46,097 bases of DNA from Chthonomonadales bacterium (GTDB lineage Bacteria; Armatimonadota; Chthonomonadetes; Chthonomonadales; CAJBBX01). Positions 1-46,097 of the stretch are shown here, in pieces (position 1 is the stretch's first letter; every line of letters starts with the position of its first letter). The notes under the pieces were generated by a model. The model saw nothing but the letters and a program-made list of their open reading frames with translations. It was not told the origin of the DNA and made no database searches. The stretch is taken from positions 1 through 46,097 of the forward strand of contig JABWBA010000020.1 in NCBI GenBank assembly GCA_013360745.1. The letters are read 5' to 3'. Both the position numbers and the translations under genes were made by a program.

Positions 1-1165
1 CAACTGCATGTCCGGGTTGGGGAGCAGGATGACCTGCCCGGGGATGACGATCTGGGTAGTCGGGTCTATGCCGGTGGGCGCCTGCGCCTTCGATGGTGGG
101 CTTTGCGCGCGCGAGGCGCTGGACGGGCCGGATGGACATGGTTTGGGACCTCCGCTCTGATAGTACCATGCCCCGAGCGGCGGCCGGCAGGTTGCGCAGA
201 TCCCGATGACACCATGTGCACCGATCTCCGGCTTCGCTTTCCATCCCGCACCAGCGGCAATACCAGGTTCTCCCTCCCGCGCGTGGAGCCCGTACTGTGG
301 CCTGCGGGATGCCATGCGCCATGCCAGGTAAAGAGGCTTGCGGCGGCGGAGCTGCGGGGCTCGCTAACGGGGCGGGCTGCGGGTTCGGGTAGGTCGCAGG
401 CGGCCTTCTGTGGACGGGTTCCTGGACCGGTATTCCGGGTGCGCCAGTAAGGTCCAGTCGATGGTTTCGAGATACGACGATCTCGTCTTGATCATCCTCG
501 AGAGGCTTCAGATCGAGTTCGGGAAGATCGAGTTCGGGTATAGCGCTCTCGGTCCGAGGCGGAGGCGCGGCTCCACGGAGCGGAAGCGGCGCTGTCTCTT
601 GACGGGTCTCCGTTGTCGGCTGGCGTAAGGAGATCGGCGGCGGTGCAGCCTCACGAACCGGTTCGGCGGGCTGCGCGCGCAGGCCTATGGCCGGGCTCTC
701 TTCGGTCTGAGATCCGCGAAGAGGGATGCTCTCCGGTGGTCCCGAACGCTGGAGGCGTCCGATTTCCGCCTCTGCAGGTTCTCTCGTTTCGACGGCGGGC
801 GGGCTCCCGGGAAGAGGCCCCGGAGGATCGGCGGGCGGTGTGAGAGTCCGGGTCGGAGGTGTCGATGGGATAACGTGCGGGATCAGCGGCGACGCGAACG
901 GCGTTGCGCTCAGGTCATCGTCGAGACCAAAGCTCGCGTCAGCGCGGTCAGCGCCGATCTGCGGCTGGGGTGGATCGTCGATCCGGGGGCTGGGGACTGG
1001 CGGCGGCGCAGAAGCGCGCACCGAGCTGTCGTCCGCCTGGGCGGTCGGCGTAACCGGTTTTGGTGTCTCAGGAGCGGACTCGCGACTGGTTGCGGTGAAA
1101 GGTCGGCGACACCAGCTGCAGACATCCGTTGTGTCGCTTTCCAGGCCGCACCACTTACAAAACAT
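1..1165 (-). CDS. Double zinc-ribbon, proline-rich protein (partial, likely frameshifted)
   Basis: The gene runs off the left edge, so its C-terminus is missing. ATG at 1165-1163 is preceded by a GGGAG ribosome site. The product opens with a CxxC-x9-CxxC zinc ribbon (C3, C6, C16, C19). About 280 residues of Pro/Ala/Glu-rich low complexity follow, then a near copy of the ribbon around residue 300 (YCRWCGMES...CTWC). The low-complexity linker suggests a tether between the two metal-binding knuckles. Between roughly positions 60 and 150 the likely coding frame changes. The frame carrying the ribbons becomes AT-rich at third positions, while the next frame becomes strongly GC3-rich and reads TTQIVIPGQVILLPNPDMQL. 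A sequencing indel or a real frameshift is likely. The function is unknown; ribbon-plus-linker proteins are often membrane-associated or regulatory, but nothing here decides it. Confidence 0.6.
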   Translation of the reverse strand, partial: MFCKWCGLESDTTDVCSWCRRPFTATSRESAPETPKPVTPTAQADDSSVRASAPPPVPSPRIDDPPQPQIGADRADASFGLDDDLSATPFASPLIPHVIPSTPPTRTLTPPADPPGPLPGSPPAVETREPAEAEIGRLQRSGPPESIPLRGSQTEESPAIGLRAQPAEPVREAAPPPISLRQPTTETRQETAPLPLRGAAPPPRTESAIPELDLPELDLKPLEDDQDEIVVSRNHRLDLTGAPGIPVQEPVHRRPPATYPNPQPAPLASPAAPPPQASLPGMAHGIPQATVRAPRAGGRTWYCRWCGMESEAGDRCTWCHRDLRNLPAAARGMVLSERRSQTMSIRPVQRLARAKPTIEGAGAHRHRPDYPDRHPRAGHPAPQPGHAV

Positions 1166-1419
1166 TCAAGGTCTCCCGAGCAGGGCCGCTGGTCGCGGCC
1201 GTGTACAAGACGTACGCGCAACGCTGGATACTATCCGCATGATTACTTCGTCAGCGCAAGCCTTTCCTGCCTACGACCCTGATCTGGATGGCCCGATTTC
1301 GCCGGTCCGTCGAATAACCGATCCGGACAGTACAGGACTCTTTGGCGAATGGCGCATTATAACCTGTCCAACGCCAGGTGTCAACGATCGGTCTCACGGC
1401 AGCGATTCCCGTCAGAGAG

Positions 1420-1425
1420 TATACT
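1420..1425 (+). promoter_or_regulatory. -10 box TATACT just ahead of permease start
   Basis: TATACT lies only 8 nt before the ATG at 1434, and no ribosome site is visible between them. This is the arrangement expected for a leaderless transcript. No convincing -35 is seen at the matching distance, so this is a suggestion only. Confidence 0.35.
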
Positions 1426-1433
1426 GGACGCGC

Positions 1434-2585
1434 ATGTCAAGAGACGCTGTTAAGGGTGGGAGTTGTTCCACCGGCCGGTTCGCACAGTTCGCGGGGCGCG
1501 CACTCCGACCGTGGCTTGGCCTTGCGCTTGTATGCGCCGGGTTTTCGCTGCACTCCGGCTTCGCGTCGACGTTTTGGACTGCAGAGTTCCTTCCGAATGT
1601 CCTACAGCAGGCCGCTACCAACATCATCGCCGCCGTTGGCATGACGTTCGTCATCATGTCGGCGGGCATCGATCTGTCGGTCGGGTCGATGATGGCCCTG
1701 TGCGGCGTATCGCTCGGGCTGGCGTCCAGGGGTGACCTGCCTCCGTTTGTCTCCTATATCGCCGCGGCGCCCGCCGGGGTCCTGACGGCGACGGCGCTGG
1801 GCTCCCACGGACGTCGCTGTTCGATCCGCGGCCATCGCTGGGCGGCGACGATCCTGGGCGTCCTCGTAACAGTGTCTCTTGGCCTGGGTATTCAGTGGGC
1901 ATCGGCCAACGGAGGGGGTCTTCCGCTCGGCGTCGCAGTAGGGCTCGCCGTGGGCGTCTCACTCGGCCTCCTCAACGGCCTCGTCGTCACCAAAGGCGCG
2001 GTCCCTCCGTTCGTGGCGACCCTGGGCATGCTGACTGCGGCCCGGGGTCTGACCGTCTATGCCACGGGCGGCAACAGCGTCGGCGGCCTGCCGCAAGCTC
2101 TGGGTTCCATCGGCCAGGGCGCCCCGATCGTCCTCATCGCCCTTGGTGCGGCGTTGATCGGAGCCCTATCGCTGACAAGATCACGCTTCGGCCGGTGCAT
2201 CACAGCCATCGGCGGGAACGAGGAGGCGGCACGGCTCTCCGGGGTCAACGTGCACCTCTACAAGACACTCGCCTATGTCGTATCCGGTCTAACGGCCGCC
2301 ATTGCGGCCATCGTCCTCACGGCGAAGTTCCGATTGGCCGATACGGGCGCCGGAGCCAACGCTGAACTCGCGGCCATCGCCGCGGTGGTCATCGGCGGAG
2401 CCAGTCTCAATGGCGGCCAGGCGAGCGTACCCGGCAGCCTGGTGGGGGCGCTGACGATCGCGGTTCTCAACGCAGGACTCGTTCTGGTGGGGATACCGGA
2501 TACACTTCAGGGAGTGATTATCGGCGGGGTCATCATCATGACGGTTTTGATTGACCAGCTCCAGAGAAGGGGAGGTCCCAAGTGA
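1434..2585 (+). CDS. RbsC-type sugar ABC transporter permease
   Basis: This is the inner-membrane permease of a ribose/xylose/galactose-class (CUT2) ABC importer, 383 aa. Visible signatures are the hallmark segment AGIDLSVGSMMALCG (near residue 80) and the C-terminal AAVVIGGASLNGG segment typical of RbsC/XylH. About eight to ten hydrophobic helices are spread along the chain. The open frame extends far upstream, but the upstream part is low-quality sequence overlapping the divergent neighbour; ATG 1434 is the first start that gives a normal family length. A roughly 45-residue stretch (LTATALGSHGRRCSIRGHRW, near residue 120) is more polar than usual for this family. The stop overlaps the start of the binding-protein gene (GTGA), so the two are translationally coupled. 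No RbsA-type ATPase gene is next to it. Confidence 0.85.
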   Translation: MSRDAVKGGSCSTGRFAQFAGRALRPWLGLALVCAGFSLHSGFASTFWTAEFLPNVLQQAATNIIAAVGMTFVIMSAGIDLSVGSMMALCGVSLGLASRGDLPPFVSYIAAAPAGVLTATALGSHGRRCSIRGHRWAATILGVLVTVSLGLGIQWASANGGGLPLGVAVGLAVGVSLGLLNGLVVTKGAVPPFVATLGMLTAARGLTVYATGGNSVGGLPQALGSIGQGAPIVLIALGAALIGALSLTRSRFGRCITAIGGNEEAARLSGVNVHLYKTLAYVVSGLTAAIAAIVLTAKFRLADTGAGANAELAAIAAVVIGGASLNGGQASVPGSLVGALTIAVLNAGLVLVGIPDTLQGVIIGGVIIMTVLIDQLQRRGGPK

Positions 2586-3589
2586 ACACACGGCGTAACC
2601 GGCTCGGCGGATGGATCTATCCGGCGAGCCTCGCGATCCTGCTGGCTGGCTGCAGCCCGACTCCGGAAAGAAAGCCCCATGCGACGCGCGAGGCGCCTGC
2701 CGTCCGGACAACGGCAGCCGAGCTAGAATCGGTGACGAAGGCGGCGAAACCGTATCGTCTCACCCTGGTCGTCAAGACGCGAAACAATCCGTTCTTCGAT
2801 CCGATGATCAAAGCGGCCGAGCTTGAGGCCCAGAAGGTCGGCGCCACTCTGGAGGTGCAGGCTCCTCCGCAGGAAGGCGACAAGGAGCTTCAGTTCTCCA
2901 TGGTGGAGAACCTGACGGCCAAGGGCGTCGATGCGATCCTTATTGCCCCCGCCGATTCCCGTGGCATCGTTCCCGCCCTGCAGCGGGCCGAGGCGAAGGG
3001 AGTTCTCGTGATTAACCTCGATAATCGGATCGATGCCCAGGCTGCCGCTGAAACGGGTCTCAAGCTGGGCGGCTATGTCGGGGCGGATAATGAGGAGGGC
3101 GGGCGCCTTGCGGGTCGAGCCATGCTGGGTTACCTGGGCGGCCATGGCGAGGTGGCGATCCTCGAGGGCATCCGGGGCGCCGACAACGCCGAAGCCAGGA
3201 AGCGGGGTTTCGAGAGCGCGGCAGCGGCCGGCCTTGATATCGTCGCCCGCGAGTCGGCGGAATGGGACACTCAGAAGGGGTACGCGAAGTTCCAATCGAT
3301 CCTCGCCGCGCACCGGAACCTCAAAGGCGTGTTCTGCGCGAACGATAAAATGGCGCTGGGAGCCATGAAGGCGATCGAGGAAGCCGGAAAGCGGGGTGTC
3401 ACGGTGATCGGCTATGACAATATCCCGGAGATCAAGAGCTACCTCAAGTCAGGCGAGATGAAGGCGACCATCGAACAACATCCGGACCTCATGGGCCGCT
3501 ACGGCGTGCTGATGGCGGTGGGCGTGCTGAACGGAGACGTCCCAAAGGGACGGGAGTTCCTTGTTCCTCTCGAGGTGGTAACCGAATAA
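2582..3589 (+). CDS. Sugar-binding lipoprotein (RbsB-like, Peripla_BP_4)
   Basis: This is the substrate-binding protein of the preceding RbsC-type importer, 335 aa, and it should be anchored in the periplasm as a lipoprotein. It starts with GTG at 2582, overlapping the permease stop, with GGGAGG upstream. The signal sequence ends in a lipobox LAGC with Cys24 as the lipidation site, followed by a short Pro/Thr/Glu-rich linker. The body has the two-lobe binding fold typical of RbsB/YtfQ: NNPFFDPMIKAAE near residue 65, AILIAPADSRG near 120, and a hinge region with GYDNIPE near 280. The sugar cannot be read from sequence; pentoses, galactofuranose and inositol are all used by this family. A GC hairpin follows the stop, which may separate it transcriptionally from the MalFG pair. 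Confidence 0.88.
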   Translation: MNTRRNRLGGWIYPASLAILLAGCSPTPERKPHATREAPAVRTTAAELESVTKAAKPYRLTLVVKTRNNPFFDPMIKAAELEAQKVGATLEVQAPPQEGDKELQFSMVENLTAKGVDAILIAPADSRGIVPALQRAEAKGVLVINLDNRIDAQAAAETGLKLGGYVGADNEEGGRLAGRAMLGYLGGHGEVAILEGIRGADNAEARKRGFESAAAAGLDIVARESAEWDTQKGYAKFQSILAAHRNLKGVFCANDKMALGAMKAIEEAGKRGVTVIGYDNIPEIKSYLKSGEMKATIEQHPDLMGRYGVLMAVGVLNGDVPKGREFLVPLEVVTE

Positions 3590-3598
3590 CCGCGATGG

Positions 3599-3630
3599 GA
3601 GGCCCCGGTCAGCCGGATCATCGGGGCCTC
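3599..3630 (+). terminator. GC-rich hairpin after binding-protein gene
   Basis: There is a perfect 9-bp stem, GAGGCCCCG paired with CGGGGCCTC, and a 14-nt loop. It sits 10 nt after the stop at 3589 and 30 nt before the next start. No T-tract follows, so it may be an attenuator, an RNA 3'-end stabiliser or a Rho-type terminator element rather than a classical intrinsic terminator. Confidence 0.5.
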
Positions 3631-3659
3631 GGTCGCACGGGCGCGACGAGCGAATCCCG

Positions 3660-4607
3660 ATGAGAGACAGCCGCAGAGAGGCCCTCACCGCCTATCTCTT
3701 CCTCCTCCCTAACTTCGTCGGGTTTGTCGTTTTCACCGCCGGGCCGGTCCTCGCAAGCCTCTATCTTGCGTTCACTCGCTGGGACCTCTTCAGCCCTCCC
3801 TCCTGGGTAGGGCTGAGAAATTTCTCCGGCTTGCTGGGCTTCAGCCGAACGTCCGAGGACTCGACCAGCATCCTCGGGCTCTTCCGTGTCCCGTACGCCG
3901 CCAACGATCCGTTTTTCTGGCAATACCTCTACAACACAGGCTACATGATGCTGGCGATCCCCTTTACGCTGATGGGATCCCTTGCCCTTGCGCTCGCGCT
4001 GAACCGTCGGATGCGGGGCATGGTCGTCTACCGAACCCTCTACTTCATGCCGACCATTACGGCGGGCGTCGCCGTCCTCGTTCTCTGGAAGTGGCTGTAC
4101 AATACCGATCTCGGCCTGATCAATACGATCCTCTCACGGGCGGGCGTTGAGCATCCGCCCGACTGGCTCGGCAGCTCGTCGTGGTCCAAGCCGGCGCTCA
4201 TGCTCATGGGATTGGTGATGGGCGTTGGCGGCACGAGCATGATCCTGTATCTGGCAGCCCTCCAGGGCGTGCCCAGAGACCTCTATGAGGCAGCGGAGAT
4301 CGACGGCGCATCGGGGTTCCAGCAGTTCCTCCGCATCACCTGGCCCCTGATCGCTCCGACGACGTTCTTTCTGGGCATCATGAGCATCATCGGCGGCTTT
4401 CAGGGAGGGTTCATGCAGGCCTACGTCATGACCGGCGGCGGCCCGGCGGGCTCAACGACCACGATGGAGTACTACATCTATCAAAAGGCGTTCACGGTCT
4501 TCAACATGGGCTATGCCTCGGCCATCGCATGGGTCCTCTTTGTGATCATCCTCGGCTTCTCGCTCGCAACGTGGAAGTACGGCGGTCGCAGTGTCCAGTA
4601 CCACTGA
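3660..4607 (+). CDS. MalF/UgpA-type sugar ABC transporter permease
   Basis: This is one half of the membrane channel of a CUT1-class (oligosaccharide or glycerol-phosphate type) importer, 315 aa. It begins with a short cytoplasmic tail (RDSRREALTAY) followed by the first membrane helix LFLLPNFVGFVVFTAGPVL. About six membrane segments are visible. The EAA loop that docks the ATPase is clear at residues 210-216 (EAAEIDG). No strong ribosome site precedes the ATG; the start is chosen on family length. It overlaps the MalG-type gene by 17 nt. No binding protein or MalK-type ATPase of this class is adjacent. A shared MsmX/UgpC-like ATPase elsewhere is the usual solution in such genomes (inference). 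Confidence 0.9.
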   Translation: MRDSRREALTAYLFLLPNFVGFVVFTAGPVLASLYLAFTRWDLFSPPSWVGLRNFSGLLGFSRTSEDSTSILGLFRVPYAANDPFFWQYLYNTGYMMLAIPFTLMGSLALALALNRRMRGMVVYRTLYFMPTITAGVAVLVLWKWLYNTDLGLINTILSRAGVEHPPDWLGSSSWSKPALMLMGLVMGVGGTSMILYLAALQGVPRDLYEAAEIDGASGFQQFLRITWPLIAPTTFFLGIMSIIGGFQGGFMQAYVMTGGGPAGSTTTMEYYIYQKAFTVFNMGYASAIAWVLFVIILGFSLATWKYGGRSVQYH

Positions 4608-5478
4608 TATGCCCTGCCGACCCGTGCGCTCCGGCCGCCGCTGGGAGGCGGTCCTCACCATCCTGTCCCATGCGGCACTGGCATTCGGAGCGGCGATCAT
4701 GATCGTCCCGTTCTACTGGATGGTGATCACCTCGCTCAGCGAACCGGGATCCGCGTTCTCCACATCATCGATCGATTGGTTACCCCGCACCCTCCGGTGG
4801 CAGAACTATGAAGAAGCGATCAACCGGATGGCTGCGGACGGCATGGGCTTCTGGCGGCTGTACGCCAATAGCCTGATCGTCGCCGCGGTCGGCACGTTCG
4901 GTCAGGTCCTCACGAGCTCGATGGCCGCCTACGCCTTTGCCCGCCTCCGGTTTCCCGGCCGGGAGCCTCTCTTCGTCGGTTACCTCGCGACGATGATGGT
5001 GCCCGGCTCCGTCACCCTCGTGCCCGTGTTCGCGGTGGTCCGGGCTCTGGGCTGGGTCAATACCTATTGGGCGCTGATCGTGCCGGGGATCTTCAGCCCG
5101 TGGGGCACGTTCATGCTGCGCCAGTTCTTCCTCTCGCTTCCTCGCGAGCTCGAGGAGTCGGCCCGCATCGACGGAGCCAGTCTCACCCAGATCTACACCC
5201 GGGTCACCCTGCCGCTTGCCAGAACTGCGCTGGCCACTCTTGCGACGTTCACCTTCATGGGCTTCTGGGGCAGCTTCATGTGGCCGCTGATCGTCACGGT
5301 CACACCGGAGCTCCGGACCCTGCCCATCGGCCTTACCGTATTCACGCAGCGCTACAGCACCGAGTACAGCCTCCTGATGGCCGCGTCGGTCATGGCGACC
5401 CTGCCGGCGATCGTGGTCTTCCTCTTCAACCAGCGCTACTTCATCGAGAGCATCAAACTTCAGGGGATCAAGGGCTGA
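4591..5478 (+). CDS. MalG/UgpE-type sugar ABC transporter permease
   Basis: This is the partner channel subunit of the preceding MalF-type permease, 295 aa, in the inner membrane. Six hydrophobic helices are visible. The ATPase-docking EAA loop is at residues 188-195 (EESARIDG), followed by VTLPLARTALAT, typical of the BPD_transp_1 fold. It starts with GTG 4591, which overlaps the previous stop; an in-frame ATG at 4609 is an alternative. The 3' end overlaps the convergent M16-homologue gene by 11 nt (5468-5478), so both stop regions share sequence and no room is left for a dedicated terminator. Confidence 0.9.
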   Translation: MSSTTDMPCRPVRSGRRWEAVLTILSHAALAFGAAIMIVPFYWMVITSLSEPGSAFSTSSIDWLPRTLRWQNYEEAINRMAADGMGFWRLYANSLIVAAVGTFGQVLTSSMAAYAFARLRFPGREPLFVGYLATMMVPGSVTLVPVFAVVRALGWVNTYWALIVPGIFSPWGTFMLRQFFLSLPRELEESARIDGASLTQIYTRVTLPLARTALATLATFTFMGFWGSFMWPLIVTVTPELRTLPIGLTVFTQRYSTEYSLLMAASVMATLPAIVVFLFNQRYFIESIKLQGIKG

Positions 5479-6865
5479 CGGTCGGCTCCGACTCCGTCGT
5501 TCGGAGCGCCCCCGATCGCCCAACGCCGACTTGCGGGCGAACGGTCGCCACGCAGCGTTTCGTCAGGAACCGCCGGGCCGCATCGACGACATCATCACCC
5601 GTCACCTTCAGGAGAGCCTGGTCGAGCCGGGCCTCCGCATCGAACGAACCGAGCATGATCCGCGATCGCGCCAGGCTGGCCGCCCGATCCGAGACGCGCG
5701 TTCGATCGAGCATGCGCCTCCCCACGACAAGACGAGTCGCCCGGGTGATCTCCGACTCCGACGGCGGCGTCGACAGAAGGCCCTCCACGGCCTCCACGAT
5801 CGTGCGCTCTACGGCAGCCGGATCGGGCGCATCTTCCCTGCTCGGATCGAACTCGGCATACGCGAGCAGGGTCGACGTGTCGATCTCCGGCATCACCTCG
5901 CCCCCCACGACGTAGCCGATCCCCTGCGTATCCCGAAGGGTACGGAACAGCCGAGAGCCCTTGCCCTCCACCAGCAGAGCGGCCATCACCCGAAACGACG
6001 GATAGAGAGGATCGCCGATACCCGGCCCCTCGTAGCCAACCGCAAGCGCGGCGCTGGACACGCCCGATACGACATCGGTCCGAGACGGTCCGGTACGCTC
6101 CGGTCGATCTCCGGCCACCAATCTACCGGGCCGGGTCCCGCTCCGATCCTCGTAATCGATGAGGTTGTTCTCAAGGGTCGATCGAACCTGATCGAGCGTG
6201 ATGTCGCCGACCACCGCGATGGCTGTGGCGGTCGGGCGGAACGCGGTACGATAGTAGGCGAGCAGCTCATCGCGTCGTAAACCGGCCAGGCCGTCGCGAG
6301 CGACCGTCTCCCCCCGACCATAGATGTCCGCGCCGTACATCCGCGCGCGGACCGCGTCGACGGCGACATTGAGCGGGTCCGCAGCCGTGCGCGCGCCCAG
6401 AGCGAGGAGTTCCCGAAGCGCCCGGGAACTCGTTGGCCCGTCCATCTCCGCGTTCTTGAGCGCTTGAGCGAGGACCCAGACCGCGTCCCTGAGCATAGTC
6501 GGCGCGGTGACGATGGTGATCGTCGCGCAATCGGGCGACCACGATAGGTCGACACGCCCTCCGACTCGGTGAATGACTCGCAGCATGCCGTCACTGGAGA
6601 GGTTGTCGCCGTCGCCGAATATGGCGCGAAGTACCACGCCACCGACGCCCGGACGCGCCCTAAGCTCCGCGTCTCGGACTCGAACCGCCGCGCTGATCGC
6701 GATCAGGTCGGAATGGCCATCGGCAACAACGGCGCACGGCACACCTCTGGCGGTGTCAAAGACGATTGGTCCGGGGCTATCCTCCGGTCCGACGGATATC
6801 GCGCTGACCGCCGCTCCCATGGCGAGGCTAAGAGCGACGAGGACCATGGCCGGAGCACGCATCAT
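5468..6865 (-). CDS. M16-family peptidase homologue without the zinc motif
   Basis: This is a 465-aa secreted protein of the pitrilysin/insulinase-like M16 fold. The start is the ATG at 6865, overlapping the previous gene's TGA (ATGA); the open frame continues upstream, but only inside that gene. A signal peptide is clear (MMRAPAMVLVALSLAMGAAV). The position where active M16 subunits have HxxEH reads PGVGGVVLRAIF, so zinc binding is lost. The C-terminal half keeps the substrate-binding Arg/Tyr pair region (SRLFRTLRDTQGIGYVVGG). This matches the known active/inactive subunit pairs of the family, such as mitochondrial processing peptidase alpha/beta and the two-subunit bacterial M16B enzymes. 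It most likely forms a periplasmic heterodimer with its upstream neighbour. Confidence 0.88.
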   Translation of the reverse strand: MMRAPAMVLVALSLAMGAAVSAISVGPEDSPGPIVFDTARGVPCAVVADGHSDLIAISAAVRVRDAELRARPGVGGVVLRAIFGDGDNLSSDGMLRVIHRVGGRVDLSWSPDCATITIVTAPTMLRDAVWVLAQALKNAEMDGPTSSRALRELLALGARTAADPLNVAVDAVRARMYGADIYGRGETVARDGLAGLRRDELLAYYRTAFRPTATAIAVVGDITLDQVRSTLENNLIDYEDRSGTRPGRLVAGDRPERTGPSRTDVVSGVSSAALAVGYEGPGIGDPLYPSFRVMAALLVEGKGSRLFRTLRDTQGIGYVVGGEVMPEIDTSTLLAYAEFDPSREDAPDPAAVERTIVEAVEGLLSTPPSESEITRATRLVVGRRMLDRTRVSDRAASLARSRIMLGSFDAEARLDQALLKVTGDDVVDAARRFLTKRCVATVRPQVGVGRSGALRTTESEPTVSP

Positions 6866-8133
6866 GGGGTGTGTTTGGGGTTCCCGTTGACCGCAAGCCA
6901 GGTTTGAGCGAACTGCTGGATCTCCGAGTCCGTGATCGCGCCGAGACGATCCGCCAGGTTCAGAGGCCGCGCCATATCGCCGTACAGGGCCCAGCGGCCT
7001 ACCTCCCGGGCTATCCCCTCTGGCGTCTCCGCAGCATAGTACTGCCGTCCCAGAACTCGGCGGGCGGCTGCAGCAACTTCGCCCGATCGAGGCCCATCCT
7101 GCGCCAGGCGTCCGATCAGCGCCTCCAGAGCCGTTCCCACAGCGCGATTGCCGGGCGGATACGAGGCCATCAGGAGCCCGCCGAACGCCGAATCGGCCGC
7201 CTCTGCCGTAGGGCGGTCGGGGCCGGGATCCGCCTCCTCCATCGTCGCCTCCATGAGCGCCGCGAGCAGCAGCGCGACGTCGGCGTTCCGGCCCTGCATC
7301 GCCGGCGGGATCCGCCAGACGCGGATCTGCCGTGCGGACCCGACAACGATCGGCCGAAAGCTGGCAGCGCGAGGATCCGGCATCGCCGTGTCTGCGGCCT
7401 CGGCGTCGGAAACGGCCGGGGCGCTCGTCCATCGCCCGAACGCCCGGGCGATCGCATCCAGACTCTCCGCACATGTCCAGGGTCCAGCGACTGCGACAAC
7501 GCACGCGGCCGGCGCATAACGGCGGGCATGGAACGCCGCGACGGCGGCGCGGGATACGGCGCTGATCGATGCCGAGTCGCCGAGGATCGGCCAGCCGATC
7601 GGTGCGTCGGGATAGGCCTGCGCAAAGGCGGTATCCAGCTGGATCCGACTCGTTTCATGCGCCCGACGCGCCAGCTCATCCAGGATGATCCGCCGTTCGG
7701 GGGTGAGATCGCGCTCGTCCAGGCGGGGATTCTGCACGGCGTCGGCAAGAGTCTCGAGGACCTCGGGCAGGTCGGCGGGAAACACTCCGGGCGTCCATAC
7801 ATGGGCGGCGTCACGGAGTGTGCCGGCATTCAGTATGCCTCCGCACCGTTCGATCGCCGCGTCGATCTCGCCCGCCCGCCGAGTCGGAGTCCCGCGAAAC
7901 AACAGGTGTTCGAGAACGTGGGCCGCGCCCCGTTCCCCTGGCCGCTCGTAGGCCGAACCGGCTCGGATCCAGACGTCGATCGCGGTCAGGGGAGCTCCCG
8001 GCATATGCACAGCAACAGCGCGAAGCCCGTTCGGGAGTGTTCGCGATTCGAGTTGCGGCCGACCGGATCCAGGCCCGATCAGGCAGAGCGCGAGCGAACC
8101 AGCGGCGCAGATCGACGCGAGGACAGGTCCCAT
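6862..8133 (-). CDS. M16-family zinc peptidase, catalytic subunit
   Basis: This is a 423-aa secreted metallopeptidase. The inverted zinc motif HxxEH is present at residues 72-76 (HVLEH), and the downstream acidic ligand region ERRIILDE has Glu146 and Glu153, at the expected distance of about 70-77 residues. A signal-like N-terminus (VLASICAAGSLALCLIG) suggests a periplasmic location. The start codon immediately follows the lptD stop (TAAATG), and its own stop overlaps the inactive homologue, so the three are translationally coupled. The substrate is unknown. The link to lptD suggests turnover of envelope or outer-membrane proteins or peptides, but this is inference from position. Confidence 0.9.
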   Translation of the reverse strand: MGPVLASICAAGSLALCLIGPGSGRPQLESRTLPNGLRAVAVHMPGAPLTAIDVWIRAGSAYERPGERGAAHVLEHLLFRGTPTRRAGEIDAAIERCGGILNAGTLRDAAHVWTPGVFPADLPEVLETLADAVQNPRLDERDLTPERRIILDELARRAHETSRIQLDTAFAQAYPDAPIGWPILGDSASISAVSRAAVAAFHARRYAPAACVVAVAGPWTCAESLDAIARAFGRWTSAPAVSDAEAADTAMPDPRAASFRPIVVGSARQIRVWRIPPAMQGRNADVALLLAALMEATMEEADPGPDRPTAEAADSAFGGLLMASYPPGNRAVGTALEALIGRLAQDGPRSGEVAAAARRVLGRQYYAAETPEGIAREVGRWALYGDMARPLNLADRLGAITDSEIQQFAQTWLAVNGNPKHTP

Positions 8134-10485
8134 TTAGAATCGCTCGGCCACGCTCGTGTCGAGGGCCTGCCCGTAGAGGCCCGTGCCGAACTGCTGAAAG
8201 GCGGGGAACGCCTTGATCCGAATCTGAACCATGATCTGCCGATCGGCGCGCCAGCCATAGGGGTTATCGATGTAGGTCAGCGATGCCTCCATACAGTGCA
8301 TGTCGTGGATGATCTGCAGGTTCCGGCTCTCGAACCGGTTCAGATAACCGTTGTACTGAAGCAACGCGACCACCCGCCATTTCGGGAGCGCCTGCATATT
8401 GAGATACGCGTTGATCTGCCCGAATCGATGCGTTCGCGGGTCGTAGCGGGAGATCAGATCGAAGGCGAACTCCCGGGTTCCCCGGATACGGAGATCACTG
8501 GTGATGGAAACAAGCTCGCCCTGATTCGGATCGTAGGTCACAAGGTTTCGCAGGCGGAACCAGTCGACCGGCCGTACGTACAGATTGGCCGATAGGGTCT
8601 GCCACGGCAGCCGTTGTCCTCCGTAATCCGAGCCAGCGAGATCATATCCGACCCGGGCTGTCAGCTGCAATCGTGCATCGTCCAGAAAGCCCACATCTGC
8701 GGTAATGCTGTGGTATTTACCCTGACGATCGAACCGAAACGGGGTGCCGCCGTGGGGCTGTTGGTACGAGTGGCGCAGCGCCAGGCCCGATTTCGCGCCC
8801 CATCGCTGGGTAAGGGAACTCTGGCTCCGGAGCACGTACTGGGCCGCGTTCTCCCCGTAGAGATACTGCAGGAATCCGCCGGAGACATCCAGGTCGGTCC
8901 GTGCCGAGAGGGTGTAGCGGACCGGGTTCAGGTCGAAGCCGGCGGCGGCTCGTTCGGTGACAGTCCGTTTGGACCCCGTCCCGCCGATGCCTTCCGAGAA
9001 CCGCCCGGCGCCGACCATAAAGGTCAGCGGCAGCCGCGCGAGGAAACCGCTCGTCGGTCGATACTGACTGAGCACCGCCTCGGGCAGCCGTTCCACACCG
9101 CCGAAATAGGATTGGCCGGAAGCGCGCCCGATGGGGATATTCCGGTTGGCGGTCAGCTGCAGCGTGTAGTTGGGCCTGCGGTAATCCGCCTGCAGCCGGG
9201 TAGCAAGCTGCTCATTGGTCTGGCTCTGGCCTCCCGTCGAGCCGCTCGTGTATCCGGAGTAGTCGGCGTTGAGCGAGATCGAACCATCGGAGCCGAGGCC
9301 CAGCCGCTGGGAGAAGTTCGCCGTCGACGACGAGGAATGATAGTCGCCGGAGGTATTGCGGCGCCGGGCAACGTTCAGGATCGTTGGGCTCTCGCGACCG
9401 CCGAGGGTCAGGGTCGCACGGTACCCGTCGTCGGTCGTATCGGGCATGGTCCTGTAGTCGTTTCGGCGCAGATCATAACCCAGGTCGGCCGTCGCCCCGC
9501 CGCCGAACGTCAGACGCGAGCGAAGTCGCGCGGTAAGGTTGCTGCCGGTACCGCCGGAGGGTATGCCGTAGAGCGCGGCTTCGCCCGACACACCGGGCCG
9601 ATTCCAGGCCTGTTCGATGCCGATCCCGATCCCTTTCCGTTCCATGAGATCGACGCGGTACAGACCGGGCGCGTTCTCGGCCAGACGGTAGTTGAAACCG
9701 GTCTTGACAAACCATCCTTCCTCGAGCGATCGGCCTACGTACGGCCTGTACCCTCCTTCGGGGAAGCGCCGGTTCAACGGGACCACGACCGTCGGGAGCA
9801 CGACGATCCGCCTGCCCATCAGGCTGAGGGCTGCCCTACGAATCACGAGGCGCTCGCCAGGCGAGACCTCGATCTCGCCGGTCTCGACGGTGTAATGGGG
9901 TCGGCTAAGGGAACAGGAGGTCGCCGTTGTGCCCGTGCCGACGACGGGCGCCCCTTCGCGGCCGGTGATGCTCCCGCCCGACAGGTAGAGGGGCTCGACG
10001 GTGCGGTTGCGAAGGAAGTCCGGGCTCAAGGCCGCCCGCACGTTCTCAATACGATAGCTCCGGAGCCGCGTGTCGAAACGAATGGCGTCGCCCCGCAGCG
10101 TCTGGCTCCGGTAGGTCAGCGTTGGTGAACCGGTGAAGATCAGCTCGCCATCGAGATCTCCGTTGAGCCTGCCTCCGGTCAGGTGGTACTCACCATATCG
10201 AAAATCGACCCCGGACGCATCAACAAGCGACCCGGCGATTTCGGCTTGATCGAATCGGAGATAGAGCGTATCGGAGCGGAGCGCGTCCGCCTCACCGGCC
10301 TGAGGCGAGGTTGTGTCCTCGAGGACCGGTTGGGCGGGATCCCGAAACCGATCGCCCACCCCGGCTCGTTCGGCCGCAATGATGACCGCAGTGCGGAGCG
10401 CCCTGGCCACCGCGTCCCCCGCTGCGGGCAGGAAGGACGTCGTTGAGACGGTCAACAGCACGGCAAACGCCGTCACAGGAATCAC
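8134..10485 (-). CDS. lptD: LptD-like outer-membrane LPS assembly protein
   Basis: This is a 783-aa outer-membrane protein that would insert lipopolysaccharide or a related lipid into the outer leaflet. It has an N-terminal signal sequence and then an OstA/LptA-like jellyroll from about residue 75 to 200. The LptD junction motif reads TSCSLSRPHYTVETGEIEV, followed by a conserved stretch on metal/pH-type PGERLVI and VLPTVVVPL. The rest, to the C-terminus, is a long series of alternating amphipathic beta strands (barrel), rich in Tyr, Arg, Gly and Ser. Only one Cys is seen near the junction, so the disulfide rearrangement known in E. coli LptD may not operate here. No LptE is adjacent. Its start overlaps the lptF stop (ATGA). 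Confidence 0.9.
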   Translation of the reverse strand: MIPVTAFAVLLTVSTTSFLPAAGDAVARALRTAVIIAAERAGVGDRFRDPAQPVLEDTTSPQAGEADALRSDTLYLRFDQAEIAGSLVDASGVDFRYGEYHLTGGRLNGDLDGELIFTGSPTLTYRSQTLRGDAIRFDTRLRSYRIENVRAALSPDFLRNRTVEPLYLSGGSITGREGAPVVGTGTTATSCSLSRPHYTVETGEIEVSPGERLVIRRAALSLMGRRIVVLPTVVVPLNRRFPEGGYRPYVGRSLEEGWFVKTGFNYRLAENAPGLYRVDLMERKGIGIGIEQAWNRPGVSGEAALYGIPSGGTGSNLTARLRSRLTFGGGATADLGYDLRRNDYRTMPDTTDDGYRATLTLGGRESPTILNVARRRNTSGDYHSSSSTANFSQRLGLGSDGSISLNADYSGYTSGSTGGQSQTNEQLATRLQADYRRPNYTLQLTANRNIPIGRASGQSYFGGVERLPEAVLSQYRPTSGFLARLPLTFMVGAGRFSEGIGGTGSKRTVTERAAAGFDLNPVRYTLSARTDLDVSGGFLQYLYGENAAQYVLRSQSSLTQRWGAKSGLALRHSYQQPHGGTPFRFDRQGKYHSITADVGFLDDARLQLTARVGYDLAGSDYGGQRLPWQTLSANLYVRPVDWFRLRNLVTYDPNQGELVSITSDLRIRGTREFAFDLISRYDPRTHRFGQINAYLNMQALPKWRVVALLQYNGYLNRFESRNLQIIHDMHCMEASLTYIDNPYGWRADRQIMVQIRIKAFPAFQQFGTGLYGQALDTSVAERF

Positions 10486-11588
10486 TCGCTTTTCCTGAGG
10501 AACCAGAGCCCGATGAGCGTAAAGATCCCGTTCTGCCCCCAGGCAGCCGCAATGGGCGGCAGCACCTCTGGGAATCGGGAGCCGATGATTCGTGCGGCCA
10601 GCATCGTGTTCCAGTAGACGAACACGAGGATGATGGAGAGCAGCACGCCCATAAAGCCGCCCGCCCGCGCGAACCGCATCGCGAGCGGCGGGCAGACCAG
10701 GGCGAACACCAGACAGGAGAGGGGCACGGAAAGCTTGAAATGGAGATCGAGAAGATCCTGCGGATTGACGTAGCCCGTCTGCCGCTGGAATGCGATGCGG
10801 GAGGCCAGGTCACGAAACGGGATCGAGGCAGCGGAAGAATAGAGCGGCAGCTGCAGGCTGATCATATTGAACATCCGCTCGGGCAGACGGAAGTCGAGAT
10901 GGAGCGTACGGCTTCGAGTGAACACCTCCCGATCGCCATGGTCCTCGTAGACATGGATTCGGGCGTCATGGAGCGTCCAGCGACCATCGGCGTAGTCCGC
11001 CGTCTCCGCCTGCATGACGGTCGGCAGTCGGCCCTCCGGCGGCCGTACGAGCAGGGTTACGTCGTGGAGGCGGGACTTGCCGCGAAGCTGGCTGATCCGC
11101 CCCACATAGACCGTATAGCGGCGGTCCGCCGACTGGACAACCTGTCCTTCCCGAGGGCTCAGAAAACGGACGCCGCGCGATAGCTCGGTCATCGTCCGCT
11201 CATACTGCCGGTTCGCCCATGGCACGACTTTCTCGCCGAACGCGAACGCCGCAACGCTCATCACGATGCCCGTGACGAAGATCGAGGCGAAGATGCGCCT
11301 GAGGCTGATGCCGGCGGCCCGCATGACGGTGATCTCCGCATCCCGGCTCAGACGGCTGACGGCAAGCGAGGCCCCGATGGCGGTCGCTACAGGCATCGTC
11401 AACCCGACCAGATAGGGCATAAAATAGAACGCGATCTTCGCGATCCCGGCGGCGGGGATGTTGAACGAAAGGAACGTGTCCGCGTTGTTGTACAGAACCG
11501 TGCCGGTGAGCATGAGCACGACCGCGGCCTGCCCGATCAGAAAGGGTACGACCATCTCCCGGGCGACAGCCCTGTCCACGAGCTTCAT
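10482..11588 (-). CDS. lptF: LptF/LptG-family LPS export permease (YjgP/YjgQ)
   Basis: This is a 368-aa inner-membrane subunit of the LptB2FG exporter, which pulls LPS out of the inner membrane. The start MKLVDRAVAREM at 11588 matches the usual family N-terminus; a TTG at 11624 would add 12 atypical residues. Three membrane helices lie before residue 130, followed by a periplasmic beta-jellyroll domain (about 140-270) and three C-terminal helices. Only one YjgP/YjgQ gene is in the window. LptF and LptG cannot be told apart from sequence alone, and some bacteria encode them apart. The LptB ATPase is not in the window. Confidence 0.88.
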   Translation of the reverse strand: MKLVDRAVAREMVVPFLIGQAAVVLMLTGTVLYNNADTFLSFNIPAAGIAKIAFYFMPYLVGLTMPVATAIGASLAVSRLSRDAEITVMRAAGISLRRIFASIFVTGIVMSVAAFAFGEKVVPWANRQYERTMTELSRGVRFLSPREGQVVQSADRRYTVYVGRISQLRGKSRLHDVTLLVRPPEGRLPTVMQAETADYADGRWTLHDARIHVYEDHGDREVFTRSRTLHLDFRLPERMFNMISLQLPLYSSAASIPFRDLASRIAFQRQTGYVNPQDLLDLHFKLSVPLSCLVFALVCPPLAMRFARAGGFMGVLLSIILVFVYWNTMLAARIIGSRFPEVLPPIAAAWGQNGIFTLIGLWFLRKSE

Positions 11589-11641
11589 GGATGCGATTCT
11601 ACGGCTGCGCGCCCCCTTCGTCAAGGAGCGCGCCGCCCATC

Positions 11642-12622
11642 CTAGAGGCGCACGACCTGGCCGGTCTCCACGCTCCGGTAGGCCGCCTCCGCGATGGCGA
11701 TCTGCGGCAGGAGCTGCTCGGGCTGCACCGCCAGCTCCGCGCCTTCCGTCAGGTGCGCGGCGATATTTCGGTAGAAGGCCTGCCAGTCGGACGGCGCCAG
11801 CGCGACCTCATGATCCTCCTGCGAGCCGTTCCAGAGCTTCCGGACGTGGACGGGCGTATCGAAGCCTCGACATTCGAGAGCGCCGTATTCGCCGATGATG
11901 TACCAGCGGGGCATCGCGAGCATGTTGATGTATCCGATCACCGTCGTCGCGGTGGTTCCATCCTCAAAGGTCACAGTGCAGTTGATGTAATCCTCGACCG
12001 AGGTTGGCGCCTCGCGGCGGTAATGAACGAAGGCATAGACGTGCTGCGGTTTCGCGCCCGTGAGGAGGAGGATCTGGTCCAGCGTATGCGCCCCCCAATC
12101 GAACATCCACCCGCCCATGGCTTCCCGGACGCTGCGCCAGCCCCCCGGCTGCGCCCAGTCGGTGACGCAAGACTGAATATGGTAGAGCCTGCCGAGCTCG
12201 AAATCGTCGATGATCTGCCGTACTGCCTGGAAATCGCCGTCCCACCTCCTGTTGTGGAACACGGACAGGAGGACACCCGCCGCGTCCCGGGCGCGGATCA
12301 TCGCCTCGGCCTCGGCCACCGTGAGGCACATCGCCTTATCGGTGATCGTATGCTTGCCTGCCTGCATCGATTGGATCGCCAGCGGCGCATGGGTGTTGTG
12401 CGGCGTAACGACGACGACGCCATCGACGTCCGGATCCGACAGCGCATCCTCATAGGCAGCATAACCGCGCACGTTCGGATGTTCGGTCATGGCTTTCTGA
12501 AGACGGTCCGGAGCCGAGTCGCAGATACCGTGCAGGACAAGCCCCGGGGTCTGCTCGATGTATCGGGCATGGTGCCAGCCCATGCCGTATCCGACTACAA
12601 CCCAGCGCGTGGGTCCGCTCAT
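11642..12622 (-). CDS. Gfo/Idh/MocA-family NAD(P)-dependent oxidoreductase
   Basis: This is a 326-aa sugar or polyol dehydrogenase-type protein. The N-terminal Rossmann fold has VVVGYGMGWHH (residues 8-18), the second half of the nucleotide site reads VVVVTPHNTHAPLA, and a C-terminal alpha/beta domain follows. The EKP motif that holds the catalytic lysine in this family reads TDKAMC: the lysine is kept and both flanking residues are changed. The later GGWMFDWGAHTLDQ matches the family's substrate-binding D-x-x-x-H segment. The ribosome site GGGGAGG lies about 11 nt before the ATG at 12622. The true substrate is unknown. It sits between the Lar genes and lptF on the same strand with short gaps. 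Confidence 0.88.
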   Translation of the reverse strand: MSGPTRWVVVGYGMGWHHARYIEQTPGLVLHGICDSAPDRLQKAMTEHPNVRGYAAYEDALSDPDVDGVVVVTPHNTHAPLAIQSMQAGKHTITDKAMCLTVAEAEAMIRARDAAGVLLSVFHNRRWDGDFQAVRQIIDDFELGRLYHIQSCVTDWAQPGGWRSVREAMGGWMFDWGAHTLDQILLLTGAKPQHVYAFVHYRREAPTSVEDYINCTVTFEDGTTATTVIGYINMLAMPRWYIIGEYGALECRGFDTPVHVRKLWNGSQEDHEVALAPSDWQAFYRNIAAHLTEGAELAVQPEQLLPQIAIAEAAYRSVETGQVVRL

Positions 12623-12645
12623 GGCGTGTTTCTGTCCTCCCCGGT

Positions 12646-12867
12646 CTATGGATGAGTTGTCCGGACCTCATGGGCGTTTGGCCCGGTATGCGCGGCGTTC
12701 TGGACGCCGATATCGTACCGATGGCGCCTCAGGTATGCTAGCCAACCGGCAGCGGCCATGCCGACAAGCATGAGGGCGATGGTGACGAGGATCTTATCGC
12801 GGCGCGCTGTGGGGCGAGCGCTGTAGATGGGCGGTCCGTCGTACTGTCCATCGCTCGGATCAACCAT
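12646..12867 (-). CDS. Small single-pass membrane protein
   Basis: This is a predicted 73-aa protein with a polar N-terminus, a positively charged stop-anchor (ARRDK), one hydrophobic helix (ILVTIALMLVGMAAAGWLAYL, given here by its ends near residues 26-46) and a basic, then polar tail. The start ATG 12867 overlaps the larB stop by 8 nt; a start 18 nt further upstream is possible. Position and overlap support a real gene in the array, but no family is recognised. It could simply be a spacer ORF. Confidence 0.45.
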   Translation of the reverse strand: MVDPSDGQYDGPPIYSARPTARRDKILVTIALMLVGMAAAGWLAYLRRHRYDIGVQNAAHTGPNAHEVRTTHP

Positions 12868-13639
12868 CGGCTGGACCCGCTGCATTCACCATATGGGCGA
12901 AGTATCCGCCCCCAAAACCGTTATCGATGTTCATGACGGCCACCCCTGCAGCACAGGAGTTCAGCATCGCCAGAAGCGCTGCCAGTCCATGGAAGCTCGC
13001 CCCATACCCGACGCTGGTCGGTACCGCCACTACGGGGCGTCGCACCAGCCCGCCGACGACGGACGCCAGGGCGCCCTCCATGCCGGCCACGACGACGATC
13101 GCCGAGGCAGCGAACAGCCGCTCCTGCTGGTCCAACAGGCGATGGAGCCCTGCCACACCGACATCATACAGCCGATCGACCCGGGAGCCGAGCTCCTCAG
13201 CCACGACGGCAGCCTCCTCGGCAACGGGGATATCCGATGTGCCGGCCGATACCACGAGCACGGTGCCGGCGAGACGGGTACGATTCGCTTCGTTTGTCGA
13301 TTCCGAGGAGGGAACAACGACGATCCGGGCCGCTTCGTGGTGCACCGCCTCGGGGAAGCGATCGAGCAGCTCCCGAGCATCTTCCGATGATACGCGGGTC
13401 GCCATAACCCGGGAGCCGCTCACTGCGAGCCGTTCCGCGATGGCGACGATTTGCGACGGCGTCTTGCCGGGGCAGAAGATAACCTCCGGCACTCCGGTTC
13501 GAAGGGCCCGGTGATGGTCGACCCGAGCGAAGCCAAGGTTTTCGTACGGCAGACCCCGCAGAGCCTCGAGGGCGCTCTCTACGGAAGCGTCGCCATCACG
13601 GACCCGCTCCAGCAGCCGCTGCAACCGTTCACGATCCAA
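12860..13639 (-). CDS. larB: LarB, nickel-pincer cofactor biosynthesis (carboxylase)
   Basis: LarB carboxylates and hydrolyses nicotinate adenine dinucleotide to give the dicarboxylated precursor of the nickel-pincer nucleotide cofactor of lactate racemase-type enzymes (established for the family). This 259-aa protein has the typical LarB N-terminal half (ENLGFARVDHHRALRTGVPE) and a C-terminal PurE-like domain with VSAGTSDIPVAEEAA and MEGALASVVGGL. The start is TTG at 13639, which overlaps the larE stop by 11 nt. No LarC (nickel insertase) or LarA lies in the window. Confidence 0.92.
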   Translation of the reverse strand: MDRERLQRLLERVRDGDASVESALEALRGLPYENLGFARVDHHRALRTGVPEVIFCPGKTPSQIVAIAERLAVSGSRVMATRVSSEDARELLDRFPEAVHHEAARIVVVPSSESTNEANRTRLAGTVLVVSAGTSDIPVAEEAAVVAEELGSRVDRLYDVGVAGLHRLLDQQERLFAASAIVVVAGMEGALASVVGGLVRRPVVAVPTSVGYGASFHGLAALLAMLNSCAAGVAVMNIDNGFGGGYFAHMVNAAGPADG

Positions 13640-14510
13640 CGGTATCAGAGCCCGGGTTTTGCCGGGCGCGCATCCGGATCGGATCGTTCATCTTGCCGGA
13701 CCGGAAGCCCTCGATATCCATCGCGACATAGACGTAACCGGCCTCGCGAAACCGCGTCAGGATCTCCTCACGCCGGTCCAGGATAACGGGGAAATCCTGC
13801 ACTTCGACTTCCAGCCGGCAGATCGGCCCGTGATGCCGAACGCGAAACTGGCGGAGGCCGATCTCCCGCAGAAACCGCTCGCATGCGTCGACCTGTTTCA
13901 GGAGTTCATACGTGATCTCGGTGCCGTACGGGAACCGGGACGAGAGGCAGGCGAACGACGGCTTATCCCAGTTCGGCAGGCCCAGCGCCCCCGCAATGGC
14001 CCGGACTTCGGCCTTGGTCAACCCAGCTTCCCGGAGCGGGCTCCGCACGTTCCGTTCGGTACCCGCACGCATGCCGGGTCGGAAATCTCCGACATCGTCG
14101 GCATTAGAGCCGTCGGCGATCCACTCGATCCCATGTCGATCCGCAACCGCCCGGAGGACGCCGAACAGCTCCGTCTTGCAGTGATAGCACCGATCCAGCG
14201 TATTGGTTCGAAACAGCGGATTGGTCATTTCGTGGGTCGGCACGAGCTCAACTTCAATGCCGAAACTCGCCGCAGTATCCAGCGCTCCCTCCACCTCGCC
14301 CTGGGGGAACGCCTCGGAGTTGCCGATCACGGCGATCGCCCGAGATCCGAGGACATCGTGGGCCACGCGCGCGACCACGGCGCTATCGACGCCGCCGGAG
14401 AAACCGACCGCGACGGAACCCATCTCATCGAATATGGTTCGCAAACGCTCCAGTTTGGCGGAGGTCGCCGCGTCGAGCGCAGTCCCCTCCGAGATCCCCG
14501 TAACGGCCAT
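13629..14510 (-). CDS. larE: LarE, ATP-dependent sulfur transferase for nickel-pincer cofactor
   Basis: LarE adenylates the carboxyl groups made by LarB and converts them to thiocarboxylates (known for the family). This 293-aa protein has the PP-loop ATP-pyrophosphatase motif GFSGGVDS at residues 36-43. It also has the conserved RCYHCKTELF (C108, C111) and the PSFACLSSRFPYG segment. Cys188 there corresponds to the single sacrificial Cys of Lactobacillus LarE, so the sacrificial (single-Cys) mechanism is likely. GGAGAGG precedes the ATG at 14510. It is the first gene of a nearly gapless leftward array that continues through larB to the M16 genes. Confidence 0.92.
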   Translation of the reverse strand: MAVTGISEGTALDAATSAKLERLRTIFDEMGSVAVGFSGGVDSAVVARVAHDVLGSRAIAVIGNSEAFPQGEVEGALDTAASFGIEVELVPTHEMTNPLFRTNTLDRCYHCKTELFGVLRAVADRHGIEWIADGSNADDVGDFRPGMRAGTERNVRSPLREAGLTKAEVRAIAGALGLPNWDKPSFACLSSRFPYGTEITYELLKQVDACERFLREIGLRQFRVRHHGPICRLEVEVQDFPVILDRREEILTRFREAGYVYVAMDIEGFRSGKMNDPIRMRARQNPGSDTVGS

Positions 14511-14667
14511 GGGCCTCTCCTATCTCTGCCCAATCCCGGCGCTGTTGAGCCGGGGACAATCTCATTTCTGTACGCAGATTATACTCGAACCGTTTTGGCG
14601 GGCACTGGCCGATCCCGCGGCAGGTACACTGCCCTTTGTCGGAAACCGGATGGATAGGGAGGGGAGT

Positions 14668-15885
14668 ATGACGCGACGAGATCGTGTGCTGGCGGCGCTC
14701 AGGTTCGAGGAGACACCCCAGGCGCCCAGGGATCTGGGCGCGATGAAATCGACGGGTATCAGCGCCTTCGGCTATCCCCGTCTCGTGGAGGCCCTGGGGC
14801 TTCCGCCCCGCAGGCCTCGCGTGCACGACACCGGACAGATGCTGGCCCTTCCGGACCTCGATGTGCTGGACGCACTGGATTGTGATGTCGTCACGATTGA
14901 CGGCGGCGTCACCAACGCGTTCCAGGAACCGGAGAAGTGGCGCGCCTATGATTTCGGGGGTCGGCTGCCCGCGATGGTCCAGTATCCCGAGGCGTTCGAG
15001 CTGGAGCCGGACGGGACACTGGTTCAGTGGAAGAGCGCCCGCATGCCCCCGACCTCGTATGTGTTCAACGAGGACCACTCCGGACAGCCGATCCTCGACC
15101 TCGATCAGCCCCTCCCGCTGCTCGACCTGGACGCCCATCGCAAGCGGCTCGAGGCGTCCGTGGTCACCGACGAACAGGTTCGGACGACGACGGACCTGGC
15201 CCGCCGGGTCCGGGAGTCGACGGATCGGGCGGTGTTCTTCACCGACTATTGCGGATCCGGGATCGGCATCGGCGGCCACTCGGGCATCGGCATCTTTCCC
15301 ATCATCTGCAAGCTGGAGCCCGATTACGTCCATGAGTACCATGACATGACGATCGCGCGAGCCATCGCCAACGTTCGGGCGCTCCTTCCGGAGCTGCGCG
15401 GTCTGGTCGATATCATCATGACCACGGCAGATGATTGGGGCACGCAGAACAGCCTGATCGCATCCAAGCAGACCTACCGGGATCTGTTCCTTCCCTACTA
15501 CAGACGGCTCAACGACGAGATCCACCGTATCCTGCCGGACGTCAGGATCTTCATGCACAACTGCGGGGCCATCTACGACATCCTGGACCTCATCGTCGAA
15601 AGCGGGTTCGACGTGCTGAATCCGGTTCAATGGCCCGCAGGGGGCCGCAGCTACGCCGAATGGAAGGATCGCGCGAGGGGTCGGCTGGCGTTCTGGGGCG
15701 GCGGCCTCAATACCCAGCACACCCTCCCCCACGGCACCGTCGAAGAGGTTCAGGCGGAAGTCCGTACTGTCGTCCGCCGCCTTCGGGAGGGAGGCGGCTA
15801 CGTATTCAACAACGTGCACAACCTTCTGGCCGAGATCCCGCCCGAGAAGATCATCGCCATGTACCAGGCTGCGGCCGAGGCCTGA
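14668..15885 (+). CDS. UroD-family protein (methyltransferase/decarboxylase-like), Zn site intact
   Basis: This 405-aa protein belongs to the uroporphyrinogen decarboxylase superfamily, whose non-haem members are mostly corrinoid methyltransferases (MtaA/CmuA types) or uncharacterised catabolic enzymes. A long frame continues upstream, but the ATG at 14668 has an excellent ribosome site (GGGAGGGGAG). The metal-binding segment FMHNCG is present (His297, Cys299), followed by VESGFDVLNPVQW, typical of this branch. The start region RRDRVLAALRFEETPQAPRD is the classic family opening. It is probably not a haem-synthesis enzyme, given its length and the paired UroD homologue next door. The substrate is unknown. 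Confidence 0.85.
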   Translation: MTRRDRVLAALRFEETPQAPRDLGAMKSTGISAFGYPRLVEALGLPPRRPRVHDTGQMLALPDLDVLDALDCDVVTIDGGVTNAFQEPEKWRAYDFGGRLPAMVQYPEAFELEPDGTLVQWKSARMPPTSYVFNEDHSGQPILDLDQPLPLLDLDAHRKRLEASVVTDEQVRTTTDLARRVRESTDRAVFFTDYCGSGIGIGGHSGIGIFPIICKLEPDYVHEYHDMTIARAIANVRALLPELRGLVDIIMTTADDWGTQNSLIASKQTYRDLFLPYYRRLNDEIHRILPDVRIFMHNCGAIYDILDLIVESGFDVLNPVQWPAGGRSYAEWKDRARGRLAFWGGGLNTQHTLPHGTVEEVQAEVRTVVRRLREGGGYVFNNVHNLLAEIPPEKIIAMYQAAAEA

Positions 15886-15926
15886 TCCGGCCCGCGGCCC
15901 CTCGAATGGATCGGAGATACAGTACC

Positions 15927-16895
15927 ATGACCTCGCGAGAGCGCGTGCAGACGGTGATCGATGGGGGCGTTCCCGACCGGATACCGATCTACGGTTGGGT
16001 CCGGGCGAATCTGGACGGTCCGATCTCGAAGGCGTTCGGCTCCTGCGACGCCTTCGAGGATCATTACGAGTTCGACCTCGCCCACCTCTTCGGCGGCCCG
16101 TACCCTTATCCGGGCCTGAGTGCGCGCAAGGCCGACCGGCCCATCGAACCGGCGGAGGCGCTGGATCTCATCATATCGGATCCGGACGACACAGCGGCCT
16201 ACGCCGGCATCGCTGCCGGCATCGAGCACCATAAGACCAGGCGAGGCCGGTTTGTCTACGTGCAGACGCCCGGGATCTTCGAGTGCCTCAACGATGTGTT
16301 CGGCATCGAAAACCACTTGATGTACCTGGGGCTGGAGCCCGACACCCTTCGCGAAATATACGGGCGTCAGGCCCTGTGGAACCGGCGGTTCGCCATGAAC
16401 TGCCTCGATCTCGGCGTAGACATGGTGCACGTTTCGGATGATTGGGGCGGCCAGACCGGGCTGATGTTCTCACCGAGAACATGGCGCACCCTGATCATGC
16501 CGGCGCACAAGGTCACCTGCGACGCCGTCAAGGCGCGCGGGGCGAACCTCAGCCTCCACACGGACGGCAACATCAACTCGGTAGTCGAGGGCATCGTCGA
16601 GCTCGGTTTCGATGTCGTGCATCCCTGGCAGGAATCGGCCGGACAGAGCCTGACCGAACATCATGCCCGCTGGCGCTCGCACTTCGCTGTGATGGGCGGT
16701 CTGGATGTGCAGACGACGATCGGTTTCGGGAAGCTGGAGTTCCTGCGCGCCGAGATCGAGAGGGTCATGCGGATCGGGGCGGATGGCGGCCTGCTCTACT
16801 GCACGTCGCATTTTGTCCAGGATCATTGCAGTATCGAGGAGCTGACCATGGCCTTCGATTTGATCTACGACCTAAGCCGACGCGTAACGGCGTAA
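15927..16895 (+). CDS. UroD-family protein lacking the zinc cysteine
   Basis: This 322-aa homologue of the preceding gene begins 41 nt after its stop. The opening SRERVQTVIDGGVPDRIPIYG is the standard UroD-superfamily start. The metal segment reads LHTDGNI (His211, Asp213), so the Cys of the HxCG motif is replaced by Asp; a different metal site or no metal is expected. The following VELGFDVVHPWQ keeps the fold motif. A weak GGAG lies upstream; an in-frame ATG at 15906 is an alternative start. The pair may act together or on related substrates (inference from order). Confidence 0.85.
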   Translation: MTSRERVQTVIDGGVPDRIPIYGWVRANLDGPISKAFGSCDAFEDHYEFDLAHLFGGPYPYPGLSARKADRPIEPAEALDLIISDPDDTAAYAGIAAGIEHHKTRRGRFVYVQTPGIFECLNDVFGIENHLMYLGLEPDTLREIYGRQALWNRRFAMNCLDLGVDMVHVSDDWGGQTGLMFSPRTWRTLIMPAHKVTCDAVKARGANLSLHTDGNINSVVEGIVELGFDVVHPWQESAGQSLTEHHARWRSHFAVMGGLDVQTTIGFGKLEFLRAEIERVMRIGADGGLLYCTSHFVQDHCSIEELTMAFDLIYDLSRRVTA

Positions 16896-16915
16896 CAGCG
16901 CCGATCGATACCGTC

Positions 16916-16944
16916 TTGCGTTCGTGCGTCATGCAATGTATAAT
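16916..16944 (+). promoter_or_regulatory. Promoter: TTGCGT, 17 bp, TATAAT
   Basis: A -35 box TTGCGT (16916-16921) and a perfect -10 box TATAAT (16939-16944) are separated by exactly 17 bp. They sit about 60 nt before the start of the lipoprotein gene at 17005. This is a strong sigma70-type match. Confidence 0.7.
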
Positions 16945-17004
16945 GCGTACTTGAGGCGATGATGGTTCACGCCTCCACGTTCGCGACCATCAGGAGGATG
17001 ATTC

Positions 17005-17535
17005 ATGACTCGTAGGGCATGGTCCGGTCCCGGTCTAGGGATGCGCGCCCTGTTGTCGGCGGCGGCTGTCGCCATGGCGTTCGGGCTTCCAGGTTGCGGC
17101 GGAGGCGGTAACGGCGGCGGCGACGGCGGCGTTAAGGGAGTATGCGGGAGCCCGGCAGGTTCGACGACGCCTGTGCTGTGCGGACGCGTCATGAATGACA
17201 TGACAACGTCCCCGGCCGCGGGCGTAGAGGTCGTTCTCCGCTCTTCGACGGGAAGTGAGCTGCGGCGAACGACCACCACGGCGGATGGCTCGTTCAAGTT
17301 CAGCCCGGCCACGGGCGGCGCTCAGCTCGAGGTGATCCCATCGGCGGCATCCTACGCCGCTGGCATGGCCCGCTTCCAGAGCAAAGTCTACGATTTCGAT
17401 CTCCCGAACAAAGCCGGAACCGGGAAATGCTATATCGGCGCTACCGTGATCGCGGGGGATACCTCGGTCGGTATCGTCTATGTCTTCCCGAACTCCAGCC
17501 CGCCGCCGCCGCCCATGGGCGGTTGCCCGCGATAA
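17005..17535 (+). CDS. Lipoprotein with carboxypeptidase-regulatory-like (beta-sandwich) domain
   Basis: This is a predicted 176-aa lipoprotein. The signal sequence ends in the lipobox GLPGC followed by a Gly-rich linker (GGGGNGGGDGG). The domain from about residue 55 to 125 has the pattern LCGRVMND...AAGVEVVLRSSTGSELRRTTTTADGSF, typical of Ig-like carboxypeptidase-regulatory folds that decorate secreted proteins. The end is Pro-rich (SSPPPPPMGG). AGGAGG lies upstream of ATG 17005. It has its own promoter. The function is unknown; a structural or surface role is likely. Confidence 0.7.
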   Translation: MTRRAWSGPGLGMRALLSAAAVAMAFGLPGCGGGGNGGGDGGVKGVCGSPAGSTTPVLCGRVMNDMTTSPAAGVEVVLRSSTGSELRRTTTTADGSFKFSPATGGAQLEVIPSAASYAAGMARFQSKVYDFDLPNKAGTGKCYIGATVIAGDTSVGIVYVFPNSSPPPPPMGGCPR

Positions 17536-17615
17536 TAGGTCGCGGCGAATCGTCGATCCCTATCGAACGGTTCGGACTCGCCCCATGATCCCGGGATACC
17601 CCGGTTTGGTCTATG

Positions 17616-17640
17616 CCGCGGCAGCCTGTGGTTGCCGCGG
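17616..17640. terminator. GC-rich inverted repeat before the lptC-like gene
   Basis: An 8-bp stem, CCGCGGCA paired with TGCCGCGG, has a 9-nt loop and lies between the lipoprotein and the LptC-like gene. It has no T-tract. It could end transcription of the lipoprotein gene or lie in the leader of the next gene. Confidence 0.4.
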
Positions 17641-17649
17641 CGTTGTTTG

Positions 17650-18423
17650 ATGGCGCGGGCCTCCCGAGCCGCAGCGCTGCGGCTGATCCCGGTTTCCAGC
17701 GCTATGGCCATCCTCATCCTCCTATGGTTCGTATATCAGCGCGTACAGCAGTTCGATCCGTCCCGCCGAGCCGCCGGTGTCGATTCCGGCGCCGAGAGCT
17801 CGCTGACCGCTGAGGACGCCGTGGTTATCGCGCGAAAGGACGGACGTCCGATGTGGCGCCTGCACGTGGACCAGATCGGGCTGCAGCGGTTGCCGGACAG
17901 CGATCTGACGGATTTCCATACCGCTGAGTTTCGGCGCATCCGGAGCGGCGTGGTATACGGAACGCGCGGCGCCGATGCCTTCTTCAAGGCCAATGCGGCA
18001 ACGTATCGTAAAGCCATGCGCCGCCTGGAGGTCGACGGGGGCATCGAGATCAAGACCACCCGGAACGATCGCTTCTCTACACGACAGTGCGTGTGGACGG
18101 AAACGGATGACTTCGCCCGGTTTCCCCTGGGCGGCAACGCCGTTATCGACGGCAACCGGATCGAGGCTCCGGAGATGCTATACGCGACCGGAGAACGTCT
18201 GCTGCAATGCCCGCGCGGGGCGACGGCGAGGGTCCGTGGGCAAACGCTCTCCGCCGCGACGCTGGAATACAACGCCAACACCGCCTCCATCCTCTGCGGA
18301 GGTCCTGTCGCCGGATCATGGCGTGAGTTGGACTTCGTCGCGAACCGTGCGTCCCTGGACCTGAAGCGCAGGTCGATCCGCGCGAACAAAGGCTCTGTGA
18401 CGCTCCGTATGGATACTGAATGA
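17650..18423 (+). CDS. LptC-like periplasmic LPS-export protein
   Basis: This 257-aa protein has one N-terminal membrane anchor (SSAMAILILLWFVYQRVQ) and a periplasmic body, as in LptC, which passes LPS from LptF/G to LptA. The body has the LptC-like opening with repeated short beta stretches (GRPMWRLHVDQIGLQRL), then two longer jellyroll-like halves. LptC is poorly conserved, so the call rests mainly on topology and on the overlap with the LptA-like gene (ATGA at 18420). ATG 17650 is chosen; a TTG 18 nt upstream and an internal ATG just before the helix are alternatives. It is longer than E. coli LptC. Confidence 0.6.
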   Translation: MARASRAAALRLIPVSSAMAILILLWFVYQRVQQFDPSRRAAGVDSGAESSLTAEDAVVIARKDGRPMWRLHVDQIGLQRLPDSDLTDFHTAEFRRIRSGVVYGTRGADAFFKANAATYRKAMRRLEVDGGIEIKTTRNDRFSTRQCVWTETDDFARFPLGGNAVIDGNRIEAPEMLYATGERLLQCPRGATARVRGQTLSAATLEYNANTASILCGGPVAGSWRELDFVANRASLDLKRRSIRANKGSVTLRMDTE

Positions 18424-19418
18424 AGGCGCTGCGTCCTATCGATATCAGGCGTTCCGGCGCCGTGAGGCGACCGCGCGTATTCCGGCTGGTCACGGGCATC
18501 GCTCCCGTCGGGCTGCTGTCGACCGCGCTGTTCTGCGCGATGGCCCTCGGGCAGAAGCCGCCAGCCGCGACGCCCGCAACGAAAGAGACCCGGAGTGACG
18601 CCGGGGGCGCTGGACGACCGTGGAAGATCACCTTCGAGGAACTGACCCATAGCGACGCCACAGGCGAAGGGGACGCGCGGACCGTGGTGGCAACGTCCGA
18701 CGAGGGCATGGTTCTCAAGGCAGATATATTCCGGTGGAACGACAAACGGAAGACGGCCCACGCCACCGGCAACCTGCACATCGCCGATGATCAGGTTGAG
18801 GGCGCTGCGGACACAGCCGACATCGAGTATGTTCGGGACAAGAGACTGATCGTACTCAAGGGTCAGATCGCGTTCACCATCAAGCCTCGTAAGCCTGCGG
18901 CAACAGGTACGGGCGATGCGGCGGCCGCGACCCAGCCTCCAAACGAGAGCGGCGCCTCACCGGGCCCGACGACGGGCGCCGACGGAAAGCGCAAGTCGGA
19001 CGACGAAGAGGCGGGCCTCCGGGATTATCCGATCACCGTCACCTGCGATCAGATCAACTACGAATACGCCCGTGACAAACGGCATGCTGTGATCACCGGC
19101 AACTTCAAGGCCGTACAGAAGCTGAACGATAGCACGCGAACCCTCACCGCCCAATCGGCCGAATGGTTCGGTCCCGACGAGAAGCTCGTGCTCAAGCCGC
19201 CGGTCCACATGGAAGACACCAGAGGCCGTCAGGGCGATACCGACGAGGAAGTGGTGATCATGACCCGCAGCGGCAGTGAATCGCTGAAGCTCCGGAAAGG
19301 TGTCTATTCGATGCCGGCGGAGAGTGACGATCAACCGACCCGCCCGGGAACCGACGCTAAGGGATCCCCAACCCGGCGCGAAGGCCCTCCGCCGTCACCT
19401 GCCCGAGCCCGTCCTTGA
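18420..19418 (+). CDS. LptA/OstA-like periplasmic LPS transport protein, two OstA repeats
   Basis: This 332-aa protein is predicted to be exported through the N-terminal hydrophobic segment GLLSTALFCAMALG. Two OstA-type beta-jellyroll repeats are visible: about residues 90-160 (ADIFRWNDKRKTAHATGNLH...YVRDKRLIVLKG) and about 200-285 (DQINYEYARDKRHAVITGNF...GPDEKLVLKPPVHM). They are joined by a Pro/Ala/Gly-rich linker, and the tail is Pro-rich. LptA proteins with more than one jellyroll could span a longer periplasmic distance than the single-domain E. coli protein. It is coupled to the LptC-like gene by an ATGA overlap. Confidence 0.75.
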   Translation: MKALRPIDIRRSGAVRRPRVFRLVTGIAPVGLLSTALFCAMALGQKPPAATPATKETRSDAGGAGRPWKITFEELTHSDATGEGDARTVVATSDEGMVLKADIFRWNDKRKTAHATGNLHIADDQVEGAADTADIEYVRDKRLIVLKGQIAFTIKPRKPAATGTGDAAAATQPPNESGASPGPTTGADGKRKSDDEEAGLRDYPITVTCDQINYEYARDKRHAVITGNFKAVQKLNDSTRTLTAQSAEWFGPDEKLVLKPPVHMEDTRGRQGDTDEEVVIMTRSGSESLKLRKGVYSMPAESDDQPTRPGTDAKGSPTRREGPPPSPARARP

Positions 19419-19442
19419 CGATCACCGCTCCCATGGGGTCGG

Positions 19443-19448
19443 TATAAT
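19443..19448 (+). promoter_or_regulatory. -10 box TATAAT directly before the VKOR start
   Basis: A perfect TATAAT lies 9 nt ahead of the GTG start at 19458. The transcript would start within about 3 nt of the start codon, giving a leaderless or near-leaderless message. A short GGAG between them could still act as a ribosome site. No good -35 is seen at 17 bp; a TTGACG sits 22 bp upstream. Confidence 0.45.
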
Positions 19449-19457
19449 GGAGCCTCC

Positions 19458-19928
19458 GTGAGACTAGCAGCGACCACATCCAATCGGATCGTCTTCGTCC
19501 TGGCCCTGGCCGGAGCAGCGGTGTCCCTCTATTTGACGCTTGCGCATATGAACTATTTATCCCTGTCCTGCGGTGAGATCTCCGGATGCGCCGATGTCGC
19601 CGCCCACCCGTCCGCGCGCGGTTTCGGCATTCCCGGCCTCGAAGCCGTTCCGACCGCGGTCTTCGGCTTCGGCATGTTCATAACCATGGCAGCCCTGAGT
19701 TTCTGGCGCGTTGTGGCGTCGGGGCAACGGCAGACGCTGATCGCGGCTCGGATCCAAAGCGTCGTTGCAGGGCTGGCGCTCCTTGTCGCCGCCTACCTCA
19801 CCTATCTCGAAGCCTATGTCATCCGCGCGTGGTGCCAGTGGTGCATCCTTACGGCGGTGATCATTGTCCTGATGACCCTGGCGCTCAGCCTCGCTCGACG
19901 AGATCCAACGGAGACACTCAGTATATGA
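19458..19928 (+). CDS. VKOR-family disulfide-bond-forming oxidoreductase
   Basis: This 156-aa integral membrane protein is a bacterial homologue of vitamin K epoxide reductase, which re-oxidises DsbA using quinone and thus replaces DsbB. Four membrane helices are visible. The loop cysteines are C38 and C44 (LSCGEISGCADV), and the catalytic CxxC is WCQWC (C126, C129). The start is GTG 19458. It overlaps the DsbA-like gene by ATGA, which is the standard functional pair. It has no fused thioredoxin domain, unlike cyanobacterial VKOR. Confidence 0.92.
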   Translation: MRLAATTSNRIVFVLALAGAAVSLYLTLAHMNYLSLSCGEISGCADVAAHPSARGFGIPGLEAVPTAVFGFGMFITMAALSFWRVVASGQRQTLIAARIQSVVAGLALLVAAYLTYLEAYVIRAWCQWCILTAVIIVLMTLALSLARRDPTETLSI

Positions 19929-20650
19929 ACAAAGGCGAACTCAAGCTATTCCTGGGCATCCTTGCCATTGCGATCGCTCTCGCATCGGTCACCCTGTATC
20001 CCACGTTCGTCTCTTCCCGAGCCGATAATCAGACCGGTCCCATCGTCATCAAGGATCCGATCAAGGCCCGCGTAACGCGCAAGGACCTGTTTCCGGAGGG
20101 CGCCTGGTACAAGGGCAAGAAGGACGCTCCGATCCTCGTCGTGGAGTTCGCCGATTACCAGTGTCCCATGTGCGCCACCGCTGTGGAGCAGATGAAGAAG
20201 ATCCTCGCGAAGCATCCCGATGAAGTCTGCTATGTCTTCCACGGCATCCAGATCCAGGCCACCCACCGGAACGCCCTGATTATGGCTCAGGCTGCGGAGG
20301 CCGCTGGCCTGCAGGGCAAGTACTGGGAAATGCACGAGGCGCTCTTCAAAAAACAACGGGATTTCGTGACCCTACCCGAAGTGGACGCGATCGATGCGGT
20401 CACGGAGATCGCCAAGAGTATCGGGCTGGACATGATGCGATTCGGGGCGGACCTCCGGGGCTCTACGGCAACGCGAGCGCAGGAGCGGTCGGGCAAGATC
20501 GCCATCCGGGCAGAGGTCCAGAGCACGCCGTGCTTTTTTATCCTGCGGGAAGACAAGTCTACGCTGAAACTGCAGTCGCTTCGGGAGCTCGTAAACTGGT
20601 TTGATAAACTCGACAAGGGCCAGCAGGCCGCGAACAAGCCAGCCAGATGA
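19925..20650 (+). CDS. DsbA-like thioredoxin-fold oxidoreductase (membrane-anchored)
   Basis: This 241-aa periplasmic thiol oxidase introduces disulfides into exported proteins and is recycled by the upstream VKOR. It has an N-terminal anchor (LFLGILAIAIALASVTLY) and the CPMC active site at C80-C83, following LVVEFADYQ. The cis-Pro loop reads VQSTPCFFI, with Cys where Thr is usual. This extra Cys next to the active site could affect reactivity. It is closest to the thioredoxin_4 (DsbG/DsbA-like) class. A GGAG lies about 12 nt before the ATG. The stop overlaps the SDR start. Confidence 0.88.
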   Translation: MNKGELKLFLGILAIAIALASVTLYPTFVSSRADNQTGPIVIKDPIKARVTRKDLFPEGAWYKGKKDAPILVVEFADYQCPMCATAVEQMKKILAKHPDEVCYVFHGIQIQATHRNALIMAQAAEAAGLQGKYWEMHEALFKKQRDFVTLPEVDAIDAVTEIAKSIGLDMMRFGADLRGSTATRAQERSGKIAIRAEVQSTPCFFILREDKSTLKLQSLRELVNWFDKLDKGQQAANKPAR

Positions 20651-21441
20651 ACCTCGCACTCACCGATCGAGTCGCCATGGTCGCCGCCGCAAGCAAGGGG
20701 ATCGGATTCGCCGCAGCGCAGGCTCTGGCAAGCGAAGGTTGTCGGGTTTCCATCTGCGCCCGAAACGAAGAGACCCTGTCACGGGCCGTCAACGAGATCG
20801 AGCGCCAAGCCGGTACAGGCCGCGCCGTCGGCGTTGTCGCGGATGTCAGCCTGCCCGACGATCTTGAGCGATGGCATCGGGACACCGTCGGCCGCTTCGG
20901 ACCTGTCGACATACTGGTGACGAACACGGGCGGACCGCCCGCTGCCCGGTTCATGGACCTGACGGACGATCAGTGGGAAGCCGGGGTGCAGAGCACCCTG
21001 ATGAACGTGGTCCGGTTGTCGCGGCTGGCGCTCCCGGACATGATCGCTCGCGGTTGGGGCAGGATCATCCATCTGACCTCTCTCGTGGCCAAGCATCCTG
21101 CCGACGACCTGACGATCTCCACCACGCTCCGAACGGGCATTTCCGCACTGACGCGCACCCAATCCAACCAGCTCGCCGGACGGGGGGTGCTCGTCAACGC
21201 GGTCCTCCCCGGCAATACCATGACGGATCGGGCGATTCACCTGGCCCGGGTTCGATCCGAGGCTCAGGGGATCACGATGGAAGAGGCGCTCGAAGCCGCG
21301 GCGCGCGCCATCCCTGCCGGCCGTCTTGCGAGGCCCGAGGAGATCGCTGCGGCGATCGTGTTTCTGGCCTCCGAAGCCGCGTCGTACATCACGGGCGTCT
21401 CGCTGCTCGTCGACGGAGGTTCAGCCCAGTGTCCGATCTAG
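20647..21441 (+). CDS. Short-chain dehydrogenase-like protein with altered catalytic residues
   Basis: This 264-aa protein has an SDR/FabG-like Rossmann fold. The cofactor motif is AAASKGIGFAAA (residues 13-24) and NTGG replaces NNAG near residue 93. Ser145 is present, but the Tyr and Lys of the YxxxK motif are replaced by Ser158 and Arg162 (TISTTLRTG). An SNxxR-like version of this segment is known in one BKR-like SDR branch, so this looks family-wide rather than a local mutation. The usual ketoreductase chemistry is unlikely. The C-terminal GVSLLVDGG is classical. It overlaps both neighbours. Confidence 0.85.
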   Translation: MNLALTDRVAMVAAASKGIGFAAAQALASEGCRVSICARNEETLSRAVNEIERQAGTGRAVGVVADVSLPDDLERWHRDTVGRFGPVDILVTNTGGPPAARFMDLTDDQWEAGVQSTLMNVVRLSRLALPDMIARGWGRIIHLTSLVAKHPADDLTISTTLRTGISALTRTQSNQLAGRGVLVNAVLPGNTMTDRAIHLARVRSEAQGITMEEALEAAARAIPAGRLARPEEIAAAIVFLASEAASYITGVSLLVDGGSAQCPI

Positions 21442-22754
21442 GAGCCCGATCGTACCTTCGGCCTCGGCCAGGATACGTCATCGTCGCGTGCGCCGCGATC
21501 ACCATCCTTTGCGGCGCCATCGCAGCCCCGCCGTCGCTCATCCTTGGCCAGACGCCCGCGGAGTTTGCCCAGCGGAGAGAACGGCTTCGCAGCGCGCTGG
21601 ACGGCATTCTGCTCGTACCCTCTTCCGTAACGACAACGGATCGGGAGCGCTTTCGTGCCGACAACGACCTCGTCTATTTAACGGGGCTGGAGCTCTCCAG
21701 CGGCATGCTGGCGCTCCTGCCCAACGGTGCGGAGGGCGATGCGAAGGTCCTTCTCTTCGTGAACAGGCGATGGGGCGGACCTACGCTGGATCGGGTGAAG
21801 GAGGATTCTGGCCTCTCCGATGTCTACGATTACCGAGAGGCCTGGGAGCGGCTAAAACCGATCATCGGCCGGATACCAAAGGTCTACGTGGCCGGCAGCC
21901 GGGCTGATCGGACCGCCATGGAGCCCGACGGAGGCCTCGAAGCGTACGTGCGGGCGCAACAGCCAGACGGCCGGGTTCTCAACGGCAACCCGTTGATCCA
22001 CAACCTCCGTGTGGTCAAGAGCGACGGCGAGATCGCCAACATCAAGGCGGCCGTGCGCGCAACGGTCGAAGGCATGCGTCGGGGCGCGGCCCGGATTCGT
22101 CCGGGAACCTCCGAACTCTCTGTCGAGGGGGCGGTTCTGGCGGGTTTTCGAGAGGGCAACGCCCCCAGAGAGGCGTTCCCCTGCATCGTGGGCGCCGGCC
22201 CCAACTCCGTGGATCTGCATCACGATCCGACGGAGCGATCCATGCGCAGCGGCGAGACCGTCGTGGTCGACATCGGCGCGGAGGTCCACTACTACGCCGC
22301 CGACATCACCCGAACCTTTCCCGTAGGCGGGAGGTTTTCGCCCCGCGCGCGGGAGCTCTACAACGCCGTTCTGCAGGTTCAGCGGGACTGTGAACAGTAC
22401 GTCAAGCCGGGCAAAACGACCTGGGGCGAGCTCGATTCCTACGCGCGCGCTCAGCTTCGCCAATCGAGGCTTCGAGGCACAACGTCCTCGAATGATCTTG
22501 AGACGCTCGATCGGTTCTTAACCCACTATATCGGGCACTACATCGGCATGGATGTGCATGATGTCGGCCAGTCGGCCAGCCCGATACCGGTGGGGAGCGT
22601 GCTCGCGATCGAGCCGGGCGTCTACATCCCGGCGGAGAATATCGGCATCAGGATCGAGGATAATTATCTCGTGACGGAGACGGGTCTCGTTCGACTCTCA
22701 GAGGCTCTGCCTCGAGATGCCGACGACATCGAACGAATGGTGCGCCGGCGTTAG
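21429..22754 (+). CDS. Aminopeptidase P-like metallopeptidase (M24B), exported
   Basis: This 441-aa Xaa-Pro aminopeptidase releases N-terminal residues before proline. It starts with GTG 21429 with GGAGGT 8 nt upstream and overlaps the SDR gene by 13 nt. An N-terminal hydrophobic segment (YVIVACAAITILCGAIAAPP) suggests export. The N-terminal creatinase-like domain precedes the M24 fold. All five metal ligands are in place: Asp in VVVDIGAE, Asp in AADITRTF, His in HYIGHYIG, Glu in AIEPGVYI and Glu in RIEDNYLV. It sits 8 nt from the convergent UPF0182 gene. Confidence 0.92.
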   Translation: MSDLGARSYLRPRPGYVIVACAAITILCGAIAAPPSLILGQTPAEFAQRRERLRSALDGILLVPSSVTTTDRERFRADNDLVYLTGLELSSGMLALLPNGAEGDAKVLLFVNRRWGGPTLDRVKEDSGLSDVYDYREAWERLKPIIGRIPKVYVAGSRADRTAMEPDGGLEAYVRAQQPDGRVLNGNPLIHNLRVVKSDGEIANIKAAVRATVEGMRRGAARIRPGTSELSVEGAVLAGFREGNAPREAFPCIVGAGPNSVDLHHDPTERSMRSGETVVVDIGAEVHYYAADITRTFPVGGRFSPRARELYNAVLQVQRDCEQYVKPGKTTWGELDSYARAQLRQSRLRGTTSSNDLETLDRFLTHYIGHYIGMDVHDVGQSASPIPVGSVLAIEPGVYIPAENIGIRIEDNYLVTETGLVRLSEALPRDADDIERMVRRR

Positions 22755-22762
22755 CCGCTGCC

Positions 22763-25606
22763 TCATCGCCGGCTTTTCAGCTCCTCGAGCGCGGCGCCGA
22801 GCTCATCCAGGATCCGATCGTACGCCTTCTGCTGGGCCCGAGCGCGCTCATAGGCGTCACGGGCGCGCTCCAGCGGATCCCCGACAGCCGGTTGGGCTCC
22901 CCGTGTCGTCGCTCGTATCGGCGCGGACTGTTGATCAGCAATAAGACCTGGAGAAGCGCTCGCCGGGCCCGTTGAGCTGAGCGCCGCCACAGCTTTCTCC
23001 AGGGTCGGCTCCATGACGATGCGATCGCCCGTCGCCAGCACAACCTGGGTCACCTCGGGGATCCGGGCCGCGGTCGAAGCCGCAGCCTGCACATAGAGCG
23101 GCAGGGCGTACAGGATCGAGCGGCCGACCGGAATGGCCAGCAGGTTGCCCCACGAGACCCGGGAACCTCGCTGCCCCAGAAGCGTCACGGTCTGAGAAAT
23201 CTCCTCCTGGGAACTGATCTGCGCCATGATCTGCTGCGGCCCGTTGACGTTGGTGCCCTTAGGATAGCGGTAGACCAGCAGTTCGCCGTAATCCTCAGGA
23301 TCGCATTTCGCGCACATCCAGCCGGAGAGGTTCTGCGTCCGGAGCGGCGTGAACGGGGTCATCAACAGGAACTCCGTGGTATCGCTGCCCGGCAAGCGTA
23401 CGTTGATGTAGTAGGGCGTCATCCGCGCGCCAGTCTGGTCGGTATCCTCCGCTGCGGCTCCCGGATCGGACGGAACCTCCCATTGATCCTCCTTGCCGTA
23501 GTATGCCCTCGGATCCGACATATGGTAGATCGTGTAGATATCCCGCTGGATTCGGAACAGGTCCTCGGGATAGCGCAGATGGGCCCGAAGGCCGGCAGGC
23601 ATCCGATCGATCGATTGTACAAGTCGCGGGAAGACGCGACGCCACAGCCGCAGGATCGGGTCCTCGGGATCCACCGCATAGAGCCGCACCGTACCATCGT
23701 AGGCGTCCACGACCGCCTTGACGGAGTTGCGGATGTAGTTGAAGCTCTGAGTCGCCGCGTAGGCGCCCATGCCGACTTCCGTCTGCCGTGCATAGGGATA
23801 CCGGTGCGTCACCGTATAGCCGTCCATGATCCAGACGAGGCGTCCCTGATGCACCACGACGTAGGGGTCGTTATCCCAGTTCAGGAACGGCGCCAGCGTC
23901 TGGACTCGCTCCCGGATGTTGCGTCGGAAGAGAACCTTGCTCTCCGGAGTCAGATCGCTCGACAAGAGCATGTTCGCATCCCCGAGTCGCACAGACCACA
24001 TCAGACGGTTAAAGGCGCCGCCGATCCGAGTTCCGCCCTTGCCCGCGTATCGGGTGAGCTTGTTCCCCTTCGGGCTGGGATAGTCCAGCTCATCCTGTTT
24101 GGTGCCGACAATAACATAGCCCTCCGGCAGCTCACCGTAGTAGATCTCCGGCCGACGCAGCTGCAGCTCCGGCCATTTCGTCTCGACCGGCAGCTGGCCC
24201 ATGAAGTACTCGGGCAGCCCCTCGCTGTTGACCTTGTTGACGGGGCTCATGACAGCGCCGTATCCATGCGTATACTGCAGCCGAAGGTTGATCCACGTAC
24301 GCGCCTGTGTCGGGATTCCGTCGGAGTAGATCTCGCGCGGGGCAAGCATCACCTGCCGATTCACGCCCCCGAGCGCATATCGGTCGACGTCGATATTGAA
24401 GTCCCCCGTCGTGTAGCTGGCGTATGCGGGCAATCGGAACCGGTAGTAGGTTTTGAGCGCCTGCTTGGCCTCGAAGACCGCGCCGAGCTGAGGCCAGTCC
24501 CAGAGGCGGATATTCTGGATCGTTTCCGCGTCCTGTTCGAGATCCTCCCGTTTCAGCGTGTCGACACCGTCGATCGCTTGCTCCCTCACGCGATCCAGCC
24601 CGTAGGCCTTCCGGGTGAACTCGATGTCATGGGCGATGTACGCCTTTTCGGCGCTGAACTGGTTTGGGACCACCCGGAACCGCTGGATAAATCCCGGCCA
24701 CAGTCCGGCGACGATCAGAGAACCTGCGGCCCAGGCCGCGAGCCCGCCCATAGGGAGAGCGAAGGGCTTACCCCGCCGCATATTGGCAAGACACAGCGCG
24801 GACACGAGCAGCATCAGCGCCGTCTGGATCAGCTGACCCGGCGCCCGGGCATGGACATCCGTGTAGCCGGCTCCGACGAACGCTCCGTTATTGGCCCCGA
24901 GGATGTCGTAGCGCGCGAGCCAGTGCCCCCACGCCCACAGAGCGGCAAAGACCGCGAAGAGCCCGAGCAGATGCTGGCGAACGCCCGCAGGCAGCGCCGC
25001 CAGCGAACCGCCCATGAAGTCCGCCGCCCGTTCGCCGTAATGGATGATCAGCGCTCCAGCCGCAGAGGCGCCGAACGTGAAGAGAAGCCAGCCCTGAAGG
25101 TAGCTGAGGAAGGGCAGGCGGAAGACGTAGAACCCCACATCCCGAGCGAAGATCGGATCCCGCACGCCGAACGGCACGGATCGGGTGAACTGCAGGTACT
25201 CCGACCAGTGCGTCGTAGCGTTCCCGCCCGCAAGGAACGCCAGTACGACCGCCCCGCCGATGCCCAGCCAGCGAGTCGCCACCCTGGCGACGTAGGCGTA
25301 CACCTCCCGCTCCGGATCGACATAGCGGGTCGTCGTACCCGGGGCGCTGATCCTCCCCGCTAACCAGATATTGAAATAAAACAGGAGAAAGAAGAGCAGT
25401 CCGAAGCCGAAGAAGAGCGTCAGACGAACGCCCAGGACGGTAAGAAAGACATCCGAGCGGCCCGTCTCCCGAAACCACTGCGCATCCGTATAGAGACGCG
25501 TGACCTGGTATCCGAACAGGATCAGCACGCCGACGGTGATGGCCAGCCCGGCCCGTAATGCCCGAAGCCACGGCGCCGCATCTCGCCCCGTACGATCGAC
25601 TCTCAT
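22763..25606 (-). CDS. UPF0182 (COG1615) large membrane protein of unknown function
   Basis: This 947-aa protein belongs to a family known from Actinobacteria, Cyanobacteria and others, whose role is unknown. The N-terminal third (to about residue 330) has about seven membrane helices, beginning with TVGVLILFGYQVTRLY and including a long DAQWFRETG-type loop typical of the family. A very large extracytoplasmic domain follows, with the conserved region FSAEKAYIAHDIEFTRKAYG and LRLQYTHGYGAVMSPVN, and later DPYVVVHQGRLVWI and LIGRSILY-like repeats. The C-terminus (after about residue 890) is a charged, possibly coiled tail rich in Arg, Glu and Ala. ATG 25606 has GGGAGGT upstream; an upstream start at 25696 is less likely. 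Confidence 0.92.
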   Translation of the reverse strand: MRVDRTGRDAAPWLRALRAGLAITVGVLILFGYQVTRLYTDAQWFRETGRSDVFLTVLGVRLTLFFGFGLLFFLLFYFNIWLAGRISAPGTTTRYVDPEREVYAYVARVATRWLGIGGAVVLAFLAGGNATTHWSEYLQFTRSVPFGVRDPIFARDVGFYVFRLPFLSYLQGWLLFTFGASAAGALIIHYGERAADFMGGSLAALPAGVRQHLLGLFAVFAALWAWGHWLARYDILGANNGAFVGAGYTDVHARAPGQLIQTALMLLVSALCLANMRRGKPFALPMGGLAAWAAGSLIVAGLWPGFIQRFRVVPNQFSAEKAYIAHDIEFTRKAYGLDRVREQAIDGVDTLKREDLEQDAETIQNIRLWDWPQLGAVFEAKQALKTYYRFRLPAYASYTTGDFNIDVDRYALGGVNRQVMLAPREIYSDGIPTQARTWINLRLQYTHGYGAVMSPVNKVNSEGLPEYFMGQLPVETKWPELQLRRPEIYYGELPEGYVIVGTKQDELDYPSPKGNKLTRYAGKGGTRIGGAFNRLMWSVRLGDANMLLSSDLTPESKVLFRRNIRERVQTLAPFLNWDNDPYVVVHQGRLVWIMDGYTVTHRYPYARQTEVGMGAYAATQSFNYIRNSVKAVVDAYDGTVRLYAVDPEDPILRLWRRVFPRLVQSIDRMPAGLRAHLRYPEDLFRIQRDIYTIYHMSDPRAYYGKEDQWEVPSDPGAAAEDTDQTGARMTPYYINVRLPGSDTTEFLLMTPFTPLRTQNLSGWMCAKCDPEDYGELLVYRYPKGTNVNGPQQIMAQISSQEEISQTVTLLGQRGSRVSWGNLLAIPVGRSILYALPLYVQAAASTAARIPEVTQVVLATGDRIVMEPTLEKAVAALSSTGPASASPGLIADQQSAPIRATTRGAQPAVGDPLERARDAYERARAQQKAYDRILDELGAALEELKSRR

Positions 25607-25656
25607 CGGCACCTCCCATCCGACCGCCGACGATGACAGCCGGCTCTTCGGCGCAG

Positions 25657-25662
25657 AGTATA
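25657..25662 (-). promoter_or_regulatory. -10 box TATACT for UPF0182
   Basis: TATACT on the minus strand lies about 50 nt upstream of the UPF0182 ATG. The -35 at the 17-bp distance is not recognisable. The placement fits a promoter for this gene. Confidence 0.35.
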
Positions 25663-25817
25663 ACACACCCGCAGCAACTCCGGCGGTGGGGCCCATCGGT
25701 CAGGAACGGGGAGATCAGTCGGGTCGCCCGGTTCAGGGAGTCCATGCGGCACGCGCAGCGTGAGAGCATGTGCGGGGCCTCTCCGGCCCCGTTCGTCGTC
25801 GTTAGGGGGCACAGGCA

Positions 25818-25857
25818 CAACCGCGGGGCTGAGTGTGTGGACTCATCCCCGCGATTG
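25818..25857. terminator. Long GC-rich hairpin downstream of prepilin-like gene
   Basis: A 17-bp stem with one mismatch and one G-T pair (arms CAACCGCGGGGCTGAGT and ACTCATCCCCGCGATTG) surrounds a 6-nt loop. It lies about 100 nt past the stop of the leftward prepilin-like gene. There is no T-tract. It is the longest hairpin in the window and a likely transcript end. Confidence 0.6.
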
Positions 25858-25959
25858 CCGATCCGGCTGGCCGGCCGCTGGACGCTGGTTTGTTCAGCTC
25901 ACCTCATGATAGCGCCGACCGCTGCCGTGGTACATCCCGTCGCTGTGCTGGCGTCGATG

Positions 25960-26784
25960 CTAGTCTGGCCACCAGAACATCAGCGAGCTGTGAGTCATCG
26001 TGATCAGATCGCCGCACCGGATATTGTACAGACCCGGATAGATGATCTCGTTCTCATCGCCGCAGTACATCAGCGCGTCCTGCAGGCTGGCGGGCATCGC
26101 TGCCGGGTATGCGCCTACATAAAGTCCGCCACGCCACTTCATGTTCTTCGCATGGCCATCCGCGAATACGACGTTGAAGCGGGATCCATGCCGCAGGGCG
26201 TTGGTGCTCTGGCCGCCGGTGTATCGGGCGAGGATCCTGGTTACGCCGATGGTGTAGGAGCTGGAGGAATAGTCGTAGGTATCGGCGAAGGCCATCACCG
26301 AAGCGGGCGCTGTGAGAGCGGCAAGGGACTTGCCGGCGGAGACCCGGGTTCCGTCCGGTGCGTTCTGCTGAAGCAACAGGAGGCCGCCGCCTGCGTTGGG
26401 ATCTGCGCCCCAGTTGTAGCCGTAGCCAAGGCACTTGCCGGAGGTGTTCACGTTGACCCCCGGCGTTTCGTCGCAGCCCATGTCGGCACGATCCGGACAA
26501 AACCAGAGGTTGAGGCTCTTGACGTACGGAACAAGGCCGACATAGGCGTCGAAGGTCCGCAGCGGCGCCGGCGGCACACGCCGGAACGTGCTGGGCAGCA
26601 CCTCATCGTAGTCCTGGGCGTACATGTAGACCGATAGACCGATCTGTTTGGAGTTGCTCAGGCACATCGTCTGCCGCGCTTTGGCGCGCGCCTGAGCGAA
26701 AACTGGGAAGAGAATCGCTGCGAGAATGGCGATGATGGCGATCACCACCAGCAGCTCGATAAGGGTAAAACCTGGCCTTCGCAT
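25960..26784 (-). CDS. Type IV prepilin-like protein with H-X9-DG motif
   Basis: This 274-aa protein has a class III signal, MRRPG followed by FTLIELLVV, with cleavage between Gly5 and Phe6 and Glu at +5. The helix continues into [22 protein letters not shown], a form I associate with Armatimonadota. The C-terminal part contains [16 protein letters not shown], the H-X9-DG processing-associated motif (DUF1559-like). ATG 26784 with AGGAG upstream is the true start; the frame's earlier ATG would place 32 non-family residues before it. Such proteins are often found in many copies per genome and probably form pseudopili or an outer-surface layer; the role is unclear. Confidence 0.88.
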
Positions 26785-26869
26785 AACCTGCTCCTTTCTG
26801 AGGTCGTCTGGCTTGTCGTTGGACCGTGCGCCCAGGCGGCGATACGGCCAGGGCGCGGTGGGATGAATC

Positions 26870-27133
26870 TCAGCGCTCATCGTCGCCCCGTTGCGGCTGT
26901 TGCCGATTCGCGGCGGCCATGCCCTCGAGCATTCTGAGGGCCTGCTCCTTCTGCTGCGGAGTCAGGTTCGGGTCGTTCCGCACTCGCTCCACACTTTTCT
27001 GGAGGCCGCTCTCGACCTGCTGCTGCGTCGGAGGGGGCGGGGGCTTGGCCTCCTTACGACACCCCCCGGCGCCGGCTGCCGCGATCACGGCCAGGCATAT
27101 GGCTATGGAAACCGGATGAACGATGGGTCGCAT
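26870..27133 (-). CDS. Small lipoprotein with Gln/Pro-rich helical body
   Basis: This is a predicted 87-aa lipoprotein. The signal sequence ([18 protein letters not shown]) ends in a lipobox AGGC with Cys25. A proline block ([10 protein letters not shown]) and an amphipathic helix ([19 protein letters not shown], then [13 protein letters not shown]) follow. No family is recognised. It lies 11 nt after the LacI stop and about 85 nt before the prepilin-like gene, so it may share their transcript. Confidence 0.65.
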
Positions 27134-27144
27134 GGCGTCTACCT

Positions 27145-28236
27145 CTATGCTTCTTGCGGGAGAGCATGGTCCGGGCGGGGTTCCTCTCCCGTTCGAGCTG
27201 CTTTCGTGATTGGATTGGCTGCAGCTTCAACGGGGCGCCCGATCCGCAGAGACGATTCCCGGATCATCAGATCCGCCTTGAGCATACGGGACTGACGTGG
27301 GGCGTCGGGCTCGTCCAATCGGGTCTGCAGGCACTGCCAGGCCGACCGGCAGAGCTCGTTGACGGGCTGCACGATCGTCGTGATGGGCTGATCGAAGTAC
27401 GCAGTGTCCTGGATTCCATCGCAGCCGATCAGCGCAACGTCGTCCGGGATACGCACGCCCAAATCTCGCAGTCCGCGGTAGGCCCCGATCGCGGTCTCAT
27501 CGTTGAAGCATAGGAGCGCGTCGGGCAGCTGCCCGGACCCGACGAGATCTCGGACCGTCAAGCGTGCGTCTTCCCTCGAGGATTGCCCAGTAACGAGCAG
27601 TCTGGGCTCAAGGCCCAGATCGACCATGGCCTCCTCGTAGGCGAGCCGTCGAGGCTCACCCGGTCGCATTCCATGATCGCACGTCAGATGAGCGATGCGG
27701 CGGCAACCCTGCTCGGCCAGATGGTGCGCCGCCTGCCGCACCCCGGCGCCCAGATCGACACCGATATGATCGGTATGCTCCCAGTAGTAGGCGCCGATGC
27801 TCACCACCGGCGTATTGCGCCCGGCGCTGGTAGCCAGGTAGGCCTCCACGCTCTGGGGCGAGTCCAGGGCGATGATCCCGTCCACTGGCCATGGCGCATT
27901 GCGCTGGAAGTAGGCGTACCAATCGGGGTGCTTGACGACGTCGGTGATCACCATCTCGTAGCGGGACGGGCGGAGCACATCGAGCAGAGCGTTCGCCACC
28001 GCGGCGTGGTAGTCCGCGAGAGTCTCGGACCATAGTGCGATGCAATAGGTTCGGCCGGTCACAAGGGCGCGGGCGGCGAGGTTGGGGCTGTAGCCGAGCT
28101 CCCTCGCCGATTCGCGTATCCGCTGGCGCATTGTGTCGCTGATGAGGCTATCGCCGCGCCCCGTCAAGACCTTCGATACCGTTGCCGGCGACGCCCCTAC
28201 CGCGGCGGCTATATCCCTGATCGTAGTCCTTCTCAA
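27145..28236 (-). CDS. LacI/GalR-family transcription regulator
   Basis: This 363-aa regulator has an N-terminal helix-turn-helix (TIRDIAAAVGASPATVSKVL, residues 5-24), a hinge helix (SPNLAARALVTGRT) and a periplasmic-binding-protein-like sensor domain (about 60-330) with CFNDETAIGAYRGL and IGCDGIQDTAYF. It starts with TTG at 28236; no in-frame ATG is available upstream. It has a strong promoter and a LacI-type palindrome just downstream of the start site, so it is likely auto-repressed. A sugar effector is expected, but which one is unknown. The divergent beta-helix protein gene is a candidate target. Confidence 0.92.
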   Translation of the reverse strand: MRRTTIRDIAAAVGASPATVSKVLTGRGDSLISDTMRQRIRESARELGYSPNLAARALVTGRTYCIALWSETLADYHAAVANALLDVLRPSRYEMVITDVVKHPDWYAYFQRNAPWPVDGIIALDSPQSVEAYLATSAGRNTPVVSIGAYYWEHTDHIGVDLGAGVRQAAHHLAEQGCRRIAHLTCDHGMRPGEPRRLAYEEAMVDLGLEPRLLVTGQSSREDARLTVRDLVGSGQLPDALLCFNDETAIGAYRGLRDLGVRIPDDVALIGCDGIQDTAYFDQPITTIVQPVNELCRSAWQCLQTRLDEPDAPRQSRMLKADLMIRESSLRIGRPVEAAANPITKAARTGEEPRPDHALPQEA

Positions 28237-28265
28237 TGACTGTATCCTGCGAGTAAACGATAGAC

Positions 28266-28278
28266 GGAAAACGTTTCC
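28266..28278. promoter_or_regulatory. LacI-type operator (GGAAAACGTTTCC)
   Basis: This near-palindrome has the CG-centred core AAACGTTT common to LacI/GalR operators. It begins at about the predicted start of the LacI transcript (promoter at 28286-28314 on the minus strand), the right place for repression by blocking transcription. It also lies upstream of the divergent gene at 28483. Confidence 0.65.
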
Positions 28279-28285
28279 CTAAGGT

Positions 28286-28314
28286 ATTGTACATGTAGTG
28301 CGCACCGGTGTCAA
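28286..28314 (-). promoter_or_regulatory. Promoter of the LacI gene: TTGACA, 17 bp, TACAAT
   Basis: On the minus strand, TTGACA (28314-28309) and TACAAT (28291-28286) are separated by 17 bp. This is a near-perfect sigma70-type promoter about 50 nt before the TTG start at 28236. Confidence 0.8.
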
Positions 28315-28482
28315 GGGATATCGTGATAAAAACACGAGAACTTTCGGGCATCCGGACGATGGCTCTCCGAGGCCATATTCCGACGCCCTTGCGTCCGCTA
28401 CCGGCCGCAGAGGCATACCCCGATGTGCCGATTGGGCGGGAATCGGGACGGTAAGATCGAATCATCCGTAGGAGGTGCAGCG

Positions 28483-29796
28483 ATGGAGGACCTGAACAGG
28501 ATGCGCCGCGAGCTGCTGCGCAAGGCCGGATTGGCAACCGCGATGACCGCATCCGGGATGCTGGCCATCGACAACGACGCGGGGGCGCAGCCGCGGCCGA
28601 AACGGCCGCCTCGAAGCCCGCTGAACGTCCGCGACTTCGGCGCGTCCGGTGACGGCAAGAAGGATGACACCCGGGCCTTTGAGCGAGCGCTAGCAGCCGC
28701 TGAGGGCGACGGCGGCAACCTGATCACGATCCCGCGGGGCGAATATCGGATCACGGCTCCGCTCGACATCCCGGCGTCGGTGACGCTCGAAGGCGTCTCG
28801 CGGGCGCCGACGATACGCTCGGAGCATCGCGGCAGCTGCCTGCTGGCGCTGGTGGAGGGTGGCAACGCCGAGGGCGCGCCTCTGATCACGCTCCACGAGA
28901 ACGCCACCCTGGCGGGCCTGACGGTCTACTACCCCGAGCAGCGCAAGACCGCAGATCCGATCCCCTACCCATGGACCGTTCGGGGCGACGGCGACAACTG
29001 CAGTCTGGTCGATGTGCTGCTCGTGAATCCCTATCAGGCGGTGGATTTCGGCACCAGGGCCGCAGGCCGTCACTACGTTCGGGGGCTGTACGCGCAGGCC
29101 ATCTATCGAGGCCTATTCGTCGACAAGTGCTTCGATGTAGGGCGTTTGTCGGACGTCCACTTCTGGCCGTTCTGGGAGGTCTGGCAGACCCCGTTGAAGC
29201 AGTTCACCGAGAAGGAGGGGATCGCGTTCATCATCGGGCGCACCGACTGGGAGTATGTGGGCAACTGCTTCTGCATCGGCTACAGCGTGGGGTTCGACTT
29301 TGTCCGCACCAAGGACGGCTCCGCCAACGCGGTGTTCACCCAGAGCGGCTCCGACGTGGGCCCCTTGGCGGTCCGCGTCCAGAATGTCCAGGATCACGCG
29401 GGCATCGCCTTCAGCAACTGCCAGTTCATGACAGGCATCGAGATCAAAGAGACCAACCGGGGTCCGGTCAAGCTGACCTCGTGCGGCTTCTGGCCCATCA
29501 ACGGCGCCGATCGGCATGCCCTCCTCGAGGGCTCCGGGCATACGACCTTCACGGCCTGCCATTTCTCCGATTGGGCCAGGACCATCCCGGGCACACCTGC
29601 GGTCGAGGCGCGGAGGGGCAGCGTGACCATCAACGGGTGCGACTTCGCGGCGCCGGGCAAGGCCCAGGTGCGGATCGGACCGGACGTCGACGCCGCGATC
29701 GTGATGGGCAACAGGCTGCGCGGCGCCGAAGCGATCGCCAACGAAGCCGGCGCCCGAGCTCAGATTGGGCTGAACGCCGTCGCCTCGGGCGCCTGA
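28483..29796 (+). CDS. Secreted right-handed beta-helix protein (pectate lyase superfamily)
   Basis: This 437-aa protein appears exported. The N-terminus RRELLRKAGLATAMTASG has a twin-arginine-like pattern. The mature part begins with the pectate-lyase-3/GH55-type signature LNVRDFGASGDGKKDDTRAF and continues as a parallel beta helix with many short repeats. It has no obvious catalytic triad. ATG 28483 with GGAGG is used; the frame extends 60 nt upstream without good support. It is divergent from the LacI gene, so it may be controlled by the operator at 28266. Carbohydrate polymer degradation or binding is the likely role (inference). Confidence 0.8.
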   Translation: MEDLNRMRRELLRKAGLATAMTASGMLAIDNDAGAQPRPKRPPRSPLNVRDFGASGDGKKDDTRAFERALAAAEGDGGNLITIPRGEYRITAPLDIPASVTLEGVSRAPTIRSEHRGSCLLALVEGGNAEGAPLITLHENATLAGLTVYYPEQRKTADPIPYPWTVRGDGDNCSLVDVLLVNPYQAVDFGTRAAGRHYVRGLYAQAIYRGLFVDKCFDVGRLSDVHFWPFWEVWQTPLKQFTEKEGIAFIIGRTDWEYVGNCFCIGYSVGFDFVRTKDGSANAVFTQSGSDVGPLAVRVQNVQDHAGIAFSNCQFMTGIEIKETNRGPVKLTSCGFWPINGADRHALLEGSGHTTFTACHFSDWARTIPGTPAVEARRGSVTINGCDFAAPGKAQVRIGPDVDAAIVMGNRLRGAEAIANEAGARAQIGLNAVASGA

Positions 29797-29816
29797 CCGC
29801 GGCAATCGAACAGATC

Positions 29817-29847
29817 CGAGCTCCGGCATCGCTGCCGCCGGAGCTCG
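29817..29847 (+). terminator. GC-rich hairpin after the beta-helix gene
   Basis: A perfect 11-bp stem (CGAGCTCCGGC with GCCGGAGCTCG) and a 9-nt loop lie about 20 nt after the stop at 29796. No T-tract is present. It is a probable transcript end. Confidence 0.6.
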
Positions 29848-30051
29848 CATTGCCTCCGGCCGGATTCCTGCCCCGGCGCAGGAATCTGGCCGTTGCGGGA
29901 CCGCGGGGAGTGCACCGCAGCCACGGCAGCTCACGAGCGATCACCCGTAGCGTTGGCTGATGCAACGGTGGTACACTCGCGCGACACCTGCATGAGCAGC
30001 GCACCACAAAACCAATCGTCGACGGTAGCCAGGCGCGATGGATAATCGGCT

Positions 30052-30079
30052 GGCTCTGGAGCGTATAGCCACCAGAGCC
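30052..30079 (+). promoter_or_regulatory. Hairpin in the leader of the KimA-like gene
   Basis: An 8-bp perfect stem (GGCTCTGG with CCAGAGCC) has a 12-nt loop and ends 23 nt before the start codon. This location suggests a leader structure that may affect translation. No known riboswitch consensus is recognised. Confidence 0.4.
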
Positions 30080-30102
30080 GATGATCCCACAGGACGGCGG
30101 CT

Positions 30103-32073
30103 GTGAACGAGGTTCGTAATCGGCGGACGCGGTCTGGACCATCGCGTCGCAGGGGTTCGCCTTATCCGATCAATCCCCTGCGTCGCTTGCTGTTCGGATA
30201 CCCGACCGCGACGACTCAGGCCGATCATACTCGTTTGACCAAGCTCGTCGCGCTGCCTGTCTTCGCCTCTGACGCGATCTCCTCCTCGACCTACGCGACT
30301 CAGGAGGTCATGCTGGTCCTCGGAGCCGCCGGCCTCTGGCTGACTCATCCGGAACTCTACCGAACGCTCCCCGTTGCGATCGCCTGCGGCGTTGCAGCGC
30401 TGCTCGCCATCGTTGTGGTTTCCTACTGGCAGACGATCCATGCCTATCCTTCCGGAGGTGGGTCGTATATCGTCAGCAAGGATAACCTCGGACCATTTCC
30501 TGGTCTGGTCGCGGCTGCAGCCCTCTTGATGGACTACGTTCTGACCGTCGCCGTATCGATCGCGGCGGGTGTCCAGAACTTGCTCGACATGCCGATCGCG
30601 AGCCGATGGAGCGATAGCCAGGTACCGGTATGCATCATCGCGATTGCATTGCTCTGTTTCGCCAACCTCAGGGGCCTTCGCGAATCGGGCACCGTGTTCG
30701 CCGGGCCAACCTATATGTTCATCGTCCTTGCCGCTGTGATGATCGCTACCGGCCTCGTCGGCCCGATCTTCGGCCTGCAGCTGCATACCGGCACGGTGAC
30801 TCGCGAGCTGCCGCCGTATGCCTATACAGCGTCCGATCACTTGTCGGTGTTCGCGATAGTAGCTGTTGTGTTGAAGGCATTCGCCAGCGGGTGTGCCGCA
30901 ATGACAGGAACGGAGGCGGTCAGCAACGGTATTCCTGCGTTTCGTCGGCCTGAATCCCGCAACGCAGCGATCACGCTTACGGTCATGGCGGTCATCCTGG
31001 GCGCGCTCTTCATCGGGTTTGCGTCCCTGGCCGCTCGGTTGGGTGTTGTGTATGGGCATCATGGCAGCTACACGTCGCCAGCGGTGATCGAGCAGATCTC
31101 CGGTGCGGTGTTCGGTCGAGGATCGGCCCTCTACTACCTCATGCAGTTCTCGACCGCAGGCATCCTCGTGCTAGCAGCCAACACCGCCTTCGCTGATTTC
31201 CCAAGGCTCGCCGCGATTCTATCCCGCGATCGGTACATGCCCAGGCAGCTTGCGAACAAGGGAGACAAGCTCGTATTCTCCAACGGCATCGCGCTCCTTG
31301 CGTGTGCGGCTGTGGTCTTGATCGTCGGCTTTCATGGCAGCGTCGACCGGCTAATACCGCTTTACGCCGTCGGAGTATTTACAGCATTCACACTGTCTCA
31401 GTCAGGCATGGTGCGCCACTGGCTTCGTGAACGCGGTCCGCACTGGCTCACCAAGGCGATGGTCAACGGCTTCGGAGCGCTGTGCACCGGGATCGTTCTG
31501 GCGGTTATCAGCATCGAGAAGTTCCATGCTGGCGCGTGGGTTGTCGTTGTCGTGGTAAGCGCCCTCATCGCGGGGTTCTCGGCGATCTACCGCCACTATG
31601 CGTTTGTTCGGAACAAGCTGTCGATCGGCGCCGGGGTACCGACTCCGCATTCAGGCGCGCACACGGTGCTGGTCCTGATCCCGAGTCTCCATCGGGGGGT
31701 ATTCCCAGCTATATACTATGCTAGGCGACTCAGTCCGGACTGTCGGGCGATCCATATTGAGCTGGAGCCGAACGATACGCAGCGACTCGTGCAGGAGTGG
31801 GAGGCTAACATGGGCGATGAGATGCCCCTGGTCGTCTTACCCTCGCCGTTTCGGAGCCTGATCGGACCCCTGATGGCCTATCTGGACCAGGTGCAGATCG
31901 AGCTGCCTGATAATCTCGTGACGGTCGTTCTGCCCGAGTTCGTCTCAACCAAATGGTGGCATAGCTTTCTTCACAACGCGAACGGCCCTCTGGTGAAGCT
32001 GTATCTGTCCCAGCGGCCCGGCGTCGTCCTCGTGAACGTACGGTATTTCATCGGCGAGCCTGAACAGGCGTAG
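30103..32073 (+). CDS. KimA-like potassium/amino-acid-polyamine-organocation transporter
   Basis: This 656-aa membrane transporter is in the APC superfamily. About twelve helices occupy residues 45-490. It begins with a family-specific first segment FASDAISSSTYATQEVMLVLG that resembles the SSDALSSxAY motif of KimA (formerly YdaO), a high-affinity K+ importer. A soluble C-terminal domain (about 500-656) has the pattern VLVLIPSLHRG...AIHIELEPNDT, which in KimA regulates transport by c-di-AMP. The start is GTG 30103. Substrate assignment (K+ versus amino acid) rests on this resemblance. Confidence 0.8.
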   Translation: MNEVRNRRTRSGPSRRRGSPYPINPLRRLLFGYPTATTQADHTRLTKLVALPVFASDAISSSTYATQEVMLVLGAAGLWLTHPELYRTLPVAIACGVAALLAIVVVSYWQTIHAYPSGGGSYIVSKDNLGPFPGLVAAAALLMDYVLTVAVSIAAGVQNLLDMPIASRWSDSQVPVCIIAIALLCFANLRGLRESGTVFAGPTYMFIVLAAVMIATGLVGPIFGLQLHTGTVTRELPPYAYTASDHLSVFAIVAVVLKAFASGCAAMTGTEAVSNGIPAFRRPESRNAAITLTVMAVILGALFIGFASLAARLGVVYGHHGSYTSPAVIEQISGAVFGRGSALYYLMQFSTAGILVLAANTAFADFPRLAAILSRDRYMPRQLANKGDKLVFSNGIALLACAAVVLIVGFHGSVDRLIPLYAVGVFTAFTLSQSGMVRHWLRERGPHWLTKAMVNGFGALCTGIVLAVISIEKFHAGAWVVVVVVSALIAGFSAIYRHYAFVRNKLSIGAGVPTPHSGAHTVLVLIPSLHRGVFPAIYYARRLSPDCRAIHIELEPNDTQRLVQEWEANMGDEMPLVVLPSPFRSLIGPLMAYLDQVQIELPDNLVTVVLPEFVSTKWWHSFLHNANGPLVKLYLSQRPGVVLVNVRYFIGEPEQA

Positions 32074-32095
32074 TCATACGCGGTGTATAGGGTTC

Positions 32096-32101
32096 TATAA
32101 T
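32096..32101 (+). promoter_or_regulatory. -10 box TATAAT for the PfkB kinase gene
   Basis: A perfect TATAAT lies 30 nt before the start at 32132, ahead of an AGGAG ribosome site. The -35 is not recognisable at 17 bp. The -10 and ribosome site agree on the start. Confidence 0.5.
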
Positions 32102-32131
32102 GCCTGTGCACTACTGCACCAGGAGTAAGTC

Positions 32132-33214
32132 ATGCCGCATGTGTTGGCATTGCCGGACCACGCCGAGCTCGATCTCGTCTCCCTCGGCGCGCTGGTCCAC
32201 CGCCTTGATCCCGGCGTCGTGCCCTTTCGCAAAGCCATCGAATGCTCGATCCACGTCAGCGGAGGCGAGTTCAACGTCGCCGCTAACCTCGCGGACTGTT
32301 TCCAGATGCGCACCGGCATCGCCACGGCGATGGTGGCCTATCCAGTCGGCGATCTGATCGCCGAGCGGGTCCGAGCCATGGGCGTTCGGCCCTTCTACAA
32401 ACGATTCGAGCATGACGGTGTCCGCGGCCCCAATATGGCCACGGTCTACAGCGACCGGGGCATGGGGATCCGGCCTCCCACGGTCTTCTACAACCGATCC
32501 AATGAGGCGGCGGCGCTCCTCAAGCCCGGCGACTTCGATTGGGCCTCGATCTTTCAGGGCGGCGTACGATGGTTCCATTCCGGCGGCATCTTTGCGGCGC
32601 TCTCCGCGACGACCGCGGAGCTCATCATCGAAGGCATGGAAGAGGCCCGACGTCGCGGCGCGATCGTATCCTTCGACCTCAACTACCGGGCCAAGCTCTG
32701 GTCTGTAGCCGGAGGTCTGGCCACCGCTCAGGCGACGCTCCGGCGCATCGTCGACCATGTCGACGTCCTCGTCGGCAACGAGGAGGATCTCCAGCTGGGC
32801 CTCGGGGTCGTCGGCCCGGACGTGCAGAAGCGATCAGCGCTGGATCCCGCGGCGTTCCTAGGCATGATCGATGCCGCCCTGCAGCAACATCCCCGCCTCA
32901 AGGTCGTCGCAACTACACTCCGAGAGGTCCACTCCAGCAACAAGCATGGCTGGGGCGCCGTCGCATGGGTCAACGGTCAGGTCCACCAATCACCCATATG
33001 CGATCTGGATGTCCATGATCGGGTCGGCGGAGGCGACGGCTTCGCTTCAGGGCTCTTCTATGGCCTGATGTCCGGCAGACCGGCCGACGAAGCCGTTCGG
33101 CTGGGCTGGGCCCATGGCGCCCTGATTACGACGTTCCCGGGCGACACGACCATGGCAACCCTCGGCCAGGTAGAGGCGTTCGCCGCCGGTGAGGGCGCAC
33201 GCATTCAACGATAA
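32132..33214 (+). CDS. PfkB-family sugar kinase, 2-keto-3-deoxygluconate kinase-like
   Basis: This 360-aa ribokinase-fold enzyme has a SGGEFNVAANLA segment near residue 45 (substrate lid region). Its ATP-site signature DRVGGGDGFASGLFYG near residue 295 contains the catalytic Asp. Its FDLNYRAKLW segment is close to the KdgK pattern. KDG kinase acts in hexuronate breakdown and would fit the window's pectin-type beta-helix protein, but other sugars are possible. AGGAG precedes the ATG. The Gfo/Idh gene follows after 86 nt and may be co-transcribed. Confidence 0.82.
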   Translation: MPHVLALPDHAELDLVSLGALVHRLDPGVVPFRKAIECSIHVSGGEFNVAANLADCFQMRTGIATAMVAYPVGDLIAERVRAMGVRPFYKRFEHDGVRGPNMATVYSDRGMGIRPPTVFYNRSNEAAALLKPGDFDWASIFQGGVRWFHSGGIFAALSATTAELIIEGMEEARRRGAIVSFDLNYRAKLWSVAGGLATAQATLRRIVDHVDVLVGNEEDLQLGLGVVGPDVQKRSALDPAAFLGMIDAALQQHPRLKVVATTLREVHSSNKHGWGAVAWVNGQVHQSPICDLDVHDRVGGGDGFASGLFYGLMSGRPADEAVRLGWAHGALITTFPGDTTMATLGQVEAFAAGEGARIQR

Positions 33215-33300
33215 GACGCAACGCACCGGAGTTCACCATCGTTCAGGGCCGGCGGGGCCAACGATATCCCCGAGGCCTATCAACCGAAAGGAGCGCATCT

Positions 33301-34476
33301 ATGACCAGCGGAACAAGCGACACCCTGAAAGTCGGCGTCATCGGATATGGGGGGATCGGCAAGTTCCACCTTCAGGGCTGGCTTGCCCTTCGCGACGCGG
33401 GCGTTACGGTTGCGGCGGTCTGCGACGCCGACCCGGCCAAGTGGTCCGTCGTCGAAAGCGTCTATGGAGCGGAAGGGCTGGCCGTTCCGGACAAGGACGG
33501 CTTCCTGTACCTCTCCCTCGACGAGTTCATCGCACACTCGGGTGTCGACATCGTCAGCATCTGCCTGCCCAACTTCCTCCATGAGCCGGCTGCAGTCGGC
33601 TGCTTCGAAAAGGGGATGCACGTCCTACTGGAGAAGCCCGCCGCACACACGCTCGAGTCGGCCCGCCGGATCCTCGACGCCCAGAAGAAGTCCGGCAAAG
33701 TCGGGGCCGCTCAGCTGAATAACAACTACACACCCCTGTATGAGCTCGCTGGCGATATGGTCGGCCGGGGCCGCCTTGGCGAACTGCAGACGGTCCATGG
33801 CTGGTGGACGCGCCGCAACGGCATCCCCTTCTACGGCGACTGGTTCGGCATCAAAGCAAAGAGCGGCGGCGGTCCCGGGATCGACCTCATGCCCCACCTG
33901 CTGGGATGGCTGCTCGGGATCATGGGTTGGCCGAACGCCGAATGGCTGTCCGCCAGGACGTTCTCAGCCGCCACCCGGGGATGTCCCGGCTACGGACCCT
34001 ACGGCGGCGGCAAGAAGAAACCGGAAGGGCTGTTCGACGTGGAGCGGCGGATTCAGGTCTACGCTCAGCTCGCCAATGACGTCACCCTCAACGTCGACGC
34101 GGCCTGGGCCATGCACACGGACATCGAGCGAATGGGGTTCCGTCTAATCGGCAGCGAGGCGACCCTCCTCATCGAGCGAACCTGGCCCATCAACGACGGC
34201 GACGATGCCAGAGCCGTAGATCGGGCCACGCTCTACGCCACGCGCGAGAAGAACGGGCGCGCCTGGAGCATGGATCGCCATTTCAACCCCGACACCGACC
34301 CGAGCGTTCAGGATCCGTTCATGGGACGGACGAAGACCCAGCCTGAGGTCCTCGATGCCATCCGCACCGGCAGAACGCCGAGGACGAGCATCGCGAACCT
34401 CATCGCCATCCAGGAGATCATCGACGCCGCCTACCGGAGCGCGGAGGCGAAGGGCAGGCCGGTCGAGCTCAGATAA
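33301..34476 (+). CDS. Gfo/Idh/MocA-family oxidoreductase
   Basis: This 391-aa NAD(P)-dependent sugar dehydrogenase-like protein has KVGVIGYGGIGKFH (residues 10-23) as the Rossmann fold. The catalytic-lysine motif VLLEKPAAHT is intact. The C-terminal domain contains GGGPGIDLMPHLLGW, the substrate-binding D/H segment. AAAGGAG precedes the ATG at 33301. A gap of 86 nt after the sugar kinase is consistent with one unit. Its true substrate is not clear. Confidence 0.9.
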   Translation: MTSGTSDTLKVGVIGYGGIGKFHLQGWLALRDAGVTVAAVCDADPAKWSVVESVYGAEGLAVPDKDGFLYLSLDEFIAHSGVDIVSICLPNFLHEPAAVGCFEKGMHVLLEKPAAHTLESARRILDAQKKSGKVGAAQLNNNYTPLYELAGDMVGRGRLGELQTVHGWWTRRNGIPFYGDWFGIKAKSGGGPGIDLMPHLLGWLLGIMGWPNAEWLSARTFSAATRGCPGYGPYGGGKKKPEGLFDVERRIQVYAQLANDVTLNVDAAWAMHTDIERMGFRLIGSEATLLIERTWPINDGDDARAVDRATLYATREKNGRAWSMDRHFNPDTDPSVQDPFMGRTKTQPEVLDAIRTGRTPRTSIANLIAIQEIIDAAYRSAEAKGRPVELR

Positions 34477-34517
34477 TCCGCCGGCGGCGCCAACCGATCG
34501 GTGCGCTGGCAAACGAA

Positions 34518-34545
34518 CGGGCTCCGCATCGGACGGCGGAGCCCG
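34518..34545. terminator. GC hairpin between convergent genes
   Basis: CGGGCTCCGC pairs with GCGGAGCCCG over 10 bp with an 8-nt loop. It lies between the stop codons at 34476 (+) and 34569 (-), so it can serve both strands. There is no T-tract on either side. Confidence 0.65.
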
Positions 34546-34568
34546 CTCGACCAACGATGCTTCGGGTG

Positions 34569-35897
34569 TTAGAACTCGACGCTCTTGTACTGGGGCAGAT
34601 AGTCGCGGCTGGCGGCGAACATCTCCCTGACCATGTTCCGGATCTCCTCCAGCGAGAGAACCGCCGAGGTCAACGGATCGTAGCAGATCGAGTGGAAAGC
34701 CGGTCGCGGATCGCCGGTCAGCGCCGATTCGACGGCGAGCTCCTCATTGTGAGCGCTGATGGAACAGAGCGCCGCGCACTGGGCGGGCATCCTGCCCACG
34801 TGCATCGGATCGAGACCCCGCTTGCTGGCCAGAATCGGCACCTCGACGCAGCAGCCGTCCGGCAGATTGTCGATCAGCCCGTGGTTCCGGACGTTGCCGT
34901 TGAACTCGAAGAGCGTCCCATCGCCCCGGGTCGCGTTGATGATGTACGCGGCGTACTCATGGCCCCGGTTCAGGTCGATGGGCTCTTCTCGGGCAAGCCA
35001 CTCCTTCGTCTCATCCCTCCAGGTATCTTCGCGCCGGAGGTACTCGTCGAGGATGTAGGCGTACTTTCCCGGGTTCCAACCCGTGCCGTGGGTACAGTAC
35101 TTCTCAATGAGGTCTGGGCGTTTGCGGAACCAGGCCACGTACTCGGAGTTGTGCCCGCTCGATTCGGTGACGTAGTAGCCAAGATGCTTGAACATCTCGT
35201 TTCGGACGATCTCCGACTGGTAGATGTCCGGCTTCTCCACTGCCTCGCGGATCAGCGGATAGGCGTCCTTTCCGTTCCATTTGAAGTCGATGTAGAACGC
35301 CTGATGGTTGATGCCTGCGCAGAGATAGGTGATCTCCTCCATCGGGGCGCCGATCCAGTGAGCCAGCATCCCGGCCGTCCCCTGCACGCTGTGGCACAGG
35401 CCGCTGAGCTGGATCGACGAGACGCCCTGCATGGCCCTGCAGAGCATGGCCATCGGGTTGGTGTAGTTCAGCAGGATTGCGTCGGGGCAGACGGCCTCCA
35501 TATCCCGGCAGATGTCCACCATGACCGGGATCGTCCGGAGGGCGCGGAACACACCGGCTGGCCCCCGGGTGTCGCCGACGTTGATGTCGACGCCGTACTT
35601 CTTCGGGATCTCGATGTCGTGGCGCCAGACGCTGGTCGGGGCCGCCAGGATCGTGCAGAGAACGGCGTCCGCCCCTTCCAGGGCCTTTTTGCGATCGAGA
35701 GTCGCCTCGACCCGGGCCGGATAGCCGCCGGCGTCGACGATCCGCTGGACCGCTGTGCGAGCGAACTCGAGCCGTTCCGGGTCGATATCCATGAGGCTGA
35801 GCGTCGAATCAGCCAGGGCCGGGAAGGTGAGGACATCCCGCACGAGGCCGCGAGTGAAGCCGAGACTGCCGGCTCCGATGAAGGTGATCTTGGGCAT
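34569..35897 (-). CDS. GH4-family glycosidase (alpha-galactosidase/MelA-like)
   Basis: This 442-aa enzyme cleaves glycosides by an NAD+- and Mn2+-dependent redox mechanism (known for family GH4). Visible parts are the NAD fold [12 protein letters not shown] (residues 3-14), DTRGPAG near 110, NYTNPMAM near 144, and the metal ligands in LCHSVQG (Cys168) and AGINHQAFY (His198). It matches the alpha-galactosidase/alpha-glucosidase branch more than the phospho-glycosidases, but specificity needs testing. ATG 35897 is chosen over an earlier start at 35921 because [10 protein letters not shown] is the usual opening. AGGAG lies upstream. Confidence 0.9.
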
Positions 35898-36222
35898 GGA
35901 ATAGTGTCTCCTGACGCGCATGGGAACCGGAACGCTCCGGCGCCCTCATGCCGTCAACCTTCGGCGCCCTCCCCTCCCCTTCCTCCCCCGGTCTCCGCGA
36001 ACAGCGCCGCAATCCCGGACGCGGCAGCCGTCTCCATGCCGATTGAAGGCAGGAGCGGCAGCAGTGCGCGGGTCCTGTCGGTGTCAGCGCCCACGTATAC
36101 GGATATCCCTGCTAATCGATACCCGTCGGGCCCGACGCGTCAGGGCAACGCCGGTTTCGGATGCACGGTATACCCTCCGGTCGGCGCCCGATCCGTGTCC
36201 CGCAGGGAGGTAGAATCCTTCC
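35898..36222. other. Gap between divergent GH4 and deaminase-like genes
   Basis: This 325-bp stretch contains an open, coding-like minus frame at about 35954-36139 (see finding) and possible promoters for both flanking genes, none strong. I do not call a functional gene. Confidence 0.4.
35954..36139 (-). pseudogene. Coding-like fragment, possibly a gene remnant
   Basis: An open minus frame of about 61 codons reads with many Ala, Gly and Leu (VYVGADTDRTRALLPLL, then IGMETAAASGIAALF). It ends at a stop at 35954. The frame is closed by a stop at 36142 upstream, but shifting one frame there continues into sequence overlapping the next gene. It could be the end of a decayed gene or a chance frame. 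Confidence 0.25.
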
Positions 36223-37245
36223 ATGTCCCTCCATGCGGAGCTGCACCGGCACCTGGGCGGCGCGGTCGTCCCCCGGGTGTTCTGGAGATACCTCCACCGC
36301 TCATGCCACCCGCTCGCAGAGGCGTACCCGGAATACGAAGGCTTCGAGGCGTTCATCACCCGTCCCCGCGCCAGCCTGGAGGAGTACCTCGAACTCCATT
36401 CCCTGGTCGAAGTGGTCCAGCGACCCGACACCCTCGCCTACTTCGTCTCCAAGCTCGTGCGCGGCGCGTTCGTCTTCGAAAGTGTCGTCTATATGGAGCT
36501 CCGCCACACGCCCTTCCTCCGAACGGACCCGACCGAGCCGATGGCCCGGCGCATCGACGCCATGCGGCCCATCGTAGATACCATCGCCGCCGCAGGCGAT
36601 CAGCCGGAATACCCGCTGGTCTTCTCCCAGATCCTCTGTATGCACAGCCGACTGCCGTTCGAGGTGAACAGGGCGATTGTGGACCTTGCGGCCTCCATGC
36701 CCCGCGCAGTCTGCGGGATCGACCTGGCCGGCCCGGATCATCTCTACGCCGAACGTCTCGAGGAGTTCATCTCGCTGTTTCGCCATGCGCAGGAGCTCGG
36801 CTTGAAGACGACCGGCCACCTGTATGAGACCCCGCAGGGCTGCTATGCCGAGCTCCTGCCGTACCTCGATCGGATCGGACACGGGATCCAGATACCCCTC
36901 CTCTATCCGGAGCTGCTGCCCGCCATAGCCGAGCGACGACAGTGCCTGGAGATCTGCCCGACGACCTACCTGAAGACCGGCACGCTGGCCTCTCTCGAGC
37001 CGCTCCGATCGGTCTTCGATCGCTGCGAACGGGCCGGGGTCGACATCGTCCTGTGCACGGACAACGCGGGATTGCACAACGTCCGCCTGCCGTTCGAGTT
37101 TGAGAACCTGCTGACGCTCGATATCATCGACTTCCGGCAGCTCCAGGCCTGTCAGGATGCGGCCTTCCGACACGCTTTCGCGTGGCCCTATCGCCAACCT
37201 GCCAGACACCTGCTCCGAGAACGCGCCGGAACCGGAGGCGGATGA
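36223..37245 (+). CDS. Adenosine deaminase-like amidohydrolase
   Basis: This 340-aa TIM-barrel metal hydrolase has the ADA-type zinc ligands: H8 and H10 (ELHRHLGG), H199 (TGHLYE) and D280 (CTDN). The catalytic Glu202 and H220 (IGHG) are also present. In classical ADA the last motif is TDDP; here it is TDNA, so the second Asp, which contacts the nucleoside, is Asn281. HAGE is HLYE. These changes point to a different nucleoside or a non-nucleoside substrate. The ATG at 36223 is preceded by GGGAGG at 12 nt. Confidence 0.78.
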   Translation: MSLHAELHRHLGGAVVPRVFWRYLHRSCHPLAEAYPEYEGFEAFITRPRASLEEYLELHSLVEVVQRPDTLAYFVSKLVRGAFVFESVVYMELRHTPFLRTDPTEPMARRIDAMRPIVDTIAAAGDQPEYPLVFSQILCMHSRLPFEVNRAIVDLAASMPRAVCGIDLAGPDHLYAERLEEFISLFRHAQELGLKTTGHLYETPQGCYAELLPYLDRIGHGIQIPLLYPELLPAIAERRQCLEICPTTYLKTGTLASLEPLRSVFDRCERAGVDIVLCTDNAGLHNVRLPFEFENLLTLDIIDFRQLQACQDAAFRHAFAWPYRQPARHLLRERAGTGGG

Positions 37246-37258
37246 CCCGGTGATCCGG

Positions 37259-37287
37259 CTGACGCCGGCCTACAGCCGACGTATAGT
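37259..37287 (+). promoter_or_regulatory. Promoter of gnd: CTGACG, 17 bp, TATAGT
   Basis: CTGACG (37259-37264, four of six to TTGACA) and TATAGT (37282-37287, five of six to TATAAT) are 17 bp apart. They sit 22 nt before the start of gnd at 37310, with AAGGAG between. Confidence 0.6.
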
Positions 37288-37309
37288 AAGGAAACGAAGG
37301 AGATAGCCA

Positions 37310-38716
37310 ATGACCACACCGAGCTTCGGACTGACAGGCCTTGCCGTCATGGGCCAGAACCTCGCGCGCAACATCGCACGCAAGGGCATCCCGATTGCCG
37401 TCCATAACCGCACGGTCGAAACGACCCACCGCTTCGTCGAGGAGTTCGGGCACGAGGGGAGCTTCGTACCGTGCGACGATTACGCCGCCCTGGCCGCCGC
37501 CCTTCGTCCTCCCCGGTCGATCATGTTGATGGTCAAGGCCGGACCGCCGGTCGACGCCGTAATCGAGGGGCTGAAGCCCCACCTGAGCCCGGGCGATCTG
37601 CTCATCGACGGCGGCAACTCCTTCTTCAAGGACACCGAGCGGCGAGCCGAGCTCCTCCACGCCGAAGGCTTTCTGTATATCGGCACCGGCGTATCGGGCG
37701 GCGAGGAGGGCGCACTCAACGGACCCGCGATCATGCCGGGCGGCAAGCCTGAAGCGTACCAGCGGGTCGCACCGATCCTCGAGACGATCTCCGCGCATGT
37801 CGATGGCGCGCCCTGCTGCGCCTATATCGGCGCGGGCGGCGCGGGCCATTATGTCAAGATGGTGCACAACGGCATCGAATATGCCGACATGCAGCTCATC
37901 GCCGAAGCCTACGACCTCCTCAAGAACGCCGTCGGATTGGGCAACGACGAGATCGGCGCCGCCTTCACCGCATGGAACGAAGGGGAGCTCAGCTCCTACC
38001 TGATCGAGATCACCTCGCTGATCTTCCGCACCCGCGACCCGGAGACGGGCGGCTATCTCGTCGATTCCGTCCTCGACCGGGCCGGTCAAAAAGGCACCGG
38101 CAAATGGACCTCGGACTCGGCCCTGGAGCTGGGCGTCCCTGCCACAGCGATCACGGAGGCCGTCTTCGCTCGATACCTCTCCGCCCTGAAATCGGCCCGG
38201 GTCGAGGCATCCAGGAGTCTGGTCGGCCCGGCCTCACCGTGGGGCGGGAGTACAACCGACTGGGTAGACGCGGTGCGCGACGCCCTCTACGCGAGCAAAG
38301 TCGTCGCCTACGCTCAGGGTTTCGAACTCATGAAGGTCGCCGATACCGAGTACGGTTGGCGGCTCAACCCCGGCGACCTCGCGAAGATCTGGCGGGGAGG
38401 GTGCATCATCCGCGCGCGCTTCCTCAATCGGATCATGCAGGCCTACGCCGACAAACCCGACCTGCCCAACCTGCTCCTCGCGCCCTACTTCCGGGAGATC
38501 ATCACCCACACCCAGGCGAACTGGCGGCGGGTCGTATCCGCTGCCGTGCAGGCCGGGGTTCCCGTACCGGCCTTCTCAGCCGCCCTTGCGTACTACGACG
38601 GCTACCGAAGGGACCGGCTTCCCGCCAATCTCATTCAGGCACAACGGGACCATTTCGGCGCGCACACCTACGAACGAGTCGATCGAGAAGGCGTCTTCCA
38701 TTCGGCCTGGGGATAG
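37310..38716 (+). CDS. gnd: 6-phosphogluconate dehydrogenase (decarboxylating)
   Basis: This 468-aa enzyme converts 6-phosphogluconate plus NADP+ to ribulose 5-phosphate, CO2 and NADPH in the oxidative pentose-phosphate pathway. Full family length is kept. GLTGLAVMGQNLARNIARKG (residues 7-26) is the nucleotide fold. DGGNSFFKDTERR, GVSGGEEGALNGP and HYVKMVHNGIEYADMQ are the substrate-binding and catalytic segments with the conserved Lys and Glu/Asn. The C-terminal segment YYDGYRRDRLPANLIQAQRD is typical of the dimer tail. It has its own promoter and ribosome site. Confidence 0.95.
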   Translation: MTTPSFGLTGLAVMGQNLARNIARKGIPIAVHNRTVETTHRFVEEFGHEGSFVPCDDYAALAAALRPPRSIMLMVKAGPPVDAVIEGLKPHLSPGDLLIDGGNSFFKDTERRAELLHAEGFLYIGTGVSGGEEGALNGPAIMPGGKPEAYQRVAPILETISAHVDGAPCCAYIGAGGAGHYVKMVHNGIEYADMQLIAEAYDLLKNAVGLGNDEIGAAFTAWNEGELSSYLIEITSLIFRTRDPETGGYLVDSVLDRAGQKGTGKWTSDSALELGVPATAITEAVFARYLSALKSARVEASRSLVGPASPWGGSTTDWVDAVRDALYASKVVAYAQGFELMKVADTEYGWRLNPGDLAKIWRGGCIIRARFLNRIMQAYADKPDLPNLLLAPYFREIITHTQANWRRVVSAAVQAGVPVPAFSAALAYYDGYRRDRLPANLIQAQRDHFGAHTYERVDREGVFHSAWG

Positions 38717-38722
38717 GGGGAG

Positions 38723-38774
38723 AGAGCTGAGGGCTGAGAGCTGAGGGCTGAGAGCTGAGGGCTGAGAGCTGAGG
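38723..38774. repeat. 14-bp tandem repeat AGAGCTGAGGGCTG, 3.7 copies
   Basis: Copies lie at 38723-38736, 38737-38750, 38751-38764 and 38765-38774 (partial). The copies are exact. The repeat starts 7 nt after the gnd stop. On the other strand it encodes Ser-Ala-Leu-Ser-Pro-Gln type peptides, which appear as spurious proteins in annotations of several phyla (from memory). Confidence 0.9.
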
Positions 38775-38847
38775 GGCGACTGATCATTCGCCCGCAGAAC
38801 CGTTCGACAGGCCGCAAGGTCGTGTCCGCGTCCAATACGCCCGTTAC

Positions 38848-38872
38848 GTAGGGGCAGGCCCTGTGCCTGTCC
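38848..38872. repeat. Palindromic element GTAGGGGCAGGCC... (first)
   Basis: This stretch reads GTAGGGGCAGGCCCTGTG then CCTGTCC. It folds into a hairpin of about 8 bp with one G-T pair and starts with the 8-mer GTAGGGGC, which is shared with the second element at 38897. Such 'GTAGGGGC' elements are widespread intergenic repeats in some bacterial phyla (from memory). Confidence 0.75.
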
Positions 38873-38896
38873 GAAGCGCACGGGAGAGGTAGCGGT

Positions 38897-38921
38897 GTAG
38901 GGGCGGGTTAGAAACCTGCCC
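38897..38921. repeat. Palindromic element GTAGGGGCGGGTT... (second)
   Basis: This stretch reads GTAGGGGCGGGTTAGAAACC then TGCCC and folds as GGGCGGGTT / AACCTGCCC with a 3-nt loop and one G-T pair. It is 25 nt long, like the element at 38848, and shares the first 8 nt. Confidence 0.75.
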
Positions 38922-38969
38922 GAACGGTCGGGAGTGGTCACGTACGGACGCGGAGCGCGGTTTCTCGCG

Positions 38970-38998
38970 TTGACACGCCTATCGCGAACTGTTATACT
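38970..38998 (+). promoter_or_regulatory. Consensus-class promoter TTGACA, 17 bp, TATACT for the five-gene unit
   Basis: TTGACA (38970-38975) is a perfect -35, and TATACT (38993-38998) is one base off the -10 consensus, with a 17-bp spacer. It is the best promoter in the window and directs transcription into the gene starting at 39051. No operator-like palindrome is seen near it, so constitutive expression is likely. Confidence 0.85.
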
Positions 38999-39050
38999 GG
39001 CCTGATATCTTGTTATGCACGCCGCAACACTGAGTAGGAGGCAACACACC

Positions 39051-39884
39051 TTGACCAATCCCGACGAAGAGATCACCGGTACGCTCGCCTTATTTACCGA
39101 GGAAGATGAAGCGCGCCGAACCGGCAGCAACAGTACGATGGAACAGGCCTTTACTGAGGTCGATGCCGCGATTGCCGGGCTGATCAAGGAGGCTAACCGA
39201 TATCTCTCTGCGCTTAAGTCGCTGCAGACGGAGAACTCCGCCGGGAATGTCGTTGGCATCGCCAAAGCGGCGGAGCAGGCCGGACGCTTGCGTGATGAAC
39301 TCCAGCATCCAGCGCAGGTGAAGATCGTAGAGGCTCCCGAGGCTGTCGCATGGTTGGCTTCCGACGCGTGGAGGCGCGAGATCGGAGATGCGCTCCGCGC
39401 GCATGGATTGGCGGTGATCGAAGACTCCAGCGGAGCGCTTCTCTGTCCGCCAGTCGCGCTGGTTGCGCATCCCAATAAAACGGCGATCATGGTCGGGCGT
39501 AGCCTGGTGCGAACAATCCGACCCGATCCGCTCGCACTGAAGATCAAGCCCCTCCGGGATCGTGACGCCGGTGCGAAAACGCCCGAGTTCCTCGATAAGC
39601 TGCACGAGGCGACGCTTCAGATCGCAGGCGCAACGGACCGGAGGGCGACGTTCCGCAGGATCTACGCGCAGTTCTGTATTGCACCCGGATGGAAGAAGGA
39701 CAACTCAGAGCTTGAGTTCGGTCAGCAGATCTATGCCCTCCGGGAGTCTGGCATTCAGACTACGAAAGACGGCACGCGATACCAGATCCAGGAACCGAGC
39801 GGAAAAGTCAAACGATCCGACATCTTCATTGTCTACGGCGCCGACGGTCGAGAGCATGAATTCTACGCCATTCGGTTCTTCTGA
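39051..39884 (+). CDS. Unknown protein, first gene of candidate defence operon
   Basis: This 277-aa protein has no recognised family. The TTG at 39051 is chosen because AGGAGG lies 9 nt upstream; the in-frame ATG at 39015 would sit only about 10 nt after the predicted transcript start. Residues 30-90 are helical and could form a coiled coil (AAIAGLIKEANRYLSALKSL). The centre has a possible winged-helix pattern (WRREIGDALRAHGLAVIED) and the later part is rich in basic residues. It is not a nuclease or methyltransferase by any motif I can see. It may act as adaptor or DNA-contact subunit to the ATPase pair that follows (inference). The stop is followed at once by the ribosome site of the next gene. 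Confidence 0.75.
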   Translation: MTNPDEEITGTLALFTEEDEARRTGSNSTMEQAFTEVDAAIAGLIKEANRYLSALKSLQTENSAGNVVGIAKAAEQAGRLRDELQHPAQVKIVEAPEAVAWLASDAWRREIGDALRAHGLAVIEDSSGALLCPPVALVAHPNKTAIMVGRSLVRTIRPDPLALKIKPLRDRDAGAKTPEFLDKLHEATLQIAGATDRRATFRRIYAQFCIAPGWKKDNSELEFGQQIYALRESGIQTTKDGTRYQIQEPSGKVKRSDIFIVYGADGREHEFYAIRFF

Positions 39885-39896
39885 GGAGGCTGTCCC

Positions 39897-41006
39897 ATGT
39901 ACGATGATCGCCCAACGCCGCAGCTGACGGCAGACGTCTGGCTGCGCGGATTCGCCGACCGCTACCTACGGGACTACGTCCCGTCCGGCGGTTCGGTGAT
40001 CCGTTTTGTCTCAGGGACAGATCCAGCGCTGGCGCTAGTGCAGTCCGGGCTGCAAAGCCTGGCGGCTGAAGGGAACTACCACTACTGTCTGCTCGACGCG
40101 AACAGACGTACAGCTGAAGATAAGCCGCCGAACCTCCATAGCATCGAACGATTCTATGCAGCCGTCACCGAGCATGTGGACTGGCTGGAGTGGGCCGAGG
40201 AACAGGCGCGCAAGGCGCTGAGCGAACTGGGATTAGACCTCCCCGACGGCGTGGACCTCGGCGATCTGGAGGCCATCGCCGAAGCCAATCGAACAGACCC
40301 CAAACATATCACGAATCGAGTTGAGTGGGCGATGCGGGATGAGCGAAGGGATCGTTCCACAACGATCGAATACCACAGCGCGACCACCAACCTATGGGTG
40401 GACTGGCTGCTGCCGGACAAAGCCATTCCCGGGCGCAGGAAGGTGCTCTCCGCGTGGCTTTCGGGAGAAACACCGCCCACCGGCGGGGCGAGCGTCCTGA
40501 AGAGGTACCAGATCTACGGAAAGATCGGCCCCGCGAACGGACGACACTTCCTTGCCTCCTTCTGCGAATGGCTGCGACAGGTCGGCCGATCGGGTCTCCT
40601 GGTGACGCTCGATTTCCGGGCGTACGAGCGATCCGGCAGGCGCAGATCACCGAGTGAGACCGCACTTGCCTCCTTGAGGAGCGCCCACAAGAATGGCGCG
40701 GATTTCGACGAGTTGTACCGGCTTCTGGAACTTGCCAAGTCGGACGATGGCGGCTTGGGATACGGGAAGCGTCCTTATGAGCAGATGCTGTCACTCCTCC
40801 GACGATTCATCGATGAGATCGATCGCTTTCGGTCCTTTGCACTGGTCGTCCTGATGTCGCCGCAGTACTTCGCTCCGAATGATCCTCACGAGCGTAGATA
40901 CACCGACTACAGCGCTCTCAGCACGAGGATCGGGGACGAAGTGAGCGATCGACACCGGGCCAACCCGGATGCAGCGCTCGTCCGGCTCGGGGAGGTGGAG
41001 CGATGA
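39897..41006 (+). CDS. BrxD/DUF2791-like protein without P-loop (predicted pseudo-ATPase)
   Basis: This 369-aa protein lies between the unknown first gene and the ATPase, whose start it overlaps by 4 nt (ATGA). Its layout mirrors that gene. Where the ATPase has APFGQGKTHLL, this one reads FVSGTDPALALVQSGL, so Walker A is missing. Where the ATPase has VVFFDE, this one reads LLVTLDFRAYE, keeping one Asp but losing the following Glu. I infer a paralogue that has lost ATP hydrolysis and serves as a scaffold. GAGGAGG precedes the ATG at 39897. Support rests on pattern similarity, not on an alignment score. Confidence 0.65.
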   Translation: MYDDRPTPQLTADVWLRGFADRYLRDYVPSGGSVIRFVSGTDPALALVQSGLQSLAAEGNYHYCLLDANRRTAEDKPPNLHSIERFYAAVTEHVDWLEWAEEQARKALSELGLDLPDGVDLGDLEAIAEANRTDPKHITNRVEWAMRDERRDRSTTIEYHSATTNLWVDWLLPDKAIPGRRKVLSAWLSGETPPTGGASVLKRYQIYGKIGPANGRHFLASFCEWLRQVGRSGLLVTLDFRAYERSGRRRSPSETALASLRSAHKNGADFDELYRLLELAKSDDGGLGYGKRPYEQMLSLLRRFIDEIDRFRSFALVVLMSPQYFAPNDPHERRYTDYSALSTRIGDEVSDRHRANPDAALVRLGEVER

Positions 41007-42235
41007 CACCCGATGTTCTGGACGCCCGCAAGGCGATCGAAGCTCTCCGCTCCGGTGTCCCCTCCCGTACGGCGCTGAAAGAGCTGGGTTCTACCGATAC
41101 GGACCTGATCGATGTCTTTATGTCGCGGCTCGAATGCGTGAGGAACGCAAAGGGAACGGAGCCGCTTGGATACCAGGCTCCCTTTGGACAGGGCAAGACG
41201 CACCTCCTCATCCAGCTTCGGACTCTGGCCGAAGAGGCCGGATTCGCCACATCCGTTGTCGTTGTGAGTCCAGAGACTCCGCTCGGCAACCCCGTTGCCG
41301 TTCTGGCGGAGATCAGCCGCAACGCCTCTGTCGCGGACAAGCTTGGCAACGCGCTCCGCGAGCTCCTCCCCTCGGCCAGGACGGGTACTGACGAGTGGGC
41401 CTCGCTACGAATCTGGGCCACGGAGGCGGAGATCGTCCAGCGTTTCCAGGCTCTCATGTTTCTCTATGAGGAATACAGCGCCGACACGGAGTTCCAAGCG
41501 AAGATCCTCGAAGACATCCAGGGCAAGCCGATGACACAGGCCGAGATCAACCATGCGCTCAAGGAGATCGATCAGAGGGCTGCCTACAACCTCCGCGGGA
41601 CCCCGCCGTTACGGGCGCTCGCGCCAGAGCGAATCCGTGTGCTGGCCCGATGGTTCCGGGCGTATCGCAGGCACGGCCTGGTCGTGTTCTTTGACGAGCT
41701 GGAACGGCTCGGGAGTTTCTCCCAGAAACAGAGGATGCTGGCGTATGAACAGATCGATTGGTGGACCCGCATTACGCGCGAAGACGGTTCGGCCCTTCTA
41801 CCGGTCTGGTTCACGACCGACGATCTGGCAGCCATCACAGAGAAGGATGAGCGGGGCGTGGCGTCCGAGCTCTTTGGCGGGCTCAGTGATTCCGAGTCGA
41901 AGACCAGCATCGCCGAACGGCAAGCAGCGTCTCCTCGGTGGCGCGGAATACAGGCGCTCAGCAACCTGTCCTTGCTAGAACCTCCTGACGTCCATGCCTT
42001 GCGAGCTCTCCAGACTAGACTCGCTGAACTATATGGGCGTGCCTACAGCATTGAGCGCATCTCCGACCTCGAGATCCAGAGTCAGCCGTCGTCGATTCGG
42101 GAAGAGATTCGTCGGTGGATCGCCTACTGGGATATGGAGCGGCTCTATCCCGGCTATGTCCCGGATATCGCCCTGCATGCCGTCGGGGAGGACAGCACTG
42201 GCGAATGGTCGGGTGACGAGGCAAACGAAGAGTAA
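41003..42235 (+). CDS. BrxD-like (DUF2791-type) P-loop ATPase
   Basis: This 410-aa protein begins with DARKAIEALRSGVPSRTAL, typical of the ATP-binding proteins of BREX and related systems (BrxD). Walker A is APFGQGKT at residues 59-66, Walker B is LVVFFDE at 226-232 (D231, E232), and TTDDL near 275 resembles a sensor 1 position. The C-terminal third is helical. An ATPase of this kind is expected to remodel protein-DNA complexes or sense foreign DNA. GGGGAGG lies upstream of ATG 41003, and it overlaps the preceding gene by 4 nt. Confidence 0.8.
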   Translation: MTPDVLDARKAIEALRSGVPSRTALKELGSTDTDLIDVFMSRLECVRNAKGTEPLGYQAPFGQGKTHLLIQLRTLAEEAGFATSVVVVSPETPLGNPVAVLAEISRNASVADKLGNALRELLPSARTGTDEWASLRIWATEAEIVQRFQALMFLYEEYSADTEFQAKILEDIQGKPMTQAEINHALKEIDQRAAYNLRGTPPLRALAPERIRVLARWFRAYRRHGLVVFFDELERLGSFSQKQRMLAYEQIDWWTRITREDGSALLPVWFTTDDLAAITEKDERGVASELFGGLSDSESKTSIAERQAASPRWRGIQALSNLSLLEPPDVHALRALQTRLAELYGRAYSIERISDLEIQSQPSSIREEIRRWIAYWDMERLYPGYVPDIALHAVGEDSTGEWSGDEANEE

Positions 42236-42259
42236 GGCGGACCCTCATTCCCCAACGAT

Positions 42260-42775
42260 ATGTCAATCCCCTATCGGAAACCTCCAGTTGCCGCTTCGCA
42301 GGCCGCCATCGCTTATCTGAGCGTCCAACGGGCACGGGACGGAGCCTACATCGGCGCCATGCTCGTGACCGATCTGCAGGGGCGCCCGATCGAGTTTCTT
42401 CATAATCGGGTGGAGGCTCCAAGAGGATTCCTCTGGCCTGCAGAGCAGGTGCGAGCCGCGGGCGTTACAGCTCTCTGCCACTCGCTGTTCGACGCTAGCG
42501 CTCGTCAACCCGCCCTATTGCTCGCCGAAGATGAACTAGGATCGGTGGAGTTCTGTCGCGAATCCCTCGGGGCTCTGGTGCCCTTCGCACTGATCCACAC
42601 CGACGATTGGATCTGGGTGGGGCGCCCGCCGGCGCCGGGGGCTGAAGCGCATGGCCTGGCAGAAGCGCTCCGTGCGCGGTCCGACCCGCTGGAACCGTTT
42701 ACCCGAATCCGGGCAGGCTTACGGGAGGTCTACCCGGACGGAAAGTCAGGCCCGCTACATGCCGATACCTCATAG
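42260..42775 (+). CDS. Unknown small protein of candidate defence operon
   Basis: This 171-aa protein is not from a family I can name. An alpha/beta pattern is visible, with YIGAMLVTDLQGRPIEFLHN near residue 30 as the most distinctive segment, and a Trp-rich stretch TDDWIWVGRPPAPG near 114-127. It has no catalytic motif. It begins 24 nt after the ATPase stop without a strong ribosome site and overlaps the helicase gene by 17 nt, which argues for co-production. A substrate-adaptor or DNA-binding role is possible. Confidence 0.65.
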   Translation: MSIPYRKPPVAASQAAIAYLSVQRARDGAYIGAMLVTDLQGRPIEFLHNRVEAPRGFLWPAEQVRAAGVTALCHSLFDASARQPALLLAEDELGSVEFCRESLGALVPFALIHTDDWIWVGRPPAPGAEAHGLAEALRARSDPLEPFTRIRAGLREVYPDGKSGPLHADTS

Positions 42776-44549
42776 TCCGCCTGCGTCTATCCGGGTCAGG
42801 CCGCGAGGACCGGTATCGTTGGTCCTGGGCCCGTGGCGCCCGGCAGCCGATAGAGTTCACCGGCTCACTATTCCCCGGTATGCTCCCCCACCCAGTACCA
42901 GACTCGAAGCTCCAGGCCTCATCACGCCTAATGCGGTCTGCACGCCTGTTGCGTCTACGATAGCCGGGCCGGCTATTGTAGAGCGGCTCCAACCTCCTCA
43001 GGCTCGATCAGCGAAACCAGAAGGCAACGAGAACGGAGAGTCCGATCCGGGTTCCGAATGGCTACCGTCCGACACCGGATCGGACGTGGACGGCCCAGGT
43101 TATCTCGCGGAACTCCTGTGGGCCATCCTGCAGCCGCCGATCGGTCTGGTGTTCGCATCCGACGGGGTACTGGAGTGGCCGGCGCCAATACGACCCTTTC
43201 AGATGAGCGGGGTTCAGGTTCTACTGGACCGAGCGGAGGTCCTCCTCGCCGACGAGATGGGCCTCGGGAAGACAGTGCAAACGATCGCCGCCCTGCGCGT
43301 CCTTGCCTTTCGAGGACTCATAGAGGCCTCCCTGGTTGTCTGTCCCGCGAGTCTGATCATCCAATGGCATCGGGAACTGGGGCGGTGGGCGCCAGAGCTG
43401 GTAACCCGCGCCGTTCGTGGTCGGGCGGAGGACCGAGCTATGCAATGGCGCCTGCACGCGCATGTGTACATAGTGTCGTACGAGACGTTGCGGGGTGATG
43501 TGCTGGACGTTCGGGACAGCCCAGCGCTGCGGCGGCGTTGGGATGTGGTCGTCCTTGACGAGGCGTCGCGAATCAAGAACCGTGACACGGACGTATCGCG
43601 TGCGTGTCGGCGCTTGCCGAGATCGCGCCGATGGGCGCTCACGGGTACGCCGCTCGAGAATCGTCCGGAGGACGTTGCATCCATTCTAGAGTTCCTGTTT
43701 GGGGATCCGGAGCAACGGCATCGCGTCGATCCGGATCCGCTATCCCTGCGAGGTGACCTCAGTCGGGTTCAGCTCCGACGCAAGAAGGCCGATGTGCTGC
43801 CCGAGTTACCGCCCAAAGATATCCATGATATCGTGCTGGAGTTGCCTGAGGCGCAGCGACGAGCCTATGATGAGGCCGAGCAACGGGGCATTCTACGCCT
43901 AAGGGAGTTTACGGCCCCGGTTACGATCGTGCATGTCCTTGAGCTCATCGCGCGGCTCAAGCAGCTATGCAACCATGAACCCGTGTCTTCTGAGAGCGGC
44001 AAACTCAATGATCTGGAGAACCGGCTTGCCGAGATCGTCGATAACGGCGAGCGTGCGCTGATATTCAGCCAGTACACCGACCGATCTTACGGTGCACGAT
44101 GGCTGGCTGCTTCGCTCAGCCGGTTCAACCCGGTCCTGTACACCGGGGACATGTCGGGTGATGAACGACAGCGACAGGTCGACGCGTTCATGGGGAATCG
44201 CGACCGCAAGGTTATGGTTCTATCATTGCGCGCAGGCGGCATGGGGCTGAACCTCCAATCGGCGTCGTATGTCTTCCACTTCGACCGATGGTGGAATCCG
44301 GCGATCGAGAGCCAGGCCGAGGATCGCGCTCACCGCATGGGCCGCACAACTCCGGTAACCGTCTACCGCTACATATGCGCCAACACGATTGAGGAACGGA
44401 TCGACGCCAGGCTCCGGGAAAAGCGAGCGCTGTTTTCCGAAGTGGTTGATGGGGTCTCGCTGGATGTTGGGCAGATGTTGAGTGAAGAGGAACTGTTCGG
44501 GCTGTTCGGGCTCCAGCCGCCCGGCGCGGCGGGGCAGCGACGCACGTAA
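42759..44549 (+). CDS. SNF2-type (SF2) DNA helicase/translocase
   Basis: This 596-aa protein has ATG 42759 chosen for length and overlap; an open frame from 42651 exists but lies inside the previous gene. The N-terminal 115 residues are Pro/Arg-rich and likely disordered. Motif I is LLADEMGLGKT (162-172), motif II DEAS (267-270, instead of the commoner DEAH), motif III LTGTP (294-298) and motif VI QAEDRAHRMGR (519-529), so both SNF2 halves are complete and active. In defence loci such enzymes act as DNA translocases or remodellers. It ends 27 nt before the next gene. Confidence 0.9.
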   Translation: MPIPHSPPASIRVRPRGPVSLVLGPWRPAADRVHRLTIPRYAPPPSTRLEAPGLITPNAVCTPVASTIAGPAIVERLQPPQARSAKPEGNENGESDPGSEWLPSDTGSDVDGPGYLAELLWAILQPPIGLVFASDGVLEWPAPIRPFQMSGVQVLLDRAEVLLADEMGLGKTVQTIAALRVLAFRGLIEASLVVCPASLIIQWHRELGRWAPELVTRAVRGRAEDRAMQWRLHAHVYIVSYETLRGDVLDVRDSPALRRRWDVVVLDEASRIKNRDTDVSRACRRLPRSRRWALTGTPLENRPEDVASILEFLFGDPEQRHRVDPDPLSLRGDLSRVQLRRKKADVLPELPPKDIHDIVLELPEAQRRAYDEAEQRGILRLREFTAPVTIVHVLELIARLKQLCNHEPVSSESGKLNDLENRLAEIVDNGERALIFSQYTDRSYGARWLAASLSRFNPVLYTGDMSGDERQRQVDAFMGNRDRKVMVLSLRAGGMGLNLQSASYVFHFDRWWNPAIESQAEDRAHRMGRTTPVTVYRYICANTIEERIDARLREKRALFSEVVDGVSLDVGQMLSEEELFGLFGLQPPGAAGQRRT

Positions 44550-44576
44550 GGGCCGAACCGGGGGTACTCTTGGGGT

Positions 44577-45569
44577 ATGAAGGCCGAGGCTGTGGTGGCG
44601 GTGGAGCCGTGGCGGGTGGAGTACCGCCCGGTCGAGGTTCCGGAACCGGGGGATGACGATGTCGTCGTGCGGTTGACCCATTCGTGGATCAGCAACGGGA
44701 CGGAAGGGTCGTTCATCCGGGGCGAGCGGATTGCGGGCGATACGCCCCGGGCGGATTCGGATCCGATGCCGTTTCCGCACGTGCCGGGCTATCAGAAATC
44801 GGGGATCGTCGAACGGGTCGGCGCTGCGGTCGGCCACGTTCGGCCGGGCGATCGAGTCTTCGCCTCGGTCTCCCGGGTCGATGGGATGTTCTACGATCAC
44901 GGCGGACACATCAACCCGGCGATCACCCATGGCAGTCAGGTCTGGAAGCTGCCCGACGGGCTCGATTCGCTGGCCGCGTCGGGTCTGGTCCTCACGCAGG
45001 TCGGGCTCAACACGGGCTCCCGACCGACGGCAGGGCCGGGCGATTGCGCGGTGGTGATCGGCGATGGGCTGGTCGGACACTGGACGGCGCAGACGCTGCA
45101 GGATCGGGGCGCAAGGGTCCTGATGCTGGGTCGACACGCCGATCGGCTTGCGCGGCTGGCGGTTCGGGATGGCGATGCGACGCTCATCGAGAGCGATGGG
45201 TGGTTCGATGCGATCGTCGCCTGGGCGTCGGAGGGCGTGCAGGTCGTGGCCGATACGGTGGGGTCGATCGAAACGATCGAAGCGTTGCTGACCGCGATGC
45301 GGCATAACGGGCATATCGCCTCGGCGGGGTTCTATGGACCGCGCGGCCGAATCGACATTCAGCAGCTTCGCGCCAGGGAGATCACGCTCCACGCCCCCGC
45401 CGGATGGTCGGCGAACCGAATGGAGACGACGCTCCGGATGCTGGCCGAGGGCCGCCTGACGACCCTGCCCCTGATCACGCATCGGTTTGCCGCCGCCCGT
45501 GCGGCTGAGGCCTATGGCATGATCCTCCACCGGCGACCGGGTGTCCTCGGGGTCGCGCTCGATTGGTGA
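44577..45569 (+). CDS. Non-zinc medium-chain dehydrogenase (BchC-like)
   Basis: This 330-aa MDR-fold oxidoreductase has the opening GroES-like segment with SWISNGTEG where zinc enzymes have a Cys ligand, and PGYQKSG where they have GHE. The four structural Cys are also absent. The Rossmann part has VVIGDGLVGHWTAQTL near 160. The S-x-GTE and PGY segments resemble the BchC-type branch of sugar or chlorin dehydrogenases. The substrate is unknown. It is followed by a zinc-type relative and could act with it. Confidence 0.82.
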   Translation: MKAEAVVAVEPWRVEYRPVEVPEPGDDDVVVRLTHSWISNGTEGSFIRGERIAGDTPRADSDPMPFPHVPGYQKSGIVERVGAAVGHVRPGDRVFASVSRVDGMFYDHGGHINPAITHGSQVWKLPDGLDSLAASGLVLTQVGLNTGSRPTAGPGDCAVVIGDGLVGHWTAQTLQDRGARVLMLGRHADRLARLAVRDGDATLIESDGWFDAIVAWASEGVQVVADTVGSIETIEALLTAMRHNGHIASAGFYGPRGRIDIQQLRAREITLHAPAGWSANRMETTLRMLAEGRLTTLPLITHRFAAARAAEAYGMILHRRPGVLGVALDW

Positions 45570-45594
45570 TCGACGGAGGAAGGGGATAGGCTCC

Positions 45595-46097
45595 ATGCGG
45601 ATCCTGCAGATCGGCCGGCATCCGGCGATGGAAATGCTCGATGCGCCGACGCCCAAACCGGGACCGGGCCAGGCGCGGCTCCGAGTCCTCGGGGTGGCTG
45701 CCTGCCCCCAATGGGACCTGCACCTGCGGCACGATGAGCCGATGTTCGTCGGCCACCGGTTCTTCTATCCCTACACACCGGGCCAGCCGGGGCACGAGGC
45801 GACGGGCATCGTGGAGGAGATCGGCGACGGGGTTATGGGATTGGCTGCGGGCGATCGGGTCAGCGTATGGCGCGATCCGGGCCATGACGTCTGGGGCTGC
45901 TATGCCGAGCAGGTGGTGGTCGATGCAGCCAACGTGATCGCCGTTCCGGCCGAGTTGCCTCCTGCGGCGACGGCGTCGGTGGAGCTGGCGATGTGCGTCG
46001 GGGCGACGGCGCTCCTCCTGCGGGATCGAGGCGGCCTCAGCGGCGCACGGGTGGGCGTGAACGGCCTCGGGCCTGCAGGCCTGGTGGCGGCGCAGAT
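45595..46097 (+). CDS. Zinc-dependent medium-chain dehydrogenase (partial)
   Basis: The right edge cuts this gene after about 167 codons. ATG 45595 has GGAGGAAGGGG about 15 nt upstream. The catalytic Cys is in place (AACPQWDLHL) and the GHE motif reads QPGHEATGI, as in zinc alcohol dehydrogenases. The Rossmann fold starts with VGVNGLGPAGLVAAQ. It begins 25 nt after the preceding MDR gene, so the two are probably co-transcribed. Confidence 0.85.
   Translation, partial: MRILQIGRHPAMEMLDAPTPKPGPGQARLRVLGVAACPQWDLHLRHDEPMFVGHRFFYPYTPGQPGHEATGIVEEIGDGVMGLAAGDRVSVWRDPGHDVWGCYAEQVVVDAANVIAVPAELPPAATASVELAMCVGATALLLRDRGGLSGARVGVNGLGPAGLVAAQ

Follow-up and report, generated by a model that had tools for sequence, protein, structure and literature searches.

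A conserved five-gene operon from Armatimonadota, probably a new tandem-BrxD/SNF2 defence system of putative function

Introduction

Type 2 BREX contains a BrxD-BrxHI dyad, in which BrxD is described as an AAA+ ATPase of the ORC/Cdc6 kind and is proposed to act as a loader of the helicase beside it (PMC12839542). Shango consists of TerB, a BrxD-like ATPase and a helicase (PMC10250203), while the ZorD protein of type I Zorya joins an SNF2 helicase to an Mrr-like nuclease (PMC11890865). In the DUF499-centred BREX-related systems and in Hma, an AAA+ ATPase is accompanied by a Swi2/Snf2 helicase, often fused to a PD-(D/E)XK nuclease (PMC12839542).

Here we describe an operon of five genes, A to E, in a contig of an uncultured Chthonomonadales bacterium (JABWBA010000020.1, 46,097 nucleotides; this whole stretch is referred to as the window). 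It is probably a new tandem-BrxD/SNF2 defence system, with a putative function. The operon is not named as a system in Pfam, NCBIfam or PADLOC 2023, and a literature search for anti-phage work in Armatimonadota returned nothing.

Organization of the locus

An open reading frame check of the window revealed five co-directional genes on the + strand, spanning 39051-44549 and preceded by a promoter-like sequence:

38970..38998, + strand: promoter TTGACA-17-TATACT, TG extended, sigma-70-like (consensus match only, 11/12)
39051..39884, + strand: gene A, 277 aa, unclassified family (TTG start, AGGAGG 9 nt upstream)
39897..41006, + strand: gene B, 369 aa, BrxC/BrxD-related pseudo-ATPase, P-loop lost (profile match, alignment)
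41003..42235, + strand: gene C, 410 aa, BrxD-like ATPase (profile match, invariant residues)
42260..42775, + strand: gene D, 171 aa, predicted RNase-H fold of EndoV/UvrC type (structure prediction)
42759..44549, + strand: gene E, 596 aa, SNF2 helicase/translocase without a C-terminal Mrr domain (profiles, motifs)

An earlier, sequence-only reading had described five genes in this order, overlapping by 4 or 17 nt or separated by gaps of 12-24 nt, and the coordinates bear it out: A and B lie 12 nt apart, B and C overlap by 4 nt, C and D are separated by 24 nt, and D and E overlap by 17 nt. An alternative start for gene A, ATG at 39015, would give a protein of 289 aa. The near-consensus promoter placed at 38970 by the same reading was also found, and scores 11 of 12 where shuffled sequence yields 1.6 sites scoring at least 9. 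The repeat on the left (38717-38786, 4 x 14 nt) is real, and had been taken as the border of an inserted cassette. This idea was rejected, since the window's genome contains 82 occurrences of this (GAGAGCT/GAGGGCT)n heptad and the repeat is therefore no marker of such a border.

The five proteins

Gene C encodes a member of the BrxC/BrxD ATPase superfamily, matching Pfam BrxC_BrxD (PF10923) at 50.1 bits (cut-off 22.2; 2.7e-13), with intact Walker A and Walker B motifs in which G62, G64 and K65 (Walker A) and D231-E232 (Walker B) are invariant across the alignment. Gene B reaches 22.1 bits against this profile, just under the cut-off of 22.2 and over residues 184-239 only, and the P-loop is absent from B in every member of the aligned family. 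Judged by its sequence, B is a BrxD-related pseudo-ATPase. Both proteins fall far below the BrxD equivalog NF033438, on which C scores 31.2 bits and B 25.6 bits against a cut-off of 350, and the PADLOC profile for SngB gives 16.3 bits on C.

Gene E belongs to the SNF2 superfamily (Pfam SNF2_N, PF00176, 2.7e-47; Helicase_C, PF00271, 6.6e-19), with strong profile matches to the ZorD, DpdE and DrmD helicases. All SNF2 motifs are present and are invariant in the E alignment; together with the intact P-loop and DE residues of C, they confirm the complete helicase and ATPase motifs of the sequence-only reading. In eight relatives E ends in an Mrr nuclease domain, whose catalytic DGGID...QCK is intact in seven, and the Mrr state changes at least five times on the tree. 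The window copy carries no Mrr domain, so the earlier claim that a nuclease partner is missing holds for this copy but not for those eight relatives.

Gene D matched no sequence family in profile searches, while its predicted structure matches the Endonuclease V/UvrC C-terminal nuclease domain with a Foldseek probability of 1.0, suggesting an RNase-H fold of the EndoV/UvrC type. The 171-aa protein had been called unrecognised, which remains true of its sequence but not of its predicted fold. Despite the fold match, the EndoV/UvrC catalytic acid triad is not conserved: the beta-1 acid is present in only 11 of 16 alignment rows and is Ser in the window copy, and no acid is conserved at the beta-4 position in the 16-row alignment. 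Three other acids (D38, E45 and E145) are invariant. In profile-profile comparison, EndoV was the best of six (E=0.02, probability 2%), a comparison of little power, the control of EndoV against UvrC giving only E=0.0013. The likeness is one of fold only, and an EndoV- or UvrC-type nuclease activity of D is not supported.

Gene A has a helical/coiled-coil N-terminus and a C-terminal half that, from its secondary-structure pattern, appears winged-helix-like (wHTH). Profile searches returned no significant family match for A, and comparison with solved structures, both by sequence and by fold, gave nothing significant.

Comparison with described systems

Like the BrxD-BrxHI dyad, the operon places a gene for a BrxD-like, ORC/Cdc6-type ATPase beside an SF2 helicase gene. 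It differs from the dyad in having two BrxD-like proteins, one without a P-loop, an SNF2 rather than a Ski2/Lhr-like helicase and two new subunits, and from type 2 BREX as a whole in the absence of PglZ, BrxC, PglX and PglW. PglZ (PF08665) was found nowhere in the window's genome, nor in 12 of 13 other carrier genomes, which rules out membership of BREX. No methyltransferase family, including the BREX methyltransferase BrxX/PglX, was detected in A-E or in the immediate flanking genes searched.

With Shango the operon shares a compact arrangement of a small accessory protein, a BrxD-like ATPase and a helicase. In contrast to Shango, it has no TerB, its ATPases form a pair, an SNF2 protein replaces the SngC/BrxHI helicase, and D has a predicted RNase-H fold. 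Even with a threshold of E<=1, A, B and D gave no Pfam or PADLOC match to TerB/SngA, SngC is not among the best 25 of 43 PADLOC families on E, and the SngB and SngC components that Shango requires were not recovered.

E has the same SNF2 core as ZorD and, in the eight fused relatives, the same kind of Mrr fusion, but lacks the long N-terminal part and scores 149 bits where the NCBIfam equivalog demands 1500. The operon has no MotAB-like ZorA/ZorB, and no MotA/MotB-type match was found in it or in the immediate flanks searched. The DISARM and Dpd equivalogs of NCBIfam are missed as well, DrmD at 84 against 610 bits and DpdE at 62 against 500 bits. The pairing of an AAA+ ATPase with a Swi2/Snf2 helicase recalls the DUF499 systems and Hma, although here the ATPase is not of the DUF499 type and no methyltransferase was found in the search of A-E. 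The lack of a PglZ, TerB or methyltransferase partner noted from the sequence thus stands, the operon corresponds to no known system in full, and a named non-defence function was found for no two of the five families.

Recurrence and distribution

About 18 further contigs, belonging to Armatimonadota, one deltaproteobacterium, UBP9 and Eremiobacterota (at least four phyla), carry the genes in the same A-B-C-D-E order. This is the recurrence in unrelated genomes by which the sequence-only reading had proposed to be judged, and it places the arrangement far beyond chance. Purifying selection acts on each of the five genes, with dN/dS of 0.06-0.26 across three pairs. Gene B is present in 22 of 291 Armatimonadota genomes, and is patchily present and absent within the genera g6, g7, g8 and g18. 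Some genomes keep A-B-C alone, with D nowhere in the genome, suggesting that these three genes may also work by themselves.

In the tree, six non-Armatimonadota rows fall inside Armatimonadota. The tests do not reject, however, a grouping of the non-Armatimonadota rows in a single clade (p=0.30), nor one clade for the window's family once the copy L023 is left out (p=0.22); the only set rejected is the one that includes L023, an A-B-C-only copy. As these single-clade alternatives are not rejected, the case for horizontal transfer rests mainly on patchiness and neighbours. Searches of plasmids, phages and viral contigs turned up no copy of the operon.

Genomic neighbours

Several copies lie beside defence loci, as had been anticipated: a Druantia III DruE gene about 300 nt upstream of one (L033, E=7e-205), type I-C cas3-cas5-cas8c about 220 nt downstream of another (L042), and a CRISPR array touching the end of E in a third (L036). 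Toxin-antitoxin-type genes occur near several copies and, in L090, inside the operon (PIN). Many copies, that of the window included, have ordinary metabolic neighbours, and the defence adjacencies are individual cases.

The expectation that the cassette would be missing from close relatives at this site was borne out in part, by a congeneric pair. The operon is absent from G009, where the flank whose end lies 57 nt from E in its congener G011 leads instead to a methyltransferase, HsdS and a DUF5131/TcmP pair, a rival defence cassette. The window's own flanking genes, gnd and a Zn-dehydrogenase, are not adjacent in any relative examined; in G007 and G010 the Zn-dehydrogenase lies beside uvrC. 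The ORF lists read show no transposase, integrase or relaxase as a repeated neighbour of the operon. By eye, a ligA-like gene lies directly downstream of E in L041, and IS66-type ORFs lie near L036.

Proposed function and alternatives

We propose, with a probability of about 0.68, that the operon encodes an immune system of several subunits directed at invading phage or plasmid DNA, working through a loader pair and an SNF2 translocase. The proposal draws on the recurring gene order, the purifying selection, the Mrr fusions, the patchy spread and the defence loci beside several copies. In this model, B and C would form an unequal ORC/Cdc6-like pair in which C hydrolyses ATP and B does not. The pair and A, a subunit that may bind DNA or act as a sensor, would assemble on DNA that is foreign or undergoing replication and there load or activate E, a presumed double-strand DNA translocase, for which D, EndoV/UvrC-like without the usual catalytic acids, may serve as an adaptor or DNA-reading subunit. 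In relatives, the loaded translocase would cut through its fused Mrr nuclease, while the window copy might block or strip DNA, or use a nuclease encoded elsewhere. Counting against defence, the window copy has no recognisable nuclease or methyltransferase, many copies sit among metabolic genes, and some genomes keep A-B-C alone. A bolder version, which we consider rather unlikely, is a new immune class in which an ORC-like ATPase/pseudo-ATPase pair loads the SNF2 protein onto DNA picked by a catalytically dead, EndoV-like reader of altered or damaged bases, with Mrr as an optional effector and a non-cutting window copy.

Should its role be defence, the operon would be a further system, two of whose protein families are unrecognised, and would extend the defence repertoire of Armatimonadota, UBP9 and Eremiobacterota. 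It also offers a compact test case for the proposed loading of helicases onto target DNA by BrxD-type ATPases: with one ATPase active, its partner naturally dead and the nuclease sometimes missing, loading and cutting would be separable.

SNF2 proteins such as RapA and Rad54 have roles in transcription and repair, and the predicted fold of D resembles the UvrC and EndoV nuclease domains. The operon could accordingly be read as an accessory DNA-repair or genome-maintenance complex, in which the SNF2 protein, an ORC-like loader and a UvrC/EndoV-like subunit act on the damaged or stalled host chromosome, and the ligA-like gene in L041 fits such a role. We consider this quite unlikely in view of the patchy presence inside genera, the copies adjoining Druantia III, cas genes and a CRISPR array, the fusion of E to an Mrr restriction nuclease and the unconserved catalytic acids of D. 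It is highly improbable that the operon serves an integrated mobile element as its targeting or maintenance module, with ATPases like transposon targeting proteins and the SNF2 protein as a remodeller: its distribution looks mobile and IS66-type ORFs lie near one copy, but the ORF lists read show no recurring mobility genes and no copies turned up on plasmids, phages or viral contigs.

It is improbable that the operon is a far variant of one of the named systems Shango, type 2 BREX and Zorya I and not a separate system, given the absence of PglZ from the genome and of TerB or ZorA/ZorB-type genes from the operon, and the wide margins by which the BrxD, ZorD, DrmD and DpdE equivalog cut-offs are all missed. 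Such a descent would agree with the weak matches of C and B to BrxD/SngB profiles, with the strong helicase matches of E and with the ZorD-like layout of its SNF2-Mrr fusion. A bridge towards Shango is provided by related four-gene sets, A'-BrxD-BrxD-BrxHI, in L026 and L092, of which L025 shows A', BrxD and BrxD.

Identity of the operon

The five-gene operon of the window is probably an undescribed defence system, in which known modules are joined to two new proteins in a putative mechanism. The two new proteins are the products of genes A and D. The set differs from each named system with which it was compared. PglZ, which defines BREX, is missing from the window's genome, while the defining TerB of Shango and ZorA/ZorB of Zorya are missing from the operon. 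The defining features of DISARM, Dpd and DUF499 systems were likewise tested and were not found in A-E. A literature search of incomplete coverage, with defence families as of PADLOC 2023, found no published description of the set.

Layout in the window

The window belongs to a draft genome of 3.3 Mb, in which it lies on contig C104; the closest relatives that carry a name are Armatimonadota of the order Chthonomonadales. The operon comprises the following features.

38970-38998, near-consensus promoter (sequence match), upstream of gene A
39051-39884, gene A, same direction as B-E
39897-41006, gene B, same direction as A and C-E
41003-42235, gene C, same direction as A, B, D and E
42260-42775, gene D, same direction as A-C and E
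42759-44549, gene E, same direction as A-D

These coordinates bear out the intergenic spacings reported in the sequence-only reading. GC content is 60-63%, a little below the 64-65% of adjoining DNA. A heptad simple repeat, (GAGAGCT/GAGGGCT)n, occupies 38717-38786; the heptad occurs 82 times genome-wide, with long runs frequent on contigs C18, C91 and C111. A Zn-dehydrogenase gene (44577-45569) lies to the right of the operon. It adjoins uvrC in two relatives' genomes (G007 and G010) but not in the window, placing the window operon at a synteny break.

Recurrence and distribution

A single short peptide pattern, run against 84,980 species genomes, hit 16 loci. With further genome searches, the order A-B-C-D-E was found on about 18 contigs besides the window, a count that includes sets cut by contig ends (loci L030 and L035) and sets in which gene C is broken (L031 and L086). 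Carriers are Armatimonadota of several families, UBP9 (L034, L036), Eremiobacterota (L039) and others, L033 being recorded as Deltaproteobacteria and labelled Myxococcota in the tree. All five genes show dN/dS of 0.06-0.26 (three pairs).

Reduced sets also occur: A-B-C (L040, L023, L024), B-C (L087) and A-B-C-E (L089). Since D is absent from the whole genomes that carry A-B-C alone, A-B-C looks like a core to which D-E is attached as a module. Additional genes separate C from D in L088 and L090. The one at L088:9228-10265 encodes 345 aa and has no family match; those at L090:3410-4745 are a toxin-antitoxin-type PIN toxin and Phd-like partner, followed by what we take, by eye, to be a YefM/RelE-like pair.

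Gene B is present in 22 of 291 Armatimonadota genomes. In four genera (g6, g7, g8 and g18) the set is found in some members and missing from others, several of these drafts being incomplete. The myxococcal, UBP9 and Eremiobacterota copies are nested within Armatimonadota diversity in the tree, but AU tests are compatible with fewer transfers.

Neighbouring defence genes

A co-directional Druantia III DruE gene (E=7e-205) precedes the operon of L033 by about 300 nt. In L042, cas3, cas5 and cas8c/Csd1 start about 220 nt past E. The end of E in L036 adjoins the start of a CRISPR array with a 36-nt repeat and ~73-nt spacing. L028 (HEPN), L029 (PIN), L089 (MazF/PemK) and L090 (PIN) have toxin-antitoxin-type genes in or close to the operon; ORFs in L037 and L091 look Phd/RelE-like by eye. 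DNA methyltransferases near L031 and L041 may be orphan housekeeping enzymes. Enrichment of defence genes around operon copies is our judgement, not a statistic. Downstream of the operon in L086 (14354-14988) are two adjoining tandem arrays, one with three units of 57 nt and the other with about 11 units of 31 nt.

In G009, an operon-less congener of the carrier G011, the flank common to both genomes ends 57 nt from the position of the end of E in G011. Beyond it lie a methyltransferase, an HsdS-like gene and a DUF5131/TcmP pair, the last listed by PADLOC as phage-defence candidates. The site, known in G009 from one flank, looks like a defence hotspot; the other flank is on a separate contig, and the site cannot be traversed there. 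In G006 the left flank is located elsewhere.

The five proteins

The product of gene A has no family match in Pfam, NCBIfam, PADLOC or PHROGs. Its predicted structure (pLDDT 82.6) combines helical hairpins with a helix-strand-helix-helix-strand pattern that, in the model, resembles a winged helix; a fold search with this model gave no significant match.

B and C form a BrxD-related pair. Against Pfam BrxC_BrxD, C scores 50.1 bits and B 22.1 bits (cut-off 22.2), the match to B covering residues 184-239 only. The P-loop is missing from B in every full family member checked; the segment at its site reads S/A-G-G-S-x-V-K/R-x-V-S-G and is divergent beyond. In the more distant relatives L025 and L092 the BrxD copy that was matched retains GxxxxGKT, while translation of L026 shows GSWGAGKTH in its B copy. 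In C, G62, G64, K65 and D231-E232 are kept in all alignment rows.

The product of gene D has no family match in NCBIfam, PADLOC, PHROGs or Pfam, where the sole line (E=0.085) falls far short of the cut-off. AlphaFold2, given 16 natural sequences, produced a confident model (pLDDT 84.6, pTM 0.81). Its top Foldseek matches, with E 5e-6 to 1e-3, probability ~1.0 and a query-length TM of 0.32-0.57, are UvrC C-terminal nuclease domains and endonuclease V. At the sequence level homology to EndoV is not established (hhalign E=0.02). The position matching the EndoV beta-1 aspartate is D/E in 11 of the 16 rows and Ser in the window, and at the beta-4 position no acid is conserved among the 16, which makes D unlikely to be a conventional EndoV/UvrC nuclease. 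The invariant residues D38, E45 and E145 leave room for an unusual active site.

E is an SNF2 protein with the full motif set. It carries a C-terminal Mrr_cat domain in eight loci (L028, L029, L032, L042, L086, L088, L090, L091), surveyed with a purpose-built HMM; the three that were run against Pfam matched at 1e-22 to 1e-24. The Mrr core DGGID...QCK is intact in seven of these fusions and degraded in L088. E lacks the domain in the window and in L027, L031, L033, L034, L036, L037, L038, L039 and L041, and its Mrr state changes at least five times on the tree. The earlier view that the operon has no nuclease thus holds for the window copy and fails for the family.

Proposed mechanism

BrxD has been described as an AAA+ ATPase of the ORC/Cdc6 type with a possible role in loading its partner helicase onto target DNA (PMC12839542). 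From the sequence, conservation, domain content and neighbours that we observed, we infer all of the following action. Active and inactive BrxD-like copies side by side suggest that C and B, respectively, would act as an asymmetric loader. E would serve as a double-strand translocase, D as its adaptor or DNA reader, and A as a sensor or DNA-binding component; where E has an Mrr domain, this could be the source of cutting.

A related gene set

A related four-gene set without TerB, A'-BrxD-BrxD followed by a BrxHI/SngC-type helicase, is present at L026:1232-6693 and L092:3546-8989, where it may itself be a distinct relative of Shango with BrxD in tandem. At L025:10426-13679 the first three genes, A'-BrxD-BrxD, occur with no BrxHI gene after them.

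Follow-up and report, generated by a model that had tools for sequence, protein, structure and literature searches.

Two neighboring genes of a five-gene operon probably encode a hetero-oligomeric ATPase in which one subunit (B) would act as arginine-finger donor to the other (C), the pair would act as a switch for an SNF2-family motor (E), and the likely setting is defense. This reading draws on sequences, on structure models and on analogy with known systems. The operon lies in the 46,097-nucleotide stretch of Chthonomonadales DNA that we analyzed (the window), and its five genes, A to E, all run in the same direction (Table 1). Dead ATPases beside live ones recur in defense systems and are difficult to interpret. 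Here, live pairs can be set beside eroding intermediates and a dead clade, and one residue is singled out by the pattern of loss. If the reading is true, B would be a second inactive AAA+ protein that completes the ATP site of its partner, this time outside BREX type I, and the operon would be an uncharacterized one with an SNF2-Mrr effector.

Table 1. Genes and motifs of the operon, by position in the window
Feature	Position	Strand	Description
A	39015..39884	+	289 aa; no named family (no match in Pfam, PADLOC or NCBIfam)
B	39897..41006	+	369 aa; inactive ORC/BrxD-type AAA+ subunit
B residues 33-42	39993..40022	+	First core strand and position of the lost P-loop (model, alignment)
B residues 234-240	40596..40616	+	Walker B strand; keeps Asp239, has Phe in place of Glu
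B residues 338-344	40908..40928	+	YSALSTR; candidate arginine finger Arg344
B stop / C start	41003..41006	+	Four-base overlap
C	41003..42235	+	410 aa; active-looking ORC/BrxD-type AAA+ ATPase with lid
C residues 61-67	41183..41203	+	P-loop FGQGKTH
C residues 226-232	41678..41698	+	Walker B strand (VVFFDE), Asp231 and Glu232
D	42260..42775	+	171 aa; no named family; conserved small partner of SNF2 protein
E	42759..44549	+	SNF2-family motor, 596 aa from the likely start

The first-pass annotation had placed an inactive ATPase at 39897 and an active one at 41003, and both reading frames are present. Their overlap, together with a near-constant junction in relatives (-19 to +25 bases in all 28 pairs, exactly -4 in 17 of them), suggests coupled synthesis. 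Further downstream, the longest frame of the SNF2 gene begins at 42651, inside D in another frame; the ATG at 42759, which overlaps D by 17 bases, is likely the true start.

By profile comparison and predicted structure, B and C both belong to the ORC/Cdc6-type AAA+ proteins and are of the BrxC/BrxD kind. Their likeness is remote, because a BLASTP comparison of the two yields only chance matches and none of significance. Comparing 19 B with 17 C sequences, hhalign gave a score of 43.0 (E 8.6e-5, probability 60%), and none of 50 column-shuffled C alignments scored above 30.4; when the alignments (A4 and A5) were restricted to close relatives, the E value was just 0.01. The proposal that the layout of B follows that of C was borne out, since the P-loop helix and Walker B fall in register when the two profiles are aligned. 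AlphaFold2 models built on alignments of 17 (B) and 15 (C) sequences reached a mean pLDDT of 82.6 and 85.8, respectively, with the core elements in the same order. The two predicted structures have a common fold, an ORC/Cdc6-type AAA+ protein is the best match for each, and a different fold for the 39897 product, named beforehand as the outcome that would speak against an ATPase pair, was not seen in the predicted structure.

Among the PDB chains that VIA re-aligned, archaeal ORC2 (1w5t_A) ranked top for B (Z 10.1, rmsd 3.1, 166 residues) as well as for C (Z 15.8, rmsd 4.1, 260 residues). BrxC (9zdx_C) aligned to the B model over 207 residues (VIA; Z 9.1, rmsd 4.2) and was the first Foldseek match for C (E 5.1e-3, probability 0.99). 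The top Z of B is modest (10), and its first 16 VIA rows are all ORC, Cdc6, BrxC or RdrA entries, in lists where the absence of a family does not exclude that family. Foldseek gave no match for the B model in the PDB at E <= 0.001, and neither BrxC nor ORC was reached when the PDB was searched by sequence with B or C singly, with a B profile or with a first-subunit profile. The Pfam model PF10923 (BrxC_BrxD) matched C well over its curated cut-off of 22.2 bits (50.1 bits, E 2.7e-13) and B marginally below it (22.1 bits, E 8.6e-5); the B of one relative (G030), taken together with its frame neighbors, passes (27.3 bits). B also matched the BrxD models of PADLOC (E 1.1e-6) and NCBIfam (E 5.9e-6). 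The NCBIfam model (NF033438) scored B at 25.6 and C at 31.2 bits, far under its curated 350-bit cut-off, and the matches of B to BrxC/BrxD models of all three collections are confined to the central/Walker B region.

Of 291 genomes from the window's phylum, 19 have B, and genomes of one genus can differ in whether they have it. Most of its relatives are in Armatimonadota, many of them in Chthonomonadales, and other groups have it too. We assembled 30 B-clade loci; L044-L049, L052 and L057-L059 had already been counted under G handles and were counted once. In G038 (L030) and G176 (L034), C is split in two frames by assembly error or inactivation, and these were left out, so that 28 C proteins represent the 30 loci. 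Searching 41 relatives for the BrxC/BrxD family retrieved operons with two neighboring ATPases that both have an intact P-loop (live pairs, with a first and a second subunit). We analyzed 17 live pairs and left out 15 further matches of this type (13 genomes plus second matches in G293 and G435). The live-pair operons (L072, L073, L081-L084 and L120-L130) have various adjacent helicases (BrxHI-like in L072, PbeA-like in L120, DEAD-box in L083 and L125), several have none, and they apparently represent a widespread unnamed core. The same phylum also holds three single BrxD/SngB-like ATPases (L074, L075 and L076), with a DEAD-type helicase beside the first two; these single-ATPase loci look Shango-like.

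At the P-loop position, VLVGSEGTGKTHLL of a live relative (L073) aligns with RFVSGTDPALALV of B, and in the B model strand 33-39 runs straight into helix 42-58, in agreement with the register proposed from the window alone. Counting sequences rather than independent events (the P-loop loss in B is one event in the tree), the P-loop Lys is found in 0 of 30 B proteins, all 17 live first subunits, 28 of 28 C proteins, all 17 second subunits and the 3 single proteins. The Walker B Glu follows nearly the same distribution (B 0/30, live first subunits 15/17, C 28/28, second subunits 17/17, single proteins 3/3). Its loss from B had been read off correctly by the first-pass annotation: the Walker B-like stretch is strand 234-239 of the model, and the Asp is kept in 29 of 30 B relatives, while all 28 C proteins have DE. 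A GK[ST] occurs at other sites in 11 of the 30 B proteins, and GxxxxGK[ST] in none. The lid Arg, a residue of C (Arg366) that may be sensor 2, is present in 28/28 C, 17/17 second and 16/17 first subunits, and the position is a gap in 30/30 B.

The motif that B keeps is YxALxxR, present in all 30 B proteins, all 17 live first subunits and all 3 single BrxD/SngB-like proteins, as against none of the 28 C proteins and one of the 17 second subunits; by chance, 76 of 4750 shuffled proteins contain it. Its Arg is the sole invariant Arg in 16 first-subunit and single proteins and is located between strands 4 and 5. The arginine finger of AAA+ proteins sits between these two strands. For BrxD, PMC12839542 (section 24) places it at the base of strand 5. 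Position and conservation thus make Arg344 of B a candidate arginine finger. The model has low confidence in this region (pLDDT near 43), and BrxC R330 was not directly aligned to Arg344 because the PDB sequence search did not reach BrxC. In a gappy region of the alignment, the YxALxxR Arg column is still R in 4/28 C and 4/17 second subunits. R244 of C, invariant in C and conserved in only 9/17 second and 8/17 first subunits, could be the finger instead of Arg344. The motif counts indicate that the residues gone from B are those acting in cis, and that the one it retains would work in trans. C, as its sequences read, is without that trans element, the Arg conserved between strands 4 and 5. In second subunits the finger seems to have disappeared before the pocket did in first subunits, and the pocket of the first subunit may have become dispensable because of that earlier loss. 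Arg302 and Asp306 of B (LRRFIDEID) are invariant in B and in 16/17 live first subunits and are not conserved in C; they are a second position-specific mark, perhaps at an interface.

In a tree of 95 ATPases, B forms one clade (support 100) that groups with three live first subunits (99), and C forms one clade (99) that groups with the second subunits of those same three genomes (89). When five long rows and the columns of the motifs and the lid were removed, the values were 99, 98, 99 and 87. A single first subunit (F1_G032), on a long branch, is placed elsewhere. This topology implies that the ATPase pair is older than the loss and that the loss happened once, at the base of the B clade. Duplication followed by loss of catalysis, as first suggested, is therefore supported by the tree, but B is not a recent copy of C and the live pair is much older. 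Two of the three nearest live first subunits, G055 (DD) and G596 (DN), lack the Walker B Glu. B has no C-terminal lid: its chain ends 22-40 residues past the Arg column, compared with 81-132 in live first subunits. The lids of G055, G596 and G306 are shorter (81-92 residues against 108-132). Judged by their sequences, the first subunits of these three genomes are intermediates of erosion.

A close parallel to the pair is in type I BREX, where, in the accessible portion of PMC13326643, a crystal structure has the inactive BrxB giving R182 to the ATP pocket of BrxC, and BrxB raises the BrxC ATPase about 4-fold. BrxB-BrxC resembles B-C in that a Walker-less, lid-less AAA+ protein is paired with a live one (PMC13326643, same portion). 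The available part of PMC12839542 likewise describes BrxB without Walker motifs and without a lid. B has these features of the inactive STAND protein BrxB, an AAA+ core without Walker motifs and no C-terminal helical bundle, and its YxALxxR pattern would fit a BrxB-style donation of Arg. B differs from BrxB in resembling BrxC/BrxD, and Pfam, PADLOC and NCBIfam gave no BrxB-family match beyond noise, so that B would work like BrxB without membership of its family. C differs from BrxC in being a stand-alone ATPase of BrxD size, and PADLOC found no PglZ or PglX-type methyltransferase among A-E.

The BrxD-BrxHI dyad of type 2 BREX also has a stand-alone ORC/Cdc6-type ATPase beside an SF2 helicase, and BrxD is suggested to load BrxHI in the available text of PMC12839542 (section 24). 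The operon differs in having two ATPases, the first of them dead, and an SNF2 motor in place of a Ski2-like helicase. BrxD has the P-loop, Walker B and arginine finger in one protein, whereas B is without the first two and C without the third. Shango consists of SngA, SngB and SngC. SngB matches C weakly (E 9.6e-4) and both systems combine an ATPase with a helicase; however, no other Shango model matches A, B or D, and the operon has an SNF2 motor and two ATPases. E resembles the SNF2 proteins ZorD of Zorya, DpdE and DrmD of DISARM, and many E relatives carry an Mrr-type nuclease; among A-D, PADLOC found neither ZorA and ZorB nor the other partner genes of the Zorya, DpdE and DISARM systems. 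ORC/Cdc6 initiators and clamp loaders share their fold with B and C. They are hetero-oligomers in which some subunits do not hydrolyze ATP and yet complete the site of a neighbor. The operon differs from both as a bacterial accessory operon with a different motor. We found no published description of the operon or of a two-ATPase core, including in the available text of PMC12839542 (sections 21, 24, 28 and 29), in a search that excluded most subscription papers and preprints. From its genes, the cluster looks like an uncharacterized, BREX-like DNA defense machine.

From the motif pattern and the BREX analogy we infer that B is an arginine-finger donor, which refines the roles first suggested for it (scaffold, switch, ring or sensor). 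In the mechanism that we propose, ATP would be bound only in C, and B would dock on the face of C and supply the finger in trans, which would give one regulated ATP site per B-C contact, under the control of B. This switch would recruit, load or gate the SNF2 translocase E on foreign DNA. D would be a small partner of E and A a DNA- or target-contacting subunit, and in relatives whose E carries Mrr the outcome would be cleavage.

Of the 30 B-clade loci, A is present in 29, C in 30, D in 24 and E in 24. Five loci are without both D and E; genome-wide searches for SNF2 in their genomes found it only in much longer frames (G032, G047 and G435) or gave no match (G141 and G204). A aligned with the A-like genes of live-pair operons with hhalign E values of 2.3e-9 to 8.7e-12 (three groups, nine proteins), and 30 shuffles of one A-like group scored at most 20.2 against 84.4 for the real one. 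On these profiles, A is homologous to the gene that precedes live ATPase pairs, where tested. E matches PF00176 (E 2.7e-47), and its best PADLOC match is ZorD, with the DpdE and DISARM DrmD SNF2 proteins also among its best. Mrr_cat was found in 6 of the 10 E relatives tested, C-terminally in L046, L049, L059, L034, L115 and L117 (E 2e-21 to 6e-25), and the E of the window is without an Mrr nuclease domain. Two loci have an extra gene between C and D, which in L041 (3679-4065) resembles a PIN-domain toxin by eye and in L038 (9228-10265) encodes a 345-aa protein without a family. We tentatively suggest, as a possibility somewhat short of an even chance, an unnamed immune-type class whose core is A plus two ORC-type ATPases with one split site, the pocket in the second and the finger in the first. 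Its coupled helicase or helicase-nuclease would vary (BrxHI-like, PbeA-like, SNF2 alone or SNF2 with Mrr); along the SNF2 branch, the first ATPase would be dead with its finger kept, and in the nearest live relatives it would be eroding.

The gene content suggests that the operon probably serves defense against phages or plasmids. It could instead be a housekeeping machine for DNA remodeling or repair, which we hold to be unlikely. Such a role would suit the metabolic neighbors in the window (6PGD, adenosine deaminase and a dehydrogenase, by Pfam), the sparse defense genes in the flanks, and the absence of the operon from the plasmid and phage records searched and of B from the viral contigs searched. 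It does not suit the patchy distribution among congeners, the SNF2-Mrr fusion in most of the E relatives tested, the resemblance to BrxD, SngB and ZorD, or the DarT-DarG (macro domain) pair that lies at 11709-13425 of L036, near an operon that has A-B-C but neither D nor E. A PADLOC scan for defense islands covered 93 ORFs (92 of the 128 flanking ORFs of 22 loci, plus one insert between C and D) and found DarT, DarG, a Cas3-type helicase, an RtcR-CARF protein and a type II methyltransferase once each, and mad2 in three; we give it little weight because it had no control set. The neighbors are only weakly defense-like. We also sought an empty site in relatives through the flanking 6PGD and dehydrogenase genes, and none was shown because the best matches of these genes lie on different contigs in the relatives checked.

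Selection on B bears on the remaining alternatives to a finger donor. Seven close pairs give B a dN/dS of 0.05-0.25, and six give C 0.08-0.18; B is a single open frame at all 30 loci, and an alignment of 19 B sequences has 22 invariant columns with identity down to 26%. Purifying selection on B means that it is not a decaying gene, and together with the clade-wide loss of motifs it upholds the earlier suggestion that B is non-catalytic. A dead AAA+ subunit under selection might also be a sensor or adaptor that binds foreign DNA, a phage protein or E, and donates no finger. We consider this rather improbable. In the available text of PMC12839542 (section 21), inactive STAND modules in BREX and MoxR-vWA systems are proposed sensors, and B has invariants of its own, such as R216 (30/30 B against 2/17 live first subunits). 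Against a sensor or adaptor, the YxALxxR motif is not specific to B but common to live first subunits and the three single ATPases, and B is well conserved, unlike the fast-evolving inactive STANDs of the same text (PMC12839542). That B binds nucleotide in a non-canonical pocket, as a slow, structural ATP-binding subunit, is very unlikely; the model retains the core strands and nearly all B proteins have the Walker B Asp, but the P-loop Lys, the catalytic Glu, the lid Arg and the lid itself are gone from all 30 B proteins. An eroding gene on its way out, a reading to which we give hardly any credence, would account for the motif loss and for the Walker B Glu already missing from two of the three nearest live first subunits, but for the clade as a whole it is refuted by the open frames, the dN/dS values and the invariant columns.
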